A stretch of 64,000 bases of DNA, taken from NCBI GenBank assembly GCA_002733705.1, contig NVWP01000032.1, forward strand, positions 1-64,000, read 5' to 3'. Below the pieces are notes generated by a model. It did no database searches. It was given only the letters and a program-made list of their open reading frames with translations, and had not been told where the DNA came from. The position numbers were made by a program, and so were the translations under genes. The stretch comes from Henriciella sp. (GTDB lineage: Bacteria; Pseudomonadota; Alphaproteobacteria; Caulobacterales; Hyphomonadaceae). This document shows, piece after piece, positions 1 to 64,000 of the stretch. Numbering within the stretch: the stretch's first letter is position 1; each line of letters opens with the position of its first letter.

Positions 1-137
1 GGAGGTGGGGGCGGACTGACAGGCGGCGCCGAGGCACCGCCGCCTCCCCCTCCACCGCCGCCGCAGGCCGAAACGAGGCCCAGCGCGGCCGAGGCCATCA
101 GGGTCCGGATGAGGGGAGAAGAGGCTGTAAGGCGCAT
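1..137 (-). CDS. Lipoprotein, N-terminal part only (cut by window edge)
   Basis: Only the first 45 or so codons lie in the window; the gene continues past the left edge. The N-terminus is a short positive segment, a hydrophobic stretch and a lipobox (LVSAC), followed at once by eight glycines and then Ala/Pro-rich sequence (ASAPPVSPPPP). This is a signal peptidase II signal with a flexible low-complexity linker, so the product is most likely a lipidated envelope protein. The ATG at 137 has a weak AGGA upstream; a second in-frame ATG at 98 would also leave a usable signal. Nothing can be said about the mature domain. Confidence 0.6.
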   Translation of the reverse strand, partial: MRLTASSPLIRTLMASAALGLVSACGGGGGGGGGASAPPVSPPPP

Positions 138-275
138 TGGGGGGACGTCCTGTCGCAAAGCAGAGGGTCTGGCGGCGACAGGCAGCTTACACGCTTCGCC
201 GGGAACTGACAGGGGCTCTTACGGGCGGGCGGGGGCGAAGGATCAGTGCGGATATTTCTTTCTGCAGAGGGGGCG

Positions 276-950
276 TCAGGCCCGGTCGGCCAGGGCGCTG
301 AGCCCTTCCCTGTCTTCAAACCTCACTGCGCCGTAACCGATGGAAATCACGCCCTTCTCGGTCAGCGCGCGAAGGGTCTGGTTCACGGTCACCTTGGAGA
401 TGCCGAGAACGCGGGAAATATCGGCCTGTGTGCAGTCCATGACCCGGCCGTCATTGCGCATGCGGTCGATCACGGCGAGGAAGTTGATGATGCGCTGGCG
501 CGCACTGAGCCGGCGGGCGTCGTCATAGAGTTCGAGGACCAGCGCGAGCCGCGCTGTGGTGACGACGTGGAAGGCGCGCAGATATTCGGTGTCGGTGGCG
601 AATATCTCGGTCAGGCGCTCGCTGGATATCTCATTGACGACTGTCCGCCCCTCGGACACCGCGGCAAGGCGGCGCGGCACCGGCAGCCCCGGTTTTGTGG
701 GCAAGGCGCCGAACTCACCGAAATGATGTCCGGGCCCAAGGCGCACCAGGGCATGAAAGCCTTCGTCTTCCAGATACTTGCCGAATACGATCGCCCCGCT
801 TTCAACCCATCCCATTGTATCGGCCGGATCGCCGGGATGATGCAGCGTTTCGCCGTCGCGATAGGTTTTCTGTCGCGCCATCGATTTGAGGGAGGTGCGT
901 TGCGGCTCTGCAAGCACATCAAAAAAGGCGGGTAATCCGAAATCAAACAT
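276..950 (-). CDS. Crp/Fnr-family transcriptional regulator
   Basis: A 224-residue protein with the Crp/Fnr layout: an N-terminal cyclic-nucleotide-binding-like beta-barrel (about residues 10-120, with GEFGAL resembling the phosphate-binding cassette region), a dimerisation helix (about 120-155), and a C-terminal winged helix (about 160-215) with the recognition segment TQADISRVLGISKVTVNQ. No N-terminal cysteine cluster is present, so an Fnr-type Fe-S oxygen sensor is unlikely. The start is the ATG at 950 because AGGAGG lies seven bases upstream; the longer reading frame to 1004 has no such site. It is divergent from the K+ channel gene. Its ligand and targets cannot be read from the sequence. 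Confidence 0.88.
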   Translation of the reverse strand: MFDFGLPAFFDVLAEPQRTSLKSMARQKTYRDGETLHHPGDPADTMGWVESGAIVFGKYLEDEGFHALVRLGPGHHFGEFGALPTKPGLPVPRRLAAVSEGRTVVNEISSERLTEIFATDTEYLRAFHVVTTARLALVLELYDDARRLSARQRIINFLAVIDRMRNDGRVMDCTQADISRVLGISKVTVNQTLRALTEKGVISIGYGAVRFEDREGLSALADRA

Positions 951-1171
951 CTGGCGTCCTCCTACCTGCACGACCATGAGGCGAGCGCTCCTGTGAGCGC
1001 CCAACCTATAGTGGACCTATGTCGCTCCGGAGATGTTTAAAGACTTACACATTCGCCGGTTGCGCAAGGCTTATGTCCACACGCATAAGCATCTATGCTC
1101 CGCGCGCAGTCCGGCTCGCCTGGAGGCAAGTCTATTGATATTGGCGAGTGCGCGTGTGACACCCCAACTCC
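951..1171. other. Intergenic region between divergent genes
   Basis: About 220 bases between the Crp/Fnr gene and the K+ channel gene. It must hold both promoters. I looked for a Crp- or Fnr-type palindrome and found none that is convincing. Confidence 0.4.
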
Positions 1172-1954
1172 ATGAGTGACCGTAAAGGCCTGAACCGGCA
1201 GCTATTCTGGCTTTATGAGGGGACCGGCAGGGCGTCCTTCTGGTTCCGCTGGGCGCTTCTCATCTTCGACTTCCTGACAATCGGCTATTTCCTCTGGGCG
1301 CCTTTCGGCACGCGCGAGCAGGGCCATCATTCAATCGATTACGTCATCGGCTCGGTGATCCTCGCCGACCTTCTGGCACGGCTTTACATCACCCGGCACA
1401 AGCACCGTTTCTTCCTGAAATGGATCAACTGGGCCGATATGGTGGTGGTGGTGACGATGTTCGCGCCGCTCCTGGTGTCGAATTTCGCCTTCCTGCGAAT
1501 CCTGCGCGCGGTCCGGGCCATCCGTGCCTTTACGTTCATTCGCCGGGTGAAAGTCCTCACCCCATTCTTTCAGCGTCATGAGCGCATCATCGACAAGGTC
1601 ACCAATTTTGTCGTGTTCGTCTTTGTCATGTCGGCCATTACCTATGCGACGCAGGTCAATCGCAATGACGACATCAATACCTATACCGACGCGGTCTATT
1701 TTACCGTCACCGTCCTGACGACGACCGGCTTTGGCGACATCCTCATGACAGGGCAGTTCGGGCGCTGGCTGGCCATCGTCACCATGGTGCTGGGCCTTTC
1801 GCTTTTCTTCCAGCTGCTGCGCGCCATTGTGGAGCCTGAGAGCAAGGTCGATTGCGAATGTGACACATGTGGGCTTACGCGCCATGACCGCGATGCGGTG
1901 CATTGCAAGCACTGCGGCGCAAACATGAAGATCAAGATCGAAGGTGTTCAATGA
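1172..1954 (+). CDS. Voltage-gated-type K+ channel with C-terminal zinc ribbon
   Basis: A 260-residue six-helix ion-channel protein. Four hydrophobic helices fall between residues 25 and 135, and a segment with regularly spaced arginines (RILRAVRAIRAF) looks like a voltage-sensor S4 helix. The pore follows: the filter TTTGFGD at residues 183-189 is close to the K+ consensus T-V-G-Y/F-G-D, with GF in place of VG/Y. After the last helix the tail carries C-x-C-x2-C and C-x2-C clusters (CECDTC ... CKHC), a zinc-ribbon-like knuckle that is unusual on such channels. There is no clear Shine-Dalgarno before the ATG. Its stop overlaps the next start by four bases (ATGA), so the two are translationally coupled. 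Confidence 0.85.
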   Translation: MSDRKGLNRQLFWLYEGTGRASFWFRWALLIFDFLTIGYFLWAPFGTREQGHHSIDYVIGSVILADLLARLYITRHKHRFFLKWINWADMVVVVTMFAPLLVSNFAFLRILRAVRAIRAFTFIRRVKVLTPFFQRHERIIDKVTNFVVFVFVMSAITYATQVNRNDDINTYTDAVYFTVTVLTTTGFGDILMTGQFGRWLAIVTMVLGLSLFFQLLRAIVEPESKVDCECDTCGLTRHDRDAVHCKHCGANMKIKIEGVQ

Positions 1955-3819
1955 CGTCAGACGTTCCGTTCCGGGAGATCCCATACCTGCCGCAGAAGCT
2001 GGAGGTGGAACGGCGCAGCGACGGGTCTGTCCTGCTGCGCAATGGCCAGCCCAAACGGCCCCATCCGCCGCATATGCTGGCACCGCTTGTCTATTGGGCG
2101 AGTGCGCGGCCCGATCAGGTCTTCCTTGCCCAGCGCGACCCGGACGATCCGGCCAAGCCGGGCTGGGTGAACGTGACCTATGGTGAGGCCCTGGAGCGTG
2201 TGCGCGCGCTGGCCCAGGGCTTCCTCGATGCGGGGGCCGGACCTGACAAGCCGGTGATGATCTTGTCGCGCAATGCGATCGAGAATGCGCTGGTCATGTA
2301 TGCCGCCATGTGGGCGGGCAGCCCCGTTGTGCCGGTCACGCCCGCCTATGCGACGCTGAGCGAGGATTTCGCCCGCCTCATTCATATCGACCGGCTGACC
2401 GAACCGGCCATCGTCTATGTCGAGGACGGGGTCCAGTTCCAGCGCGGCCTGAAAGGCATGGGGATCGGTGAGCGGCTGGTCATCTATCGCAAGAGCGCGC
2501 CGGATGTCGCCAATACGGTCTGGCTGCGCGATTTCGCCAAGACGCCGACCAGCGAGGTCGACCTTGCCTATGACAGGCTGAGCGAGGAGAGCGTCGCCAA
2601 ATACATGCTGACCTCCGGCTCCACCGGTGAACCGAAAGCGGTGATCAACACGCATGGCAATGTCGCCTCCATGGTGAAGATGATCCGCTCTGTCTGGGAT
2701 GTGGAGCGGCTGGAGGAGATGTCCGGGGGACGCCCGCAGGTCATGGTGAGCTTCCTGCCCTGGAGCCACACCTATGGCGCCCATTCCATTCTCCACTCCA
2801 TGCTGGACTGGGGCGGCACGCTCTATATCGACTGGGGCGCCCCGACGCCGGCGCGCCTGCCGGAAATGCTGCGCAACCTGAAGGAGGTCGCGACCACGCA
2901 GCATACGACCGTGCCGGCGGCCTGGGCGGCGATTGCGACCGAACTGGAACAGGACCGGGCGCTGGCTGAGACGTTCTTCTCGCGCATCATGGTCATGGCC
3001 TATGGCGGGGCCAGCATGGGCCAGGACATCTATGAGCGGATCCAGAAGGTCGCTGTCGATGTGACGGGCGAGCGGATCAGCCTGTCAGCCGGCTATGGCG
3101 CGACTGAAACCTCCCCCACGATTTCAAACGTGCACTGGCCGAGCGACACGATGGGCCTGCTTGGCCTGCCGCTGCCCGGTACGGAGATGAAGATGGTGCC
3201 GGCGGGCGAAAAGATGGAGCTGCGCGTGCGCGGGCCCGGCATCACGCAGGGCTATCTGAAAAATCCGGAGAAGACGGCCGACGCGTTCGACGAGGAAGGC
3301 TTCTACAAGCTTGGCGATGCAGTAAAATTCAAGAACCCTGACAATCCCGATGAGGGGCTCGCCTTTGACGGGCGGCTGGCAGAGGAATTCAAGCTTGCCA
3401 ATGGCACCTGGGTGTCGGCGGGTACGGTGCGGGTCAAGGTGGTCGAGGCGGTCGATGGCCCGCTTTCGGATGTTGTCGTCTGCGGCCTCAACAAGGACCA
3501 CATCGCGCTGCTCGGTTTCCTCAATGAAGGCTGGTGCATGCGAAAGACGGGCCGCAATGTCGGCCTGCAGGATCTGGCCACCGATGAAACGGTGCGCAGC
3601 GCGGTGAGGGAAGGGCTGGCGCGCTATAACAAGGCCAATCCGAATGCGGCAAAGCGCGTGGCGCGCATCCTTCTGCAAAAGGACCAGCCCAAGGCGGATG
3701 CCGGAGAGATCACCGAAAAGGGTTATATCAATCAGGGCCGCGTGCAGGCGTTGAGGCAGGATCAGTTGGACCGGCTTTACGCGAAATCGCCTGACGAAGA
3801 GATCATTGAACTGGACTAG
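1951..3819 (+). CDS. Feruloyl-CoA synthetase-like AMP-dependent ligase
   Basis: A 622-residue member of the ANL superfamily, closest in pattern to the feruloyl-CoA synthetase branch that activates hydroxycinnamates with ATP and CoA. The AMP-binding P-loop TSGSTGEPK lies near residues 221-229. The adenylate motif GYGATETSP is around 380, and the C-terminal hinge region around 485-500 reads DGRLAEEFKLANG, matching the FCS-branch form. The start is the ATG at 1951, overlapping the channel stop; the longer frame back to 1903 lies inside the channel gene. It is followed 45 bases later by a ThDP enzyme, suggesting an aromatic side-chain degradation module. The exact acyl substrate is an inference from family resemblance. 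Confidence 0.85.
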   Translation: MTSDVPFREIPYLPQKLEVERRSDGSVLLRNGQPKRPHPPHMLAPLVYWASARPDQVFLAQRDPDDPAKPGWVNVTYGEALERVRALAQGFLDAGAGPDKPVMILSRNAIENALVMYAAMWAGSPVVPVTPAYATLSEDFARLIHIDRLTEPAIVYVEDGVQFQRGLKGMGIGERLVIYRKSAPDVANTVWLRDFAKTPTSEVDLAYDRLSEESVAKYMLTSGSTGEPKAVINTHGNVASMVKMIRSVWDVERLEEMSGGRPQVMVSFLPWSHTYGAHSILHSMLDWGGTLYIDWGAPTPARLPEMLRNLKEVATTQHTTVPAAWAAIATELEQDRALAETFFSRIMVMAYGGASMGQDIYERIQKVAVDVTGERISLSAGYGATETSPTISNVHWPSDTMGLLGLPLPGTEMKMVPAGEKMELRVRGPGITQGYLKNPEKTADAFDEEGFYKLGDAVKFKNPDNPDEGLAFDGRLAEEFKLANGTWVSAGTVRVKVVEAVDGPLSDVVVCGLNKDHIALLGFLNEGWCMRKTGRNVGLQDLATDETVRSAVREGLARYNKANPNAAKRVARILLQKDQPKADAGEITEKGYINQGRVQALRQDQLDRLYAKSPDEEIIELD

Positions 3820-3864
3820 CGCCGCGCAAGGGCGCGTGACGACACAAATTGGAGGACGACAGAC

Positions 3865-5424
3865 ATGGCAGAACAGAAATTGACAGGCGCCGATGCGCTC
3901 GTTTCCACGCTGGCCGATAATGGGCTCGAGGCGTGTTTCGCCAATCCGGGTACGTCGGAGATGCATCTTGTCACCGCGCTCGACCGCGAGACACGGATCA
4001 AGTCGGTGCTGTGCCTGTTTGAAGGTGTCGCGACGGGCGCGGCCGATGGCTATGCGCGGATCGCCGGAAAGCCGGCCATGACGCTGCTGCATCTCGGGGC
4101 GGGTTACCTCAATGGCGGGGCGAACATCCATAATGCGAAGCGTGCGCATACCCCGATGGTAAATGTCATCGGCGATCATGCCGTCGACCACCGCAAATAT
4201 GATGCGCCGCTCAATTCCGACATTATGGGCCTGGCGGGCCCGAACTCTGTCTGGATCAAGTCTGCCGACAATGTGAAGACGACCGGCAAGCTTGCCGCGG
4301 AAGCCTATGCGGCAAGCTTCGGCCCGGTTTCGGGGCCGGTCTCGCTGATCCTGCCCGCCGATTCGGCTTGGGAAGAAGAGGGCGAAAAGGGGGGCAAGGC
4401 GCAGCTGCCCTCCATGCGGCAGACACCGGGGGAGCTGATCGAGAAGGCGAAGGCCGCGATTGAGGCAGCCAAGGCGCCGGTCATCGTGATCAATGGCACA
4501 GCGCTCACCGAAGAGGGGCTTGCGGCAGCCGCCCGCCTGAAGGCCGCCGGTCTGCGGGTCATCACCGACACCTTCTACTGGAAGATGCGCCGGGGCGCCG
4601 GTCTCTTCGCGCCGGACCGTATGCAGTATTTCGCCGAAGGCGCGATGTCTGACCTTGAGGGCGCGGATCTGATGCTGGTGGCGGGCACGAGCCTGCCGGC
4701 CGCCTTCTTTGCCTATCCAGGCAAGCCCAGCCTGCTGGTGCCGGAGGGCTGCGAGACGATGGATCTTGGCGGGGCCGACACGGACAGTGCGAAGACGCTG
4801 CTGGCGCTGGCCGACGCGATGGGGGCCAGCGACATTGCCGACCCGATGCCGCTGCGCAAGCCGGATGCGCCGACAGGTGAGCTGAATGCGGCTGCGGTTG
4901 GCGCGAGCGTCGCGCGTCATATGCCGGAGAATGCGATTGTCTCCGATGACGGCGTTTCGAACTCGCTGCCCGTCTTCCTGTCGACCATGACGGCTGAGCC
5001 GCATGACTGGATGATGCTGACAGGCGGGGCCATTGGGCAGGGCCTGCCGCTGGCGCTTGGCGCGGCGGTGGCTGCGCCGGACCGCAAGGTGATCGCGCTG
5101 ACGGGCGATGGCGCAGGTATGTATACCAATCAGGCGCTGTGGAGCATGGTGCGCGAAGGCGCCGATGTGACGACCATCGTTTTCGTCAACCACACCTACC
5201 GCATCCTGAATATCGAGCTGCACCGCACCGGCGCGGGCAATCCCGGCCCGACGGCGAAGGATATGCTGGCCATCGGGGAGCCGGATATCGACTGGGTGAG
5301 CCTCGCTGAATCCATGGGGGTTGAAGCGACAGCCGTCACCACAGCCGAGGATTTCGACAAGGCGTTCGAAGAAGCGATGAGTTCGGCCGGGCCACGCCTG
5401 ATCGCGGCGATTGTGCCGGGCTGA
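3865..5424 (+). CDS. ThDP-dependent decarboxylase / acetolactate-synthase-like enzyme
   Basis: A 519-residue thiamine-diphosphate enzyme of the acetolactate synthase large subunit / benzoylformate decarboxylase superfamily. The N-terminal Pyr domain contains the cofactor-activating glutamate (FEGVATGAADGYAR, Glu near residue 53). The C-terminal PP domain has the metal/diphosphate motif GDGAGMYTNQ from residue 414. It is somewhat shorter than anabolic IlvB (about 560-600), no small regulatory subunit gene lies nearby, and there is no obvious FAD-binding signature, all of which favour a catabolic 2-oxoacid decarboxylase or carboligase over branched-chain synthesis. A strong GGAGG at 3852 supports the start. 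It is co-directional with the CoA ligase upstream and the kinase-like gene 12 bases downstream. Confidence 0.85.
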   Translation: MAEQKLTGADALVSTLADNGLEACFANPGTSEMHLVTALDRETRIKSVLCLFEGVATGAADGYARIAGKPAMTLLHLGAGYLNGGANIHNAKRAHTPMVNVIGDHAVDHRKYDAPLNSDIMGLAGPNSVWIKSADNVKTTGKLAAEAYAASFGPVSGPVSLILPADSAWEEEGEKGGKAQLPSMRQTPGELIEKAKAAIEAAKAPVIVINGTALTEEGLAAAARLKAAGLRVITDTFYWKMRRGAGLFAPDRMQYFAEGAMSDLEGADLMLVAGTSLPAAFFAYPGKPSLLVPEGCETMDLGGADTDSAKTLLALADAMGASDIADPMPLRKPDAPTGELNAAAVGASVARHMPENAIVSDDGVSNSLPVFLSTMTAEPHDWMMLTGGAIGQGLPLALGAAVAAPDRKVIALTGDGAGMYTNQALWSMVREGADVTTIVFVNHTYRILNIELHRTGAGNPGPTAKDMLAIGEPDIDWVSLAESMGVEATAVTTAEDFDKAFEEAMSSAGPRLIAAIVPG

Positions 5425-5436
5425 CAAGGGACGGAC

Positions 5437-5988
5437 GTGGCCAAAATCGTCATTCTCAACGGGACCAGTAGTTCAGGAAAGACGTCTCTGGCGCGCGCGA
5501 TCCAGCGCCTCGCAACAGGTCCGGTGCTGCGTGTCAGCATGGACGATTTCCTTGAGATGATGCCGCCGCGCTTTGCCAATGACGACGAAGCGTTCAGTTT
5601 TCGTCCGGTGGCAGAGGTCGACCCTGTGGAAGTGGAGATCGGGACGGGACCCTACGGTGTAGCGCTCATGCGAGGGATGCGGACCGCCATTGCGGCGCTT
5701 GCCGATCAGGGCCTCGACCTTGTGGTGGACGACGTCATGCTCGGGGCTGGCGATCAGGATCATTATCGCGAGGTCCTGGCCTCTCACACCCTCACCTTCG
5801 TCGCCGTTCACTGTGCAATCGAGACGGCAGAGCAGCGCGAGCGTGAGAGGGGCGACCGCGATATCGGTATGGCCCGCTGGCAGTATTCGCGCGTCCATAC
5901 GGGGCGGGATTATGATCTTGAAGTCTGGACGGACAAGGTGACGCCGGATGACGGCGCGCGCAATATCATCCGGTTTGCTGACCTTTAG
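5437..5988 (+). CDS. Chloramphenicol phosphotransferase-like kinase
   Basis: A 183-residue P-loop protein of the chloramphenicol 3-O-phosphotransferase (CPT) family. Walker A is GTSSSGKTS at residues 9-17. Asp36 in SMDDFLEMMP lines up with the catalytic aspartate of Streptomyces CPT, and the later VDDVMLG and ERERGDR segments are also family-like. It starts with GTG, preceded by AAGGGACGG, 12 bases after the ThDP enzyme stop, so it is probably in the same operon. CPT homologues are widespread outside antibiotic producers, so the natural substrate need not be chloramphenicol. Confidence 0.8.
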   Translation: MAKIVILNGTSSSGKTSLARAIQRLATGPVLRVSMDDFLEMMPPRFANDDEAFSFRPVAEVDPVEVEIGTGPYGVALMRGMRTAIAALADQGLDLVVDDVMLGAGDQDHYREVLASHTLTFVAVHCAIETAEQRERERGDRDIGMARWQYSRVHTGRDYDLEVWTDKVTPDDGARNIIRFADL

Positions 5989-5992
5989 GCCA

Positions 5993-6742
5993 TCAGAATT
6001 CGCGCCCGACGAAGAGCTTGGCCATGGCGTCATCCGCGCCTCGGGTGACGCCAAACCTTACAGCGGACTGGATGAAGTATCCGCCTTGCCAGCCGAGCTT
6101 CACGACAGGCCCGATCTGATGGGCCTGTCCGGACAGGCCGGGGATGTCCCGGCTGTTTCCGAACTCGGCGAAGTATTCGACGCCCAGACGCCAGTCATCT
6201 GTGCCAAGCGCTGAGATGTTGAGGGCGCGGGAAATCTGTGCGCGGCCTTCCAGCTCAACGCCGCCCTCGCTGCCGTTGCCGGTTTCCATTTCGGCGATCA
6301 GGTTTGCTCGCCACTCCCAGTCATCTGCGAACTTGTCGGTTACCGTCAGGCGGACTTCCGCCTCATCCGGGCCGCCATTCTGGTCGAACCCATAGGCGAA
6401 CCTGACGCCGCCATTGAAGCCCGAATTATCCGATGCTTCCTCGCTCCACTGAAACCAGTTCTCGACCGTCAGGCTGGACACGTCCCAATCACCGTCGTCG
6501 GGCTGGCTGAAGGCGCCGATCAGCCGAAGCTGATACCAGTCCGTGAACGCGTTATCATAGTGGATCCGGCTGCCGGCATTGCCGTCCTCATCGGCGCCGA
6601 ACCGCGCCTCCACGGACTGTTCGCCTTTCGACACGCCGGCCGAGCCGACATTTCCTGTAAGCGACTGGGCATGGGCCGGAAGCAGGATCGCCGGCAGCAA
6701 GACAAGAAGGCTCGCACTGGCGGCAGAATGATGACGTCTCAT
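5993..6742 (-). CDS. Outer-membrane beta-barrel protein, function unknown
   Basis: A 249-residue secreted protein. Residues 1-25 form a signal peptide with an AHAQ cleavage site. The rest is alternating aromatic/hydrophobic strands (DWYQLRLIGAF, WEWRANLIAEME, WRLGVEYFAEF) and ends in phenylalanine (VGREF), the usual C-terminal signature for BAM-dependent barrel insertion. The strand pattern would suit a small 8-12-stranded barrel. GGAG lies upstream of the ATG. It is convergent with the kinase gene (four-base gap) and lies downstream of the carbonic anhydrase, from which a strong terminator separates it. I do not recognise the family. Confidence 0.75.
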   Translation of the reverse strand: MRRHHSAASASLLVLLPAILLPAHAQSLTGNVGSAGVSKGEQSVEARFGADEDGNAGSRIHYDNAFTDWYQLRLIGAFSQPDDGDWDVSSLTVENWFQWSEEASDNSGFNGGVRFAYGFDQNGGPDEAEVRLTVTDKFADDWEWRANLIAEMETGNGSEGGVELEGRAQISRALNISALGTDDWRLGVEYFAEFGNSRDIPGLSGQAHQIGPVVKLGWQGGYFIQSAVRFGVTRGADDAMAKLFVGREF

Positions 6743-6800
6743 CGGGGGCTCTCCATATCCGCGGCAATGCGCAGAATGCGCCGTGGCCGTCCGGTATCAG

Positions 6801-6843
6801 ATAAAAAAAGAGGCGGGGGAAGCCGGATGTGGCTGCCCCCGCC
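6801..6843 (-). terminator. Rho-independent terminator of the carbonic anhydrase gene
   Basis: On the minus strand a GGCGGGGG / CCCCCGCC stem with an internal GCC/GGC-rich loop is followed by a run of seven T residues. It lies 20 bases past the stop of the carbonic anhydrase gene. Confidence 0.85.
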
Positions 6844-6862
6844 ATGGGAGGTAAGGGGTAAC

Positions 6863-7723
6863 TTATTCCATCGGCGAAAGCAGTTCCGGCGCAGTGACAA
6901 GCTGGCGGACGGCATGCGAGGCGGTCTCGTTGAAGACGTTGCCCTCTGCCGCCCAGGCATGGAGGGAATTGATGTCGAGCTTTGTGCATTGCGGGCGCAC
7001 GCTCCATGTCACCTGAGCGGGTGAACACTGCGCCTGCGTGTAGGATGGGCCCGTGGTCGAGCCGATGAAGGTCACCGGGTCGCCCGTATCGGACGGGATA
7101 TTGCCCGTCTGCCACATGCCGCCGGACTGGCGCACGGCGGCCAGCTCTGTGAAATCGGCGGCCGCGCTGTCATTGACCACAAGAAAGACCTGAGCTTCCA
7201 CGCGCAGCAGGGGGTCGGTGCAGGTTTCGGGTACGCAGGCGCCGAGGCCTTCACCCGGCGCGGCAGTCTCGCAGCTGGTGTGGACCCAATGCACCTCAAT
7301 CGTGTCGCCGGGTTTCACATTGCCATAGGCTCCGTCCACCGGTGTCAGCTCCGCCTCGGTGAGGTCTTCGGTGGCGTTGCAGGCAAAGCCGCCAAAGTCG
7401 CTATCGTTCACAAAGACACTGAAGCCAGGGCCCTTGTGTTCGGCATTGGTGTGCGAGTGGATATTGCAGAGGTTCATCTGCTCTGCTGGCGGGGCGAGCG
7501 GGAAGCTTACCGGATTAAGGCCAATGGTGCTGGCGATGTCGCGAGGCGTCTGTGGGCCTGCATCAAGACAGAGGCCGGCGGCTTCAACCGTCTCGGCTTC
7601 CGGCGTGTCCGTTTGTGCCATGGTGACAGGCGGTTCGGCCTCATCGGCGGCGTTTGCGCAGGCGGCCAGTGAGAGGGCCGCAACAGCTGTAAATGTTGTC
7701 AAGAATAGAGTCTTTTGTTTCAT
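6863..7723 (-). CDS. Delta-class carbonic anhydrase, lipoprotein
   Basis: A 286-residue secreted protein that matches the delta carbonic anhydrase pattern known from diatom TWCA1. Recognisable blocks are the N-terminal GPQTPRDI, then MNLCNIHSHTNAEHKGPGF, DTIEVHWVHTSC, GSTTGPSYT, and DINSLHAW near the C-terminus. The histidines in HSHTNAEH and HWVH are candidates for the zinc ligands and the catalytic shell. Several cysteines could form disulfides, consistent with export. The start at 7723 gives a signal peptide with lipobox LAAC and has GGAGGGAG upstream; the longer frame to 7750 lacks this. It would hydrate CO2 in the periplasm or at the cell surface. Delta enzymes are far less common in bacteria than alpha, beta or gamma ones. 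Confidence 0.82.
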   Translation of the reverse strand: MKQKTLFLTTFTAVAALSLAACANAADEAEPPVTMAQTDTPEAETVEAAGLCLDAGPQTPRDIASTIGLNPVSFPLAPPAEQMNLCNIHSHTNAEHKGPGFSVFVNDSDFGGFACNATEDLTEAELTPVDGAYGNVKPGDTIEVHWVHTSCETAAPGEGLGACVPETCTDPLLRVEAQVFLVVNDSAAADFTELAAVRQSGGMWQTGNIPSDTGDPVTFIGSTTGPSYTQAQCSPAQVTWSVRPQCTKLDINSLHAWAAEGNVFNETASHAVRQLVTAPELLSPME

Positions 7724-7902
7724 GTCTCCCTCCAGAATCGGGCAAGACAAGATGCCCGTCCGGGGAGTTAATTGGAGGCGGGTCGAGACTCCATCAAATC
7801 GTATTTTCGGAATACTTGCATAGGATAATCCTATGCTTCGGTCGGGGAAGCGTTGCGCGTCGGCTCGGCTTTACCCTTTATAGGGTGTACGCCCTTTAGA
7901 GG

Positions 7903-7932
7903 GACAGGCCAGGTCGAATACACTGGCCTGTC
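7903..7932. repeat. Perfect 10-bp inverted repeat, possible terminator
   Basis: GACAGGCCAG and CTGGCCTGTC are separated by ten bases. It lies about 30 bases past the end of the glycine-zipper gene (minus strand) and could end that transcript, but no clear T run follows on that strand. A partly repeated CCCTTTA motif lies just to its left. Confidence 0.5.
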
Positions 7933-7963
7933 TGCTCTGCCAAAGGCTGGGTCTATCGAAGAC

Positions 7964-8791
7964 CTAGTCGACATATTCCCAGCGGTCGCCGCCGACATTG
8001 CAGGCGGTGCGCTCCACATTGCCCTGATAGACAGTGCGGCATTCGCCGCTGTCATAGCCGCTGGTCACGCCGGCATTATAGCCGGTGGTCGTGCCGTTAT
8101 AGGTGGCGCCGCCATAAGTCGTACCGGTCTGATAGGTGCGCTGGCCGCCATAGAGGTCGTCCTGCTCATAGGTCCGGGTGTAGGTTCCGTTATGGTACCC
8201 GCCCTGATCATAGCTGCCGCGATTATAGGCGTTGGGGGCATAGCTATTGTTATAGGTCACGCGGGACGGCGGCGTGTGCTGGTTGCCATAATAGGTATTC
8301 GGCTGGTTCTGGACGCGGCGGGCGCAGTCGTCGCCTCCGCTGCCACCGATCGCCGTGCCTGCGAGGCCGCCCACGACGGCGCCAACAAGGGCGCCGGCAA
8401 TCTGGTCACCATTGTCATTGTCGCGGTGGCGATAGCGGTCATAACGGTTGTAGCGGTCATAGCGCCCATACCGGTCGTAGCGGTTATAGCGATCATACCG
8501 GTCATAGCCGTGGCGGCGGTGGCGGTAACGATCGTCATCATCGTCATTGTCGGCGATGGTGGCCCCGAGCAGGCCGCCTGCAATGGCGCCGACAACGCCG
8601 GCAGTCTGCTGGCGTGAGCGGCGCTGGCGCTCACAGTTTATGTAAGCGGGGTTCCCGGCGGTCTGGTTGTAGCCGTAATTATTGTAATCTGAATATCCAT
8701 AGCCTTGCGAGTCATAGCCCTGGGCGCCAGCCGGCAGCGCGATTGCGAGCGCTGCGGCGCTGCCCAGGATTGCTGTGCGCGTCTTGAACAT
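7964..8791 (-). CDS. Glycine-zipper envelope protein with YDRYN repeats
   Basis: A 275-residue exported protein. A signal peptide (residues 1-23, cleavage after AGA) is followed by a Tyr/Gly/Asn-rich segment. The first glycine-zipper hairpin is GVVGAIAGGLLGATIA (about 65-80), then an Asp run and a tandem of RYDRYN-like units (about 95-121). A second glycine zipper, AGALVGAVVGGLAGTAIGG (about 132-150), comes next. A Tyr/Thr/Gly-rich tail ends in a Cys-containing motif (GECRTVYQGNVERTAC). The paired zippers resemble the Rickettsia 17-kDa antigen / OmpA-like glycine-zipper group, which insert in the envelope. AAGGAGA precedes the ATG. The repeat block alternates Arg and Asp with Tyr and may bind polysaccharide or nucleic acid; that is a guess. 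Confidence 0.8.
   Translation of the reverse strand: MFKTRTAILGSAAALAIALPAGAQGYDSQGYGYSDYNNYGYNQTAGNPAYINCERQRRSRQQTAGVVGAIAGGLLGATIADNDDDDDRYRHRRHGYDRYDRYNRYDRYGRYDRYNRYDRYRHRDNDNGDQIAGALVGAVVGGLAGTAIGGSGGDDCARRVQNQPNTYYGNQHTPPSRVTYNNSYAPNAYNRGSYDQGGYHNGTYTRTYEQDDLYGGQRTYQTGTTYGGATYNGTTTGYNAGVTSGYDSGECRTVYQGNVERTACNVGGDRWEYVD
8429..8509 (-). repeat. Short tandem repeats coding Asp-Arg-Tyr units
   Basis: Nine-base degenerate units encode DRY, NRY or GRY triplets about nine times within the glycine-zipper gene. Units differ mostly at third positions, so they have drifted under coding constraint. Confidence 0.7.
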
Positions 8792-8948
8792 GTCTGTCTC
8801 CTTTACCGGGACGGATATGGCCCCGCTTTTCTACACTTACGACTATAACATGCCCGCCTGAACGCAGGCTGAAGGGTAAATAACAATTAACTCAAGGCCT
8901 TAAGATGGATGCTGGACGAATGCCGGTGACTGTCCCATCTTTTAGTTC

Positions 8949-10016
8949 ATGGCGATCATGCAGGAAACGGGAAAGACGCTTTCGCGCGCGCGTTACGGCG
9001 CAGCGCAGGCGGTTCGCGCGGCCTGGTATGGGGCGCAATACAGGATAGCAAAGCGGCGCTCTGCCGGGTTCAACCGGCCGGGTGAGCCGGTGTTCAAGCC
9101 AGTCAATCCGGTCGATACAAAAGAGCTGCGCCGGGCCTATCTGGGGCTGTTTGCCCGTGACCGCGCCAATATAGAGGCAGGGCTTTATCCCAAACCCGAA
9201 GATGTGCGCCTTGCCGACCTGCCCGCGGCGGTGAGCCGGGCGCGTGACTTCATGCGCGATGTCGCCGAGGTCGACCGGCGCCGGGTGGCCCGCGAAGGCG
9301 ATGAGGTACGCGAGCGGCTTGAGGGCTCCAATCGTTATCCGGATTATTACCAGCAGAACTTTCACTATCAGACCGATGGCTGGCTGTCGGACGAGAGCGC
9401 GCGTCTCTATGACCATCAGGTCGAGGCGCTGTTCACCGGCGCGGCGGACGCCATGCGCCGTGCGGCGCTGGCAGAGATCGCGCGCGAGATGAAGGGCCGG
9501 GACCAGAGAGAGGTCAGGCTGCTGGATCTTGCCTGCGGAACGGGCCGGTTCCTGCGCGAGACGATGCGCGCTTTTCCGCGGCTGCAGGCGATGGGGCTGG
9601 ACCTCTCGCCGAACTATGCAGAGCGGGCGCGGGCGATGGTCGCGCCATGGCCGCATGTGGACGTGATTGAAGGGCAGGCCGAGGTCTTGCCGCTGGAGGA
9701 TGAAAGCCTCGACATGATCGTGTCGATCTATCTCTTCCATGAGCTGCCGGAAAAAATACGCGGTAAGGTCATCGACGAGGCGGCCCGAGTCCTCAAACCG
9801 GGCGGGGCGTTCATCGTGGCCGACAGCCTTCAGTTCGGTGACAATGAAGGGCTGGACGGCATCCTTGAATATTTCCCCGAAGGCTTCCACGAGCCCTATT
9901 ACAAGGCCTATCTCGGCTGGGATTTCGCCCCGTCAATGGAGGCTGCGGGTTTCAAAAAGGAACGCACACAGCTTGCCTTCCTCACCAAGGTGAATGTCTG
10001 GCGCAAGTCAGCCTGA
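8949..10016 (+). CDS. Class I SAM-dependent methyltransferase
   Basis: A 355-residue protein with a C-terminal Rossmann methyltransferase domain. Motif I is LDLACGTGRF near residues 192-201, an acidic motif follows (MGLDLSP), then MIVSIYLFHELP and the post-motif ARVLKPGGAFIVAD. The first 150 residues are helical and charged with no motif I know, making it longer than minimal members. The motifs fit the UbiE/small-molecule group rather than rRNA or DNA methyltransferases, but the substrate is not identifiable. The ATG at 8949 lacks a clear Shine-Dalgarno. The neighbours on both sides are on the other strand, so it is probably monocistronic. Confidence 0.82.
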   Translation: MAIMQETGKTLSRARYGAAQAVRAAWYGAQYRIAKRRSAGFNRPGEPVFKPVNPVDTKELRRAYLGLFARDRANIEAGLYPKPEDVRLADLPAAVSRARDFMRDVAEVDRRRVAREGDEVRERLEGSNRYPDYYQQNFHYQTDGWLSDESARLYDHQVEALFTGAADAMRRAALAEIAREMKGRDQREVRLLDLACGTGRFLRETMRAFPRLQAMGLDLSPNYAERARAMVAPWPHVDVIEGQAEVLPLEDESLDMIVSIYLFHELPEKIRGKVIDEAARVLKPGGAFIVADSLQFGDNEGLDGILEYFPEGFHEPYYKAYLGWDFAPSMEAAGFKKERTQLAFLTKVNVWRKSA

Positions 10017-10039
10017 GCCGCTTTAAGCGGTACCATGAA

Positions 10040-10067
10040 AAATGCCGCCCCTTTCGGAGCGGCATTT
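10040..10067. terminator. Bidirectional terminator between convergent genes
   Basis: Stem AAATGCCGC / GCGGCATTT with a ten-base loop lies between the methyltransferase stop and the TonB receptor stop. The T run is longer on the minus strand, so it serves mainly the receptor gene. Confidence 0.8.
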
Positions 10068-10091
10068 CCCGGTTTCAGTGTCGTTCCGGTC

Positions 10092-12548
10092 CTACCAGCG
10101 ATAGCTGACGGTGCCGTACAGGAAGCGGCCGGAGAAGCCGAACGGGCTGCGGCTTGAATAGGGGAAGATCCCATTGAAGCTCAGATTGTCCGGAGTCTGG
10201 GTCGGGTATTCGTCGAGGATGTTGTCCGCGCCGACACCGACCGAGATGCGCTCGGTCAGATCGACATTGACCGACGCATCCAGGATCCAAGCCGAATCCA
10301 GCGTGAAGTCATTGTCCGGATTGGAGGAGGGCACGAGCACCTCACCAAAACGGGTCGCCCTCACGTTCAGCTTGGCGATCTGATAGGAATAGTCGCCAGA
10401 CAGGATCAGCTTGGTTTCCGGGGCGCTTTCCTCAAGCGTGAGGGAGCGGTCGCGGCCAAACAGGACGAGGCTCGGAATGACCGTGTTTTCGGGCACTTCC
10501 GTCACTTCGGTCTTGGAGTAGTTGAAGGCTGCCGAGACGTCGAACGCGCCGCGATTGCCGAAATCGAAGCCATATTTGGTGACGATATCGACACCCGTGG
10601 TTTCGGTCTCGATGCCATTTTGGAAGAAGCGGACGAGCTGTGCGTTGACGCCTGCATCGTCCAGCACTTCCTGCACTTCAGGCCCACCGAGGTTTTCCGT
10701 CAGGAAGATCTGGTCGTCGATGTCGATGCGATAGGCGTCGATGGTGACGAACCAGTCCGGGGTCGGCGTGATGACCGTACCGAGCGAGTAGCTGATCGAT
10801 TCCTCGGCCTCGAGCTGGCCGCCGCCAAGGGCGATGGCCGCAGGAGAGGTCGCCGGGAAGGTGCCAACCTCGAACGGCACGCCGTCGATGAAGTTGGTCG
10901 AGATCGCCGTGAAGTATTGCTGCTGCAGGCTCGGTGCGCGGAAGCCGGTCGAGATGGCGCCGCGAATGGCGACCTGGTCGGTAAAGTCGTACCGGCCAGC
11001 GACCTTGCCGGTCACCGTGTCGCCGAAGTCCGAATAGTCCTCATAGCGAAGGGCCGCCGACAGCAGGGTGCGGTCATTCGGCTCCCATTCGATCTCGCCA
11101 TAGACGCTGGTCGCGTCGCGGCCTTCATCGACTTCCGATTCCGGGGTGAAGCCGGGGAAGACCTGGCTGCCGGCCGCTGCGGTCGGGGAGACCGGATTGC
11201 CGAAATAGTCGGTCGCCGGGAAAGGCCCCTGGATGTAGGAATTCGGCTCGCCGGCTTCGATCTCGAAATTCTCGTCGCGATATTCGGCGCCGAAGGCGAG
11301 CGTTGTGGTCCCCGGCAGCATGTTGTCGAAGGTGCGCACGATGTCTGCGTTGACGGTGACCTGGTCGAATTTCAGGCTACCGGCATCGAAACTGGTCTGG
11401 CTCGTTGGGCCCAGCGAGGCGTTGAGCGAGTTCTCGACCGAATATTCAAGTTCGTTCGAGCCGCGCACGACGCTGAGATCATAGTCCCAAAGATTGGCTG
11501 TGCCGCGAATACCGCCGCCAAGGCTGTAGTCAAACACATCGCCGCCGATGACCGGCAGATAGCCGCCCGGATAGATCGAGGAGATGTTGCGGGTGTCGAT
11601 GGCCCGGCGATAGAAGCCCGGGCTTTCGCCTTCACGGTCCTGAAGGCCGCCAAACGCATAAAGCTCTGCGCCATTGTCCAGCGTGTAGCCGCTATTGAAG
11701 AACAGGTTGACGTTCTCCGCGCGGCCATTGCCGTAATTGTGGTTCAGGCGGTCAAAGGTGCGCTCGAACTCTGCAAATTCCGGCGTGTCCGGGAATTGCT
11801 GGCGCGGGTCGAGACCGGCGCGGTTGGTGCGCTGGCGCAGGGAGTATTCGGCCGAGACGGTCAGGAAGCCGCTGTCGCCGAGGCCGAAGCCCGACCAGCC
11901 GCCAATCGTGGTCGTCTGACCATCGGTCTCGCTGCGGTCCAGGCCCTCAGGATCCGTCACATGGGCACCGTAGCGCACATTGAGACCGCCGCCGGAGCTT
12001 TCCTCACGCAGGAGGACGTTGATCACGCCGGCAATGGCGTCCGAACCATACTGGGCGGAGGCACCGTCACGCAGGACCTGCACGCTGCCAATCGCGGTGG
12101 TCGGGATGGCGTTGAGGTCGACAGCTGCCGAACCGCGGCCAACCGAGCCGTTGATGTTGACCAGAGCCGAGGTGTGGCGGCGCTTGCTGTTGACCAGAAC
12201 GAGCGTCTGGTCCGGCGCGAGGCCGCGCAGTGTGGCCGGGCGGACAATGTCGGTGCCGTCATTGATGGCCGTCTGGTTGAAGTTGAAGCTCGGAACGGTC
12301 GTCGTCAGAATCTGGTTCAGTTCGACGCGGCCCGTATCGGTCAGTTCCTCGACCGGGAAGACGTCGACCGGGACGGCTGTTTCGAGCGCGGTCCGGTCAG
12401 CGCTGCGCGTGCCGGTCACGACGATCTGGCCCTGACGAAGCTCTTCGGACTGGGCGTTCGCTTGTGCGGCGTCCTGCGCCAGCGCGGGTTGCGCGCAAAG
12501 AATGATGAGTGGTGCTGCTGAACAAAGCAGGCGGAGTTTCTGTTTCAT
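10092..12548 (-). CDS. TonB-dependent outer-membrane receptor
   Basis: An 818-residue receptor. The signal peptide (CAQPALAQ) ends near residue 25 and a TonB-box-like IVVTGTR segment lies around 42-48. The plug domain follows (about 55-165), with VPSFNFNQTAI, RGLAPDQTLVLVNSKRR and the QVLRDGASAQYGSDAIAGVINV motif typical of this branch. The 22-strand barrel fills the rest and ends in aromatic SYRW. The barrel contains two extended periplasmic/extracellular Ser/Asn-rich segments. The start at 12548 has GAGGGG upstream; the frame continues to 12626 without support. Such receptors import siderophores, vitamins, oligosaccharides or peptides; no local gene points to the ligand. It is probably transcribed alone and ended by the hairpin at 10040-10067. 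Confidence 0.92.
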   Translation of the reverse strand: MKQKLRLLCSAAPLIILCAQPALAQDAAQANAQSEELRQGQIVVTGTRSADRTALETAVPVDVFPVEELTDTGRVELNQILTTTVPSFNFNQTAINDGTDIVRPATLRGLAPDQTLVLVNSKRRHTSALVNINGSVGRGSAAVDLNAIPTTAIGSVQVLRDGASAQYGSDAIAGVINVLLREESSGGGLNVRYGAHVTDPEGLDRSETDGQTTTIGGWSGFGLGDSGFLTVSAEYSLRQRTNRAGLDPRQQFPDTPEFAEFERTFDRLNHNYGNGRAENVNLFFNSGYTLDNGAELYAFGGLQDREGESPGFYRRAIDTRNISSIYPGGYLPVIGGDVFDYSLGGGIRGTANLWDYDLSVVRGSNELEYSVENSLNASLGPTSQTSFDAGSLKFDQVTVNADIVRTFDNMLPGTTTLAFGAEYRDENFEIEAGEPNSYIQGPFPATDYFGNPVSPTAAAGSQVFPGFTPESEVDEGRDATSVYGEIEWEPNDRTLLSAALRYEDYSDFGDTVTGKVAGRYDFTDQVAIRGAISTGFRAPSLQQQYFTAISTNFIDGVPFEVGTFPATSPAAIALGGGQLEAEESISYSLGTVITPTPDWFVTIDAYRIDIDDQIFLTENLGGPEVQEVLDDAGVNAQLVRFFQNGIETETTGVDIVTKYGFDFGNRGAFDVSAAFNYSKTEVTEVPENTVIPSLVLFGRDRSLTLEESAPETKLILSGDYSYQIAKLNVRATRFGEVLVPSSNPDNDFTLDSAWILDASVNVDLTERISVGVGADNILDEYPTQTPDNLSFNGIFPYSSRSPFGFSGRFLYGTVSYRW

Positions 12549-12653
12549 AATTTTCCCCTCTACAGGCACAGATCGCTTCCCTGCGTCTGTGTGCCTCGCA
12601 TTTGCCACACGTGAAGTCGTAAACAAGACGGGGTAAATAAATGAAATCTGAGT

Positions 12654-12685
12654 GTGTCGTTTATGTTACAAAAACAGGACGACAC
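12654..12685. repeat. Inverted repeat in the SDR leader
   Basis: GTGTCGT and ACGACAC are seven-base arms around an 18-base AT-rich spacer, about 25 bases before the SDR start and 105 bases before the TonB receptor start. It may be an operator for either gene or a leader hairpin. Confidence 0.3.
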
Positions 12686-12709
12686 TCGCAAAATTTGATC
12701 GGAGCACAC

Positions 12710-13519
12710 GTGAAAAAACGAAATCTTTCTCTGATTACCGGCGCCTCAGCCGGTCTTGGGGCAGAATTTGCCCGTCAGTACGCTGCCAAGGGGTGGGACG
12801 TGGCCCTGACTGCGCGCCGTCTGGACCGGCTGGATGCGCTCGCGCGAGAGCTTGAGGACAAATATGGCGTCGCGGCCTTCACCATCGCTCAGGACCTCTC
12901 GAAAGAGGGGGCGGCCGATGCCATCATTCATGAGCTGAAAGAGGCCGGGCGCCATGTCGATGCGCTGGTGAACAATGCCGGCTATGGCCTGCCGGGCACC
13001 TTCTTCAATACAAGCTGGGAAGAGCAGGCGGCCTTTATCCAGGTCCTCTATACCGCGCCGATCGAGCTCGTTCACAAGCTGCTGCCGGGCATGGCGGAGC
13101 GCAATTTCGGGCGGATCATCAATGTCGCGTCGCTGGCCGGATATACGCCGGGCTCAAGTGGTCACACACTCTATGCCAGTGTGAAGGCGGGCCTGATCAA
13201 ATTCTCCGAAAGCATCCATGCCGAGGCCGAAGCGGCAGGACACGACATTCACTGCACCGCGCTTTGCCCCGGTTTCACGTGGACCGAATTCCACGATGTG
13301 AACGGCACGCGCGAGATGACCAATGAGTGGCCGGACTGGATGTGGATGGAGGCAGGCCCTGTGGTGAAGGCCGGACTGGATGGGGTGAGCCGGGGTGCGC
13401 CTGTGGTGGTGCCCGGTGCGGTCAATAAGGGCCTCGCCACACTGACGCGTATCCTGCCCGAGCCGCTTGGCCGCGCGGTGATGAAACAGCAGGGCAAACG
13501 GTTCCGCAAGACCGACTAG
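12710..13519 (+). CDS. Short-chain dehydrogenase/reductase (SDR)
   Basis: A 269-residue classical SDR. The nucleotide-binding TGASAGLG is at residues 10-17, NNAGYG near 88, the catalytic serine in NVASLAGYTPGSS, and YASVK (Y-x3-K) follows. The pattern after the Rossmann core (ALCPGFTWTEFH) and overall length match the DltE/YqjQ-type SDRs. The arginine cluster after beta-2 (TARRLDRL) favours NADP(H). I chose the GTG at 12710 because GGAG lies five bases upstream and the protein then begins directly at the Rossmann strand; the frame extends to 12641 but that part is not SDR-like. Substrate unknown. Confidence 0.87.
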   Translation: MKKRNLSLITGASAGLGAEFARQYAAKGWDVALTARRLDRLDALARELEDKYGVAAFTIAQDLSKEGAADAIIHELKEAGRHVDALVNNAGYGLPGTFFNTSWEEQAAFIQVLYTAPIELVHKLLPGMAERNFGRIINVASLAGYTPGSSGHTLYASVKAGLIKFSESIHAEAEAAGHDIHCTALCPGFTWTEFHDVNGTREMTNEWPDWMWMEAGPVVKAGLDGVSRGAPVVVPGAVNKGLATLTRILPEPLGRAVMKQQGKRFRKTD

Positions 13520-13525
13520 GGCGGA

Positions 13526-14695
13526 TCAGGGCGCGAGTTCGGCCGTAATACGGTCGGCGAGGAGACGGCCCTCACGCGTGAGCGAGACCACCTGTCCCGA
13601 GCGGTGAAGGAGACCTGCCTCCGCAAGCATGTCGAGGCTCGCGGCGTCTGCCGGCATGCCTGAAACGGCGGTCATGCGGTCCAGATCGAAACCCTCGTCC
13701 GGGCGAAGGCCGAGGGCGAGCAGTTCGCGGGCCGTGTCGAGCGATGTGAGGGGCTCGCCCGGCTCGGAGGGGAGGGGGGCTTTGACCGCCGCCTCATAAT
13801 CGCCGGGCCTTGCCGGAGCATGTGTCGCGAAACGCCGGCCATCCAGGCTGAGCCGGCCATGCGCGCCGGGGCCGATGCCGATCCAGTCGCCGCCGCGCCA
13901 ATAGGTAAGGTTGTGCCGGGATTTGTATGCCTCGCCGGCGGCGTGGTTGGAAATCTCATAGGCGGGCAGGCCGCGCGCCTCGCAGATCTGCTGGGTCAGC
14001 TCATAGAGGTCAGCCTGGTCGTCATCTGGCATCGGGACAAGTTCGCCGCGTTCGGCGCGTTTGCCGAAGGCGGTGCGCTCTGCAATGGTCAGTTCATAGA
14101 GGGAAAGATGCGGCGCGCCGAGCGATAGCGCATCGCTCAGTTCCGTTTTCCAACTCTCTGTCGGCTGGCCAGGCCGGGCATAGATGAGGTCGATTGAAGT
14201 ATTGTCGAAAATAGCGAGCGTGTCTTCTGCGGCGCGCCGGGCCATGGCGCTGTCATGGTCGCGGCCCAGAAAGGAAAGCGCCTGATCATCAAGGGACTGG
14301 ATGCCCAGCGAGACGCGGGTGATGCCGGCCGCTTTCCACGCCTGCAGCGCCCCGCGTGAGATATCGGCCGGATTAGCCTCCAGGGTGATTTCGGCGCCTG
14401 ATTCAATCCCGAATGCCTCATCGGCCCGTTCGATCAGGGATGCGATGTCGCCAGCCGCCATCAGTGAGGGGGTGCCCCCGCCAAAATAGACCGAGCCCAG
14501 CGGCGGATGATCCGCCAGCAAGGCCCTGTGGCGCGCGACATCGCTCAGAAGGGCGGCGTTCAGCCCGGCATTGTCCCTGTCCTTGGCCGCATAGACGTTG
14601 AAGTCGCAATAGGGGCAGATGCGCGTGCAATAGGGCCAGTGGATATAGAGCCCGAACCCATGGGCCGGGCCGAAAGGGGGCGTCGCTGCCTTCAA
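13526..14695 (-). CDS. hemW: HemW, radical SAM haem chaperone
   Basis: A 389-residue radical SAM protein. The cluster motif C-x3-C-x2-C is at Cys23, Cys27 and Cys30 (YCTRICPYC), preceded by GLYIHWP, and the GGGTPS motif follows. These are typical of HemW, which is related to coproporphyrinogen III oxidase HemN but acts in haem delivery. It lacks the extra N-terminal cysteine-containing extension of HemN. The start overlaps the rdgB stop by four bases (ATGA), so the two are translationally coupled; rdgB-hemW is a common bacterial pair. It is convergent with the SDR, with only six bases between the stops. Confidence 0.92.
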
Positions 14696-15291
14696 AGCAG
14701 GGCCGCTTTCAGTTTCGCGAACGCGTCGGCGCGGTGGCTCATGGCGTGCTTCTTTGCCGGGTCCATCTCGCCAAAGGTTTCGGTCTCGCCCTTTGCGACG
14801 AAGACCGGGTCAAAGCCGAAGCCCTGTTCGCCGCGCGGCGGCCAGACAAGCTCGCCCTCGACCGTGCCCTCGAAGACTTCCTCATGACCGTCCGGCCAGA
14901 CGATGGCGAGGGTCGAGACGAAGCGGGCGCTGCGGTCGGTGGCCTCAATCTCTTTCAGCAGGGTCTCAACCTTCTCCATGGCGACATAGAAATCGCGCGG
15001 CTCGCCCGCCCAGATGGCTGTATGAACACCCGGCATGCCGCCAAGCGCCGTCACCTCAAGACCGCTATCGTCGGAAAGCGCCGGGGCGCCGGTCGCCTCG
15101 CATGCGGCGCGTGCCTTGATGAGGGCATTGCCGGAAAAGGTCTGTTCGGTCTCTTCCGGCTCCGGCAGGTCCAGATCGATGGCGGAGACGACTTCCATGC
15201 CGACCGGTTCGAAAAGATCCTTCAGTTCGCGGACTTTCCCCTTGTTATGTGTTGCCGCGACGAGCCGGCCTTTCTCAAGTTTGCGAGTCAT
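14692..15291 (-). CDS. rdgB: RdgB/HAM1 non-canonical purine NTP pyrophosphatase
   Basis: A 199-residue house-cleaning enzyme that hydrolyses dITP, XTP and ITP to monophosphates, keeping deaminated purines out of DNA. Family motifs: [10 protein letters not shown] at the N-terminus (triphosphate binding), SDDSGLEV near residue 70, [10 protein letters not shown], and FGFDPVF with the C-terminal SHRADAF. The start is the ATG at 15291 because the homologous N-terminus begins just before ATHNKGK; the frame runs much further upstream but that part is not conserved-looking. It is the first gene of the rdgB-hemW pair. The rph gene, often next to rdgB, is present about 3 kb away on the same strand. Confidence 0.92.
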
Positions 15292-15409
15292 GACTGGATG
15301 TGGCTCCGATCTTGCTTTCTGTGTGAACGCTATTATCGTTAAACGGTAAATTTGTGCCGGACTGGTATGTGAGACCCGGTTCTGCGGTATCTGAGGATTT
15401 CGAAGAGAT

Positions 15410-15940
15410 ATGACAATCCGCCAGCATAACTCCATGGCTGCTTTCCTGTCAGGCCTCATGCAGGTGGTGATCTGGGTGGCCATCGTCTGCGGGATCATCG
15501 CCTTCCTGCTGATTAGCGTCGGCCTGATCGGAAGCCTGAATGGCGGCGTCATGCGCGTGCCCGGCATGGAGGCCTATGTGGAGGGTGTCGCGCCGGGCCA
15601 GTTCATTGCAGGACTCGCGGGACTGGTCGTGTTCGCTCCGGGCATCATCTATGTCTGTATGCAACTGCGCCGTATCCTCTCGACCCTCGCCGATGGCGAC
15701 CCCTTCGTGCCGGAGAACGGGCCGCGCCTCAGCAAGATTGCAATCGCCATCGGGGCCATTGAAGTGGCGCGATATCTCACCGTGATCCTGCTCAACGTCT
15801 TTGTCGATCTTGGCAGCGAACAGCCGCTGCGTCTCAGTATCAACCTTGCCGCCTGGGCGGCAGTCATAGCGCTTCTCGTCCTTGCGCAGGTCTTCCGGGA
15901 AGGAAGCCGCCTGCGCGAGGAAGAGAAGATGACGATCTAG
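15410..15940 (+). CDS. DUF2975 membrane protein
   Basis: A 176-residue integral membrane protein with four hydrophobic helices (about residues 18-42, 65-85, 105-130, 143-160). The connecting segment [19 protein letters not shown] and the tail [16 protein letters not shown] are the signature of the DUF2975 family. Members are regularly followed by a small XRE-type regulator, as here (16 bases to the next start). The pair may act as a membrane-linked regulator module, but no role is established that I know of. Confidence 0.85.
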
Positions 15941-15956
15941 GAGGGCCTGACCCTAT

Positions 15957-16199
15957 ATGGCCATTCGTGTAACCCTCGACCGCGTCCTTCTCGAACGCCG
16001 CATGTCGCTGACAGAACTGTCAGACCGTGTGGGCGTCACGCTCGCCAACCTCTCCATCCTCAAGACGGGGAAGGCGAAGGCGGTCCGTTTTTCCACGCTC
16101 GAAGCGCTGTGCCGGGAGCTGGGCTGCCAGCCGGGCGACATCCTGATCTTTGACGGTGAGGAAGATGGCGCGGCCGCTGAGGATGAGGAAGCGGCTTAG
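15957..16199 (+). CDS. Small XRE-family (YozG-like) HTH regulator
   Basis: An 80-residue helix-turn-helix protein. MSLTELSDRVGVTLANLSILKTGKAKAVR is the HTH and FSTLEALCRELGCQPGDIL completes the five-helix XRE fold. An acidic tail (EEDGAAAEDEEAA) follows. It sits 16 bases after the DUF2975 gene with GAGG upstream. This is the constant partner of DUF2975 genes, and it probably autoregulates the pair. Confidence 0.88.
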   Translation: MAIRVTLDRVLLERRMSLTELSDRVGVTLANLSILKTGKAKAVRFSTLEALCRELGCQPGDILIFDGEEDGAAAEDEEAA

Positions 16200-16290
16200 G
16201 GGCTGGCGCAGGTCAGCCGGTGAAGGCGCGCAACTTCCGGGACGGTGATCCATTCTATCTGCAAGCCGCGCCAAATGAAGGACTCATCGA

Positions 16291-16794
16291 ATGCCATCGC
16301 CCAAGGCCGCCCTCGCACTGCTTGTCCTTCTTCTGCCCCTTACCGCATGTGGCAATGGCGATCGCGAAGTCGGCGAGTTCAAGAATGACTGGCTGGGCAA
16401 TGAGATCAAGATCGACCGGCTGAAGGACCCCAAGGTGCAGGGCATTACCTGCCATGTCACCTATTTCGACCGCGGCGTCTGGGACAGGATTGGCAAGGGC
16501 AACTGGTTTGAGGACCCGTCGAACTCCTCCATTTCCTGCCTTAAGACCGGCCCTGTTGTTATTGGCAGGATCGACCTCGACCGCTCCGGTGAGGAAGTCT
16601 GGGACCGGGGCCGTTCGCTGGTCTTCAAGCAGCTTGCCGTGCGCCGTATCTATGACGCCGAAAGCGATGCGATGATGTATGTCTCCTTCTCGCGCAAGCC
16701 GGTCGACGGCTCGGCCAAGATGAGCCTGTCGACCGTGCCGCTCTGGGACGCAGACGTTACCTGGGAAGGGCGCGACAAGCCGGAGGTGGAGTAG
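16291..16794 (+). CDS. creA: CreA-family periplasmic protein
   Basis: A 167-residue exported protein. The signal peptide ends with LTACGNG, which also reads as a lipobox (LTAC), so it may be lipidated, unlike E. coli CreA. The core matches CreA: EVGEFKNDWLGNEIKIDR, KVQGITCHVTYF, SISCLKTGP, SLVFKQLAVRRIYDAE and the terminal STVPLW. Two cysteines (in GITC and SISC) may form a disulfide. AAGGA lies before the ATG. CreA function is poorly known; in E. coli the name comes only from linkage to creBC, which are absent here. Confidence 0.87.
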   Translation: MPSPKAALALLVLLLPLTACGNGDREVGEFKNDWLGNEIKIDRLKDPKVQGITCHVTYFDRGVWDRIGKGNWFEDPSNSSISCLKTGPVVIGRIDLDRSGEEVWDRGRSLVFKQLAVRRIYDAESDAMMYVSFSRKPVDGSAKMSLSTVPLWDADVTWEGRDKPEVE

Positions 16795-16865
16795 GCGCCC
16801 GCCGCGCATCCTATAAGGGCGTCTGCGTATGGACGCCGCTTGCGCAGCACCGATAGACAGGCGTC

Positions 16866-17306
16866 ATGACCTACCAGATCCGCTCGGCCGAAGAGCGCCG
16901 CCGCGATATACAGGACAATGCCGCCCGCCTCGGCATCGATGATGATTTCATCTCGATGCTGGTCGAGACCTTCTACGCCCGTGTGCGCGCCCACCCCCGC
17001 CTGGGCCCGATCTTCAATGGCGAGATAAATGACTGGCCAGACCACCTCGCTAAGCTGAAGGATTTCTGGGCCTCGGTCGCCATGAATGCGGGGCGCTATT
17101 CCGGCAAGCCGGTGCCGGCCCATATGAAGCTGGAGGGCATCCGGCGAGAGGATTTCGCTCTCTGGCTGGGCCTCTTTCAGCAGACGCTGGAAGAGATCTC
17201 ACCGGGCCCCGAAACGGTTGAGTTTTTCATGCAGCGCGCAGCCCGTATCGCGCAGAGCCTGCAGCTCGCCATGTCCGGGCTGGAGAGCCTGGGGCGCAGA
17301 GCGTAG
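16866..17306 (+). CDS. Group III truncated haemoglobin
   Basis: A 146-residue 2/2 globin of group III. The B-helix region has FYARVRAHPRLGPIF, which is the group III pattern (F-Y-x-R-V-R-x-D/H-P-x-L-x-P-I-F). The CD/E region has WPDHLAKLKDFW, and PAHMKL carries the proximal F8 histidine. Group III globins bind O2, NO or sulfide and are thought to protect respiration, which fits an organism that also carries a cyanide-insensitive oxidase (39-41 kb). It is co-directional with creA (71 bases apart). A terminator-like hairpin lies 180 bases downstream. Confidence 0.9.
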   Translation: MTYQIRSAEERRRDIQDNAARLGIDDDFISMLVETFYARVRAHPRLGPIFNGEINDWPDHLAKLKDFWASVAMNAGRYSGKPVPAHMKLEGIRREDFALWLGLFQQTLEEISPGPETVEFFMQRAARIAQSLQLAMSGLESLGRRA

Positions 17307-17487
17307 GCGGCGGCCTATGCCGCAATTGATTTTTTGCCTTCTGGCGTTTACGCGTCAATTCATGCGCAGCATGGCTTCATATCTGAACCAGCAACAGACC
17401 TTCCGGACACCGGCGGGCTGTTGTTTTGCGCTTACCGGCTGGTCCTGATTTTCGGTCAGACGATCAGGGACAGCCTGCATTCCACAC

Positions 17488-17515
17488 AACCTCGCCACCA
17501 TGCGGCGGGGTTTTC
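17488..17515 (+). terminator. Terminator-like hairpin after the globin gene
   Basis: CCTCGCC and GGCGGGG pair with one G-U, with a loop of about eight bases, followed by TTTT. It lies in a 244-base gap in which I see nothing else. Confidence 0.65.
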
Positions 17516-17550
17516 CATTTCGGGCCCCGCCCAGCCTGAAAGGACATCCA

Positions 17551-17979
17551 ATGTCACTCTCAACAGATGCCGCGATCCGGCGCATTACAGACGGCCTGAT
17601 CGCCAGAAGTCTGCCCAAGGCGGAGTGGACGCATGAAGCGCATTTTGGCGCGGCGCTCGACTTGCTTTCGCGGCCGGACATCGACGCCTTCGCAGAGATG
17701 CCGGCCATGATCCGCGCTTATAACGCCGCAGTCGGAACGCCCAACAGCGACACCGAAGGCTATCACGAGACGATCACCTTCGCTTCACTGCGGGCCGCTC
17801 GCGCTCACCTCAAAACCTGCGCGGGGGCGCCCCTGCCGGAAGTGCTCGCCCTCCTCATGGCGTCAGAGTGTGGGCGCAACGCCTGGCTAACAACCTATTG
17901 GTCGCGCGAGCGCCTCTTCTCGCCGGAGGCACGAAAGGGCTGGGTCGAGCCGGACCTCAAGCCCTTGCCCTATCCGTGA
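17551..17979 (+). CDS. Conserved protein of unknown function with WTHEAH motif
   Basis: A 142-residue soluble, mostly helical protein. Its features are WTHEAHFGAALDLL near residue 30, MIRAYNAAVGTPNSD, GYHETITFASLRAAR and the tail LTTYWSRERLFSPEAR. I recognise this as a recurring uncharacterised family in proteobacteria and actinobacteria; the invariant-looking His and Glu residues in THEAH and YHET could bind a metal. The start is ATG 17551 with AAGGA upstream; the 17-codon extension to 17500 overlaps the terminator. It is convergent with rph. Confidence 0.72.
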   Translation: MSLSTDAAIRRITDGLIARSLPKAEWTHEAHFGAALDLLSRPDIDAFAEMPAMIRAYNAAVGTPNSDTEGYHETITFASLRAARAHLKTCAGAPLPEVLALLMASECGRNAWLTTYWSRERLFSPEARKGWVEPDLKPLPYP

Positions 17980-17995
17980 GTGGCAGCCGGAACGC

Positions 17996-18721
17996 CTACC
18001 CGATGGCCTTCATCTGGTGCTCGAACAGTTCCGTGCAGCCTTTTTCGGCCAGACGCATCATCTCCTCGACTTCGGGGCGGGTCATCGGGCGTTCCTCGCC
18101 GGTGCCCTGGATTTCGATGAAGCCGCCATCTGAACTCATGACGACATTCATGTCGCCTTCGCCGCCGGAATCTTCCGGGTAGTCGAGGTCGAGGACGGGG
18201 TGGTCCTTGTAGAGGCCGACAGAAATGGCAGCGGCCTGTTTCTGGATCGGGTCCTTATCGATCACGCCTTCCTCGCGCAGATATTTGAGCGCAAGCGCCA
18301 TGGCGACGAAGCCGCCCGTGATCGAGGCGGTGCGGGTGCCGCCATCGGCCTGGATGACGTCGCAGTCGATGGTGAGCTGGTTTTCGCCGAGGGCGGTGAG
18401 GTCCACCACCGAGCGCAGGGAACGGCCGATGAGGCGCTGGATTTCCTGCGTGCGGCCGGACTGCTTGCCGCGCGCCGCTTCACGGCTGCCGCGGGTGTGC
18501 GTGGCGCGCGGCAGCATGCCATATTCGCCGGTGACCCAGCCCTTGCCCTGACCGCGCAGCCATGGCGGCACGCTGTCGGACCAGGACGCGGTGCAAAGGA
18601 CATGGGTGTGGCCGAACTTCGCCATGCACGAGCCTTCTGCATAGCGGGTCACATTGGTTTCAAGCACGATATCGCGCAGCTGGTCAGCGGCGCGGCCGGA
18701 CGGGCGCACAAGGTCGGTCAT
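17996..18721 (-). CDS. rph: Ribonuclease PH
   Basis: A 241-residue phosphorolytic 3'-5' exoribonuclease that trims tRNA precursors. Family motifs: [11 protein letters not shown] at the start, [24 protein letters not shown]-like [44 protein letters not shown] and [15 protein letters not shown]. Length is the usual 240. The ATG directly abuts the stop of the upstream transporter gene (no intervening base), so it is probably co-transcribed and perhaps translationally coupled with it, an unusual partner. Confidence 0.96.
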
Positions 18722-20116
18722 CTATAAATCTCCATCTTTCACCGGGGGGTGAAGCGATTCCAGATTGGCTTGTCCACCCCTGTTGATGGCTTCAGCAGTT
18801 TCCTGCTGCGAGGCACGGGTGATGGGATAGCGCCAGATGAGAAACGCGGCGAGGAGGTAGGAGACGACCGGGACGGAGACGAAGACGACCATGAGGCCGG
18901 TCACCGTGCCGGATGAATTGGCGCCCGACGGATTGAAGCCGACAAGGACGCCGAGCAGGATATAGGGGATGCCAATGGCAAAGCTCGCGCCTGTCTTGTA
19001 GGCGCCGGACATCAGCGAATAGAAAAGCCCCGACCGGTTGGCACCGCCGCGCACCTCTTCGGCCTCCACAAGGTCGGCCATCATCGAGCGCACGAGGATA
19101 AAAGGCGTGCCATAGCCCAGACCGGAGATGATCGTGGCGATGAACAGCAGCAGCGCCCCGCCGCCGAACATCGCAAGCGGGAAGTAAGCGATATAGGTCA
19201 GCGCCGACCAGAGGCAGACATAGCGCATCGCGATATACTTCTCGGTGCGCTTGGAGAGCCAGACCCAGACCGGCATGGCGACAAAGCCTGCGATGAAGTG
19301 CGCCATCAGGATAAGCGGGGCGAGATTGATCACGCCGAAGCCCCACTGGGCGGCAAAGAGGAATGTCCCGGCGGTGCCCGCAATGGCAATCCCGATGAAG
19401 ATTTCAGTGGCCAGAAGCCGCCAGAGGGTCTGCTGGCGCAAGGCCTCCAGTATGGCGCTGGGTGCAAAGCTCGCCTTTGGCTGGGCGGGGTCGGGCTGTG
19501 GGTCGGGGACCAGCCAGCAGGCCGCGCCAACCGTCAGCGGCAGGGCGAGGATAAGGATCCACCCCATGATGGATATCTGGTGGCTGCGGTCCACATCGCC
19601 GGTCTGCGCCAGCAGGGTCGGCAGGCCGAGCATGATCAGCATGGTCGAGATGGTGAACAGTTCCCGCCACATGAAGAGGCGCGAGCGCTCATCATAGGTC
19701 CGCGCGATGGACGGCGCCCAGGCCTGGTGGGGCGTGGTGATCATCGTCGTGCCGATATAGAAGATGAAGAGGATGATGCCGAGGAAGAGCGGCGAGACCG
19801 GCGGGCCGATCGGGTTGTAGAGCAGGTAGACCGCAGGCAGCAGGATGGGCACGGCCATGATTAGCCAGTGCCGGATCTTGCCGAACCGTGAGGGCCGCGT
19901 ATCGACCAGCCAGCCCATGACAGGGTCGGAGAAAAGATCCCAGAAACGCAGGATCATGAAAACCACGCCGACAAGGGCGGTTCCGAGCCCCATCTGCTCT
20001 GCATAGAAAGGCGCGATGAAGACGGCCATGGGCAGGCCGACCGCGCCGAACGGGATGCCGACCGAGCCGTAAGCAATCACTTGTGGGGTCGACAGTTTCG
20101 CTGGCACACTAGACAT
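18722..20116 (-). CDS. GPH-family (glycoside-pentoside-hexuronide) MFS transporter
   Basis: A 464-residue protein with 12 hydrophobic helices. The N-terminal LRFWDLFSDPVMGWLVDTRPSRFGKIRHW contains the GPH signature (D-P-x3-G-x3-D and R-x-G-K-x-R-x-W), and the second half has the matching GYGTPFILVRSMMADLVE. Members are cation-sugar symporters, but in this lineage sugar genes need not be adjacent, and none are. The start is set at ATG 20116; a TTG at 20152 extends the frame without support, and neither has a Shine-Dalgarno. It is divergent from hrcA (88 bases) and immediately precedes rph. Confidence 0.85.
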   Translation of the reverse strand: MSSVPAKLSTPQVIAYGSVGIPFGAVGLPMAVFIAPFYAEQMGLGTALVGVVFMILRFWDLFSDPVMGWLVDTRPSRFGKIRHWLIMAVPILLPAVYLLYNPIGPPVSPLFLGIILFIFYIGTTMITTPHQAWAPSIARTYDERSRLFMWRELFTISTMLIMLGLPTLLAQTGDVDRSHQISIMGWILILALPLTVGAACWLVPDPQPDPAQPKASFAPSAILEALRQQTLWRLLATEIFIGIAIAGTAGTFLFAAQWGFGVINLAPLILMAHFIAGFVAMPVWVWLSKRTEKYIAMRYVCLWSALTYIAYFPLAMFGGGALLLFIATIISGLGYGTPFILVRSMMADLVEAEEVRGGANRSGLFYSLMSGAYKTGASFAIGIPYILLGVLVGFNPSGANSSGTVTGLMVVFVSVPVVSYLLAAFLIWRYPITRASQQETAEAINRGGQANLESLHPPVKDGDL

Positions 20117-20204
20117 ATGCGTGACACAAACCCATTTGCGCGCCGTGTCCAAGGGAAAAACGACGGATTAAACTCGCGATTGTAAACGCTGGAAACTCGC
20201 GCCC

Positions 20205-21281
20205 ATGACGGAGACATTCAAACCTGCCGGTCTGCTGCAGAGCCTCGACGAGCGCTCCCGCTCCATCTTCCGGGAAGTGGTGGAAACCTATCTCCAGACC
20301 GGTGAGCCTGTGGGCTCGCGCACCCTGTCAAAGAGCGGGATCGGCCTGTCGCCGGCGTCCATCCGGAATGTCATGTCAGACCTCACAGAGCTTGGCCTGC
20401 TGGACAGTCCCCATATCTCTGCCGGGCGTATGCCGACCCATGTCGGGCTTCGCCTGTTCGTCGATGGTTTCCTTGAAATTGGTGAACCGATTGAGGGCGA
20501 TCGCGGCGCGATTGAAGAACGCCTGCGCGCCAGCGGCCGGGACTTGCAGGGCGTCCTGAAGGAAGCCTCCTCGCTCCTTTCCGGTCTTGCGGGCGGGGCA
20601 GGGCTTGTCTCCTCGCCCACAAGAGAGCGGCCGGTCCGTCATGTCGAATTCGTCCCGCTGGCGACGGGAGAGGCGCTCTGCATCCTGGTCGATGAGCTGG
20701 GCGAGGTCGAAAACCGCCTCGTCCCCATCCCGAAGGGCCTGCCGGTCACAACACTGATCGAGGCGGGCAACTATCTCGCCGCGCGCCTGAAGGGGCGGAC
20801 CCTGCGCGAGGCGTCCGCCGCCATCCGCGAGGAGATCAAGGAGCGGCGCGCCGAGCTCGATACGGCCGCGACGTCCCTCGTTGAGAAAGGGCTGGCCGAA
20901 TGGGCGGGTGAGGTACCCGGCGAGGAGCGCGCGCTGATCGTGCATGGGCGCGCCAACCTCCTCTCCGACTCGCGTGCGGCTGAGGATATGGAGCAGGTGC
21001 GCCAGCTCTTCGATATTCTGGACCGCCAGCAGGGCCTTCTGGATGTGCTGGATTCCACGCGGGAGGCGGAGGGCGTGCGCCTTTTCATCGGGGCTGAAAA
21101 CAGGCTTTTTCCGTTATCGGGTTCAAGCCTGATTGTGGCCCCCTATATGAACGCCTCAAGACAGGTTATTGGCGCCCTCGGCGTGATCGGGCCAACACGG
21201 CTGAATTATGCGCGTGTTATCCCCATGGTCGACTATACAGCCCGTATGGTCAGCCAGATCCTCGGCGAGCGCCAGAAGTGA
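20205..21281 (+). CDS. hrcA: Heat-inducible transcription repressor HrcA
   Basis: A 358-residue HrcA. It has an N-terminal winged helix (GEPVGSRTLSKSGIGLSPASIRNVMSDLTELGLL), ISAGRMPTHVGLRLFVDGF, a GAF-like middle domain, and a C-terminal block (IGAENRLFPLSGSSLIVAPY, GALGVIGPTRLNYARVIPMVDY). HrcA represses groESL (and dnaK in many bacteria) by binding the CIRCE repeat. I see no CIRCE element before hrcA or dnaK in this window, so its targets probably lie elsewhere, such as groESL. grpE follows 19 bases later, as in many alphaproteobacteria. Confidence 0.96.
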   Translation: MTETFKPAGLLQSLDERSRSIFREVVETYLQTGEPVGSRTLSKSGIGLSPASIRNVMSDLTELGLLDSPHISAGRMPTHVGLRLFVDGFLEIGEPIEGDRGAIEERLRASGRDLQGVLKEASSLLSGLAGGAGLVSSPTRERPVRHVEFVPLATGEALCILVDELGEVENRLVPIPKGLPVTTLIEAGNYLAARLKGRTLREASAAIREEIKERRAELDTAATSLVEKGLAEWAGEVPGEERALIVHGRANLLSDSRAAEDMEQVRQLFDILDRQQGLLDVLDSTREAEGVRLFIGAENRLFPLSGSSLIVAPYMNASRQVIGALGVIGPTRLNYARVIPMVDYTARMVSQILGERQK

Positions 21282-21300
21282 AGAGCAAACGGAAGCGAAT

Positions 21301-21900
21301 ATGAGCGAAGATCAGAAGCGTCCCCCAGAAGCGGTCGATACGGAACATCTCGATGCCGGCTCTGCAGAGTCCGAAGCGCTGGAAGAAGCCGCAGTCGCCG
21401 AGAATAACGAGCCGGATGAGGCAACGCGTATTGCGGAGCTGGAAGGCGAGGTCAAAGCGCTGAAGGATCAGGTCCTGCGCGCCCATGCCGAGATGGAAAA
21501 CGTCCGCAAACGCTCCCAGAAGGAAATCGCTGATGCGCGTACCTATGCGGTGGAGAAGTTCGCAGGCGACCTTCTCAGCGTCTCGGACAATCTCGCCCGC
21601 GCGCTGGCGGCGCTGCCCGATGAAGAGCGCGAAATCCTGACCGAGGCAGGCCAGAACCTGCTGGGCGGGATCGAGATGACGCAGAAGGAGCTGCACGCCA
21701 AGCTCGCCAAGCATGGCGTCACCGCCATCGATGCAGAGCCGGGCGCTGCCTTTGACCCGAACAAGCATGAAGCGGTCAGCCAGATCCCGTCAGACCACCC
21801 CTCCGGCACCATCGCCCAGACCTTCCAGTCCGGCTGGAAGATCGGCGAGCGCACCCTGCGCGCAGCCATGGTGGCGGTGAGCGCGGGTCAGGCAAACTAG
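21301..21900 (+). CDS. grpE: GrpE nucleotide exchange factor
   Basis: A 199-residue co-chaperone that releases ADP from DnaK. An acidic, disordered N-terminus (about 1-55) is followed by a long coiled coil (IAELEGEVKALKDQVLRAHAEMENVRKR). The beta-domain comes next, with GVTAIDAEPGAAFDPNKHEAV and the terminal GWKIGERTLRAAMVAVS signature. The start is ATG 21301, preceded by GGAAG and 19 bases after hrcA; the frame extends into hrcA but that part is not conserved. dnaK lies 2.8 kb downstream on the same strand beyond three minus-strand genes. Confidence 0.95.
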   Translation: MSEDQKRPPEAVDTEHLDAGSAESEALEEAAVAENNEPDEATRIAELEGEVKALKDQVLRAHAEMENVRKRSQKEIADARTYAVEKFAGDLLSVSDNLARALAALPDEEREILTEAGQNLLGGIEMTQKELHAKLAKHGVTAIDAEPGAAFDPNKHEAVSQIPSDHPSGTIAQTFQSGWKIGERTLRAAMVAVSAGQAN

Positions 21901-21903
21901 GCT

Positions 21904-22887
21904 CTAGTCGTCGGAGGCACCAGCGTTAGCGGGCCCGATCTGCCAGGCCTTCACAGTGCCGGGCAGCGGGTTCAGCGTCACCACCGTGTCGCCAAACACA
22001 TGAATACCCGCCTGCAGGATGCCGTTCTCTTCGGTATCCAGCAGGGTTTCGTGTGTGCCGTCCCCGGAAATCGCGACAATCCGGCCCGGCGCGGCGGTGG
22101 CGAGATAGCCTGCCTCTAGCGGCGCGACAGCGTTTACGCCGGTCAGTCCGCTCATCGTTTCGCTCACCCTTTTGGCCTCATCTACCCGGTAGACAGAGCC
22201 CGATGCCCCGGCGGGGACGAGCAGGCCATCCTGATCGGCGAGAAGCGACCGCGCGCCTGTGAGCCGTTCGTCCTGCACCCATTCAGCCACATCGGCGCCC
22301 GCGATCTGGTAGAGCGTGCCGTCGCTGCCATCCACGGCATAGAGGCTCGCATTCAGCGCTGTGATGTCGCTCAGCCGGTCGGCACCCGGGACCGCGATGG
22401 AGCGCATAAGGATGCCATTATCCGGGTCGACCATGTGGATCGTATCGCCATCGGCGACATAGATAACGCCTCTGTCGAGGACCATGCCGCCCGGCGCGGT
22501 CATGCCGACAGCGAACCGTTCGGACAGCATTTCTCCGCCCGCCGACACTTTCGATATCCAGCCATCGGCATCGATCTCGTCGCGCCCGCCGCCGGAATTG
22601 GCAATGAGATAGCTGCCATCGGGCAGGTGCAGGACGCCCTGCGGGTCATCGAAGCCATCAAGCTGCCAGAGCTCGGTCAGCGTGAAGTCTGGGCCTTCAA
22701 TGACGGTGCGGGGCAGGGCTTCACGTGTGCCATGAGGCGGATCGCCATAGACTTCGCTGGCGGCGGGCGCTTCATCTGACGCGGGCGCGCTGCTCTCGGG
22801 ACCCGTCCCGACCGATTCTTCTGTGTCTGCCGGTTGGCATGCAGCCATCAGCGTCAGCCCGGCGAGGCCGGCCATTAGCTGTCGCAT
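21904..22887 (-). CDS. Lipoprotein with NHL/SMP-30-like beta-propeller
   Basis: A 327-residue exported protein. The signal MRQLMAGLAGLTLMAAC has a lipobox. A Ser/Glu/Ala-rich linker (to about 45) is followed by repeated four-strand blades such as DPQGVLHLPDGSYLIANSG, APGGMVLDRGVIYVADGD and LSDITALNASLYAVDGSDG. This resembles NHL or SMP-30 propellers, which can be lactonases or scaffolds. The start is ATG 22887 because AAGGA lies seven bases upstream; an ATG six codons earlier has weaker support. It is convergent with grpE, with three bases between the stops. Confidence 0.78.
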   Translation of the reverse strand: MRQLMAGLAGLTLMAACQPADTEESVGTGPESSAPASDEAPAASEVYGDPPHGTREALPRTVIEGPDFTLTELWQLDGFDDPQGVLHLPDGSYLIANSGGGRDEIDADGWISKVSAGGEMLSERFAVGMTAPGGMVLDRGVIYVADGDTIHMVDPDNGILMRSIAVPGADRLSDITALNASLYAVDGSDGTLYQIAGADVAEWVQDERLTGARSLLADQDGLLVPAGASGSVYRVDEAKRVSETMSGLTGVNAVAPLEAGYLATAAPGRIVAISGDGTHETLLDTEENGILQAGIHVFGDTVVTLNPLPGTVKAWQIGPANAGASDD

Positions 22888-23023
22888 CGAAGCGTCCTTG
22901 CCCATTGGTGTTCTGTCCCTTCCATGACGTGTCCTGCACGCAATGGAAGGGACAGACAGACGATATGGTTCCGCGCGGTGCCCTATCGGGTCCTCGGACG
23001 AGGAGGAAGGGCGCCGCCTTCTC

Positions 23024-24115
23024 CTAGTCGATCTGATCCAGCCTGTCGGCCTGCTGGCGCTCCAGCATCCAGCCTGGATATTCAGCCTTGAGGGCAGAGA
23101 CCTCGTTCAGCCGGGCAAGCTCGTCTTCTGAAAGCTCGATATCGACCGCGCCGAGATTGTCCTTCAGTTGCGAGACCTTGCTCGCGCCGACGATCACGCT
23201 GGTCACATGCGGCTGGTGCAGCAGCCAGCCAAGGGCGACCTGTGGCACGCTCACCGATTTCGCGTCCGCAATTTCCCGCATGACATCGACGATGTCGAAG
23301 CCCTTCTCCTTGTCCACGGGCGGGAAGTCGAAAACGGTGCGGCGCGCATCATTCGGCCCGTCGCTGTCGCGTGTGAACTTGCCTGACAGGAAGCCGCCGG
23401 CGAGCGGGCTCCAGGGAAGGATGGCAAGGTCCTGATCCTTTGCGAGCGGCACGACCTCGCGTTCGAGGTCACGCCCCGCAAGGGAATAGTACATCTGCGC
23501 ACTCTCAAACCGGTGCAGACCCTTTTCGCGGGCATAGGCCAGTGCCTTCATGATCAGCCAGGCCGGCATGTTGCAGAGGCCGACATAGCGCACCTTGTTG
23601 TGGCGCACGAGCAGGTCGAGGGCTTCGACCGTTTCCTCGATCGGTGTCAGCGGATCGGTGCCGTGGACCTGATAGAGGTCGATATAGTCGAGCTGCAGCC
23701 GCTCCAGGCTCTTCTCGACGCTGTCCATGATGTGTTTGCGCGAGAGGCCGCTGATATTGCGTGCCTCGGTCTCGCGGCGTTCGGCCTCTGCCTTTTCGGC
23801 GGCGGAGGCATCCTCTCCCACAAGGGTGGAGACACGGCCGAAAACCTTTGTCGCCACCACGATCTCATCGCGTGGAAGGCCCGTGTTGCGGATCGCCTGA
23901 CCGAGCAGCTTTTCCGACTGGCCGGCCGAATAGACATTGGCCGTGTCGAAGAAGTTGATGCCGGCATCGAAGGCCGTGCGGACCATCTCGTCGGCTTCGT
24001 CCTGCTGCTGCTTGCCGATATATTTCCAGATACCGCCATTGCCGCCAAAGGTCATGGTGCCGAGACAGAGTTTCGAGACGATGAGGCCGGTGCGGCCGAG
24101 CGTGGTATATTTCAT
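23024..24115 (-). CDS. Aldo/keto reductase
   Basis: A 363-residue NADPH-dependent oxidoreductase with the (beta/alpha)8 fold. MKYTTLGRTGLIVSKLCLGTMTFGG begins the barrel. The catalytic Asp-Tyr pair is in FFDTANVYSAGQSE, the Lys in VVATKVFG, and the His in YIDLYQVHGTDP. VIVGASKVSQLKDN near the C-terminus is the NADP phosphate-binding motif. It resembles the YajO/Tas branch. The start ATG 24115 has AGGAGAA upstream; the 60-codon extension is not conserved. It is probably co-transcribed with the DUF2061 gene 73 bases upstream. Substrate unknown. Confidence 0.9.
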   Translation of the reverse strand: MKYTTLGRTGLIVSKLCLGTMTFGGNGGIWKYIGKQQQDEADEMVRTAFDAGINFFDTANVYSAGQSEKLLGQAIRNTGLPRDEIVVATKVFGRVSTLVGEDASAAEKAEAERRETEARNISGLSRKHIMDSVEKSLERLQLDYIDLYQVHGTDPLTPIEETVEALDLLVRHNKVRYVGLCNMPAWLIMKALAYAREKGLHRFESAQMYYSLAGRDLEREVVPLAKDQDLAILPWSPLAGGFLSGKFTRDSDGPNDARRTVFDFPPVDKEKGFDIVDVMREIADAKSVSVPQVALGWLLHQPHVTSVIVGASKVSQLKDNLGAVDIELSEDELARLNEVSALKAEYPGWMLERQQADRLDQID

Positions 24116-24188
24116 TGGATATTCTCCTGGTCCTGCTCCCTGCGGATGTGGGATGCAGAAACAGGAAGACCAGAGACGCAGGCCAGCT

Positions 24189-24431
24189 CTACCATACCGG
24201 TTGGCTCTGCGGCCCATTTGTGGGGCGTGTTTTACCCGCTTTCGCCCACGCCCGCTCATGCAGCGAATAGGCAAATGTCTGCACGAACGGTTCAATCAGA
24301 CCGATGCCGAGCGCCACGGCGAGATTGCCCGTCAGCGCATAGGCAACACTGACGGCGACCGTCAGGTGCATGAGACTGTAGGTCATCGTCTTGATGAGGG
24401 GGCGGGGCAGGCGCTTGAGCGGTTTGAGCAT
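24189..24431 (-). CDS. DUF2061 small membrane protein
   Basis: An 80-residue protein with the DUF2061 signature IKTMTYSLMHLTVAVSVAYALTG, then ALGIGLIEPFVQTFAYSLHERAW. It has two transmembrane helices and a conserved His in each half. The start is uncertain: ATG 24431 gives the usual family length but lacks a good ribosome site, and the frame continues to 24524. A strong AAGGGAGG lies 25 bases upstream but belongs to a different frame. Function of the family is unknown. Confidence 0.75.
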   Translation of the reverse strand: MLKPLKRLPRPLIKTMTYSLMHLTVAVSVAYALTGNLAVALGIGLIEPFVQTFAYSLHERAWAKAGKTRPTNGPQSQPVW

Positions 24432-24542
24432 GGCGAATGAGGTAAGTTGCCCATGCCTCCCTTCAAATGAATAGTTACCCGCAAATGCATAGAATTTATC
24501 TATGGCATGGGGTGACAGCTTCACTCAAATGTGATCCGCCCT

Positions 24543-24570
24543 CTTGAGCCTGCGAAAGGCCTTCCCATAT
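24543..24570 (+). promoter_or_regulatory. Sigma32-type heat-shock promoter for dnaK
   Basis: CTTGAG at 24543-24548 and CCCATAT at 24564-24570, spaced 15 bases, match the RpoH promoter consensus (CTTGAA ... CCCCAT-T / CYTAT-T). It lies 130 bases before the dnaK start. Confidence 0.65.
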
Positions 24571-24699
24571 CGCAGCGGTAGGACGCGTTCGCTATTGTGG
24601 CGGGCGCAAATCTCAACCCGTAGAGCCGCTGTTTCGGGGCGCTGCCTCGACAGGCCAAGAAAACGAGACGGCGGCGGCTGAAAGAAGAGAGAGTATAAA

Positions 24700-26610
24700 A
24701 TGGGAAAGATTATCGGTATCGACCTCGGCACCACCAATAGCTGTGTTGCCGTCATGGATGGCAAGGAAGCCAAGGTCATCGAAAACGCAGAAGGCGCCCG
24801 CACGACCCCGTCCGTGGTTGCCTTCACCGAAGGCGGCGAACGCCTCATCGGTATGCCGGCGCGCCGTCAGGCCGTCACCAACCCGGATTTCACCTTCTAT
24901 GCGATCAAGCGCCTGATCGGCCGTCAGTTCGACGACCCGACTGCGCAGAAGGACAAGGAAATCTCGCCCTTCGAGATCGTCAAAGGCAAGAATGGCGATG
25001 CCTGGGTCAAAGGCCGCGACAAGGAATACGCGCCGCAGGAAATCTCCGCCTTCATCCTGACCAAGATGAAGGAAACGGCTGAGAACTATCTCGGTGAAAC
25101 GGTCGAGCAGGCCGTCATCACGGTTCCGGCCTACTTCAACGACGCCCAGCGTCAGGCCACCAAGGATGCCGGCAAGATCGCTGGCCTTGAAGTCCTGCGC
25201 ATCATCAACGAGCCGACGGCTGCTGCGCTGGCCTATGGTCTCGACAAGGATGCCAACAAGACGATTGCCGTCTATGACCTTGGCGGTGGTACGTTCGACG
25301 TCTCGCTGCTCGAGATCGGTGACGGTGTCTTCGAAGTGCTGTCGACCAATGGCGACACCTTCCTCGGCGGTGAGGACTTTGACCTGCGGATCGTTGATCA
25401 CCTCGTCTCCGAGTTCAAGAAGGACCAGGGCATCGACCTTTCCAAGGACAAGCTGGCCCTCCAGCGCCTGAAGGAAGAAGCCGAGAAGGCCAAGAAGGAG
25501 CTTTCGGCTGCCACGCAGTACGAAGTGAACCTGCCTTTCATCACGGCTGACCAGTCGGGCCCGAAACACCTCAACATCAAGCTGACCCGCGCCAAGTTCG
25601 AGAGCCTTGTCGAAGACCTCGTCAAGCGCACCATCGAGCCGTGCAAGAAGGCGCTGGCCGATGCCGGCAAGTCCACCTCCGAGATCGATGATGTCGTTCT
25701 CGTCGGCGGTATGACCCGCATGCCGGCCGTGCAGGCTGCCGTGAAGGACTTCTTCGGCAAGGAGCCGCACAAGGGTGTGAACCCGGATGAAGTCGTTGCC
25801 ATCGGCGCAGCGATCCAGGGCGGCGTGCTGCAGGGCGACGTGAAGGATGTTGTCCTTCTCGACGTGACCCCGCTGTCGCTCGGTATCGAAACGCTGGGCG
25901 GTGTCTTCACCCGTCTCATCGACCGCAACACCACGATCCCGACCAAGAAGTCGCAGACCTTCTCGACCGCTGAGGACAATCAGCCGGCCGTGACCATCCG
26001 CGTCTTCCAGGGCGAGCGTGAAATGGCCGCCGACAACAAGATCCTCGGCCAGTTCAATCTCGAAGGCATTCCGGCTGCCCCGCGCGGCGTCCCGCAGATC
26101 GAGGTGACGTTCGACATCGACGCCAACGGCATCGTGAACGTCTCGGCCAAGGACAAGGCGACCAACAAGGAGCAGAAGATCACCATTCAGGCGAATGGCG
26201 GTCTGTCCGAGGACGAGATCAACACGATGATGAAGGACGCCGAGTCCAATGCGGAGGCCGACAAGAAGCGCCGCGAACTCGTCGAAGCCAAGAACGGCGC
26301 CGAAGCCCTCGTGCACCAGACCGAGAAGCAGCTCTCCGAGCATGGCGACAAGGTCGGGACCGAGGTGAAGGCCGAAATCGAGAAAGCGTCCGAAGAGCTG
26401 AAGAAAGCTGCCGAAGGCGACAATCTCGAAGACATCCAGGCCAAGCACCAGGCCCTGATGACAGCCGCCATGAAGCTGGGCGAGGCAATCTATGCCAGCC
26501 AGCAGGAAGAGGCTGCCGAGACCGATGCAAAGGCTGACGCACAGTCCAGCGACGATGATGTCGTCGATGCAGACTTTGAAGAGGTGGACGACGACCGCAA
26601 GTCGGCCTAG
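24700..26610 (+). CDS. dnaK: Chaperone DnaK (Hsp70)
   Basis: A 636-residue Hsp70. The ATPase domain has [18 protein letters not shown] at residues 4-21, [23 protein letters not shown], the phosphate loop [10 protein letters not shown] and [10 protein letters not shown]. The linker is [15 protein letters not shown], followed by the substrate-binding beta-domain and helical lid. The C-terminus ends in an acidic [15 protein letters not shown] tail, as in proteobacterial DnaK. Codon use is strongly biased to the preferred set, as expected for an abundant protein. It stands alone: dnaJ does not follow, and a terminator comes 25 bases after the stop. Confidence 0.98.
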
Positions 26611-26634
26611 ACCCACCCTCATCTGACACTGAAG

Positions 26635-26664
26635 CGCCCCGCAACACCCTTGCGGGGCGTTTTG
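26635..26664 (+). terminator. Rho-independent terminator after dnaK
   Basis: CGCCCCGC / GCGGGGCG perfect eight-base stem with a nine-base loop, followed by TTTT, 25 bases past the dnaK stop. Confidence 0.9.
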
Positions 26665-26715
26665 CTATGAAGAGACAGGCGCGGGCATTGCCCCGGCTGA
26701 AAAGAGGAAGCACAG

Positions 26716-28038
26716 ATGGAAGAGCTTCAGGATCTTGGTATTGTCCAATCCCTCCAAGGGTTCTGGACACAAGTGGAAAGCGTTCTCAGCACCGGCTTTC
26801 TCGGACAGCCGGTCGGGCGGGGCGTGCTGGCGATTGTTATCCTTCTGGTCGCCTTTTTCGCGCGCGGCCTGATCGCGAAATTCATCGTGGCCACCCTTGG
26901 AAGGCTGGCGGGCGAGACCGAGACTGAGTTCGATGACCGCCTGGTTGAGGCGCTGAAGGCCCCCATTTCGCTGCTGCCGGTCGCGGCCGGTATCTATTTC
27001 GCGGCCCAGGCCATGGGCGCTGAGGGCGACGTCGATACATTCTTCATCTCGCTGACCCAGTCGGTCATCATCTTTGCGATCTTCTGGGCGCTCTACCGCG
27101 TCGTGAAACCCCTGCTTCAGCTGGCTGGACGGGTCCAGCAGGTGTTGGGCGACACGTTTATCGGCTGGGTGACGCGTATCCTGCAGGGCGTCATCGTCTT
27201 TGTCGGCGGCGCGGCGATCCTGAATGTCTGGGGCATTCCGGTGATCCCGTTCCTCGCCTCGCTGTCCCTGCTGTCGGTCGCTGTGGCGCTGGGCGCCCAG
27301 GACCTTTTCAAGAACCTCATCGCGGGGATGACGATCATTGCCGAACAGCGCCTTGCCAAGGGCGACTGGGTATTTGTGGACGGCGTGGTCGAAGGCACGG
27401 TGGAAGATGTCGGCTTCCGCTCCACCACGGTGCGCCGGTTCGACAAGGCGCCGGTCTATGTGCCGAATGCCAAGCTTGCCGACAATCCGCTGGTCAATTT
27501 CTCACGCATGACGCATCGCCGGATCTACTGGAAGATCGGGCTGGAATACCGCACCGACAGTGAGACGCTGAACAAGATCCGCGGCGCGATTGCAGACTAT
27601 ATCGAGAAGACGGACGACTTCGCCCCTGCCTCTGACGTGTCGACCTTTGTCCATGTCGATGAGTTCGGCGACTCAGCCGTCAATCTCATGGTCTACTGCT
27701 TCACCAAGACGACGACCTGGGGCGAATGGCTCGCCATCAAGGAGCAGCTGGCCTTCTTTATCAAGAAGACGGTCGAGGAACATGAGGCAGGCTTCGCTTT
27801 CCCCAGCCGCTCGCTCTATTTCGAGAAGCTGCCCGACGGCTTCGCGCCGGAGACATTCAGCCCGCCCGGTGAGGGGGATGAGGACGAGGATGCGAGCGAC
27901 GAGGCCAGCGTGCCGTCAAAGAACCGCAGCCGCAGCGTGAAGGGCTCTGCAAAAGGCCGTGGCAAGTCGACAAAGGGCCCACAACCGAGCGGGCGCGCAG
28001 TTGACGCCGACGGCGGCGATGGCGGGGAAGGCGAGTGA
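26716..28038 (+). CDS. MscS-family mechanosensitive ion channel
   Basis: A 440-residue membrane protein. There are four to five hydrophobic helices in residues 35-190. The pore-lining TM3 region has LASLSLLSVAVALGAQDLFKNLIAGM, and the cytoplasmic beta-domain begins GDWVFVDGVVEGTVEDVGFRSTTVRRFD with YVPNAKLADNPLVNFSRM. An acidic then basic, disordered tail of about 65 residues (GDEDEDASDEAS, then SRSVKGSAKGRGKS) follows and is longer than in E. coli MscS. The channel releases solutes on hypo-osmotic shock. The stop overlaps the GTG start of the Cys-rich gene by four bases, so the two are coupled. Confidence 0.92.
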   Translation: MEELQDLGIVQSLQGFWTQVESVLSTGFLGQPVGRGVLAIVILLVAFFARGLIAKFIVATLGRLAGETETEFDDRLVEALKAPISLLPVAAGIYFAAQAMGAEGDVDTFFISLTQSVIIFAIFWALYRVVKPLLQLAGRVQQVLGDTFIGWVTRILQGVIVFVGGAAILNVWGIPVIPFLASLSLLSVAVALGAQDLFKNLIAGMTIIAEQRLAKGDWVFVDGVVEGTVEDVGFRSTTVRRFDKAPVYVPNAKLADNPLVNFSRMTHRRIYWKIGLEYRTDSETLNKIRGAIADYIEKTDDFAPASDVSTFVHVDEFGDSAVNLMVYCFTKTTTWGEWLAIKEQLAFFIKKTVEEHEAGFAFPSRSLYFEKLPDGFAPETFSPPGEGDEDEDASDEASVPSKNRSRSVKGSAKGRGKSTKGPQPSGRAVDADGGDGGEGE

Positions 28039-28547
28039 GCAAGCCGTCGCTGGACGCCGATTGCAGCCAGTGCGCCGCCCTCTGCTGCGTGCTGCTGCCC
28101 TTCGACAAGTCGGCATCCTTCGGCTTCGACAAGGCCGGCGGTGAGCCCTGCCAAAACCTCAATGCCTGCCATGGCTGCCGCATTCACGACCGGCTGGAGG
28201 AGAAGGGGTTCTCCGGTTGCGTGGCCTTCGATTGCCATGGCGCGGGTCAGCGCGTGGTGCAGGAGGTGTTTGAGGGGGCCGACTGGCGCGAAGACCTCTC
28301 GCTTCTTTCCCGCCTTGGCCCTGCCTTTCACCGCATGCGGCGCATTCATGAGCTTCTGCTCCTGTTGCGCGAAGCCGGTAAGCTCCCGCTGGATGAGGCG
28401 CAGCGGGGAGAGCTTGACCGGCTGACGAGCGCGCTCAACCCGCCGGATGGCTGGAGCGAGACCGCCCTTGCTGACTTCGCGTTGAGCGCAGCCGAGGCGG
28501 ATGTGAGACAGTTTCTTGCCAGCTTGCGCAGCGTGGTCGAGGCCTGA
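28035..28547 (+). CDS. Cysteine-cluster protein coupled to MscS
   Basis: A 170-residue protein starting with GTG, overlapping the mscS stop (GTGA). The first half is cysteine-rich: C-x2-C-x4-CC near residues 10-18, then CQNLNACHGCRIHDRL and the striking GFSGCVAFDCHGAGQRVVQ. The second half is helical (REDLSLLSRLGPAFHRMRRIHELLLLLRE) and has none. I have seen the GCxxxDCxGAGQ motif in uncharacterised proteins, in actinobacteria sometimes next to pentapeptide repeats. The arrangement of eight or more Cys with His suggests metal or Fe-S binding. No function is known to me. GAAGGCGA upstream could serve as ribosome site. Confidence 0.75.
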   Translation: MSKPSLDADCSQCAALCCVLLPFDKSASFGFDKAGGEPCQNLNACHGCRIHDRLEEKGFSGCVAFDCHGAGQRVVQEVFEGADWREDLSLLSRLGPAFHRMRRIHELLLLLREAGKLPLDEAQRGELDRLTSALNPPDGWSETALADFALSAAEADVRQFLASLRSVVEA

Positions 28548-28638
28548 GGCTTTTCAGCCCGGTGCACCCTGTCGCACCTGCGGAACGCGGTCCGGCGCTC
28601 ATGAATTGACTCTGTTGATCATTCGACAGGAGCTTTCC

Positions 28639-30120
28639 ATGCCAGACGCCTATACCAATCTCGACCAGATCTTCCTCGCCGGAAAATGGCGCGAGGGCAC
28701 CGGAAAGACGCTCAAGAACACCAATCCCTATAATGGCGAGACGGTCTTCGAGATGAAGGCCGCGACGGCCAGCGATGTCGATGAGGCTTGCAAGGCAGCC
28801 AAGAAAGCGCAGGCCGACTGGGCCGCGCTCGCCCCGTCTGCCCGCGCGGCCAAGATGTCGGCGATGGCTGACTGTCTGGAAGCGCGCCGCGAGGAAGTGA
28901 TGGGATGGATTACCCGCGAGATCGGCGGCACGCAGGTCAAGGCCGCGCTGGAAGTGCAGCTGGTGCTGGGCGTCCTGCGCGAGGCGGCCGTTCTGCCGTT
29001 CATGGTGGAGGGGCGTATCCTGCCGGAAGACATGCCGGGCAAGGAATCGCGCTCCTACCGCCAGCCCGTCGGTGTCGTCGCTCTTATCAGTCCCTGGAAT
29101 TTCCCGCTTCAGCTGACTGCGCGCACGCTGGCGCCCGCGCTGGCTGTCGGCAATGGCGTCGTGCTGAAGCCTGCGAGCGACTCCATCGTTACGGGCGGGA
29201 CGATCTTTGCCAAGCTGGTGGAGGAGGCCGGTCTGCCGCAAGGCCTCGTGAGTGTCCTGCCGGGCGGTGGCTCCGACATTGGCACAGCCCTCATCGAGCA
29301 CGAAATCCCGCGTCTCGTTTCTTTCACCGGCTCCACGCCAGTCGGGCGGGGTATTGCGGAGACGGTCTCCAAATCCCCGATCCTGAAACAGCTGGAGCTT
29401 GAGCTTGGTGGCAATGGACCCATTGTTGTCCTGGATGACGCCGATATCGATAATGCCGTCGATGCGGCCCTCTGGGGCAAGTTCATGCATGCCGGACAGA
29501 TCTGCATGGCGATCAACCGCATCATCGTCGATGACAGCGTCTTTGACGCCTTTGTCGACAAGTTCGTGGAGCGGGCAAGGGAACTGAAGGTCGGCGATCC
29601 ATCGAAGCCCGACACATTTGTCGGTCCGCTGGTCAATGAAGACCAGGCCGACGGCGTCATGGAGCTTATCCAGAAAGCAAAGGATGAAGGTGCCGACTGC
29701 CGTCTTGGCGGCGACCGGGATGGCCTCGTCATCCCGCCGCACGTCTTCGTCGATGTTGCCGAGGATTCCTGTCTCTGCACCAATGAGATTTTCGGCCCGG
29801 TCGCCCCGATCATCCGGGCGAAGGGTGAAGAAGACGCCCTGCGCCTTGCCAACAAGACCGAGTACGGCCTCTCAAGTGCCGTCTTCACGCGCGACATTGA
29901 GCGCGGCGTTGCCTTCGCCAAAAAGGTTGAGGCCGGCATGACCCATGTGAACGACCAGCCGGTCAACGATTCCCCCTTCAGCCCGTTTGGCGGTGAGAAG
30001 AATTCCGGCATTGGCCGGTTCAATGGCCGCTGGGCGGTCGACGCCTTCACCACCGATCACTGGATCAGCATCCAGCGTGAGTCGCGCCAGTACCCTTTCT
30101 CCCTCGATGATCTCGGCTAG
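28639..30120 (+). CDS. NAD(P)-dependent aldehyde dehydrogenase
   Basis: A 493-residue ALDH-superfamily enzyme oxidising an aldehyde to an acid. Key features: SPWNFPLQLTARTLAPALA with the catalytic Asn, LKPAS (Lys for coenzyme phosphate or ribose), FTGSTPVGR, the general-base Glu255 in LELGGNGP and the nucleophile Cys289 in GQICMAINR. GGEKNSGIGR follows near the end. The pattern resembles benzaldehyde, vanillin or salicylaldehyde dehydrogenases, which would fit the feruloyl-CoA synthetase-like gene at 2 kb, but this is inference. The start ATG 28639 has AGGAG upstream. It lies upstream of a strong bidirectional terminator. Confidence 0.9.
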   Translation: MPDAYTNLDQIFLAGKWREGTGKTLKNTNPYNGETVFEMKAATASDVDEACKAAKKAQADWAALAPSARAAKMSAMADCLEARREEVMGWITREIGGTQVKAALEVQLVLGVLREAAVLPFMVEGRILPEDMPGKESRSYRQPVGVVALISPWNFPLQLTARTLAPALAVGNGVVLKPASDSIVTGGTIFAKLVEEAGLPQGLVSVLPGGGSDIGTALIEHEIPRLVSFTGSTPVGRGIAETVSKSPILKQLELELGGNGPIVVLDDADIDNAVDAALWGKFMHAGQICMAINRIIVDDSVFDAFVDKFVERARELKVGDPSKPDTFVGPLVNEDQADGVMELIQKAKDEGADCRLGGDRDGLVIPPHVFVDVAEDSCLCTNEIFGPVAPIIRAKGEEDALRLANKTEYGLSSAVFTRDIERGVAFAKKVEAGMTHVNDQPVNDSPFSPFGGEKNSGIGRFNGRWAVDAFTTDHWISIQRESRQYPFSLDDLG

Positions 30121-30144
30121 GGCAGGGCAGCGGCAGCCCCAAAA

Positions 30145-30176
30145 GAAAAACCCCGGCGCATAGGCCGGGGTTTTTT
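30145..30176. terminator. Bidirectional terminator between aldehyde dehydrogenase and ctrA
   Basis: CCCCGGC / GCCGGGG stem with a six-base loop, T6 on the plus side and a long A run before it (T5 on the minus strand). It ends both convergent genes. Confidence 0.92.
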
Positions 30177-30200
30177 GACTGTTCGGTCTGAAAGGACGGA

Positions 30201-30920
30201 TCAGGCGGCGATCGCGTCTTCTTTCTTCTTCGGGTCGCGCAGGACATAGCCGCGCCCCCAGACCGTTTCGATATAGTGCTCACCGCCCGGATTGTCGGCC
30301 GTGGCCGTCGCCTTGGCGAGCTTCTTGCGGAGCTTGCAGATGAAGACGTCGATGATCTTCAGTTCCGGCTCGTCCATGCCGCCATAAAGGTGGTTGAGGA
30401 ACATTTCCTTGGTGAGCGTCACGCCCTTGCGAAGCGAGAGCAGCTCGAACATCTGGTATTCCTTGCCGGTCAGGTGCACGCGGTCGCCTTCGACCTCAAC
30501 CGTCTTGGAGTCGAGATTGACGACGATCTCGCCGGTGCGGATGACGCTTTCGGCGTGGCCCTTGGAGCGGCGCACGATCGCGGTGATACGGGCGATCAGC
30601 TCATCCCTGTTGAACGGCTTGGTCAGATAGTCGTCGGCGCCATAGCCGAGTGTCTTGACCTTGGCTTCGATGTCGGGATTGCCCGACAGGATCAGGACCG
30701 GCGTATTGATACGGGCCATGCGAAGCTGTTTCAGGACGTCATAGCCAGAGATGTCCGGCAGATCGAGGTCGAGAACGATGATGTCGTATTCATACACCTT
30801 GCCGAGGTCTACGCCCTCTTCACCGAGGTCGGTGGTGTAGATGTTGAACCCGGCAGCTTTCAGCATCAGCTCTATGCTGCGGGCGACGGAACTGTCGTCT
30901 TCAATTAGAAGAACTCTCAT
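30201..30920 (-). CDS. ctrA: Cell-cycle response regulator CtrA
   Basis: A 239-residue OmpR-type response regulator, essentially identical in layout to Caulobacter CtrA. The receiver domain (1-120) begins [20 protein letters not shown] and has the phospho-acceptor Asp in [18 protein letters not shown] and [13 protein letters not shown]. The DNA-binding winged helix (about 125-230) carries [32 protein letters not shown] and [10 protein letters not shown]. The C-terminus ends DAIAA; a terminal Ala-Ala is the ClpXP-recognised degron of CtrA. GGGAGAG precedes the ATG. CtrA activates flagellar and division genes and blocks replication initiation. Confidence 0.98.
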
Positions 30921-30932
30921 GTGTCTCTCCCG

Positions 30933-31006
30933 AATCAGTCTAGCGACACCGTAGCCGCCCCGTTAACCAATGTGAATCTATGGGCCGATAATTACCAAGT
31001 GTTTAA
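30933..31006. promoter_or_regulatory. ctrA control region: two GANTC sites and a near-consensus CtrA box
   Basis: GAATC (GANTC, the CcrM methylation target) is at 30933-30937 and 30974-30978. TTAC-N7-TTAA at 30992-31006 differs by one base from the CtrA consensus TTAA-N7-TTAA. In Caulobacter a GANTC in ctrA P1 and CtrA autoregulation gate the gene to the right cell-cycle time; the same layout is plausible here. Confidence 0.55.
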
Positions 31007-31042
31007 CGTGGATAACAAAAGCGGCCGTTCTGTTCATACCTC

Positions 31043-31894
31043 TTAATAGTGAACCCGCCGGCCCGCTGAGCGGCCGATGAAACTCTGCGCGATGGCGATG
31101 GCATCCTGCACCGGCTGCGCGGTCGGATCTGTCGAGATCAGCGTGCGCTGGCAGCGCACCGCCTCGCGGACCTTTTCGTCGCGATGGACGATCCCGGCGA
31201 GCGGCGGACGGTAGCCCTGGAATTTCTTGCAGGCCATGGCGATGGCTTCATAGGTCTGCTGACCCGTGGCGCGGTTCGGCGCCTGATTGATCGCCACATG
31301 CTGCTCGACATCGGGGGCATAGCCGCGAAGGACTTTCATGAAGGCATAGCCATCGGTCATCGAGGACGGATCGTCGGTGATGACGATGAGGGCCTTGTCG
31401 GCGGCGCGGGCAAGACGCATGCAATTGGCTTCGATACCGGCGCCAAGGTCGAGGATGACCTTGTCATATTGCAGCGACAGCGTGGTGAGACCGGCCGAGA
31501 GGCGGGACACCTCTTCGGTCGACAGCTCTGCCAGGGCGCCAGAGCCGGAACGGCCGGGCAGCACATCGAAGCCGCCACTGGTGGCACCGCCATCGACCGG
31601 GGTTACGGCGTCCTCAAGCTCGACCCAGCCGGCGATCACCGCGGCGATGTCGGTCGCCGGCTCGATGCCGAGCTGGACGTCTACGTTTGCGAGACCAAGG
31701 TCACCATCGACAAGCAGGGTTTTCTGCCCCTGCTGGGCGAAGGCACTGGCGAGGGTTATGGACATGAAGGTCTTGCCGACCCCGCCCTTGCCAGACGCCA
31801 CCGCGATGATGTCGCCAGGTTCAACCCGCCTGTGATGGGACTTGCCTTGCGGCGACTTCGGTCTGTCCATCGATTTTGGAAGCATGAAGCTCAT
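31043..31894 (-). CDS. flhG: MinD/ParA-type ATPase, FlhG-like
   Basis: A 283-residue SIMIBI ATPase. The deviant Walker A KGGVGKT is near residue 33 with flanking IIAVASGKGGVGKTFMSITLASAFAQ. LLVDGDLGLANVDVQLG is the FlhG-type Walker A' region, KVILDLGAGIEANC the Walker B, and INQAPN the base-recognition loop. FlhG (FleN/YlxH) limits flagellar number by acting on FlhF GTPase. It directly follows flhF (one base between stop and start), supporting this call over ParA. A membrane-targeting C-terminal helix is not obvious. The gene symbol rests on the flhF neighbour. Confidence 0.82.
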   Translation of the reverse strand: MSFMLPKSMDRPKSPQGKSHHRRVEPGDIIAVASGKGGVGKTFMSITLASAFAQQGQKTLLVDGDLGLANVDVQLGIEPATDIAAVIAGWVELEDAVTPVDGGATSGGFDVLPGRSGSGALAELSTEEVSRLSAGLTTLSLQYDKVILDLGAGIEANCMRLARAADKALIVITDDPSSMTDGYAFMKVLRGYAPDVEQHVAINQAPNRATGQQTYEAIAMACKKFQGYRPPLAGIVHRDEKVREAVRCQRTLISTDPTAQPVQDAIAIAQSFIGRSAGRRVHY

Positions 31895-31895
31895 C

Positions 31896-32903
31896 TCATG
31901 CAGCTCCTCTTAGTGCGAAATCTACTGAAGCTTCTTCCAGCAGTATTTTTGATAGCCGGGCCGGTGTGGCAGGCACGAGCCCGCCGCCGATAAACGGTGT
32001 GACGCCCAGATGGGCGAAGGATATGCCCGCGCTGGCAAGCGCGGCGACAACACCGCCGCGCCGGCGCGTAACATCCAGCTTGGATATGATGGCGCGCTTT
32101 ACACCGGCATCGGCAAAAGCGCGTGCGGCATCGGCGAGGTCTTCCGGGTGGCCTTCTGCCGAGATGACCAGAACCGGTTCTGCATCAATGACCGCAATGA
32201 GGTCCTTGAGGCTCGCCATGTCCTCCTGGTCGAAAGGAACGATGGCGGGAAGGTCGATCACGCAGCGCTCGCCATCTTCGCGGGCGGTGCGCAGCATGTT
32301 GAACAGGTCATCGGGGGTGCGTGCCACGCGGATCTGGTCCTGTTCCAGTTCCAGATAGGCGGCAAGCTGTGCGCCGCCGGCTGTGGCGTCGAGATCGGCC
32401 GCGACCGGCAGGATGCGCGTGTCGGCGACGGCGGCGCGGCGCGTCAGCTTTGCGGCGGTGGCGGTGCGTCCATGTCCAGGCGGGCCGACCAGCAGGATGT
32501 CCCGGCGCGGGCGCGCGGCGATGGGGTCGCAGCTAATCATCGCATCGAGGCCAGCGGCCATGATATCGGTCGGGTCTGAGCTCTTCGCGCAGACCGGAAT
32601 ACCGGCATCGGCGACACGTTCGGCAAAGCGCAGCGGCGCGCCATGCCAGGTCAGGGCGTCGCGCACGCGGTTGCGCAGCGGGTTTTCCTGCGGGCGCGGG
32701 GCGCCATTGGTCCGGTTGAGGCGCGTGACAAAGCGCGGCTCGCTCGGCACCATGCCGCCGCCAAGCTTGTCGGTCGCAGCACGGACTTCAACGCCGCCAG
32801 GAACTTCGCGCTCCGACAGGATAATCGCATCCTCGCCCATTTCGGCAAAGATCATGGCCTTTGCCGCTTCCAGACTCTCGGCTGCGAACATTTTCATGCG
32901 CAT
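31896..32903 (-). CDS. flhF: FlhF-like SRP-type GTPase with degenerate active site
   Basis: A 335-residue protein. MRMKMFAAESLEAAKAMIFAEMGEDAIILSER is the typical FlhF N-terminus, followed by a helical N domain and the G domain. The G1 loop reads GPPGHGRTAT in place of GxxGxGKTTT, so the Walker lysine is Arg. G3, normally DTAGR, reads DLPAI. G4 is SKLD in place of TKLD. The G2 region DTYRIGA is also lost (DLDATAG). FlhF marks the pole for flagellar assembly and FlhG stimulates its GTPase. Loss of G1 and G3 signatures suggests weak or no GTP hydrolysis. The start ATG 32903 has GGAG within a hairpin. Confidence 0.8.
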   Translation of the reverse strand: MRMKMFAAESLEAAKAMIFAEMGEDAIILSEREVPGGVEVRAATDKLGGGMVPSEPRFVTRLNRTNGAPRPQENPLRNRVRDALTWHGAPLRFAERVADAGIPVCAKSSDPTDIMAAGLDAMISCDPIAARPRRDILLVGPPGHGRTATAAKLTRRAAVADTRILPVAADLDATAGGAQLAAYLELEQDQIRVARTPDDLFNMLRTAREDGERCVIDLPAIVPFDQEDMASLKDLIAVIDAEPVLVISAEGHPEDLADAARAFADAGVKRAIISKLDVTRRRGGVVAALASAGISFAHLGVTPFIGGGLVPATPARLSKILLEEASVDFALRGAA

Positions 32904-32912
32904 GAGCAAATC

Positions 32913-32927
32913 ACTCCATTCTGGAGT
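32913..32927 (-). promoter_or_regulatory. Palindrome masking the flhF ribosome-binding site
   Basis: ACTCCA-TTC-TGGAGT is a perfect six-base inverted repeat. On the mRNA the GGAG that serves flhF lies in one arm, so the hairpin could hide it. The overlapping GAGTC at 32924-32928 is also a GANTC site. Confidence 0.45.
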
Positions 32928-33047
32928 CCAGTTGTCGGCGACAAAGGTTAACGAATTCTGTCGAATTGTTAGGGAAGGATGGGTTATCCCCAGCGTTTTG
33001 AGGGCGCCGGAAATTCGAACAAGCAACGAACACAGCCCGGTTTGACG

Positions 33048-33308
33048 CTAGGCAGCTCGCTTTTCATCAATGATTTCAGAGAGTTTAACCCCGAGCTGTC
33101 CGTTCGACACGATCAGCCGTCCCCGCGCCATGAGCCTGTCAGATACATAGATGTCCACAGGTTCGGTGGTTGATTTTTCCAGCGCGACGATTTCGCCGCC
33201 CGACATGTTCATCAATTGCTCGATGGGGATTCGGGCTTCGCCGAGCACGACATCCACGCGCACAGGGACGTCAAGCAGACCCGACTCCGGTGTGCGGCCG
33301 TTTGGCAT
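33048..33308 (-). CDS. fliN: Flagellar motor switch protein FliN
   Basis: An 86-residue SpoA-domain protein of the C-ring. LLDVPVRVDVVLGEARIPIEQLMNMSGGEIVALE and VDIYVSDRLMARGRLIVSNGQLGVKLSEII are the FliN core, the usual length for the short form. It docks on FliM/FliG and binds FliH. GGAGGAG precedes the ATG at 33308. The frame reaches back to 33377, but that part is not conserved. Gene order fliG-(fliH-like)-fliN matches the Caulobacter fliF operon. Confidence 0.95.
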   Translation of the reverse strand: MPNGRTPESGLLDVPVRVDVVLGEARIPIEQLMNMSGGEIVALEKSTTEPVDIYVSDRLMARGRLIVSNGQLGVKLSEIIDEKRAA

Positions 33309-33398
33309 GGTGCTCCTCCGATTCGTCGAATCAGGTTTGGGTGAAATGGTTTCGCAGACGTTACCGCGGGGCGTCACGCGTCATTTGCGCGACCAGAA

Positions 33399-33761
33399 TC
33401 ACCCTTGGAAGAGATTGCCCTGGCCGTCAATCAGTTCTGCCGCGATCTTCCGCACACGGGCTTTTGCGTCTTCGCGCATCGCTTCGGAAATCGGTGCCTT
33501 TTCAAGGGCGTTGGCCAGTTCGACGATTTGCAGCAATGCCACGCGAAGCGCGTCTGAAGAACGCTCCATGGACTCGTTGCGGGCCTTCGCCTCGCGGTCG
33601 CGCACCATACGCAGCGTGCTCTGGCGCGTATCGTCGAGGAGGGCGGCAAGCTCCTGAATGCTGAGGCTGATCTTCTCCGGTCCGGCGGGCGCAGGGGCCG
33701 GAGCGGCAAAATCGCTCCGGAATTCGAACGGTGTAACAGAGGTGACCCGGGTCTCGCTCAT
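33399..33761 (-). CDS. Putative FliH/FlbE-like flagellar protein
   Basis: A 120-residue protein. A Pro/Ala-rich N-terminus (to about 28) is followed by a helix-rich region, ISLSIQELAALLDDTRQSTLRMVRDREAKARNESMERSSDALRVALLQIVELANALEKA. This resembles a coiled coil without a recognised domain. The call rests on position: in Caulobacter the slot between fliG and fliN is flbE, the FliH-type regulator of the export ATPase FliI. At 120 residues it is much shorter than FliH (about 220-235), and the C-terminal FliI-binding domain is not evident. It overlaps the fliG stop by four bases. Confidence 0.5.
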   Translation of the reverse strand: MSETRVTSVTPFEFRSDFAAPAPAPAGPEKISLSIQELAALLDDTRQSTLRMVRDREAKARNESMERSSDALRVALLQIVELANALEKAPISEAMREDAKARVRKIAAELIDGQGNLFQG

Positions 33762-34690
33762 TCGATCAGCTCGTCCTCAATGTCGTCATGCGTGAGGATT
33801 TCGCCCTTGCGCGCAAGGTGGCGGGCAATGTCGGTAATCTCTGCGCGCGCCGCCTCGACCCGGGAGCGGCGAACCGGCCCCATCGCCTCGATCTCTGAGA
33901 CAAGCAGCTCACCGGCGCGGCGGGTAACATTGCGCAGAAAGATATCAAGAACAGGCTTGCTTGCGCCTTTCAGCGCTGTGGCGAGTGTCGCCCGGTCCGT
34001 CTGTGACAGGATGGTCTGCATTGCCGCCGCATCCATCGAGGCAAGATCGTCAAAGGTGAACATGAGCGCGCGAATACGCTCGCCCGCGCCGGGGTCGCTT
34101 TCCTCAAGAAACGACAGCATGGGCTTTTCAAGACCTGCGCCGAGCCGGTCGAATATACTCGCAATCTTTCGCGGGCCCTCGCTGGCGGGGCCTGAGAGGC
34201 CCGCATCGATCTGCCGGCCCAGCGCATTCTCGATCAGGGCGAGGCTCTCGCTGTCCGGCCGGCCGGCATGAAGCAGGCGGCGCAGGGCGGAGACGGCAAT
34301 ATCGCGCGGCAAGGCGCGCACGGTCAGGGCGGCATGTGCCGCATTCATGCGCGACAGGATGAGCGCAATGGTCTGTGGATGCTCGGGCGCAATCGAAGCG
34401 GCAATGGCGTCCGGCTCGCAATCGCTCAGCCGTTGCCAGACGCTCTGCTCTTCGGGCGGCGCATAAGGCTCAGGCCTTTCCAGCTCACTGATGAAAAGCG
34501 CGGCATCCTCGTCCGTCGGCTGGAGTTCTCCGGCCGTCATGGCGCGGCGCAGATGGGCTGTTTCTCCCGCTGAAAGCTCATTCCAGACGCCGGCAGCGGC
34601 GGGGCCGAGCAGGCGCATGAGGCGCGCGGCGCGGGCAACACCGGTTTGCGGGGAGGGGCTCTCGTCCATCTGAAGGGCGGGCAGGCTCAT
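33758..34690 (-). CDS. fliG: Flagellar motor switch protein FliG
   Basis: A 310-residue FliG, slightly short (usually 330-350). The N-terminal domain has RAARLMRLLGPAAAGVWNELS, which contacts the FliF tail. The middle domain carries the EHPQTIALIL motif. The C-terminal domain has MFTFDDLASMD, then ALKGASKP, FLRN and GPVR, so the torque-helix residues equivalent to E. coli Lys264, Arg281 and Arg297 are kept; acidic residues follow in GELLVSEIE. The switch is therefore probably functional. It overlaps fliF upstream and the FliH-like gene downstream by four bases each. Confidence 0.92.
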   Translation of the reverse strand: MSLPALQMDESPSPQTGVARAARLMRLLGPAAAGVWNELSAGETAHLRRAMTAGELQPTDEDAALFISELERPEPYAPPEEQSVWQRLSDCEPDAIAASIAPEHPQTIALILSRMNAAHAALTVRALPRDIAVSALRRLLHAGRPDSESLALIENALGRQIDAGLSGPASEGPRKIASIFDRLGAGLEKPMLSFLEESDPGAGERIRALMFTFDDLASMDAAAMQTILSQTDRATLATALKGASKPVLDIFLRNVTRRAGELLVSEIEAMGPVRRSRVEAARAEITDIARHLARKGEILTHDDIEDELIE

Positions 34691-35385
34691 GACCGGGCCT
34701 CATCATCCTTCGACAGCCACTGGCGAACGAGGCGGGCCGCCGCCTTCGGGTCGCGGGCCGCGGCATTGCGGGCGAGCGCGAACTCATCCTCATTTGCCGG
34801 CGTGCCGGGTTGCGGCGCTGAGCGCATGACCTGGCTGGCCGGCTGGATCTCCGGCTGATCGGGCTTGCGCGGTGCGGTCGCGGCAGCCGGGGCGGCCTTC
34901 TCCTGACGGCCAGGCGGCATCAGTATCAGGAAGGCGAGCAGCAAGCCGATCAGGCCAAGCGCCCCCAGCTCATAAAGCTCAATGGTCCGAAAGCCCCCGG
35001 CAGTGCCGGGCGCAAAAGCGAAAGGCTGGACGTGAAGACTGTCGGCGGCGCGGTCATAGCCTGCGCTGGATTCCAGGATGGTGACCACGCGCTCAAAGAC
35101 CGGCCGGTCCACCGGAATGCCCTGCGCCTCGCTATTGATCATGACCAGGAACTGGCGGTTGCCATCGCGGCCGGTATGGCTGGCAACGCGGACATTGCCG
35201 GTGCCGAAGAGCGGCTCGAGCAGACTGGTCAGCTGGCGCTGCTGGAAGGTCTGCGCGTCTGGGGCCGGGGCGCCATCGGTCAGCAGCGTGTTGGCGCGCC
35301 ATGCGAAAAGGCACGCGGTTATGGCGAGCGCGATAAGCGCTGCCAGCCGCGTGCCTCCTGGCATGATTGACCTTTTAGCTGACAT
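34687..35385 (-). CDS. fliF: Miniature FliF (MS-ring protein reduced to RBM3 and FliG-binding tail)
   Basis: A 232-residue protein in the fliF position. Residues 14-29 form TM1. LLEPLFGTGNVRV (about 55-67) and then FERVVTILESSAGYDRAADSLHVQPFAF (about 97-125) match the two halves of the FliF RBM3 domain. TM2 spans about 137-157, and the C-terminus (AARDPKAAARLVRQWLSKDDE) matches the FliF tail that binds FliG. RBM1, RBM2 and the beta-collar inserted in RBM3, together about 300 residues in ordinary FliF, are absent. No other piece of the gene lies in the 104 bases before it, so this is not a simple frameshift. It is translationally coupled to fliG. Confidence 0.8.
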   Translation of the reverse strand: MSAKRSIMPGGTRLAALIALAITACLFAWRANTLLTDGAPAPDAQTFQQRQLTSLLEPLFGTGNVRVASHTGRDGNRQFLVMINSEAQGIPVDRPVFERVVTILESSAGYDRAADSLHVQPFAFAPGTAGGFRTIELYELGALGLIGLLLAFLILMPPGRQEKAAPAAATAPRKPDQPEIQPASQVMRSAPQPGTPANEDEFALARNAAARDPKAAARLVRQWLSKDDEARS

Positions 35386-35433
35386 GGGCCGGCCCCTCGG
35401 GAAAATGCTCCCGTGAAGCTAGGCCCGTCAGCG

Positions 35434-35448
35434 TAAACGGCGCTTTAA
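35434..35448 (-). promoter_or_regulatory. Candidate CtrA box before fliF
   Basis: TTAA-N7-TTTA on the minus strand, one base from the consensus TTAA-N7-TTAA, lies 49 bases before the fliF start. CtrA drives the fliF operon in Caulobacter. Confidence 0.5.
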
Positions 35449-35488
35449 CGTATCAAAGGCCGGTCAGGTGATGATGGAGTGCCAGAAC

Positions 35489-35764
35489 CTAATTGGTGCG
35501 GTACTGCTGGATGCGCGTCGTGCGCAGACCCTTGGTGCCGTATTCGTCATAGAGACGTGACCAGCCGGCCAGCTCTTCTTCCGAAAGGGCATAGCGTTCG
35601 CAGGCTTCGCTCTTGGACAGAAGGCCGCCGCGAACGGCCGCTACGACTTCGGCTTTCCTGCGGGTCACCCAGCGACGAATGCCTGGGGGCGGGAGGTCCT
35701 CCCGGGTCATGACCTGGCCATCCGGGCCCTTGATACTCAGAGTTCTAGCTTCTTGCTGCGCCAT
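35489..35764 (-). CDS. sciP: CtrA inhibitor SciP (DUF1153)
   Basis: A 91-residue protein of the DUF1153/SciP family. The core VMTREDLPPPGIRRWVTRRKAEVVAAVRGGLLSKSEACERYALSEEELAGWSRLYDEYGTKGLRTTRIQQYR is close to Caulobacter SciP. It carries a helix-turn-helix and binds CtrA at promoters to block its activity late in the cell cycle. The start is ATG 35764; an ATG four codons earlier is possible. sciP lies just upstream of fliF, as I recall for Caulobacter, though ctrA is elsewhere in that genome. Confidence 0.92.
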   Translation of the reverse strand: MAQQEARTLSIKGPDGQVMTREDLPPPGIRRWVTRRKAEVVAAVRGGLLSKSEACERYALSEEELAGWSRLYDEYGTKGLRTTRIQQYRTN

Positions 35765-35839
35765 GAGATCCACCATTTCTTAGCGGTTATAAATCCGGGA
35801 CGCGTTTTGCGTCCGTTCAATGGCTCTAGCGCTGGTGGA

Positions 35840-35919
35840 TTAAATCACTTTTCAGCAAGGCCGGTCAGTTTTCATGAAAATTCGACGCTTTCTCGCAGGC
35901 ACCGTTAAGCAAGGCTTCG
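35840..35919. promoter_or_regulatory. sciP promoter region with two CtrA-box-like sites
   Basis: TTAA-N7-TTCA at 35840-35854 and TTAA-N7-TTCG at 35905-35919 match the CtrA consensus at six to seven of the eight fixed bases. The first is 76 bases before the sciP start. sciP is CtrA-activated in Caulobacter. Confidence 0.4.
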
Positions 35920-35974
35920 CAAATCTGTCCCCTCATGGGTCAGGTGTCCTGAAACCGCACACCTTCCTTTATTT

Positions 35975-37153
35975 TTAGGCGCTCAAACGTTCATCTGCCG
36001 CGATTGTGGACGCGATGAAGCCACCGCCGAGGACGCGACTTTTTGATGAAAAATCGTACAGGACGCATGCCTGACCCTTCGCGACGCCCTCTTCGGGGAT
36101 GTCGAAGAAGACGGCGGGGCCGTTTCCATCCCAGCCTAGGCGGGCCGGCAGCGGCTCACGGGTGGAGCGCACGCGGGCGAGGACAGGCAGGCCCTTGTCG
36201 CAAGCGTCCTCCAGGCTGCCATCGCCCAGCCAGTTCAGCTCTTCCATTGTAAGACCAGCCGTCAGCAGCGCCTCACGCGGGCCGACAATGACCCGGCGCG
36301 CGGCCGCATCGATCTTCACCACGAAAAGCGGCTCACCCGTCGCGACCCCAAGGCCGCGGCGCTGACCGATCGTGTAGTGGATGACGCCATTATGCTCACC
36401 CAGTACCCGGCCATCGAGGTGGACGATCTCGCCGCCGCGCCCCGCTGCAGGCCGCAGCTTCTTGACCACATCGGCATAGGAGCCGCTGGGCACGAAGCAG
36501 ATATCCTGACTGTCCGGCTTGGCCGCGACCGGCAGATTATATTTCTCCGCCAGCTCGCGCACCCGCGTCTTCGGCAGGCCGCCCAGCGGAAAGCGCAGAT
36601 AGTCCAGCTGCTCGCGCGTCGTCGCGAACAGGAAATAGGACTGGTCGCGTGAGGCGTCCTCGGCGCGGTGAAGCTCCGCGCCGTTCGGCCCATCGGATCG
36701 CTGGATATAGTGCCCCGTCGCCAGACAGTCGGCGCCAAGCTCCTTCGCGGTGGCGAGCAGATCCTTGAACTTCACGGTCTGGTTACAGCGGATACACGGG
36801 ATAGGTGTGGAGCCGGCCATATAGGTGTCGGCAAAATCCTCCATCACCTGTTCCTTGAAGCGGCTCTCATAGTCGAGGACATAGTGCGGGATGCCCACCT
36901 GATCGGCGACATTGCGCGCATCATGGATGTCCTGGCCCGCGCAGCAGGCGCCCTTCTTCTCGATGGCGGCGCCGTGATCATAGAGCTGCAGCGTGATCCC
37001 GACCACGTCATAGCCCTCATCGGCCAGCATGGCGGCGACGACAGAGCTGTCGACCCCGCCCGACATGGCGGCCACGACACGGGTTTCAGATGGGGGCTTT
37101 GCAAAGCCAAGCGAATTGAGCTCGCCCGCTGGGGCGCTCATAAGGTCAGTCAT
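35975..37153 (-). CDS. mnmA: tRNA-specific 2-thiouridylase MnmA
   Basis: A 392-residue enzyme that thiolates U34 of tRNA Lys, Glu and Gln. The PP-loop is [22 protein letters not shown], with VGITLQLYD. The two catalytic cysteines are in [11 protein letters not shown] and [30 protein letters not shown] is the MnmA signature. The start ATG 37153 has GGAGG six bases upstream; a TTG seven codons earlier would extend it. The 3' end is followed by AT-rich sequence without a clear terminator. Confidence 0.96.
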
Positions 37154-37295
37154 CTCATCCTCCAGCGGGTTCAAGGCCCGCAGCAGAAACAGTCATTGTG
37201 AAGCGCGCTACATAGTCGATCGCGCGCGGAATGTCAGGGGCGGGCTGTCAGCGCCCGGTGGGAACAGGGCAACGCGCCCCCACGTTTTTATTGCC

Positions 37296-37787
37296 ATGGA
37301 CGCACTCGACGCATTCTTCGGCACCGAAATCGGAACGCTGCAGCTGCTCCTGCGCATCGGGCTGGCCTGTCTGTTTGGTGCCCTCTTGGGGCTGGAGCGG
37401 GAAATCCGCGACCGGCCGGCGGGCCTTCGCACCTTCATGCTGGTCTCGCTCGCCGCCTGCCTCTTCACCATCATTGCGCTGGAGGTCAGCTTCCTGGTGG
37501 AGACGGCCGAGGATCAATCCAGCATCCGGCCCGACCCGTTGCGCATCGTCGAGGCCGTCACTGCCGGGGTCGCCTTCATCGCAGCGGGCGCCATCATCCG
37601 CCATAGCGGCCGGCTTGAGGGGCTGACGACGGGCGCAGGTATGTGGCTCGCAGGTGCCATCGGGCTTGCCTGCGGGGCAGGCTTCATCGGCATTGCCGCG
37701 CTCGTGACCCTGCTGGCGCTGGTCATCATGGTCCTGTTCAAATGGGTCGAGCGCTACCTGCCGGTCACCGATGACGATGAAAGCTGA
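37296..37787 (+). CDS. MgtC/SapB-family membrane protein
   Basis: A 163-residue protein with four to five helices. LRIGLACLFGALLGLEREIRDRPAGLRTFMLVSLAACLF is the signature N-terminal block, and VEAVTAGVAFIAAGAIIR and LTTGAGMWLAGAIGLACGAGF follow. It lacks the C-terminal cytoplasmic domain of Salmonella MgtC, as do most SapB-type members. MgtC proteins affect Mg2+ homeostasis, F-ATPase and virulence in pathogens; the role here is unknown. The start ATG 37296 begins at the conserved N-terminus. Confidence 0.9.
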   Translation: MDALDAFFGTEIGTLQLLLRIGLACLFGALLGLEREIRDRPAGLRTFMLVSLAACLFTIIALEVSFLVETAEDQSSIRPDPLRIVEAVTAGVAFIAAGAIIRHSGRLEGLTTGAGMWLAGAIGLACGAGFIGIAALVTLLALVIMVLFKWVERYLPVTDDDES

Positions 37788-37808
37788 CGGCCGGGTTGAG
37801 CCGCGCGC

Positions 37809-38426
37809 TCACCCAAGGCCGAGCTGTCTGATCAGCGCGTCATGGCAGCCGGGCACGAAGTGAAACGCGTCCCAGCCATGCTGGCGCGCCGCCTCGACAT
37901 TCTCTTCCATGTCGTCGACCAGGATGACATCGCGGCCGCCATGGCCCAGCGCGTCCTCTATATGGGCAAAATAGGCGAGGTCCGGCTTGGCAAGGCGCAT
38001 ACGGCCTGCGGCGAAGACCGTATGCATGTGCTCGCCAAAGCCCATCTCCTCGATCCAGTCGGCGCGGTAGACCTCATTATTCGTCGCGATGACATTGGTG
38101 ATGCCGGCGCGGCGCGCCCGCTGCACGATATCGAGGGTCTGCCTGTCGGGGATGTGGTCCTTGTCGAACCAGTAATCGATCACCTCACCGGCGCGGTGCG
38201 GCACGCCATGTCCGGCGGCCCAGTCGCCCACCAGTTCATGCAGGTCGGCTTCCCCGACCATGGCCTTCTGGAAGCGGCCGGAGAAGAGATACGTCGCCAG
38301 CGAGTCGATGGGCAGGCCGGTATCCTGCTCGAACGTTGTCATCCATTTGAAGACGCCATTCTCGACATTGGAATTCAGGACGCCGTCAAAGTCCCAGGCG
38401 ATGAGTTTGTAGCGTGTCTGTGTCAT
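37809..38426 (-). CDS. HAD-superfamily hydrolase
   Basis: A 205-residue haloacid dehalogenase-type phosphatase. The nucleophile motif is WDFDGVLNS (Asp12, Asp14). TNVIATNNE carries the motif II Thr/Asn, KPDLAYF the Lys, and VILVDDMEENVEAARQHGWDAFHF the acidic motif. Length and the final AxxxGW pattern match subfamily IA members such as YihX/epoxide-hydrolase-like N-terminal phosphatases. The start is ATG 38426, overlapping the stop of the membrane protein upstream by one base (TGATG). Confidence 0.88.
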   Translation of the reverse strand: MTQTRYKLIAWDFDGVLNSNVENGVFKWMTTFEQDTGLPIDSLATYLFSGRFQKAMVGEADLHELVGDWAAGHGVPHRAGEVIDYWFDKDHIPDRQTLDIVQRARRAGITNVIATNNEVYRADWIEEMGFGEHMHTVFAAGRMRLAKPDLAYFAHIEDALGHGGRDVILVDDMEENVEAARQHGWDAFHFVPGCHDALIRQLGLG

Positions 38427-39229
38427 CAGGTCTCTGCGTGGTGTGGATCGAAGGCCGATCCTTTCAGTCGGGCCGGCAGGGGGTTGCCGGGCGTTCTTGG
38501 CCACTGGCCCAGTATGTCTTCGGGCTCATACAGGCCCTGGAAGAAGACAAAGGTATCGTGGTTATAGTTTGCGCGGATCGCTTCTTCCATCGGCTCATCG
38601 ATCAGAAGCAGCGTCCAGACAAGGTCTGGCGAGAATACGGTGCGCACAGTGAAGAGGTCCACCGCCCCGCCATCGTGCAGGCGCTTCATCTTGTGGAAGA
38701 CATGGACGAAACGGCGCCGGGCTGAATCGAGGCGCTGGTATTCGGCTTCCGCCTGCGCCCCCCTGTCCGGCTTGTGACGGAGCTCTCCATACCGCGCCAG
38801 CTTGCCGGCGCGTTCATATTCGAACAATACGCCGGACGCCTGACGGAATTCATCGGCGGCAATGTCGTCCATGAAAGCGAGGATGATCTGGAGGTTCAGG
38901 GCCTTGCGCTGATTATCGGCGACCTCTTCAAGTTCCTGCTTCTGGAGCTCCAGCGCTTTTTTCTGCGCGCTATTGGTCAGCATGATGCCGATAAGGGCAA
39001 ATCCCGAGAAGAACGCGCTCGCGGCGCCGAACATCGCGCCAAATTGCGAGACGCGCGTCGCAGCGAGGTCTTCCAGCTGGAGCAGCTGCATCATGACGAT
39101 GGGAACGAGCCCGAATATCAGCCAGAGCGCAATGGCAATGACCGACCATTGATAGATATTGAGCCGCTCATGAAGCGGCTCTTTCTTTTTCTTCTGGGTC
39201 CCGGCGGACGGGGTGCGCTGATCCGGCAT
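38426..39229 (-). CDS. Two-helix membrane protein with coiled coil, function unknown
   Basis: A 267-residue protein. A Lys-rich N-terminus precedes two helices (YQWSVIAIALWLIFGLVPIVMM, and FGAMFGAASAFFSGFALIGIML). A coiled coil follows (NSAQKKALELQKQELEEVADNQRKALNLQI) and then a soluble C-terminal half with FVHVFHKMKRLHDGG. The TM-TM-coiled-coil layout resembles a broad group that includes proteins annotated as putative phage abortive-infection or DUF4760 proteins. No mobile-element gene lies nearby. It overlaps the HAD gene by one base. The start ATG 39229 is a choice; the frame extends to 39265 with a GTG. Confidence 0.65.
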   Translation of the reverse strand: MPDQRTPSAGTQKKKKEPLHERLNIYQWSVIAIALWLIFGLVPIVMMQLLQLEDLAATRVSQFGAMFGAASAFFSGFALIGIMLTNSAQKKALELQKQELEEVADNQRKALNLQIILAFMDDIAADEFRQASGVLFEYERAGKLARYGELRHKPDRGAQAEAEYQRLDSARRRFVHVFHKMKRLHDGGAVDLFTVRTVFSPDLVWTLLLIDEPMEEAIRANYNHDTFVFFQGLYEPEDILGQWPRTPGNPLPARLKGSAFDPHHAET

Positions 39230-39362
39230 GAAACGTCTCTTGGACCATATCTTCTGTCCCGTCACCCCCGCGCCATCCTGACGCGCGACAGGATGGAGAC
39301 CTGTTCATGAAAGACGTGTCGGCCTATGGTGAGGTGGCTATGCAGTGCCAAGGAGTGCCCTC

Positions 39363-40781
39363 ATGGAACTAGACGCCCTTATCCTGTCTCGCCTGCAGTT
39401 TGCCTTCGTTGTCGCCTTCCACATCATGTTTCCGGCCTTCACCATTGGCCTCGCGGCCTTCCTGGCGGTTTGTGAGGGGCTGTGGTTGTGGACCAAGCGG
39501 GACGTTTTCAAACGCCTCTATCTTCACTGGATCAAGATATTCGCGCTCGCTTTTGCGATGGGCGTCGTTTCGGGCGTGGTCATGTCCTACCAGTTCGGGA
39601 CCAACTGGTCGGTCTTCTCTGACAAGGCCGGCAGCGTGATCGGCCCGCTCCTTGGCTATGAGGTGCTGACCGCTTTCTTCCTTGAAGCGACCTTCCTCGG
39701 TGTCATGCTCTTTGGCTGGAAGCGCGTCGGCAACAAGCTGCACTTTATCGCGACCTGCGCGGTCGCCATCGGCACGACGATTTCTGCCTTCTGGATCCTG
39801 TCGGCAAATAGCTGGATGCAGACGCCCGCCGGTTTTGCCATCGATCCGGAAACCGGCAATTTCTATGCGACGAATTTCTGGGAAGTGGTTTTCAATCCAA
39901 GCTTCCCGTCGCGCTATGTCCACATGATGCTGGCCGCTTTCATTACCACCGCGGCCGTGATCCTGGCCGCCGGTGCCTGGCAGGTCGTTCGCCATCATGA
40001 CCAGGAACCCACACGCTGGCAGATCCGCATGGCGGCGGGCACGCTCGCCGTCCTGATGCCGCTGCAGATCATGGCCGGCCACTGGTCGGGCGAAGTCGCC
40101 CATGAATATCAGCCGGCAAAGATCGCAGCGGTCGAGGGCTGGTGGGAGACGGATAGGATCCAGCCCACAATCCTGTTTGCGCTTCCCGATGAGGAAAATG
40201 AGCGCAACATCGCCGAAATCGCCATCCCCGGCACAAGCCCTTATCTCTTCCCCGGCGAGAAGGGGGACCTGAAAGGCCTCAAGGCTTTCGACGCAGAAGA
40301 CCGTCCGCCCGTCGCCATCGTTTTCTGGTCTTTCCGTATCATGGTGGGCGCCGGCATGATCATGCTCGCCCTGGGCATCTGGGGCTGTCTGCTCTGGTGG
40401 CGCAAGAAAATCGACAAGCCGGGGCTCTTTCACTGGCTGGCTGTGCCCAGCGGGGCGCTCGGCTTTATCTCCGTCATCTCCGGCTGGGTGGTCGCCGAGG
40501 TCGGGCGCCAGCCCTACACGGTCTATGGTCAGCTGCGCACCGAGGACAGCGTCGCGCCGGTCTCGACCGGGCAGGTGGCGACCTCGCTGCTGATCTTCAT
40601 GATCGTCTATGCGATTATCTTCACGGCAGGCACGGTCTACATGGCCCGGATCGCCACGCGCGGCTTCGAGGATGACGCGCCAGAGCCGCCAGAGCGCGAA
40701 CATCGTGCTCCGGGCTGGTCGCTCGGCGCTGTCGATGAGCCTGCCGAAGGCGGTTCGCGCAACCGCAAACCGGCAGAGTAA
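39363..40781 (+). CDS. cioA: Cyanide-insensitive terminal oxidase subunit I (CioA/CydA)
   Basis: A 472-residue cytochrome bd-type quinol oxidase subunit I. SRLQFAFVVAFHIMFPAFTIGLA contains the haem b595 His, followed by helices with FGTNWSVFSDKAGSVIGPLLGYEVLTAFFLEA (Glu of the proton path). GWVVAEVGRQPYTVYGQLRT is the CioA pattern; the Q-loop is short, without the long C-terminal Q-loop insertion of E. coli CydA. It oxidises ubiquinol and reduces O2 to water without pumping, and resists cyanide and sulfide. AAGGAG precedes the ATG. It forms an operon with cioB and the DUF2474 gene. Confidence 0.94.
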   Translation: MELDALILSRLQFAFVVAFHIMFPAFTIGLAAFLAVCEGLWLWTKRDVFKRLYLHWIKIFALAFAMGVVSGVVMSYQFGTNWSVFSDKAGSVIGPLLGYEVLTAFFLEATFLGVMLFGWKRVGNKLHFIATCAVAIGTTISAFWILSANSWMQTPAGFAIDPETGNFYATNFWEVVFNPSFPSRYVHMMLAAFITTAAVILAAGAWQVVRHHDQEPTRWQIRMAAGTLAVLMPLQIMAGHWSGEVAHEYQPAKIAAVEGWWETDRIQPTILFALPDEENERNIAEIAIPGTSPYLFPGEKGDLKGLKAFDAEDRPPVAIVFWSFRIMVGAGMIMLALGIWGCLLWWRKKIDKPGLFHWLAVPSGALGFISVISGWVVAEVGRQPYTVYGQLRTEDSVAPVSTGQVATSLLIFMIVYAIIFTAGTVYMARIATRGFEDDAPEPPEREHRAPGWSLGAVDEPAEGGSRNRKPAE

Positions 40782-40799
40782 AAGGAAAGGGCAGAGGAT

Positions 40800-41840
40800 A
40801 TGGACTTCGATCTTCCGCTTATCTGGGGTGTGCTGATTGCCACCGCCGTCATGCTCTATGTCCTGCTCGACGGCATGGACCTTGGCATCGGCATTCTGAC
40901 CGGTTTTGCCAAGAATGATGACGAACGAAACCTGATGACGGCGACCATCGAGCCGGTCTGGGACGGCAATGAGACATGGCTGATCCTTGGCGGCGGCGGC
41001 CTCTTTGCGGCCTTCCCGCTCGCCTATGCCATCCTGATGCCGGCCTTCTACCTGCCTGTGCTTCTGATGCTCGCCGCGCTCATCTTCCGCGGTGTCGCCT
41101 TTGAGTTTCGCCACAAGGCGGTCCGCAAACCGACCCGGCTGTTCTGGAATGGCGCCTTCTTCTATGGCTCGCTCACTGCCGCCCTGTCCCAGGGACTGAT
41201 CCTTGGCGGCTTCATTCAGGGGGTCACGATTGAGGGCCGCAGCTTCGCCGGAGGGGCTTTTGACTGGCTGACGCCATTCTCCCTGCTCGTCGCGGTTTCG
41301 GTCGCCATCGGGTATGTCCTGCTCGGCGCCTGCTGGCTGGTGCTGAAGACCGAAGGCGAGGTTCAGCGCCGGGCGCGCAAGCGGGCGCTTCTGGCACTCG
41401 CGGGCGTCGCGCTCTGCTTTGCCGCCGTCAGCCTCGCCACCCTCTCCATCGATCCGCGCGTGACCGAACGCTGGGGCTTCTCCATGTCTCAGATAGAGGT
41501 TGGCAAGATCCTGCCGCTCGCCCCCATTCCGCTGATCGGCCTTGTCCTGACGGCGCTGGTCTGGCGCGACCTGTCCGGGCGGGTCTCGGCTCCGGACTGG
41601 CGGCCCTATGTCCTCTCGGCGGGGATCTTCCTGTCGGGTTATCTTGGCCTCGCCGTCAGCCTGTTTCCCAATATCGTGCCGTTCGAAATCGACATCTGGC
41701 AAGCGGCCGCGCGCGACAATGCGCTGATGCTCATGTTCGTGGGCGCGGCGATCATGCTGCCGGTGATCCTGATCTATACCGGCTATGTCTATTCGCTGTT
41801 CTGGGGGAAGGTCGACCCGGAAGAGGCCTATCATGACTGA
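40800..41840 (+). CDS. cioB: Terminal oxidase subunit II (CioB/CydB)
   Basis: A 346-residue eight-to-nine-helix protein. It opens with MDFDLPLIWGVLIATAVMLYVLLDGMDLGIGIL. VWDGNETWLILGGGGLFAAFPLAY is the canonical CydB motif, with AFEFRHKA following. It supports the haem-bearing subunit I and assembly. GAGGAT precedes the ATG, 19 bases after cioA. It overlaps the DUF2474 start by eight bases. Confidence 0.94.
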   Translation: MDFDLPLIWGVLIATAVMLYVLLDGMDLGIGILTGFAKNDDERNLMTATIEPVWDGNETWLILGGGGLFAAFPLAYAILMPAFYLPVLLMLAALIFRGVAFEFRHKAVRKPTRLFWNGAFFYGSLTAALSQGLILGGFIQGVTIEGRSFAGGAFDWLTPFSLLVAVSVAIGYVLLGACWLVLKTEGEVQRRARKRALLALAGVALCFAAVSLATLSIDPRVTERWGFSMSQIEVGKILPLAPIPLIGLVLTALVWRDLSGRVSAPDWRPYVLSAGIFLSGYLGLAVSLFPNIVPFEIDIWQAAARDNALMLMFVGAAIMLPVILIYTGYVYSLFWGKVDPEEAYHD

Positions 41841-41991
41841 TCTCATCCGGCCCCAGGGCCCAGATGAAACCGGTACCTCGACGGGGCCGCTCTGGAAGCG
41901 GCTCGTCTGGTTCGGGGCGATCGCCTTTGCCAGCGTCATTGTCGTGGCGGCCACAGCCTATCTACTGCGCGGCCTGCTCCTGATGGGCTGA
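41833..41991 (+). CDS. DUF2474 small subunit of the bd oxidase
   Basis: A 52-residue single-helix protein (LWKRLVWFGAIAFASVIVVAATAYLLRGLLL). It occupies the slot of CydX in E. coli and matches the DUF2474 family, often found after cioB. It probably stabilises the haem subunit. The ATG overlaps the cioB stop by eight bases; the longer frame to 41785 is not used. Confidence 0.8.
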   Translation: MTDLIRPQGPDETGTSTGPLWKRLVWFGAIAFASVIVVAATAYLLRGLLLMG

Positions 41992-42064
41992 GCCGGCCTG
42001 CATGGTTGACGCCTCGTGTCAGGCGGGCAGAGTGAAGCCTGATTCAACTGGAAAGGGACCGGCC

Positions 42065-42400
42065 ATGGCTGCCAAATTCGAACTCTACAAGGACACTGCA
42101 GGCGAATTCCGCTTCCGGCTGAAAGCCGGCAATGGCGAGAATATCCTGGCCAGCGAAGGCTACACCGCCAAGGCAAGCGCCGAGAATGGCATCGAGTCGG
42201 TCAAGGAAAACGCCCCGAAGGAAGAGCGCTACGAGAAGAAAGAGACGGCCGCGGGCAAATACATGTTCAACCTGAAAGCCTCCAACGGCCAGGTCATCGG
42301 CACCTCTCAAAGCTATGAGAGCACCTCCGGGCGCGATAACGGTATCGAGTCGGTCAAGACAAATGCGCCGGGCGCGCGTGTCGAAGACCTGACGGACTGA
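42065..42400 (+). CDS. YegP-like DUF1508 protein
   Basis: A 111-residue protein with two DUF1508 repeats: ELYKDTAGEFRFRLKAGNGENILASEGYTAKASAENGIESVKENA, and KYMFNLKASNGQVIGTSQSYESTSGRDNGIESVKTNA. Each repeat is about 50 residues, a beta-sheet with a helix. No enzymatic residues are known. GGAAAGGGA precedes the ATG at 42065. Confidence 0.9.
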   Translation: MAAKFELYKDTAGEFRFRLKAGNGENILASEGYTAKASAENGIESVKENAPKEERYEKKETAAGKYMFNLKASNGQVIGTSQSYESTSGRDNGIESVKTNAPGARVEDLTD

Positions 42401-42441
42401 TCCCACGCGTTTTCGACAGAAGGGATAGACACCGGGCATTT

Positions 42442-42463
42442 CATGACTACAAATGTAGTCATG
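42442..42463. promoter_or_regulatory. Perfect 10-bp palindrome over the serine hydrolase start
   Basis: CATGACTACA-AA-TGTAGTCATG covers both possible start codons (42443 and 42461). Its core TACA-N2-TGTA is the operator core of BlaI/MecI/CopY-type repressors. It may be an operator or a translation hairpin. Confidence 0.6.
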
Positions 42464-43651
42464 AAAGCTCTTCTCCTTATTCCTGCAATAATGATTGCAG
42501 CATGCCAGCCTCTAAGCGCGCCTGACGCGTCCGGCGCTGGCCATGTAATTTCTTCGCCTCAACCCTCAGCGGATGATGTCCTGTTCACCAGCGCGAGTGG
42601 TGCAGCTGTCGAAGCAGACGCGTTCGAGACCTTCATTTCAGAGGAGATAGCGCGACTGGATATGCAGGGCCTCTCGCTAGCCCTGATTGATGATGGTGAA
42701 ATCGTCTTTCACACAGCGCGCGGAACGGCGAATGTCGATACGGGCGAGGGCGTCAGCGACGCTTCGATCTTTGAAGCCGCTTCGCTTTCAAAGCCCGTCT
42801 TTGCCTATTTCGCGCTGAAAATGGTCGATCAGGGCATCATCGAGCTGGACAGGCCTCTGCATGAATATCTGCCCATGGAGGAATTTGAGGCCGACCGGCG
42901 TTATGAGCAGGTGACAGCGCGAATGGTGCTCAGCCATACAACAGGTTTTCCAAACTGGCGCTGGTTTGATCCGGCCCCGGAAGACATGAACCTTCCGCGT
43001 GGCACGATGTACATGAAGAACGACCCGGGCGTGTTCGGCTATTCGGGGGAAGGGTACAACTATCTCGCCAAGGTGATCGCTCACGAGACGGGCCACGACC
43101 TGACGACACTCGATCAGCTGTTCCAGGATGTGGTGGCTGACCCCCTGGGCATGACCCATAGTGCTTTCGTGCAGACCGATTACATCGCCCGACACAAGGT
43201 GATGGGCCACGTGGACGGCAAAACAACCGATTTCGGCTGGCCGCGTTCCTTTCCAGACGATACGCCCCAGACCTTCGGTGCCGCTGGCCGGTTACATACT
43301 GATGCGGTCGACTATGCGCGGTTCATCATCGCGCTGATCAATGAGGAGGGCCTGTCGCCGGCTCTGTTCGACGAGATGTTCGCCGCTCAGTCGCAAGTCC
43401 CTCTCGATAGCGAGATGCATGATGTGACCGGTGACACCGCCTGGGGCCTCGGTCTCGCCATTGAGCCGACGCCCTTTGGCCTGCGCTATGAGCACGGAGG
43501 CAATAATAACAATTTCCAGGCGGGCATGATGGTCTTCCGTGAGCGTGGTCTCGGCTATGTGTTCATGACCAACGGCAATAAGGGACAGGCCTTTGACGAC
43601 GCCCTTCAGCACTTTGTCACTCTTGGAGAAAAACCGCGCGCTGACGAATAA
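42443..43651 (+). CDS. Class-C beta-lactamase-like serine hydrolase, lipoprotein
   Basis: A 402-residue protein. A lipoprotein signal (MKALLLIPAIMIAAC, lipobox IAAC) starts at Met7. The S-x-x-K motif is in ASLSKP (Ser near 114). The second motif reads YSGEGYN, with no exact Y-x-N. The third is HGG in YEHGGNNNN, in place of KTG, as in family VIII esterases and D-aminopeptidase-like members. A cell-surface esterase, peptidase or penicillin-interacting protein is possible; true beta-lactamase activity is not shown. Both ATGs (42443, 42461) lie in a palindrome and neither has a clear ribosome site. Confidence 0.8.
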   Translation: MTTNVVMKALLLIPAIMIAACQPLSAPDASGAGHVISSPQPSADDVLFTSASGAAVEADAFETFISEEIARLDMQGLSLALIDDGEIVFHTARGTANVDTGEGVSDASIFEAASLSKPVFAYFALKMVDQGIIELDRPLHEYLPMEEFEADRRYEQVTARMVLSHTTGFPNWRWFDPAPEDMNLPRGTMYMKNDPGVFGYSGEGYNYLAKVIAHETGHDLTTLDQLFQDVVADPLGMTHSAFVQTDYIARHKVMGHVDGKTTDFGWPRSFPDDTPQTFGAAGRLHTDAVDYARFIIALINEEGLSPALFDEMFAAQSQVPLDSEMHDVTGDTAWGLGLAIEPTPFGLRYEHGGNNNNFQAGMMVFRERGLGYVFMTNGNKGQAFDDALQHFVTLGEKPRADE

Positions 43652-43679
43652 GTGGGTTGAGGCCAGTCGGGCCAGCCGG

Positions 43680-44270
43680 TCAGGTGACCGATGCGAGCTT
43701 CAGATGCTGCAACAACAGGATGGTTTTTCCGTCAACGATTTCGCCGGAGGCAATACGGGCATAAGCATCGTCGAAGGGCAGTTCGATGACCTCTATGTCT
43801 TCGCCCTCGTCGCTTGCCCCGCCGCCTTCGGAGACCTTGTCGGCCTCTGTATAGGCGCTCGTGTAGCAGAAGACGCGCTCACTCAGACTGCCGGGACTTC
43901 CATACATGGTCGCGGCGAGCTTCAGCTCATGTAGCCGATAGCCGAGCTCCTCGACCGCTTCGCGTTCAATGCAGGCTTCGGGGCCCTCGTCTTCAATCGT
44001 ACCGGCGCAGACTTCCCAGAGCGGCTCGGTGTCGCCATGCAGGAAGGCCGGCAGGCGAAGCTGGCGTACCAGAAGCACTGTCCCCCGCGCCCGGTCGACC
44101 GGCAGCACGCAGGCCGCATCGGGGCGGTGATAGACTTCGCGCGACAGCCGGTCCTTGCGGCCGTCGCGGCGCTCATAGTCGAATGTGTGCTTGGTCAGCG
44201 CGACCCAGTCATCCGAAAGGGTCTCACTGGAGACGAGGGTGACACGATCCTTTAGCGGCTTTGCACTCAT
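43680..44270 (-). CDS. nudK: NudK-like Nudix GDP-mannose pyrophosphatase
   Basis: A 196-residue Nudix hydrolase. The Nudix box is AGTIEDEGPEACIEREAVEELGY, one residue shorter than the standard box, which matches E. coli NudK. DEGEDIEVIELPF and GEIVDGKTILLLQHL near the C-terminus are also NudK-like. It would split GDP-mannose or ADP-ribose into a monophosphate and sugar phosphate. The start overlaps the desaturase stop by four bases, so the two are coupled. Confidence 0.85.
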   Translation of the reverse strand: MSAKPLKDRVTLVSSETLSDDWVALTKHTFDYERRDGRKDRLSREVYHRPDAACVLPVDRARGTVLLVRQLRLPAFLHGDTEPLWEVCAGTIEDEGPEACIEREAVEELGYRLHELKLAATMYGSPGSLSERVFCYTSAYTEADKVSEGGGASDEGEDIEVIELPFDDAYARIASGEIVDGKTILLLQHLKLASVT

Positions 44271-45163
44271 GCGAAGCGGGGCGCGATTTTCAGTCCCTTC
44301 ACCCAGCCGAGCTTCTCATACAGAAGCAGCATGGTGCCGTTATAATCGACGATCCGGTTCCAGAGACCCTTGCGCGGGCGGTGAAGCGCGGAGACAGGCT
44401 CATCATGGTGATGGTCATGGAAGGCCTCACCACCGGTCAGCAGCGCCATGGCGTGGTCGGCCCAGGCCGGCGTTTTCAGATGGCCGAGGACGTTGATACC
44501 ATAAGTGGTCGCGTGGAACTGGATGGCACGGCCGATCACGACGCTCGCATGAATGATGGCTGTCAGCACCAGTGAGCCGCCAGCAGCCCAGACGATGAGA
44601 TAGATCACCGCCGGAATGAGAAGGTGGATGACCAGCGAGATCGAATTGTAGAAGCCATCCATCCAGACGATGATCGGATGGTTCTTCAGCCAGATCGGCA
44701 TCGGACGCATGACGTCTTTCGGGTCACGGAACAGGATCCAGCCAACCCAGGCCCAGCGTTTGGACTCGAACGGATTGTGCGGATCGCCCGGACCGTCTGC
44801 AAAGCGGTGATGCTGGGAGTGGTAGTTCACCCAGTCCTTCACATTGCCCTGCATGGCGATCATGAGATTGATCATGGTCAGCACCTGCGCGGGCCAGCGC
44901 ATCTCACCGGCGCGGTGCTGCATGAGGCGGTGAAGCGGGCCGATCCCGGCATTGCAGACAAAAATCGTAAGCGCGATGACGCCGAGCGAGAGCGGCAGGT
45001 ACCAGAGCTTCAGCTCGATATGGGTCAGGGCAAAACCGAGCACGACCATGGTCGTCAGCAAGGCGATCCCGAGAGCTGGATAGATGAAGGCCGAGAACAG
45101 GCTCGGCATATCAATCGTTTTCCAGGATTTGGGGATCGCAAGCGACCGGGCGATTTTTGGCAT
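44267..45163 (-). CDS. Acyl-CoA/acyl-lipid delta-9-type fatty acid desaturase
   Basis: A 298-residue membrane desaturase. The three His boxes are HRLMQHR, HSQHHRFAD and HDHHH (GGEAFHDHHHDEP), which bind the di-iron site. Four to five hydrophobic helices surround them. The order and spacing fit the delta-9 desaturase (Ole1/DesC) group that adds a double bond to palmitate or stearate. It is followed by nudK in the same operon. The upstream 242 bases hold its promoter, with TTGCCA and TAACAT spaced 16 bases on the minus strand as one possible -35/-10. Confidence 0.9.
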   Translation of the reverse strand: MPKIARSLAIPKSWKTIDMPSLFSAFIYPALGIALLTTMVVLGFALTHIELKLWYLPLSLGVIALTIFVCNAGIGPLHRLMQHRAGEMRWPAQVLTMINLMIAMQGNVKDWVNYHSQHHRFADGPGDPHNPFESKRWAWVGWILFRDPKDVMRPMPIWLKNHPIIVWMDGFYNSISLVIHLLIPAVIYLIVWAAGGSLVLTAIIHASVVIGRAIQFHATTYGINVLGHLKTPAWADHAMALLTGGEAFHDHHHDEPVSALHRPRKGLWNRIVDYNGTMLLLYEKLGWVKGLKIAPRFA

Positions 45164-45405
45164 TCATTTCCTCCGCGGAGTCGGGGCTCAGTCCTGCCAG
45201 CTTGGCCGACCTTTTGCTGACGTAATGTTAAGAACCATTATCAGTTTGGCAAAGAAAAATCACCGCAGATTACTGCATTGCAATCCGTGTTTGTGCGGAC
45301 CTGCAAAAACACCACCCAGACACCGCCCATGCACCATGGGTGCACCGCCATTTTGCCAGACTATGCCGTCGTATAGTGTTCGGACTGCCGGAGACAGTGC
45401 GCCGC

Positions 45406-46818
45406 CTACTCGACCGAGACCACCCGGCCCGGATTCATGATGCCATGCGGATCGAGCGCGCGCTTGATGGCGCGCATCGTATCGGTCGCCGCTTTGGGGC
45501 GGATGTCTGCCAGCTCATCGCGCTTGAGGCGGCCAACCCCATGCTCGGCACTGATCGACCCACCGAACTTCATCGCCTGGGCATGAACGATGCGGGTGAC
45601 CTCGCCCGCCTTGTCAGAAAGCGCCGTACTTTCAGGGGTCTTGGGTGAGCAGGCCGAATAGTGCAGATTGCCGTCGCCGACATGACCGAAGGCCACGATT
45701 TCCGCTTCCGGAACGAGCTTCTGGATCTCTGCCTCGGTGGCTGTGAGGAAGTCCGGAATCGCCGAAACGGGCACGGCGACATCGTGATTTAGGGCTGTGC
45801 CATAGGCGCGCTTGGACAGCGGAATCGTCTCACGGATATGCCAGAAGCTCTCTGCCTGCTGGCCGCTTTCGGCAATCAGCACATCGGCGGCGAGCCCCTT
45901 CTCCATACCGTCCGCCAGCGCCTCCATCAGGACCTCACGCGCCTGATCTTCCCTGGCCATGGAGACCTCCACGAGGACGCGCCAGGGCTGGTCTGAGGGG
46001 TTCGGGTCGCGCGTATCGGGCACATCCGCCTTCACCATCTCGATGGCATTTGCGGGAATGATCTCGAAACTGGTGACCGTGTCGCCTGCATGGTCGCGCA
46101 CGAGCGCCAGAAGGTCGACGACCTTGGCTGCACTCTCACACGTCACCCAGCCGGTCGCTTTCGCAACCTTCGGAAAGAGTTTCAACGTGGCGGCCGTGAT
46201 CAGGCCAAGCGTGCCCTCGGCGCCGGCGAACAGGTGTTTGAGGTCATAGCCGGTATTGTTCTTTCGAAGCCCCGACAGCCCGTCCCACACCTCACCGGAC
46301 GGCAGAACCACCTCAAGGCCAAGGATAAGGTCGCGCATCATGCCATAGCGAAGCACGGCCACGCCGCCGGCATTGGTGGAGATGAGCCCGCCAATACTGG
46401 CCTGTCCTTCAGAGCCAAGCGACAGCGGAAAGAAACGGCCCGCTTCGTCTGCGGCCTGCTGGGCGCTGACGAGGGTCGCGCCCGCTTCGATGGTCATGGA
46501 ATTGTTGCGCGTGTCGACGCTGCGCACCCTGGTCATGCGGCGCATCGAAACGGTGATCTCGCCATGCGGCGTGCCCCCGTCGACGAGGCCGGTATTGCCC
46601 CCCTGGGGGACCAGCGCCACGCGATGATCGGCGCACAGCCTGACAAGTTTTGCAGCCTCTTCTGTAGAGCCCGGCATGGCGAGGAAAGGCGTTTCCCCTT
46701 TATTGTTGCCGCGCCACGGGGAGGCGGCCGCCTCAAGTTTGTCGGCATCCTCGCTCCAGCCGGATGGGCCGAGCAGGTCTTTGGCGGCGCTGAGGAAGTC
46801 TTCGTTCGGACGGTTCAT
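45406..46818 (-). CDS. FAD-linked D-2-hydroxyacid dehydrogenase (D2HGDH/GlcD type)
   Basis: A 470-residue flavoprotein. The PCMH FAD-binding domain has LVPQGGNTGLVDGGTP, EAGATLVSAQQ, and FFPLSLGSEGQASIGGLISTNAGGVAVLRYG. The C-terminal FAD-oxidase domain has the His motif AFGHVGDGNLHYSA and ISAEHGVGRLKRDEL. It matches D-2-hydroxyglutarate dehydrogenase and GlcD. It is coupled by four-base overlap to the paiB-like gene upstream. It would feed electrons to an ETF or quinone. Confidence 0.9.
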   Translation of the reverse strand: MNRPNEDFLSAAKDLLGPSGWSEDADKLEAAASPWRGNNKGETPFLAMPGSTEEAAKLVRLCADHRVALVPQGGNTGLVDGGTPHGEITVSMRRMTRVRSVDTRNNSMTIEAGATLVSAQQAADEAGRFFPLSLGSEGQASIGGLISTNAGGVAVLRYGMMRDLILGLEVVLPSGEVWDGLSGLRKNNTGYDLKHLFAGAEGTLGLITAATLKLFPKVAKATGWVTCESAAKVVDLLALVRDHAGDTVTSFEIIPANAIEMVKADVPDTRDPNPSDQPWRVLVEVSMAREDQAREVLMEALADGMEKGLAADVLIAESGQQAESFWHIRETIPLSKRAYGTALNHDVAVPVSAIPDFLTATEAEIQKLVPEAEIVAFGHVGDGNLHYSACSPKTPESTALSDKAGEVTRIVHAQAMKFGGSISAEHGVGRLKRDELADIRPKAATDTMRAIKRALDPHGIMNPGRVVSVE

Positions 46819-47420
46819 GTCTGGCGCTCCATCATGGACGCAAGGGTTGGGTCGCCATTGGCGGCTTTCAAGGCCTGTCCCGCGCGCTGGCGGACATCCT
46901 CAGGCTTGTTCTGACTGATCTTGGTGATGCCTTCAAACCGCTCGGGTGTGAGGGTGAAGGTCTGGATGGCGGCGATCATGCGGTCGAGCGCGGCGCGGTC
47001 CATCTTCTCCATGGTCCATGCCGGTTTCGGCGCGAGACCGCGTTCGAAATGGCCGGAGAGGTCGCCAAGAAATGCCTCTGCAGCCTTGTGGTCCCCGAGG
47101 CTGACAGGACCTTCCGCTTCGACAGAGAGATAGTTCCAGGTCGGGACCTGATTATCGATGCCGTACCAGTCCGGGGAGATATAATCATGCGGCCCTGAGA
47201 AGACGATGAGGGCGTGCCGGCTCTCGGTGATGCCCCTTGCCGCCGGGTTCGATTTCGCAAGATGGAAGCGCAGACTCCCGTCCGCCCCAGCCAGGACGGG
47301 CGTATGAACGGCGCGCGGGCGGCCCTCATGCACGGCGACGACCAAAGCGAATGGCCAGTCTCCCACCCGCTCCAGCAGGAGCGCCTGGTCGGTCTCAAGG
47401 AATATCGGGGCCGGGTGCAT
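46815..47420 (-). CDS. PaiB-family FMN-binding protein
   Basis: A 201-residue PaiB-like protein of the split-barrel flavin-binding fold. The blocks FALVVAVHEGRPRAVHTPVLAG, LRFHLAKSNPA, ALIVFSGPHDYISPDWY, VPTWNYLSVEAEGPV and FEGITKISQNKP fit the family. Bacillus PaiB is a negative regulator of sporulation and protease genes; most homologues are probably flavin or haem-linked proteins. It lies nine bases after the tsaC/sua5 gene and overlaps the FAD dehydrogenase. Confidence 0.87.
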   Translation of the reverse strand: MHPAPIFLETDQALLLERVGDWPFALVVAVHEGRPRAVHTPVLAGADGSLRFHLAKSNPAARGITESRHALIVFSGPHDYISPDWYGIDNQVPTWNYLSVEAEGPVSLGDHKAAEAFLGDLSGHFERGLAPKPAWTMEKMDRAALDRMIAAIQTFTLTPERFEGITKISQNKPEDVRQRAGQALKAANGDPTLASMMERQT

Positions 47421-47429
47421 TCGGTCTGT

Positions 47430-48368
47430 CTAGTCCTGCTTGGCCGCGCGCGCCAGACGGTCATTTATCGCAGCCCCGAGGTCCTCACGGGGTATGGGCG
47501 CAACCGCGATCCTTTCGTGTCCCGTGTCGAGTTCCCGCAGCATGGCGAAGAGGTTGGCGGCCGCTTCGGCAAGGTCGCTATCCGGCGAGAGGTTCAGCGT
47601 TGCCTTGCCCGGCCCAAAGCCGAGATAGGCTTCGCCCGGTTCGGGCGCGATGACGTCGAGGCGCAGGCGTGCCTGCGGAGCGTAATGGCGAAGAAGCTGA
47701 CCCGGCGAGCTTGGCGCGGTCTGGTCATCCTTGCCGCTGATCACCCCCGGCCAATGGGCGGCAATGTCGGCCGGTGAGACCGAGCCTGGCCGCAGGACGA
47801 CCGGATGACCGCCGCGCGCATCGATCACCGTGGATTCGATGCCCTGTGTGCAGGGCCCGCCATCGAGAATGAGGTCGAGCTTGTCGCCCATATCGGCCGC
47901 GACATGTTCTGCCCGGGTGGGGCTGATCCGGCCTGAGGGGTTGGCAGAGGGCGCCACGAGCGGGCCGCCAAACGCTTCAAGCAGGGCGCGGGCCCCCGGA
48001 TGGGCGGGAACGCGAAGCGCCAGCGTGTCGAGGCCGGCGCGGGCCAATGGGCAGACCGTCGTCGCCTCTATCGCCTCGACCACGAAGGTGAGTGGGCCCG
48101 GCCAGAAAGCGGCGGCCAGATGGCGGGCCTGGGCGGAGAAGTCGCCCTGGCCGAAGGCAATATCCGCGGACGCGCAATGGGCGATCAGGGGATTGAAGGA
48201 GGGCCGGCCCTTGGCGGCATAGAGCCGGGCGACGGCGTCCGCATTCGCCGCATCAGCCGCGAGCCCGTAAACCGTTTCGGTCGGCATGGCGACGAGACCG
48301 CCTTCCTTCAGGATCGCGGCAGCCTGTCTGATTGCGGCAGGGTCAGGTCTGAGCACCGGGGCCGTCAT
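47430..48368 (-). CDS. L-threonylcarbamoyladenylate synthase (Sua5/TsaC)
   Basis: A 312-residue enzyme that makes the TC-AMP intermediate of tRNA t6A37. The YrdC domain (about 10-190) has GGLVAMPTETVYGLAADA, RLYAAKGRPSFNPLIAH, FWPGPLTFV and SANPSGRISPT. A C-terminal Sua5 domain (about 200-312, YAPQARLRLDV) is present, so it is the long Sua5 form, not the short TsaC form. It belongs to the minus-strand operon with paiB-like; the b561-YceI gene ends 22 bases upstream. Confidence 0.92.
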   Translation of the reverse strand: MTAPVLRPDPAAIRQAAAILKEGGLVAMPTETVYGLAADAANADAVARLYAAKGRPSFNPLIAHCASADIAFGQGDFSAQARHLAAAFWPGPLTFVVEAIEATTVCPLARAGLDTLALRVPAHPGARALLEAFGGPLVAPSANPSGRISPTRAEHVAADMGDKLDLILDGGPCTQGIESTVIDARGGHPVVLRPGSVSPADIAAHWPGVISGKDDQTAPSSPGQLLRHYAPQARLRLDVIAPEPGEAYLGFGPGKATLNLSPDSDLAEAAANLFAMLRELDTGHERIAVAPIPREDLGAAINDRLARAAKQD

Positions 48369-48390
48369 GGCTCAGTCGCCTATCACTCAA

Positions 48391-49593
48391 TCAGCCGTCA
48401 GGCGAGGCAGTGACGCGCACATCGATGTTGACGGCCTCTGACACATAGGCTGCGCTCGCATCCGATTTCTGGCCAAGATCGAGCGGCTTGCGTTCAAGCG
48501 AGGTGTTGCCCGTCATCACGGTTGCGCCGCCTTCCTCATCAAGCGTGAAGTTGAAAGGGACGGTGACCTCATTTTCCTTGATCGCCACTGTCGCCTCTGC
48601 CGTGTAGCCGTCGGCCGTTTTTTCGAAACCGGAGAGATGGACGGTCGCTTCCGGGAAGGATGACACGCCGAACCATTCGGCCGATTTCAGGCTGTCATTG
48701 TAGAGCTTCTTCGGGGTCTCGGCCGAGCCTGTATTGACGGTGACCAGGACCTCAGAGGCGGCGAGGTCGTCCTCATAAAACTCTATGTCGGCGTTCCAGT
48801 CGCCAAAGCTGCCCTCATAGGTCTGGCCATCATGCGTGAAGGTGAAGACGATGGAGGACTGGTCATAGTCGACTGCCCAGTTCGGCTGGAGAGAGGTGTC
48901 GCTGGCCTCGGGGGCGCCGCCGCCATTGGCTTGCGGGCCGGCGGGCGCGGAGAAAAGCTTCGGAACGAAGGCAATAAGGGCGAAGACGGCGATGGCGGCG
49001 CCAAAGGCCACCAGAAATCCATGTGGGGGCAGGGCGGGCTTGCCAGTCTTGCCGAAAAGGCCCGGCAGCATGCGTTTGAGGACGCCTTCTTCGGGACCGA
49101 ACTCATGTTTCAGCGCGCCGGCGACGTGCAAGGCAAGAAGGGCAAATAGAACATAAGCGAGCTTTGAGTGAATGTTCGAGATGATCGCATAACCGATCTC
49201 ATTCGAGAGGAAGCCGACGCCGGGGATGTCCGGCCAGCTCACCAGGCCGAAAATGACTGTCGGGATATCGAAGTCATAGGAGATCGAGACCGTCAGCCAG
49301 CCAGTCAGCGGCATGATGACCATCAGGGCGTAGAAGCCGATATGGACGGCGTGGCTGGCCTTGTTTTCCCATGGCTTCAGGTCTGTGGGAGCCGTTGGCG
49401 GCGGGTTCATCAGCCGCCAGACAATCCGCGCAACGGTCAGGATCAGGATGGTGATGCCGACCGACTTATGGAACTGGAACCAGGATTCCTTGCCGTCCAT
49501 GTTCCAGCCAAGCCAGATCATGAACAGGAGGCCGAAAGCGATCGCCCAGTGAAGGGCGATCGCAACGGCTGAATAGCGCGGGCTTCTTGTCAT
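48391..49593 (-). CDS. Cytochrome b561-YceI fusion protein
   Basis: A 400-residue fusion. Residues 1-190 are a four-helix cytochrome b561 (RYSAVAIALHWAIAFGLLFMIWLGW, FHKSVGITILILTVARIVWR, HVGFYALMVIMPLTGW-like, IHSKLAYVLFALLALHVAGALKH), with paired haem histidines. A further helix (about 195-215) follows. Residues about 230-400 are a YceI lipocalin-like domain (WAVDYDQSSIVFTFTHDGQTYEGSFGDW, ATVAIKENEVTVPFNF, NIDVRVTA). YceI binds polyisoprenoids such as quinones, so a tethered quinone-binding domain on a haem-b redox protein is plausible. Confidence 0.9.
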   Translation of the reverse strand: MTRSPRYSAVAIALHWAIAFGLLFMIWLGWNMDGKESWFQFHKSVGITILILTVARIVWRLMNPPPTAPTDLKPWENKASHAVHIGFYALMVIMPLTGWLTVSISYDFDIPTVIFGLVSWPDIPGVGFLSNEIGYAIISNIHSKLAYVLFALLALHVAGALKHEFGPEEGVLKRMLPGLFGKTGKPALPPHGFLVAFGAAIAVFALIAFVPKLFSAPAGPQANGGGAPEASDTSLQPNWAVDYDQSSIVFTFTHDGQTYEGSFGDWNADIEFYEDDLAASEVLVTVNTGSAETPKKLYNDSLKSAEWFGVSSFPEATVHLSGFEKTADGYTAEATVAIKENEVTVPFNFTLDEEGGATVMTGNTSLERKPLDLGQKSDASAAYVSEAVNIDVRVTASPDG

Positions 49594-49598
49594 AAAGA

Positions 49599-50363
49599 CT
49601 AATTGCCGTCTGTTTCTGTGCTTGTCTCTGCGGCGTCTTGTTGCAGAAACTCGCCTGAAAACTCCACCACAACTTCATCGGAGATCATGCCCTGAAGGGC
49701 CTCCTGACCAAATTCCGAGCGGTTGATCGTCGTCGTGGCATCGAAGCCGAGTATGTCGCGGGTCCCGAACCACGGCACGTTTGCAACGCCATTATAGGTG
49801 ACGTCGAGCGTGACCGGCTGGGTCTCACCGAGGAAGGTGAGGTCGCCCGTTACCGTTCCCGTCATGTCGCCCGTGCGGGTGACTTCGGTCGAGGTAAAGG
49901 TGATTTCAGGGTAGGTGCCCGCATTCATGAAGGTTTCGTCCTGGGCGAGCGCTTCAGGCCAGCTGGCGTGCGGACTATCCGGGTGCCCTTCCTTGTAGTC
50001 GCCAGGATAATTCACCCAGACCGAGGCCGGGTCGATGGTGAAATCGAGGCTGGAGGCAGCAGGATCCTCGGCGTTGAAATCAAGCGTGCCATCGAAGCTC
50101 GTGAAGCTGAGCGTGTATTCCGACAGGCCATTGTGCATGACCGTGGCCGTCAGGAAGGCGTGCGTCGGTTCAATCGAATAGGTTGCGGTTGCGACGTCGG
50201 CCAGCGGGCCTTCGGCGCCCGTTTCCGGTGTTGTTTCAGCGCCGGCCTCAGCGGTTTCCGTGGTGCCGGTCTCTGCCGTCGTATCGCCGCTGGTTTCCGC
50301 GCCGGAGCATGCGGCCAGAACCATAAGGCTCGAGGCGGCAAGAAAGGTCGTTGTGAGTTTCAT
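49599..50363 (-). CDS. YceI-family lipoprotein
   Basis: A 254-residue lipoprotein. A signal peptide with lipobox LAAC is followed by a Thr/Glu/Ala-rich linker (to about 55) and a YceI domain (TYSIEPTHAFLTATVMHNGLSEYTLSFTSFDGTLDF, DPASVWVNYPGD, ITFTSTEVTRTGDMTGTVTGDLTFLGETQPVTLDVTYN). The lipocalin-like barrel would bind isoprenoid chains at the envelope. It lies between another yceI and the b561-YceI fusion, with gaps of 29 and 5 bases. Confidence 0.9.
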   Translation of the reverse strand: MKLTTTFLAASSLMVLAACSGAETSGDTTAETGTTETAEAGAETTPETGAEGPLADVATATYSIEPTHAFLTATVMHNGLSEYTLSFTSFDGTLDFNAEDPAASSLDFTIDPASVWVNYPGDYKEGHPDSPHASWPEALAQDETFMNAGTYPEITFTSTEVTRTGDMTGTVTGDLTFLGETQPVTLDVTYNGVANVPWFGTRDILGFDATTTINRSEFGQEALQGMISDEVVVEFSGEFLQQDAAETSTETDGN

Positions 50364-50392
50364 CTTGGGTCAGCCCTTGGTGTTCTGTTGAT

Positions 50393-51034
50393 CTATTCGT
50401 TCTCAATGAATTCGCCGGAAAATTCGATTCCGACATCGTTGGAGATGACGCCTGGCAGCGCGTCCATGCCAAACTCGGTCCGGTCGATCGTGGTGCTGGC
50501 GGTAAAGCCGAGCAGGTCCCGTTCGCCCATCCACGGAACGTTTCCGACGCCATTATAGGTCACGTCCAGCGTGATGGGGTGGGTTTCGCCCCGGAAGGAC
50601 AGGTCCCCTGTGACCGTACCGGTATAGTCGCCGGTCATTTCGGCGCTGGTCGAGGTGAAGGTGATCTCACCATACTCATCGGCCTGCAGGAAGCGGTCGT
50701 CATTTGAGAGCGCGTCATTCCAGCTCTCGAACTCGCTGTCCGGGTGGCCGGCCTTGTAGTCTGCAGGATAGTTGGCCTCAAGCGCCGCCGGGTTGATCGT
50801 GACGTTGAGGGTCGAGGCGGTCGGGTCTTCAGGGTTGAAGTCCAGCGTCGCGTCGAAATCGGTGAAGTAGACCGTATATGTCGAGATGCCGTTATGGGTG
50901 ACGTTGAAGGTCAGGAAGGAATGGTTCGGGTCGAGCTGATAGGTGGCATCGGCGACGCCTTCCAGTGTCTGCTCGGCCAGCGCTGGCGCGGCGGCCAGGG
51001 CAGCGAGCACTGCTGTTGTTACGATACGGCGCAT
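50393..51034 (-). CDS. Periplasmic YceI-family protein
   Basis: A 213-residue protein with a cleavable signal peptide (ending PALAEQ). The YceI domain repeats the same blocks as the gene downstream (YQLDPNHSFLTFNVTHNGISTYTVYFTDFDATLDF, ITFTSTSAEMTGDYTGTVTGDLSFRGETHPITLDVTYN), so the two are recent paralogues. Here there is no lipobox cysteine, giving a soluble form. It is the first gene of the operon, about 120 bases from the divergent acyl-CoA dehydrogenase. Confidence 0.9.
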   Translation of the reverse strand: MRRIVTTAVLAALAAAPALAEQTLEGVADATYQLDPNHSFLTFNVTHNGISTYTVYFTDFDATLDFNPEDPTASTLNVTINPAALEANYPADYKAGHPDSEFESWNDALSNDDRFLQADEYGEITFTSTSAEMTGDYTGTVTGDLSFRGETHPITLDVTYNGVGNVPWMGERDLLGFTASTTIDRTEFGMDALPGVISNDVGIEFSGEFIENE

Positions 51035-51155
51035 GGACGGATCTCCTCATAAATGGTCAAAAACGCTTGAGTGTTCTAGATATACAAGCCATTCGGCTTG
51101 ACCAGTCCAGCTTTAGACTTGGCCCTGAATAGTACTTATCCGGGAGATGCATCAT

Positions 51156-52922
51156 ATGGGTTATCGCGCACCCGTCGAGGACATGGCTTTCGCCTTGAGG
51201 CAGCTTGCGGGAATCGACCGCCTGGCGGGCGGCCATTTCGAGAATTTCGACAACGAGCTGATCGATCCGATCCTGGAAGAGGCGGGCAAGCTTGCCTCTG
51301 ATGTGCTGGCGCCGCTGAACCAGACCGGCGATGAGCAGGGCGCCCAGCTGACCGGCGATGGAGTGGTGGCTCCGCATGGTTTTGCCGAGGCCTACCGCCA
51401 GTTCGCCGAAGGTGGCTGGATGGGACTGGCCGCCCCCGAGGAATGGGGCGGGCAGGGCCTGCCGCGTACGCTGGCGAATGCCGTCATGGAGATGCTGCAC
51501 GGGGCCAATATGAGTTTCGGCCTCTGCCCGATGCTGAGCGCTGGCGCCATCGAGGCGCTGCTGGCGCATGGCGGAGAGGCCGAACAGAAGAAATACCTGC
51601 CCAAGCTCATCTCCGGCGAATGGACCGGGACGATGAACCTGACAGAGCCGCAGGCCGGGTCGGATGTCGGTGCGCTGAAGACCAAGGCGGTCCCGCAGGA
51701 AGATGGCTCCTACGCCATCAGCGGCCAGAAGATCTACATCACCTGGGGCGACCATGACATGACGGAGAATATCATCCATCTTGTCCTCGCCCGTCTGCCG
51801 GACGCGCCGGAAGGCTCTCGCGGCATATCGCTGTTCGTCGTGCCGAAAGTGCTGGTCAATGAGGATGGCTCTCTGGGCGCGCGCAACGGCGTGAAATGTA
51901 TCGGTCTTGAGAAGAAGATCGGCATCCATGCGAGCCCGACCTGCGTCATGGAATATGAAGACGCGACGGGCTGGCTTGTCGGCGAGGAAAATAAGGGCCT
52001 CGCCTGCATGTTCACGATGATGAACGCGGCGCGCCTCAATGTCGGTCTGGAGGGCGTCGGTGTGTCCGAAGCGGCCTACCAGACCGCCTATGCCTATGCG
52101 CAGGAACGCAAACAGGGCCGGGTCGAGGGCGTCGATGGTCCGGCGCCGATCCTGCATCATGCCGACATCCGCCGCACGCTGACCACGATGCGCGCCAATA
52201 CGATGGCGGCGCGGGCGATCTGTTATGCCTGCGGTGTGGCCGCCGACCTTGTGGACTCAGCCGGGGACGAGGCCACGCGTGAGGCGGCGCGCCTGCGTGA
52301 GGAGTTGCTGACCCCGATTGCCAAGGCCTGGTCCACCGATGCGGGTGTGGAGATGGCGAGCCTCGGTGTGCAGATCCATGGCGGCATGGGCTTCATGAAC
52401 GAGACGCTCGCCGCCCAACTCTACCGTGATGCGCGGATCGCGCCGATCTATGAAGGCACGAACGGCATCCAGGCCATCGATCTAGTCGGGCGTAAGCTCG
52501 CCATGGCCGAGGGCCGTGCCATGGGCGACATGGTTGAGGAAGTGCGCGAGACGGCGCGGGCCGCGCGTGAGACCAATGACCCGCAGCTGGTCCAGATTGC
52601 CGACCGGCTGGTGGCGGCGGCCGATGCGCTGGATGAAGCGACCGGCTGGATGAAGACGGCCATGAAAGAGGACCGCGAGAAGGGGCTTGCAGGCGCCACG
52701 GCCTATCTGGAGCTTGCCGGCGATGTCATCGGTGGGCATTTCCTGGCCAAGGGGGCGCTGTCGGCGCGGGCAGATAATTCATCGCTGCGCGGCCGGATGA
52801 CCGCGCTGGCCGGCTTCTTTGCCGAAACCTCCCTGGCAGAAGCACCGGGCCGGGTGTCTGGTATCACCAGAGGGGGCGACAGCTTCCTGGCTGAAAGTGA
52901 AGCGCTGTTCGGGCTGGCCTAG
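51156..52922 (+). CDS. Acyl-CoA dehydrogenase
   Basis: A 588-residue FAD enzyme of fatty-acid beta-oxidation. NLTEPQAGSDVGALKTKA, QKIYITWGDHDM and GLEKKIGIHASPTC are the middle-domain motifs. VQIHGGMGFMNET is in the C-terminal helical domain with the catalytic Glu in IYEGTNGIQAID. The extra C-terminal domain (about 470-588) marks the long form common in proteobacteria. I set the start at ATG 51156, nine bases after GGGAG; the ATG at 51147 is too close to that site. The last codons overlap the convergent MFS gene (stop codons share CTAG). Confidence 0.93.
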   Translation: MGYRAPVEDMAFALRQLAGIDRLAGGHFENFDNELIDPILEEAGKLASDVLAPLNQTGDEQGAQLTGDGVVAPHGFAEAYRQFAEGGWMGLAAPEEWGGQGLPRTLANAVMEMLHGANMSFGLCPMLSAGAIEALLAHGGEAEQKKYLPKLISGEWTGTMNLTEPQAGSDVGALKTKAVPQEDGSYAISGQKIYITWGDHDMTENIIHLVLARLPDAPEGSRGISLFVVPKVLVNEDGSLGARNGVKCIGLEKKIGIHASPTCVMEYEDATGWLVGEENKGLACMFTMMNAARLNVGLEGVGVSEAAYQTAYAYAQERKQGRVEGVDGPAPILHHADIRRTLTTMRANTMAARAICYACGVAADLVDSAGDEATREAARLREELLTPIAKAWSTDAGVEMASLGVQIHGGMGFMNETLAAQLYRDARIAPIYEGTNGIQAIDLVGRKLAMAEGRAMGDMVEEVRETARAARETNDPQLVQIADRLVAAADALDEATGWMKTAMKEDREKGLAGATAYLELAGDVIGGHFLAKGALSARADNSSLRGRMTALAGFFAETSLAEAPGRVSGITRGGDSFLAESEALFGLA

Positions 52923-54130
52923 GCTGCTCGCGCTGCCAGTCTTGGCGCGATGAAGCCGAGCATGACACAGGCGGCTACGCACCAGCCGGACATCCAGAGA
53001 AGCTGCGTCGGCAGGCCCACCCCGGTATCGATCAGCGCGCCAGTAAGGCCCGGGCCCAGTGCTGTCGAGAAAACCATCGCCGCCACAACGACGGCACGGA
53101 TCGCGCCGAGATGTTTGACCCCATAGATTTCAGGCCATAGCGCGCCGACCAGCGTTGCGGTGAAGCCATAGCTGATCCCGATCAGGAACATGAAAACATA
53201 GACGCCCCAGACCGGGGTGAGCAGGGCGGCTGTCGCGCTGGCGACCCCCAGGGGCAGGAGGAAGAAGGGCAGGAGGCGGAACGATCCGAACCGGTCGATG
53301 AGCTGGCCGCAGACAAGCGAGAAGACCACAGTGGTTGCCGCCTTGATCGGGAAGGCAGCGGCGAAGGCGAGGTCACTATAGCCGCGCAATTCGACCAGAT
53401 AGTCCTGATGAAAGAAGATGGTAGTCCCGATAAATGGCGGGGCCAGCACGCAGGCGAGAAGCGCATAGAAGAGCGGATCGCGGATGACCTCATGGCGGGT
53501 CCAGTTGCGGGCGGTACGCTCGTCGGGGCCGTCATCGATGGTGTTCTCGCCGGGGATACGCTCCACGGCCCAGAGGAGCTGGATGACCGGCATGGCAAAG
53601 ATCAGGAGGGCGGCGATGGCGACGATCCAGGCCGCCTGCCAGCCGGCAGCCGCTGCGATGAGGGCAAAGGAGACAGGCAGCAGCGCCTCGCCCAGCTGGT
53701 GGCCCGGAACGACAAGGGAGGTGGCCCGCCCGCGGCCTGCGGCGAACCAGCGCCCCGTCTCTGTCAGCGCGGTATGGGTCATCATGCCCTGGCCGAAGAG
53801 GCGCAACAGGTAGAGGGCAAGCACCATCACAGCCACATTCGGTGCATAGGCAATGAGCAGGCAGGCCACCGACAGGCAGGGGATGACGAACAGGACGACG
53901 CGCCGGCCGGGCATCGTGTCCAGAGTCCGGCCGATAAAGGGCAGGGTTGCCGCGCTCGCCAGCGTGGCGACCATATAGGTGAGGCCGAATTCACCATCCG
54001 TCAGATCGAACTTCGCGCGCAGTTCTTCACCCGACAGGCCGATGAAAAAGGTCTGCCCGAAGGAAGAAAAGAAGGTGAGCAGAAAGCCACCGGCAATCCA
54101 GCGGGCATTGTTGCGCAGAAAAGTCAGCAT
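52919..54130 (-). CDS. MFS transporter
   Basis: A 403-residue protein with 12 predicted helices. The loop motif RTLDTMPGRRVVLFV resembles the MFS loop 2-3 signature, and the mid-loop carries a charged stretch (ERIPGENTIDDGPDERTARN). The start ATG 54130 has AGGA upstream; the frame runs to 54247 without support and would overlap the divergent acyl-CoA synthetase gene. Substrate unknown. It lies between fatty-acid genes; monocarboxylate transport is possible but not shown. Confidence 0.88.
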   Translation of the reverse strand: MLTFLRNNARWIAGGFLLTFFSSFGQTFFIGLSGEELRAKFDLTDGEFGLTYMVATLASAATLPFIGRTLDTMPGRRVVLFVIPCLSVACLLIAYAPNVAVMVLALYLLRLFGQGMMTHTALTETGRWFAAGRGRATSLVVPGHQLGEALLPVSFALIAAAAGWQAAWIVAIAALLIFAMPVIQLLWAVERIPGENTIDDGPDERTARNWTRHEVIRDPLFYALLACVLAPPFIGTTIFFHQDYLVELRGYSDLAFAAAFPIKAATTVVFSLVCGQLIDRFGSFRLLPFFLLPLGVASATAALLTPVWGVYVFMFLIGISYGFTATLVGALWPEIYGVKHLGAIRAVVVAAMVFSTALGPGLTGALIDTGVGLPTQLLWMSGWCVAACVMLGFIAPRLAARAA

Positions 54131-54236
54131 GATCCAGTCCTGCACCCAGAGCCCGGCAATTGAAAGCCATGTTTGCGAATGCGGCCGGTAAGCGATAGCT
54201 GATCGGGAAAACCAGAAGACAATGCCGGAGGAATTC

Positions 54237-55763
54237 ATGTCGCCCAATTATGTCGAGCTCATCAATCGCGGCGGACGCACCGCACCTGACCGCACAGCGA
54301 TCCTATTCGAGGGGGCCTCGCTGAGCTTTGCAGAGACCCACCGGGTGACGAACCAGCTGGCAAATGTCTTTGCGGACAAAGGACTGAAACGCGGGGACCG
54401 GCTGGGGCTGCTGGTGAACAACAGCCTTTATAGCGTGCCGCTTGATTTTGCCTGTGCGAAGGCGGGCCTCAACCGTGTGCCTTTGAACGGGCGCCTGTCT
54501 GTCTCCGAACATGCGCGCATGCTGCAGGATACAGATTGCAAGACACTGGTGTTTGGGCCGGATCTTGAGGGGCAGGCAAAGGCGCTGAAAGAGGCGGTGC
54601 CCGGCCTTGTCTGCCTCCCGCTCGGCGCGCCGGGGGCTGGCCTGCTGGGTGAGGCGGCGCAGGCGAGTGATGCAGAGCCCGATGTGGCTGTGGCCGATGA
54701 CGATATCGTCCTGACGCTGTTCACCTCCGGCACGACGGGGACGCTGAAGGCGGCCCAGCACACGCAGGCCTCTTATGCGGCAATCTGCCGGAATGTCCTT
54801 GTGAACCTGATCAATCCGGCCCCGGGCGACACGATGCTGCACGCCGCATCGCTGATCCATGCGAGCGGTGTTTTCGTTCTGCCATTCTGGCTGCGCGATG
54901 CGCGTACGCTCATCATGCCCCATTTCGAGCCGGCGGCCTATCTGAAGGCAATCGGGGACCATGATGTAACGGCGATCAATCTGGTGCCGACCATGTTGCA
55001 GATGCTGCTCGGTCAGCCGGGTTTCGATGACATCGCCAACTCCCGCCTGAAGCAGGTGATCTATGGCGCCTCCCCGATGCCTCGGCCGGTGATCAAGCAG
55101 GCCATGGAGAGCTGGGGGCAGCATCGCTTCTGGCAGTATTACGGGCAGACCGAATGCCCGCTGGCGGTCGCGGTCCTGCGCCCGGAGGATCATGAAGGCG
55201 ACGCGCTTGGCGCGTGCGGCCGGCCCTCCCTCGATGTCGATATCCGGCTTGTCGATGAGGATGGGCAGGATGTGGGCGAAGGCGAGATGGGAGAGATCGC
55301 CGTGCGGGCCCCCTCCCGCATGGCCGGGTATCACAATGCGCCGGAACTCAATGCCGAGATGATGCTCGAGGATGGCTGGATGCGCACCCGCGATGTCGGC
55401 CGGTTCGATGAGCGCGGCCTTCTGCACCTCATGGACCGCACCTCCGACATGATCATTACGGGCGGCTATAATGTCTATCCGCGTGAGGTGGAGGACGTGC
55501 TGATGGCGCATCCGGCGGTGGCCGAATGCGCGGTCGTGGGCGTGAAGGATGATAAATGGGTGGAAGCTGTGACCGCCGTGGTTGCGCTAAAGCCGGATGC
55601 GCAGGTCGATAGCGACATGCTGACAGCTTATGTCGGCGAAAAGGTCGCCGCCTACAAGCGTCCGCGCCGCGTCGTCTTCGTTGAGGCCATCCCGAAGACG
55701 GCTGTCGGCAAGATTAACCGCAAGGCCGTGCGCGACCAGCTGAACGCGGCGGGCCAGACATAG
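54237..55763 (+). CDS. Acyl-CoA synthetase (AMP-forming)
   Basis: A 508-residue ANL-family ligase that activates a fatty or other acid with ATP and CoA. The P-loop is TLFTSGTTGTLKAAQ; the canonical motif ends ...GTPK, here GTLK, so the usual Pro is Leu. YYGQTECPLAVAV is the adenylate motif, and GWMRTRDVGRFDERGLLHLMDRTSDMIITGGYNVYPREVED holds the hinge. VGKINRKAVRD has the C-terminal catalytic Lys. GGAGG lies six bases before ATG 54237. It is next to an acyl-CoA dehydrogenase. Confidence 0.9.
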   Translation: MSPNYVELINRGGRTAPDRTAILFEGASLSFAETHRVTNQLANVFADKGLKRGDRLGLLVNNSLYSVPLDFACAKAGLNRVPLNGRLSVSEHARMLQDTDCKTLVFGPDLEGQAKALKEAVPGLVCLPLGAPGAGLLGEAAQASDAEPDVAVADDDIVLTLFTSGTTGTLKAAQHTQASYAAICRNVLVNLINPAPGDTMLHAASLIHASGVFVLPFWLRDARTLIMPHFEPAAYLKAIGDHDVTAINLVPTMLQMLLGQPGFDDIANSRLKQVIYGASPMPRPVIKQAMESWGQHRFWQYYGQTECPLAVAVLRPEDHEGDALGACGRPSLDVDIRLVDEDGQDVGEGEMGEIAVRAPSRMAGYHNAPELNAEMMLEDGWMRTRDVGRFDERGLLHLMDRTSDMIITGGYNVYPREVEDVLMAHPAVAECAVVGVKDDKWVEAVTAVVALKPDAQVDSDMLTAYVGEKVAAYKRPRRVVFVEAIPKTAVGKINRKAVRDQLNAAGQT

Positions 55764-55785
55764 CCCGCCGGTCCGTTTCATTGAG

Positions 55786-57798
55786 CTAGTCGTAGAAGCA
55801 CTTCTCCGTACCGTCGCCCTGATTATAGCAACGGCCCTGATAGTTCATCGGCGGGCGGTATTCGGGCTTCCAGTCGAAGATCGGGTGGCGATAGGCCTTG
55901 CGAGCATATTCTTCGGCCGCAACGCGCTCAGCCTGGGCGCGGCCTTCATATTGGGCCTGAGCCCACCGCCAGACCGTCCCGCACTCGCGGCTGTTATTAC
56001 CAAAACGGCTGCAGATGTCGCTGGCATCGGCTTCGTTCGGCAGCTGCTTGTACCTGTTCCAGTAGGCCTGAAGGTATTTGCCACCTTGCGTGCGTGCAAC
56101 CGTGTAGAAGACGTCATTGAACTGGATTTCGTAGCCATTGGCGAGGATCTCGTCGGCCTTTTCGCGCTGGCTCGTGGCAAGGCGTTCGGCGCGGACGGCT
56201 GCCCATGCTTCAGGATATTCGCGCCCCATGCGGGCGTCGTATTTTTCCTCGAACAGGGCCCGTGCCTGTTTGATGATCTCTTCGGTGACGAGGGTTTGAG
56301 GATCATCGGGAGATGATTTGTAAAATTGTGGATTTCGGTGCTCCGCGGTCTGGCGGACATATGCGTCTTCCCCGGCAGCTCCGAGCGTGTACCAGTCCGA
56401 AATGCCGCCCGCTGCGCCGAGTTCCGGGTCTTCAAAGAAGCGTACTGCGGCGTGAAGCGGCATGGATGGAATGTCGTCAGGGTTCTGGTCCCTGAACATG
56501 TCGCGGTAGACGTCCTCGTCCATAGATCCGACCCAGACGTCCGCCAGTTTCAGCGCGTTGACCGCATACAGATTGACGTTGATCGGTGCCAGCTCGTTCA
56601 AGTTACCGGATAATGGCTCCCTAAACTCCGGCCCGCCGACGACATGGGTAATGAAGCGGTAATATCGCTCCGGCCCTTCGCCGTAGACAACGAGCCATCC
56701 GCGGACACCTTTAACCGCAAAATCCATGTGGTCATTTACGTACAGCGGCACCATGCCCACGGCGCCATCTTTCATCTCGATCGGCGTGCCATCCTCCAGG
56801 CTCAGCGGCACATAGATGTCGCCGTTGAAGAGGCCGTGGCCGGAGGCGAGCGTCCCCCGCTTTTCCAGCGGCATATTTGCAAAGTCGGTGCCGGACCCAG
56901 TTGCGAGAGTGTTGAGTTCGTTCATGCTTTTGGGGCTCAGCCGGATCCATTGATTGGGGGGCTTGTTGTCGAGCGGATGGCCAATCGCCATGATTGTGAG
57001 CTGCGGGCCGAGATGGTCGATCTCCAGCTTGAACGGGTCGACATAGACAGAGAATTCGCTGCCATCCTCGGCGCGGACGGGAAAAGCGTAGAGATTGTTG
57101 TTGAAGACGTAAAAGTCGTTGCCCTTGTCCGGCTCGCGCCGTTCCACGACGCGGTCGAGGGTCAGGTCGAACTCGCCCGTCGGGCCTGGAAAGAAGAAGG
57201 ATTTCAGACCGTCTGAATCTGTCGGGCCTTCAAACCGGACGACGGCGGGCTGATCTGGCGTCTTCCCGAAATGTTGATTGATATGCGACCAGTAGAATGA
57301 GGTCGGGGTGAAGGTTTCCGTGCCGTCCAGCGTAACGTACCCAAACTGCAGATCGACGCGTTGCACATAGGCAAGCTTGTCGGAGACGGCATAGGCCCAG
57401 CGATATTCGGCGGGCAGGAGGATGTTTCCCTGGTCGTCCGCAATGCCTGTCAGGACGGTCTGCTTGGAGATGTAGGAGAGCCAGTTGTTCTTGCCGAAAC
57501 CGAGATTGTCCTGGGCGTATTTCTCATAGGCCTCCGCGGTCGTGCCATGTTTTTCGAGGATCGGGATCAGCTCTTCTTTCTCGAAGCTGAAACGCTTGAC
57601 CAGCGACAGCCGCTTTGGCGCCGCACCCTCGACTGATGGGCGCACGTAAACCTGATCGGCTTCGATAATGCAGCCGGCGCCATTGTTTGGCGTTCGGCAT
57701 TCGGTGTCGAACCTGTCCGTGGTGCTATAGTTCTTCCAGGCATGGGCGTGAAACGCCTGAGCTGTCAGCAGCAAGGCCACGATAATAAAACGATACAT
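55786..57798 (-). CDS. Large secreted protein of unknown function
   Basis: A 670-residue protein with a signal peptide (FHAHAW). The middle has a WG-repeat-like block (GIADDQGNILLPAEYRWAYAVSDKLAYVQRVDLQFGYVTLDG) and many beta-strands. The C-terminal 130 residues are helical and carry Cys pairs (CSRFGNNSREC, CYNQGDGTEKC) with an N-terminal CRTPNNGAGC, suggesting disulfides. I do not recognise the family. Base composition is visibly less GC-rich than the neighbours, a possible sign of transfer or of relaxed selection. Confidence 0.75.
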   Translation of the reverse strand: MYRFIIVALLLTAQAFHAHAWKNYSTTDRFDTECRTPNNGAGCIIEADQVYVRPSVEGAAPKRLSLVKRFSFEKEELIPILEKHGTTAEAYEKYAQDNLGFGKNNWLSYISKQTVLTGIADDQGNILLPAEYRWAYAVSDKLAYVQRVDLQFGYVTLDGTETFTPTSFYWSHINQHFGKTPDQPAVVRFEGPTDSDGLKSFFFPGPTGEFDLTLDRVVERREPDKGNDFYVFNNNLYAFPVRAEDGSEFSVYVDPFKLEIDHLGPQLTIMAIGHPLDNKPPNQWIRLSPKSMNELNTLATGSGTDFANMPLEKRGTLASGHGLFNGDIYVPLSLEDGTPIEMKDGAVGMVPLYVNDHMDFAVKGVRGWLVVYGEGPERYYRFITHVVGGPEFREPLSGNLNELAPINVNLYAVNALKLADVWVGSMDEDVYRDMFRDQNPDDIPSMPLHAAVRFFEDPELGAAGGISDWYTLGAAGEDAYVRQTAEHRNPQFYKSSPDDPQTLVTEEIIKQARALFEEKYDARMGREYPEAWAAVRAERLATSQREKADEILANGYEIQFNDVFYTVARTQGGKYLQAYWNRYKQLPNEADASDICSRFGNNSRECGTVWRWAQAQYEGRAQAERVAAEEYARKAYRHPIFDWKPEYRPPMNYQGRCYNQGDGTEKCFYD

Positions 57799-57877
57799 TT
57801 TTGCGTCCCCTCATTCTGGACGCAGATTAAGGCCTGGTTCGGAGAGCTGTCCAGTTCAGACAGAGGGCCGCTCTGGG

Positions 57878-59530
57878 CTAACCCTCAGGCATGGCGCGGG
57901 CGATGATGGCGGCCTGGTCGACCTCACTGGCGACATCGCCATAGACGAAGCCGCGCCGGTCATCGGCCAGCCTCTGGCGGCAGAAACCGTGGAAGACATA
58001 GTCCGGCGCGCACTGGAAGAGGGCGGCGGCCTGAAGCGCGAGGGCCATTTCCTGTGCAAAGGCGCGCGCGCTGCCTTCATGCAGGGCGCCGGGCTGCAGG
58101 AAGTCCTGAAGCTTCTCGCAGTGGCGGTCATAAGCGCCGTTGCGGCCCATCGCCGATTGCAGCTCTTTCTGGACGGCCTTGAGGCTGTCAGGCTCCCGCG
58201 AGAGGGCGCGCAAAATGTCGAGCGCGATGACATTGCCCGAGCCCTCCCAGATGGCGTTAAGGGGAGATTGCCGGAAGAGGCGCGGCATCGGCCCTTCCTC
58301 GACATAGCCCGCCCCGCCATGACATTCGAGCGCCTCATAGACGAAGCCCGGCTGACGCTTGCAGACCCAGTATTTCGCGAGCGGCGTGGCAAGGCGCATG
58401 AAGGCCGCCTCGTCCGGGTCATCTTTTGCGCGGTCGAGGCTCGCGCCGATGCGCAGGGCAATGGCGGTGGCCGCTTCGCTTTCGATGGCAAGGTCGGTCA
58501 GCACGGCGCGCATGGCCGGCTGATCGATCAGAGTCTTCTGAAAGGCGCGGCGCTGGGAGGTATGCCAGAGCGCCTGCGCGAGGGCGGCGCGCATGCCGCC
58601 GGCAGAGCCCAGTGTGCAGTCATAGCGGGTGTGCTGGACCATATCGATAATGGTGCGCACGCCGCGGCCTTCCTCGCCGAGCCTCTGCGCCCATGCGCCG
58701 TGATACTCGATCTCTGAGGAGGCATTGGACTTGTCGCCCATCTTGTCCTTGAGGCGCATGATATGAATAGCATTGCGCGTGCCGTCCGGGCGCCAGCGGG
58801 GGACGAGGAAACAGGTCATCCCGCCTTCTGCATAGGCAAGGGTCAGGAAGGCATCGGACATGGGCGCCGAGCAGAACCATTTATGGCCCGTCAGCAGATA
58901 GCCGCCATCGCTGGCCGGTTCAGCGCGTGTCGTATTTGCGCGCACGTCTGATCCGCCCTGCTTCTCCGTCATCGCCATGCCAATCGTGACACCGGTCTTT
59001 TCGGCTGCGGGGATGAAACGGGGGTCATAGCTCTGCGCGGTGACGCGCGGTGTCCAGGTGTCTGCAAGCGCCGGGTCTGTCTTGAGCGCCGCGACACAGG
59101 CATAGGTCATGGACATGGGGCAGGTGACACCGGCGTCCGCCTGCATCATCAGCATCATCATGGCGCCGTGCAGGACATGACCGGAGGGTTCGACCCAGGG
59201 CGCGCCGGAAATGCCGCTATCAAGACCGAGCGCCATAAGCTGATGATAGGCGGGGTGAAACTCCACCTCATCGAGGCGCTGGCCGTAGCGGTCGAAGGAT
59301 CTGAGCTTTGGCGGATTCTCATTCGCCTGACGCGCCCAGTTGAGGGTCTCGGCCGCGCCGCATTTCTCGCCAAATTCGGTGAGGCGGGATTTGTGCCGCT
59401 CTCCGCCAAAGGCTGAGACGGCCGACTGGAGCGGCTTGTCGGCCTTGAAAACATTGACGTCCTCAAGCGGCCGGGGCTGGTTCGTGACGCTGTGGGTGGC
59501 AAGGTCGGTTAGCGGGGCGCGCGTGGACAT
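57878..59530 (-). CDS. AidB-like acyl-CoA dehydrogenase
   Basis: A 550-residue acyl-CoA dehydrogenase of the AidB branch (alkylation-response flavoprotein). THSVTNQPRPLEDVNVF at the start, GMAMTEKQGGSDVRANTT, GHKWFCSAPMSDAFL and LGSAGGMRAALAQALWHTSQRRAF in the FAD/substrate region, then ALECHGGAGYVEEGPMPRLFRQSPLNAIWEGSGNVIALDILR are all AidB-like. AidB protects DNA from alkylation in E. coli; no ada or alk genes are nearby. It is divergent in function from the acyl-CoA dehydrogenase at 51 kb. Confidence 0.88.
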   Translation of the reverse strand: MSTRAPLTDLATHSVTNQPRPLEDVNVFKADKPLQSAVSAFGGERHKSRLTEFGEKCGAAETLNWARQANENPPKLRSFDRYGQRLDEVEFHPAYHQLMALGLDSGISGAPWVEPSGHVLHGAMMMLMMQADAGVTCPMSMTYACVAALKTDPALADTWTPRVTAQSYDPRFIPAAEKTGVTIGMAMTEKQGGSDVRANTTRAEPASDGGYLLTGHKWFCSAPMSDAFLTLAYAEGGMTCFLVPRWRPDGTRNAIHIMRLKDKMGDKSNASSEIEYHGAWAQRLGEEGRGVRTIIDMVQHTRYDCTLGSAGGMRAALAQALWHTSQRRAFQKTLIDQPAMRAVLTDLAIESEAATAIALRIGASLDRAKDDPDEAAFMRLATPLAKYWVCKRQPGFVYEALECHGGAGYVEEGPMPRLFRQSPLNAIWEGSGNVIALDILRALSREPDSLKAVQKELQSAMGRNGAYDRHCEKLQDFLQPGALHEGSARAFAQEMALALQAAALFQCAPDYVFHGFCRQRLADDRRGFVYGDVASEVDQAAIIARAMPEG

Positions 59531-59611
59531 GCGGGATCACCTCCTGAAGCTCTCTCGAACAGGCTTTCTAGACCGTGCAGGCCTTATTGGACAGGGCGCC
59601 GCGTGAGTGGG

Positions 59612-60241
59612 TCAGCCTGTCCAGCGGGAGATGAGGCTTTGTGGATCCGGGCGAGCGCGTTCCTGCGGGTCGGCAGTCGCGGTCCCGAGATAGAAATAGC
59701 CCGCGATCCGCTCGCCTTTTTCAAGACCGAGGACCTGATTGATGCCGCTGGAGAAGCTGATCCATTCGGTCAGCCAGCAGCCGGCAAAGCCTGCGGCATT
59801 GGCCGCGAGAAGCAGGTTGTGGCCGAGCGCGCCGGCGGAAAGCTCCTGTTCCCAGACGGGGGTCTTGTTGTCATCCTTGGGACTTGAGATCAGGACGACC
59901 ACGCAGGGCGCGCGCATGGGCAGGGCGCGCGTGGCCTCAAGATCCTCGTCGCTGGCAAAGCTGTTTTCCTGCCGGTGAACCTCAGCCGCCTTCTCGCCGA
60001 AAGTCTTTCGCGCATCGCCTTCCAGCACGATGAAGCGCCAGGGCGATAGCCTGCGATGATCCGGCACGCGTGTGGCCGCGGCAAGAATGGCGTCCAGCGT
60101 GTCCGGGTCTGGAGCCGGGCCCCCGATAGAGGCCTTGTTGGCCGACCTTCGAAGCGCGAGGAAGGTGCGCGCCGCCTCGCTTTCCTGCGTGGCCTTCATG
60201 GCGGTGCCGACGGACGGGGCGTCTGGGAAGAGTTTCGTCAT
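59612..60241 (-). CDS. Nitroreductase-family protein (YdjA-like)
   Basis: A 209-residue FMN oxidoreductase. FLALRRSANKASIGGPAPDPDTLDAILAAATRVPDHRRLSPWRFIVLEG is the family N-terminus with the P-D-H-x-x-L-x-P-W-R FMN motif of YdjA-type members. AGALGHNLLLAANAAGFAGCWLTEW and a final YLGTATADPQERARPD follow. It would reduce nitro compounds or quinones with NAD(P)H. It is divergent from tetR with 170 bases between. Confidence 0.9.
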   Translation of the reverse strand: MTKLFPDAPSVGTAMKATQESEAARTFLALRRSANKASIGGPAPDPDTLDAILAAATRVPDHRRLSPWRFIVLEGDARKTFGEKAAEVHRQENSFASDEDLEATRALPMRAPCVVVLISSPKDDNKTPVWEQELSAGALGHNLLLAANAAGFAGCWLTEWISFSSGINQVLGLEKGERIAGYFYLGTATADPQERARPDPQSLISRWTG

Positions 60242-60335
60242 GCGGGAGAGATAGTATGAGCGCGCCTGATTGAAACCGGGAAGCGGGCGACTTTTTAAAG
60301 TCTCCAGAGACGTTTTTCCGGCGGGAAGTAAACGG

Positions 60336-60352
60336 CGTTCACAAAATGAACG
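60336..60352. promoter_or_regulatory. Candidate TetR operator
   Basis: CGTTCA-CAAAA-TGAACG, six-base arms and a five-base spacer, lies 60 bases before the tetR start and 95 bases before the nitroreductase start. A TetR dimer site is plausible. Confidence 0.5.
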
Positions 60353-60411
60353 TCTATTGCTAAATTATCCTTTTTGATTATCATGAACACCTCTCAGGCG
60401 GGGATGAGGAC

Positions 60412-61077
60412 ATGCAGGAAAGCGAAGTGTCACCGGCAGAACGCCGCCGCCTGCGGGTCAGGGAAGCCATTCTGGATGCGGCAGAACGGGTCTTTGCACA
60501 AGAAGGCGAAGCGGGCCTCTCCATCCGGCGTATTGCCGATGAGATCGATTACTCCCCCGCGGCGATCTACAAATATTTCAGCTCCAAGGATGACCTTGTC
60601 GATGAGCTGAAAGAGTCCTTTTTCGGAAGGCTTCTTGCCGTCGTGCACGAGATCGCGGACCGCAGTGAGCCGTTCGAAAAACGGGCCAGGCGCTGCATGT
60701 CCGGTTATATCCGCATCGCCATCGAGAAGCCGCACCATTATGTCGCCGCCTTCTCGGGCATAACCGAGCGGGACAAGTCCTGCGAGGAAGAGGCCTGCGA
60801 GTTTGAGCAGAGCAATAAGGGGCGGGCTTTTTCCATCCTGACCGACATGATGGAAGAGGGTATTGCGGGCGGTCACTTTCGCGCGGATCTAAGTCCCGTC
60901 GGGACCGCGAAGTCTGTATGGGCCTCGATCCATGGACTTGCGATGATGATTGCACATGTTCCGGACTTCCCCCGCATGGCGGCACAGCCTGCGGAGATGG
61001 GCCAGGCCGAGTTCATAGACTTTCATGCGGACCTTATTGTCCGCAGCCTTGAGACAGGCGCGGGAGGCGCTTCATGA
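60412..61077 (+). CDS. TetR-family regulator of the RND operon
   Basis: A 221-residue TetR regulator. VREAILDAAERVFAQEGEAGLSIRRIADEIDYSPAAIYKYFSSKDDL is the N-terminal HTH. The C-terminal ligand domain (from about 65) matches the TetR_C_33-like class in pattern only. The ATG at 60412 follows GAGGAC. Its stop overlaps the RND adaptor start by four bases, so it is the first gene of that operon and probably represses it. Confidence 0.9.
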   Translation: MQESEVSPAERRRLRVREAILDAAERVFAQEGEAGLSIRRIADEIDYSPAAIYKYFSSKDDLVDELKESFFGRLLAVVHEIADRSEPFEKRARRCMSGYIRIAIEKPHHYVAAFSGITERDKSCEEEACEFEQSNKGRAFSILTDMMEEGIAGGHFRADLSPVGTAKSVWASIHGLAMMIAHVPDFPRMAAQPAEMGQAEFIDFHADLIVRSLETGAGGAS

Positions 61078-62255
61078 CCCAGCATGCCCAAGACGAGCCC
61101 CGGCGCGCCGTGCGGCCGACCTTCATGAAAGGTCTCCTGTTTCTCGCCGTCGTTGCAGTCGGCGTGGTTCTGCTTGCCATCTTTGTGCTGAGCCAGCGCT
61201 CCAGTGAGGGCCCGCTTGTGGTCTCCGAGGACCCGACGCCGCTCAGCGTTGACGTCATGGTCGCCGATATCCAGTCCTCGCTTGCGCTGGACGAGAAATT
61301 TACAGGTATCGTGCAGCCGCGCCGCTCGAGTGAGCTGGGCTTTTCCGATGGCGGCCGGATCGCGGCGCTGAATGTCGATGTGGGCGACCGCGTGACCGAC
61401 GGGCAGATCCTCGGTGTGCTGGATACACGGGCGCTGCGCTCGCAGCTGGTCTCGGCAGAGGCGCAGGTGAATGAGGCGCGTGCCTCACATGCTCTCGCCA
61501 TGAATACGGTGGAGCGTCAGGAGACGCTGCTGGAGCGGGGCCATGTTTCGCAGCAGCGCGTCGATGAGGCGATGGCGCAGGCGGCCACGGCGGAGGCGCG
61601 GATCGAGGCAGCCAAAGCGCGCGCCGACACGCTGCGCGTCCAGATCGACCTTGCCAGTATCACGGCGCCTTATCCGGGGATGATTACCGCGCGCAATTTC
61701 GATGAAGGCGCGATTGCCCCGCAGGGTACGCCGGTTTTTTCCCTTGTAGAGACCGGTGCACTTGAGGCGCGGATCGGCTTGCCGGCTTTGCTCGCTTCGG
61801 CGCTGGAGTCCGGACAGATCTATTCATTGAGCACCGACCGCGGGCCGGTGGATGGGCGTCTGAGATCGGTGACCGGCGTCATCGAGGCGGGTCAGCGCAG
61901 TGTCACGACGGTGTTTGACATCATGGACAGCGAAGCAGTCTCACCCGGTGCCGTCGTGCGGCTCTCCATCTCGCGCGATGTCGAGGAAAACGGGCTGTGG
62001 CTGCCGGTTTCGGCACTGGCTGAGGGCCAGCGTGGGCTCTGGTCTCTCTATATTGCGACGCCGGAGGGTGATGGCTGGGTTGCGCGTCCGGGCCTTGTCG
62101 AAGTGGTGCAGAGTGAAGGCGAGCGCGCCTTTGTGCGGGGGGCTGTCTCCGACGGGGACCGGATCATCGTGGATGGACTCCAGCGTGTCGCGCCCGGCCA
62201 GCCTGTCTCGCCGCGGCTTGTGCCGCTGGCCTCTGGTCAAACGAGTGAAGGCTAG
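61074..62255 (+). CDS. RND efflux periplasmic adaptor (MFP)
   Basis: A 393-residue membrane-fusion protein. A TM helix (about 18-42) is followed by barrel-sandwich halves (VQPRRSSELGFSDGGRIAALNVDVGDRVTDGQILGVLDTR, and ITAPYPGMITARNFDEGAIAPQGTPVFSLVE) around a helical hairpin (about 125-190). A beta-barrel and membrane-proximal domain complete it. It links the inner-membrane pump to an outer-membrane channel. It is coupled to tetR upstream and lies 15 bases before the pump gene. Confidence 0.93.
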   Translation: MTQHAQDEPRRAVRPTFMKGLLFLAVVAVGVVLLAIFVLSQRSSEGPLVVSEDPTPLSVDVMVADIQSSLALDEKFTGIVQPRRSSELGFSDGGRIAALNVDVGDRVTDGQILGVLDTRALRSQLVSAEAQVNEARASHALAMNTVERQETLLERGHVSQQRVDEAMAQAATAEARIEAAKARADTLRVQIDLASITAPYPGMITARNFDEGAIAPQGTPVFSLVETGALEARIGLPALLASALESGQIYSLSTDRGPVDGRLRSVTGVIEAGQRSVTTVFDIMDSEAVSPGAVVRLSISRDVEENGLWLPVSALAEGQRGLWSLYIATPEGDGWVARPGLVEVVQSEGERAFVRGAVSDGDRIIVDGLQRVAPGQPVSPRLVPLASGQTSEG

Positions 62256-62270
62256 AGGGACGGGGCCGCC

Positions 62271-64000
62271 ATGCGCACGCTTTTCTATCGCCTTCCGCGC
62301 CTCAGTATCCTCGCCATACTGGTCATTCTGGCCGGGGCGATTGGCTCGCTCCTGACACTTGGGCGTCAGGAGGATCCGACGCTGGTGGAGCGCTTCGGCT
62401 ATGTCCTGACGACGCTGCCGGGGGCCGACGCCGAGCGGATCGAAGCAACAGTCACCGACCCCATCGAGAGCGCGATCCGGGAGCTGCCCGAGGTGGACGA
62501 GGTGCGGTCCACCTCCCGCCAGAATGTCTCTCAGATCAACATCTCGATGGATGAGAGCCTGAGTGAGTCGGAAGTCGAGGATGCCTGGACGCTGGTGCGC
62601 GGCAAGGTCGACGGAGCGCGGGCGAACCTGCCGCAGGGCACGAGTTTCCCGCGCATTGAGCGGCAATATGTCGGCGCCTCGACCATGCTGGTCTCACTGG
62701 TCTGGACGGGCGATGGAGAGCCTGAACTCGCCGTGATGTCCCGTCTGGCGCGCAACCTCTCGGACCGGTTCCAGAACCTGCCCGGCACCGAAGAAACAGA
62801 GATTTACGGCTTGCCGCGCGAGGAAGTGCGGGTGGTGGTCGATCCCGAAGCCTTGTCTGCGGCCGGCCTCAGCATGAATGATGCCGCCCGGCTTGTGGCG
62901 GCTTCGGATGCCAAGGCGCCGGCAGGGCAGGTGCGCGGCGAGCGGGCCGATGTCGGTATCGAGATTGGCGGTGCTTTCGATGGCATCGCCCGTATCCGCG
63001 CCGTGCCGCTGATCCAGCGGGGCGATGGCAGCGCGCTGCGTGTCGGTGACATTGCAGAGGTGCGTAAGGGGATCGAAGACCCGGCCACTGTGATGAACTT
63101 CACCAATGGGCGCCGGTCGGTGGTTGTCGGCGCTTTCATTCAGCCGAACCAGCGCGTCGACCAGTGGGCAGAGCGCGCCCGCGCGCTGGTTTCCGAATTC
63201 GATACCGCCTCGCCTGCGGCCATCGACGTGCAGCTCGTGTTCGACCAGAGCGAGTATACGGGCGCCCGGTTGAACGGGCTTGCCCAGAACCTCGCCTTCT
63301 CATCGGTGATTGTCTTTCTGGCGCTATTTGTCGTGATGGGCTGGCGCGCGGCCTTTGTCGTCGGCGCGGCCCTGCCGCTGACGATCGCGCTGGTGCTTAT
63401 CCTGTTCAACCTGTTCGGCTATCCGTTGCACCAGATGTCGGTGACGGGGCTTGTCATTTCGCTCGGCCTGCTGATCGACAATGCCATCGTCGTCTATGAC
63501 GAATACGATCAGGAGCGCGCGCGCGGCCATGGCGTTGTCGAGTCTATCGATATCGCGCTGTCGAAACTGTTCGGGCCGCTTTTTGCCTCAACGCTGACGA
63601 CGGCGCTGGCCTTTGCCCCGATTGCCCTGATGCCAGGGGCGGCGGGGGAGTTTATCGGCATGCTCGGCGTGTCGGTGATCTTCTCTGTCATCGCGTCTTT
63701 CGTCTTGTCGATGACCATCATTCCCTTTCTGGCAGGACGGTTCGACCGGGAGCGCCAGCCGGGCGAGCGCAAGAACTGGCTGCGCGACGGGATCTCCATC
63801 GACGCGGTCACGGACGGGTATCGCTGGACAGTTGGGGCGGTGCTGAAATTTCCGCCGCTTGGCCTCGCCATCGGCCTTGTCCCGGCGCTGATCGGCTTTG
63901 CGCTTGGTGGAAGTCTTCCGCTTCAGTTCTTTCCGCAGACAGAGCGTGACCAGTTTCAGGTGGAGATCAGCCTGCCGCCAACGGCAACGATATTCGAGGC
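62271..64000 (+). CDS. RND efflux pump, inner-membrane subunit (cut by window edge)
   Basis: The first 576 codons of an AcrB-type pump; the gene runs off the right edge. TM1 is followed by the porter region (TTLPGADAERIEATVTDPIE, SRQNVSQINISM). TM2 onward has MSVTGLVISLGLLIDNAIVVYDE, whose Asp is the proton-relay residue. The CDS is not complete, so full length (about 1030 expected) cannot be checked. The start is ATG 62271, with GGGACGGGG upstream. The N-terminus (GRQEDPTLVERFGYVLTTLPGA) fits the 'efflux RND transporter permease' group more than MexB. Confidence 0.93.
   Translation, partial: MRTLFYRLPRLSILAILVILAGAIGSLLTLGRQEDPTLVERFGYVLTTLPGADAERIEATVTDPIESAIRELPEVDEVRSTSRQNVSQINISMDESLSESEVEDAWTLVRGKVDGARANLPQGTSFPRIERQYVGASTMLVSLVWTGDGEPELAVMSRLARNLSDRFQNLPGTEETEIYGLPREEVRVVVDPEALSAAGLSMNDAARLVAASDAKAPAGQVRGERADVGIEIGGAFDGIARIRAVPLIQRGDGSALRVGDIAEVRKGIEDPATVMNFTNGRRSVVVGAFIQPNQRVDQWAERARALVSEFDTASPAAIDVQLVFDQSEYTGARLNGLAQNLAFSSVIVFLALFVVMGWRAAFVVGAALPLTIALVLILFNLFGYPLHQMSVTGLVISLGLLIDNAIVVYDEYDQERARGHGVVESIDIALSKLFGPLFASTLTTALAFAPIALMPGAAGEFIGMLGVSVIFSVIASFVLSMTIIPFLAGRFDRERQPGERKNWLRDGISIDAVTDGYRWTVGAVLKFPPLGLAIGLVPALIGFALGGSLPLQFFPQTERDQFQVEISLPPTATIFE

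Follow-up and report, generated by a model that had tools for sequence, protein, structure and literature searches.

The mini-fliF locus

The window analyzed here, a stretch of 64,000 nucleotides from a Henriciella sp. contig (NVWP01000032.1, positions 1 to 64,000), carries on its reverse strand a compact operon of flagellar type, in which the fliF position is occupied by a gene for a protein of 232 amino acids, hereafter mini-FliF (Table 1). The end of mini-fliF and the start of fliG share 4 bp (34687-34690), which agrees with the coupling to fliG claimed in a preliminary description of this DNA, and fliG overlaps the next gene in the same manner. The gene for the FlhF-like GTPase adjoins fliN, with no flhA between them. 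Neither in the window nor in the loci compared below does the mini operon contain an extra gene for a periplasmic or outer-membrane partner.

Table 1. Features of the mini-fliF operon and its surroundings in the window
Feature	Position	Strand	Basis and remarks
CtrA response regulator	30201..30920	-	NF045991, 7.5e-121
ParA/MinD-family ATPase, FlhG position	31043..31894	-	GKGGVGKT intact
FlhF-like SRP GTPase	31896..33026	-	P-loop Lys replaced by Arg (GPPGHGRT)
FliN	33048..33377	-	FliMN_C 5.6e-22
FlbE/FliH-like, 120 aa	33399..33761	-	Named from position and sister loci; no family model matched
FliG, 310 aa	33758..34690	-	FliG_C 6.5e-32, FliG_M 5.8e-14, weak FliG_N
Mini-FliF, 232 aa	34687..35385	-	ATG start; ORF reading, profile alignments, predicted structure
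Parts of mini-FliF (residues)			Predicted TM1 ~10-37; RBM3 core without beta-collar ~47-122; TM2 ~133-155; linker; putative FliG-binding tail ~199-230
CtrA-like box, TTAA-N7-TTTA	35434..35448	-	~60 bp upstream of the mini-fliF start
SciP, CtrA inhibitor	35489..35776	-	NF051866, 3.4e-37; upstream neighbour of mini-fliF

Anatomy of mini-FliF

The open frame around mini-fliF comprises 243 residues, just 11 more than the protein, and the idea that RBM1 and RBM2 are hidden in frame was therefore rejected; plus-strand frame 1 contains stops across 34687-35385. An assembly error joining two ends of a longer fliF, which the preliminary description had named as a possible refutation, was rejected as well, since mini-FliF matches were found in 67 of the 105 genomes of the family (single-sequence search, E<=0.01), several of them assembled as a single contig.

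No FliF model of Pfam or NCBIfam matches mini-FliF at E<=1. In particular, alignment to the two models proposed as a check in the preliminary description gave no match at this threshold either to YscJ_FliF (PF01514), which represents RBM1 and RBM2, or to the FliF C-terminal model PF08345, and the region of the former is missing from the alignment with full FliF. Matches below the cut-off were to DUF7472 (10.3 bits) and BamI (18.2 bits, cut-off 180). The relationship to FliF is seen in profile comparisons. A profile of 18 mini-FliF relatives finds the structurally solved FliF of Salmonella at E 2.9e-8, the score being carried by residues 396-559 of 560, that is, by the second half of RBM3, TM2 and the C-terminal tail, while the first half of RBM3 (Salmonella residues 239-270) aligns weakly, with 8.7 bits and an independent E of 16. 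The same map is obtained with ten full FliF proteins, nine from the same locus in sister genera and one of the Fla1 type: the beta-collar stretch and everything before RBM3 are missing, and low scores (6-12 bits in the five alignments shown) are again obtained for the first half of RBM3. Profile-profile alignment of mini and full FliF covers the protein from the second half of RBM3 onward (E 2e-9). Against both Salmonella and sister FliF the RBM3 core thus has a clear second half and a weak but correctly placed first half; the beta-collar between the two halves is deleted, and the C-terminal tail, a putative FliG-binding segment, aligns to the end of Salmonella FliF.

The AlphaFold model of mini-FliF, built from the window protein and those of four loci and too weak to build on (pLDDT 52), shows TM1, an alpha-beta-beta-alpha-beta unit, TM2 and two tail helices. 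Its top Foldseek matches in the PDB are FliF RBM3/collar structures, the best at E 1.8e-3 and none below E 1e-3. These comparisons support a protein that has apparently kept TM1, RBM3, TM2 and the FliG-binding tail and lost RBM1, RBM2 and the beta-collar, the architecture deduced at the outset from the letters of the window. By domain definition mini-FliF is not a FliF, as the two defining Pfam models and the two defining regions were not found in it. Its ancestry lies in FliF, and its role would correspond to that of the RBM3 ring and FliG anchor there.

Distribution and origin of the locus

The profile added mini-FliF in five further genomes (G002, G003, G071, G072 and G060) and a degenerate copy in G030. 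Mini-size FliF is encoded at 71 loci of one clade of the Hyphomonadaceae, a family of marine bacteria; the clade comprises 78 genomes of the genera g1, g2, g4, g6 and g9. The loci compared were stretches from 66 further matching genomes, five other FliG loci, and nine loci from sister genera. The gene order SciP-FliF-FliG-FlbE-FliN, which is also that of Caulobacter, is found at 71 of the 72 mini loci (window included) and at 9 of 9 full loci; the one miss, in G078, is cut by a contig end. In the sister loci FliF has 549-604 aa, FliG 352-375, FlbE 202-444 (some starts being overlong) and FliN 113-122. Because sister loci show the same order with full-size genes, the mini-rotor is the old Caulobacter-type flagellar operon in trimmed form.

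The operon tree (SciP, FliG, FlbE and FliN; 80 rows), which was made by a quick method and is not a species tree, has one change between the full and the mini form. Among the matches listed when the profile was run against 398 genomes of the order, an even sample of a larger set, mini-size frames belonged to the same family only, and the frames of other families had about 500 aa or more and matched mainly in their C-terminal half. Relatives of mini-FliF on plasmids were absent at E<=1.

Reduction of the other operon proteins

The FliG proteins of mini loci are shorter than their sister counterparts by about 50 residues, which correspond to the end of the N domain and the linker. In the window FliG, FliG_N remains under the Pfam cut-off (18.6 vs 25 bits), as does TIGR00207, the NCBIfam model for fliG, under its own (150 vs 227); a structure model from the single sequence (pLDDT 49) is too weak to build on. 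In the short FlbE the N-terminal part known from sister FlbE is preserved and little remains of the C-terminal globular part, with a GQGDLF-type C-terminal motif seemingly retained (weak match). In FliH, the C-terminal domain binds FliI and the N-terminus binds FliN. The FliM model PF02154, which may miss divergent FliM of the Fla1 type, matches in 25 of the 105 family genomes, none of them with mini-FliF; despite this, the EHPQ site on mini-locus FliG is partly kept. The segments missing from FliF are those that form the inner ring round the export gate, and the losses in FliF, FliG and FlbE, with the missing FlhA and FliM match, fit the removal of secretion with retention of the torque ring.

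A different kind of change is observed in FlhF, whose P-loop carries Arg in place of Lys at 48 of 48 mini loci; therefore, ordinary GTPase-driven polar placement may not apply. The FlhF and ParA genes are not beside the operon in part of the mini loci.

Flagellar genes elsewhere in the genome and genomes seemingly without a flagellum

The preliminary description had offered mini-fliF as a possible base of a reduced flagellar rotor, and had proposed a search of the genome for a second full-length fliF and other flagellar genes. The genome does carry a full fliF of 507 aa, which lies on contig C110 and is part of a Fla1-like flagellar cluster that also has matches to FliG, FliN, FliP, FlgA, FlgD, FlgE, FlgF, FlgG, FlgH, FlgI, FlgK, FlgL, FliL, MotA and MotB; the genes of this cluster were matched to those of an annotated Rhodobacterales plasmid. 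The single flagellar FlhA and the flagellin are encoded on contig C31. Since the full fliF sits in a separate Fla1-like cluster, mini-FliF is not the MS ring of this genome's Fla1-like flagellum. A full-length fliF elsewhere with a complete flagellar set had been put forward as grounds for dismissing the idea, and such a gene and set are largely present; nevertheless, they do not dispose of the mini gene, since eight genomes with no match to PF01514 FliF, FlhA or flagellin still have the mini set. The other option raised at the outset, a motor-like scaffold without secretion, is supported as one possibility.

Most genomes with a mini locus also carry flagellar FliF and FlhA. Both PF01514 FliF and FlhA were missing in 13 of the 78 genomes of the clade (one HMM search per genome, in draft assemblies). 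One of the 13, G022, is a fragmented assembly with a FliG match of Fla1 strength and two MotA and two MotB. The other twelve have the mini-rotor in eight cases (G002, G003, G020, G025, G028, G061, G073 and G088; 80-100% complete), a degenerate one in G030, and none in G001, G013 and G031. The eight genomes gave no match to PF01514 FliF, FlhA, PF02154 FliM or flagellin. Flagellin was found in 0 of 11 of these twelve (G001 was left out), and in both G000 and G035. Five changes separate flagellum-bearing from flagellum-less mini rows on the operon tree, from which losses and gains cannot be distinguished.

The MotA2/MotB2 stator

A second stator is encoded elsewhere in the genome, beyond the sequence available for the preliminary description. 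Genomes with both the mini locus and FlhA have two MotB each (three in G006) and two MotA each, with one exception, G050. The eight flagellum-less genomes with a mini-rotor have one MotA in 8/8 cases and one MotB in 7/8; in G088, which is 80% complete, the rotor is present and MotB missing. The MotA2 and MotB2 genes lie outside the mini operon, and MotB2 of the window's genome is on contig C144.

We examined 14 MotA2 proteins, five of them from the eight flagellum-less genomes and the window genome's own left out, and 16 MotB2 proteins (15 and that of the window's genome), which cover six of the eight. The flanking genes were named by reading their sequences by eye, and the names are presumptive. 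MotB2 has an arginyltransferase-like neighbour in 15/15 loci, a dehydrogenase-like one in 14/15 and a permease in 12/15, compared with 5/5, 5/5 and 2/5 for sister MotB. The neighbours of MotA2 are MltB-like (11/14), HAD (10/14) and MFS (12/14), and those of sister MotA are the same in 3/6, 1/6 and 2/6; three of the 14 MotA2 loci do not have this neighbourhood (G028 has the MFS gene only, G035 and G074 none of the three genes), nor do three of the six sister loci. On account of these flanking genes common to sister loci, MotB2 is well tied, and MotA2 fairly well, to the ancestral stator genes. The proteins themselves are a weak guide to this kinship: MotA2 shares 44% identity with sister MotA and 41% with Fla1 MotA, and MotB2 shares 34% with each of sister and Fla1 MotB. 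The linker of MotB2 between the plug and the OmpA-like domain is about 75 aa shorter than in sister MotB, with the OmpA-like motif kept. The channel Asp (YADF) is present in 15/15 sampled MotB2 and in that of the window's own genome.

Torque residues and co-retention of rotor and stator

The residue numbers below are those of E. coli, placed by eye on motifs in FliG and MotA, and mark presumed equivalents. Among 70 mini-FliG proteins, with conservative changes allowed, the K264 equivalent is present in 69, that of R281 in 70, an acidic residue at 289 in 70 and a basic one at 297 in 69, so that most of the torque-helix residues noted earlier in the window FliG are kept clade-wide; the D288 position is variable. 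In MotA2 the equivalents of E98, P173 and P222 are conserved in 14/14, and a basic residue corresponding to R90 in 13/14. The pairs MotA R90-FliG D289 and E98-R281 are described as torque contacts in the accessible text of PMC7564593.

The exceptions fall in genomes in which a partner is missing. G030, where no MotB was matched, has the sole mini-FliG without the K264 and R297 equivalents, and its mini-FliF is reduced to 126 aa, with RBM3 missing. G031, which has MotA and MotB and no match to FliG or mini-FliF, has the sole MotA2 with a neutral residue at the R90 position. The two genomes fit the role of natural controls, as in each the residue break coincides with a missing partner.

Of the clade's 78 genomes, 71 have both rotor and stator, 1 the rotor only, 3 the stator only, and 3 neither (p 0.001); at completeness of at least 90% the counts are 65, 0, 1 and 3 of 69 (p 8e-5). 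In these counts the incomplete G022 and G066 and the degenerate G030 were scored as rotor-less, and the p-values serve as an indication, because the genomes are related and not independent.

Selection and probable CtrA control

The values of dN/dS are below 0.5 for mini-FliF, FliG, FlbE and FliN wherever they could be computed, in 18 chosen pairs per gene that include flagellum-less ones and of which several are saturated or near saturation. Caulobacter uses CtrA for its flagellar genes. A CtrA-like box, defined as TTAA-N7-TTAA with at least 7 of 8 bases (one mismatch at most) within 150 bp upstream, precedes 71 of 71 mini genes vs 1.5% of base-shuffled controls; it also precedes 8 of 9 full sister fliF genes. 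Together with the common gene order, the box and the selection values uphold the initial argument that the small gene is not simply decaying.

A proposed secretion-free rotor and stator derived from the flagellum

The mini set is best read as a CtrA-controlled, ion-driven, secretion-free rotor and stator, derived from the flagellum and independent of one. With an estimated probability of about 60%, what survives in it is a reduced torque core from the Caulobacter-type flagellum that the clade originally had, retained for a task in which no flagellum is needed. In such a machine the membrane ring would consist of the RBM3 domains of mini-FliF only; FliG would be attached to the mini-FliF tail, and would in turn carry FliN and the short FlbE. 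MotA2 and MotB2, the old stator with a shortened MotB, would push on FliG by means of the ion gradient. With the RBM1/RBM2 inner ring and the operon FlhA missing, the ring could not hold an export gate as an ordinary MS ring does, and hence neither rod nor hook nor filament would be built on it. A polar site is probably set by FlhF and the ParA-like ATPase, with the Lys-to-Arg change in FlhF as a caution against assuming it, and CtrA would time the expression of the set. The output could be signalling, with a stator-driven rotor reporting load, surface contact or energy state; this sensory role is our best guess, made by analogy. A ring of RBM3 only is plausible, since in the accessible text of PMC8786727 isolated RBM3 (with the collar) assembles into ring-like structures as well as tubes, and the stoichiometry of the MS ring is proposed to be dictated by it. 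The analogy for the output comes from Caulobacter mutants with an inner-membrane rotor and no outer flagellum, in which, according to the accessible text of PMC7885107, holdfast production is stimulated via MotAB and DgcB, in dependence on proton flux and FliF. A lasting rotor and stator with no filament, under CtrA, could have such signalling as its only task. The fullest version of our reading, a dedicated non-flagellar ion-driven rotary motor with an RBM3-only ring, FliG-FliN without FliM and a short MotAB, which evolved once from a flagellum by giving up secretion and propulsion, as the counterpart of injectisomes, in which secretion stayed and the motor went, and which acts as an internal sensor or actuator in a CtrA-controlled life cycle, is held tentatively, at slightly less than even odds.

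The main rival, which we regard as unlikely, is a passive polar scaffold: mini-FliF, FliG, FliN and FlbE would make a platform, placed by FlhF and ParA, that organizes polar proteins and generates no torque, MotA2 and MotB2 being employed elsewhere. The adjacency of FlhF and ParA in many loci, the CtrA/SciP neighbourhood, the lack of a FliM model match and the lack of FlhA in the flagellum-less genomes all suit it. Several findings speak against it: FliG and MotA have kept their torque-contact residues and MotB its Asp, the breaks in G030 and G031 match a missing partner, and rotor and stator are retained together. The same motor evidence serves a working motor with a mechanical output, which would turn or drag something within the envelope, as might serve budding, work on the cell wall or movement on surfaces; as the MotB linker is about 75 aa shorter, the stator may lie nearer the membrane. 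We consider this output rather improbable, given that the operon has no extra periplasmic or outer-membrane partner gene and that the recognized neighbours of MotA2 and MotB2 are housekeeping-like and common to sister genera.

The co-occurrence of the mini set with flagellar FliF and FlhA in most genomes could also point to an accessory ring that belongs to today's Fla1-like flagellum, but the set is kept in the eight genomes without a match to PF01514 FliF, FlhA or flagellin, and the Fla1 cluster of the window's genome has its own FliF, FliG, FliN, MotA and MotB, which makes this a long shot. Even less credible is a slowly decaying remnant of a lost flagellum. Its genes are indeed shortened, G030 is really decayed, and G001, G013 and G031 have no match to FliG or mini-FliF; however, the single gene order in 71 of 72 loci, the conserved CtrA-like box, the same trimmed design throughout the clade and the low dN/dS, flagellum-less pairs included, all speak against it.

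Comparison with known systems

The mini set resembles the sister-genus system in locus, gene order, TM1, both RBM3 halves, TM2, tail and CtrA-like box, and differs from it in the absence of RBM1, RBM2 and the beta-collar, in the size of FliF (232 vs 549-604 aa) and in the lack of an FlhA in the operon. With the torque unit of the flagellum it shares the torque residues of FliG, FliN, the pore and contact residues of MotA, the MotB Asp and the OmpA-like domain, whereas here FliM was not found, FliG and MotB are shortened, and the set is present in genomes without a match to FliF, FlhA or flagellin. We rate it as a variant of the flagellar motor, which would be a new kind of machine if flagellum-free rotation were shown.

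The SpoIIIAG sporulation ring is a membrane ring built on an RBM3-type domain, with no RBM1 or RBM2. SpoIIIAG is homologous to RBM3 (accessible text of PMC8786727); it has no FliG, FliN or stator, and is likened to mini-FliF by description. The surface-signalling unit of Caulobacter, a related organism, likewise combines an inner-membrane rotor with proton-driven MotAB and no outer parts; as far as the accessible text of PMC7885107 goes, that unit is a sub-assembly of a real flagellum, whereas the mini set consists of permanent separate genes. Partial flagellar sets with rotor genes and no filament occur in non-motile bacteria, and an alternative function of the rotor has been raised (accessible text of PMC12199754); compared with these, the mini set is conserved in a clade, trimmed coordinately and accompanied by a stator. 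We draw no link between the mini set and the "hat-like" inner-membrane structure of Hyphomonas and other bacteria: in the accessible text of PMC9380563 it is tied to species with flagellar export, and in H. pylori it is not FliF. Neither mini-FliF nor a rotor-stator set without a flagellum is described in the entries of the literature matches listed, which come largely from outside the subscription journals.

Injectisomes derive from flagella and are the flagellar secretion half living alone. The converse appears to hold here: the motor half and its power supply are kept clade-wide, and secretion-related parts have been cut from several proteins. Retention of the mini-rotor in species seemingly without a flagellum suggests that half a motor has a job of its own. 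The main text of PMC7200025, in its accessible part, contains no occurrence of fliF or fliG, and describes gene deletions in H. neptunium, which is genetically tractable; if the genus g4 is Hyphomonas, which is our guess, the idea should therefore be directly testable in that species.

FlhF substitution and possible origin of the present flagellum

The P-loop lysine of FlhF is replaced by arginine in 48 of 48 FlhF proteins from mini loci (the window and 47 others), loci of the trimmed SciP-FliF-FliG-FlbE-FliN kind in the Hyphomonadaceae clade, with the motif reading GPPGHGRT or GAPGHGRT. Among ten FlhF matches from the full-size sister loci, this position is filled by Lys in six and Arg in two, and two gave no match.

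The separate flagellar cluster on contig C110 of the window's genome (L008-L011), which encodes an ordinary full-length FliF, resembles that of the Paroceanicella plasmid pD4M1D, the FliF proteins being 41-42% identical over the matched part. This likeness between the sequences suggests that the present flagellum may have been acquired horizontally.

Coordinates of the FlhF and reduced mini-FliF genes
Feature	Location	Strand	Remark
FlhF, mini operon	window 31896-33026	minus	P-loop Lys -> Arg
mini-FliF of G030	L120 4005-4385		126 aa

Variation among family genomes

Multiple FlhA matches occur in genomes G079, G081, G098 (three matches, some of them at contig ends), and G099, and a second protein matching PF01514, the RBM1/RBM2 model, is encoded by frames of 374-486 aa in G079, G081, and G098. 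These extra proteins perhaps represent another secretion system or flagellum.

The mini-FliF of G030 is reduced still more than the others: it has the FliG tail and two TM-like segments and lacks RBM3; no MotB match was found in this genome. The small genome G031 retains MotA and MotB, with Gln at the position equivalent to Arg90 of E. coli MotA (L130), and has no FliG match. Finally, FliG in G089 (L103) is made up of two frames and mini-FliF in G042 (L104) of two overlapping frames, possibly reflecting frameshifts or assembly errors.
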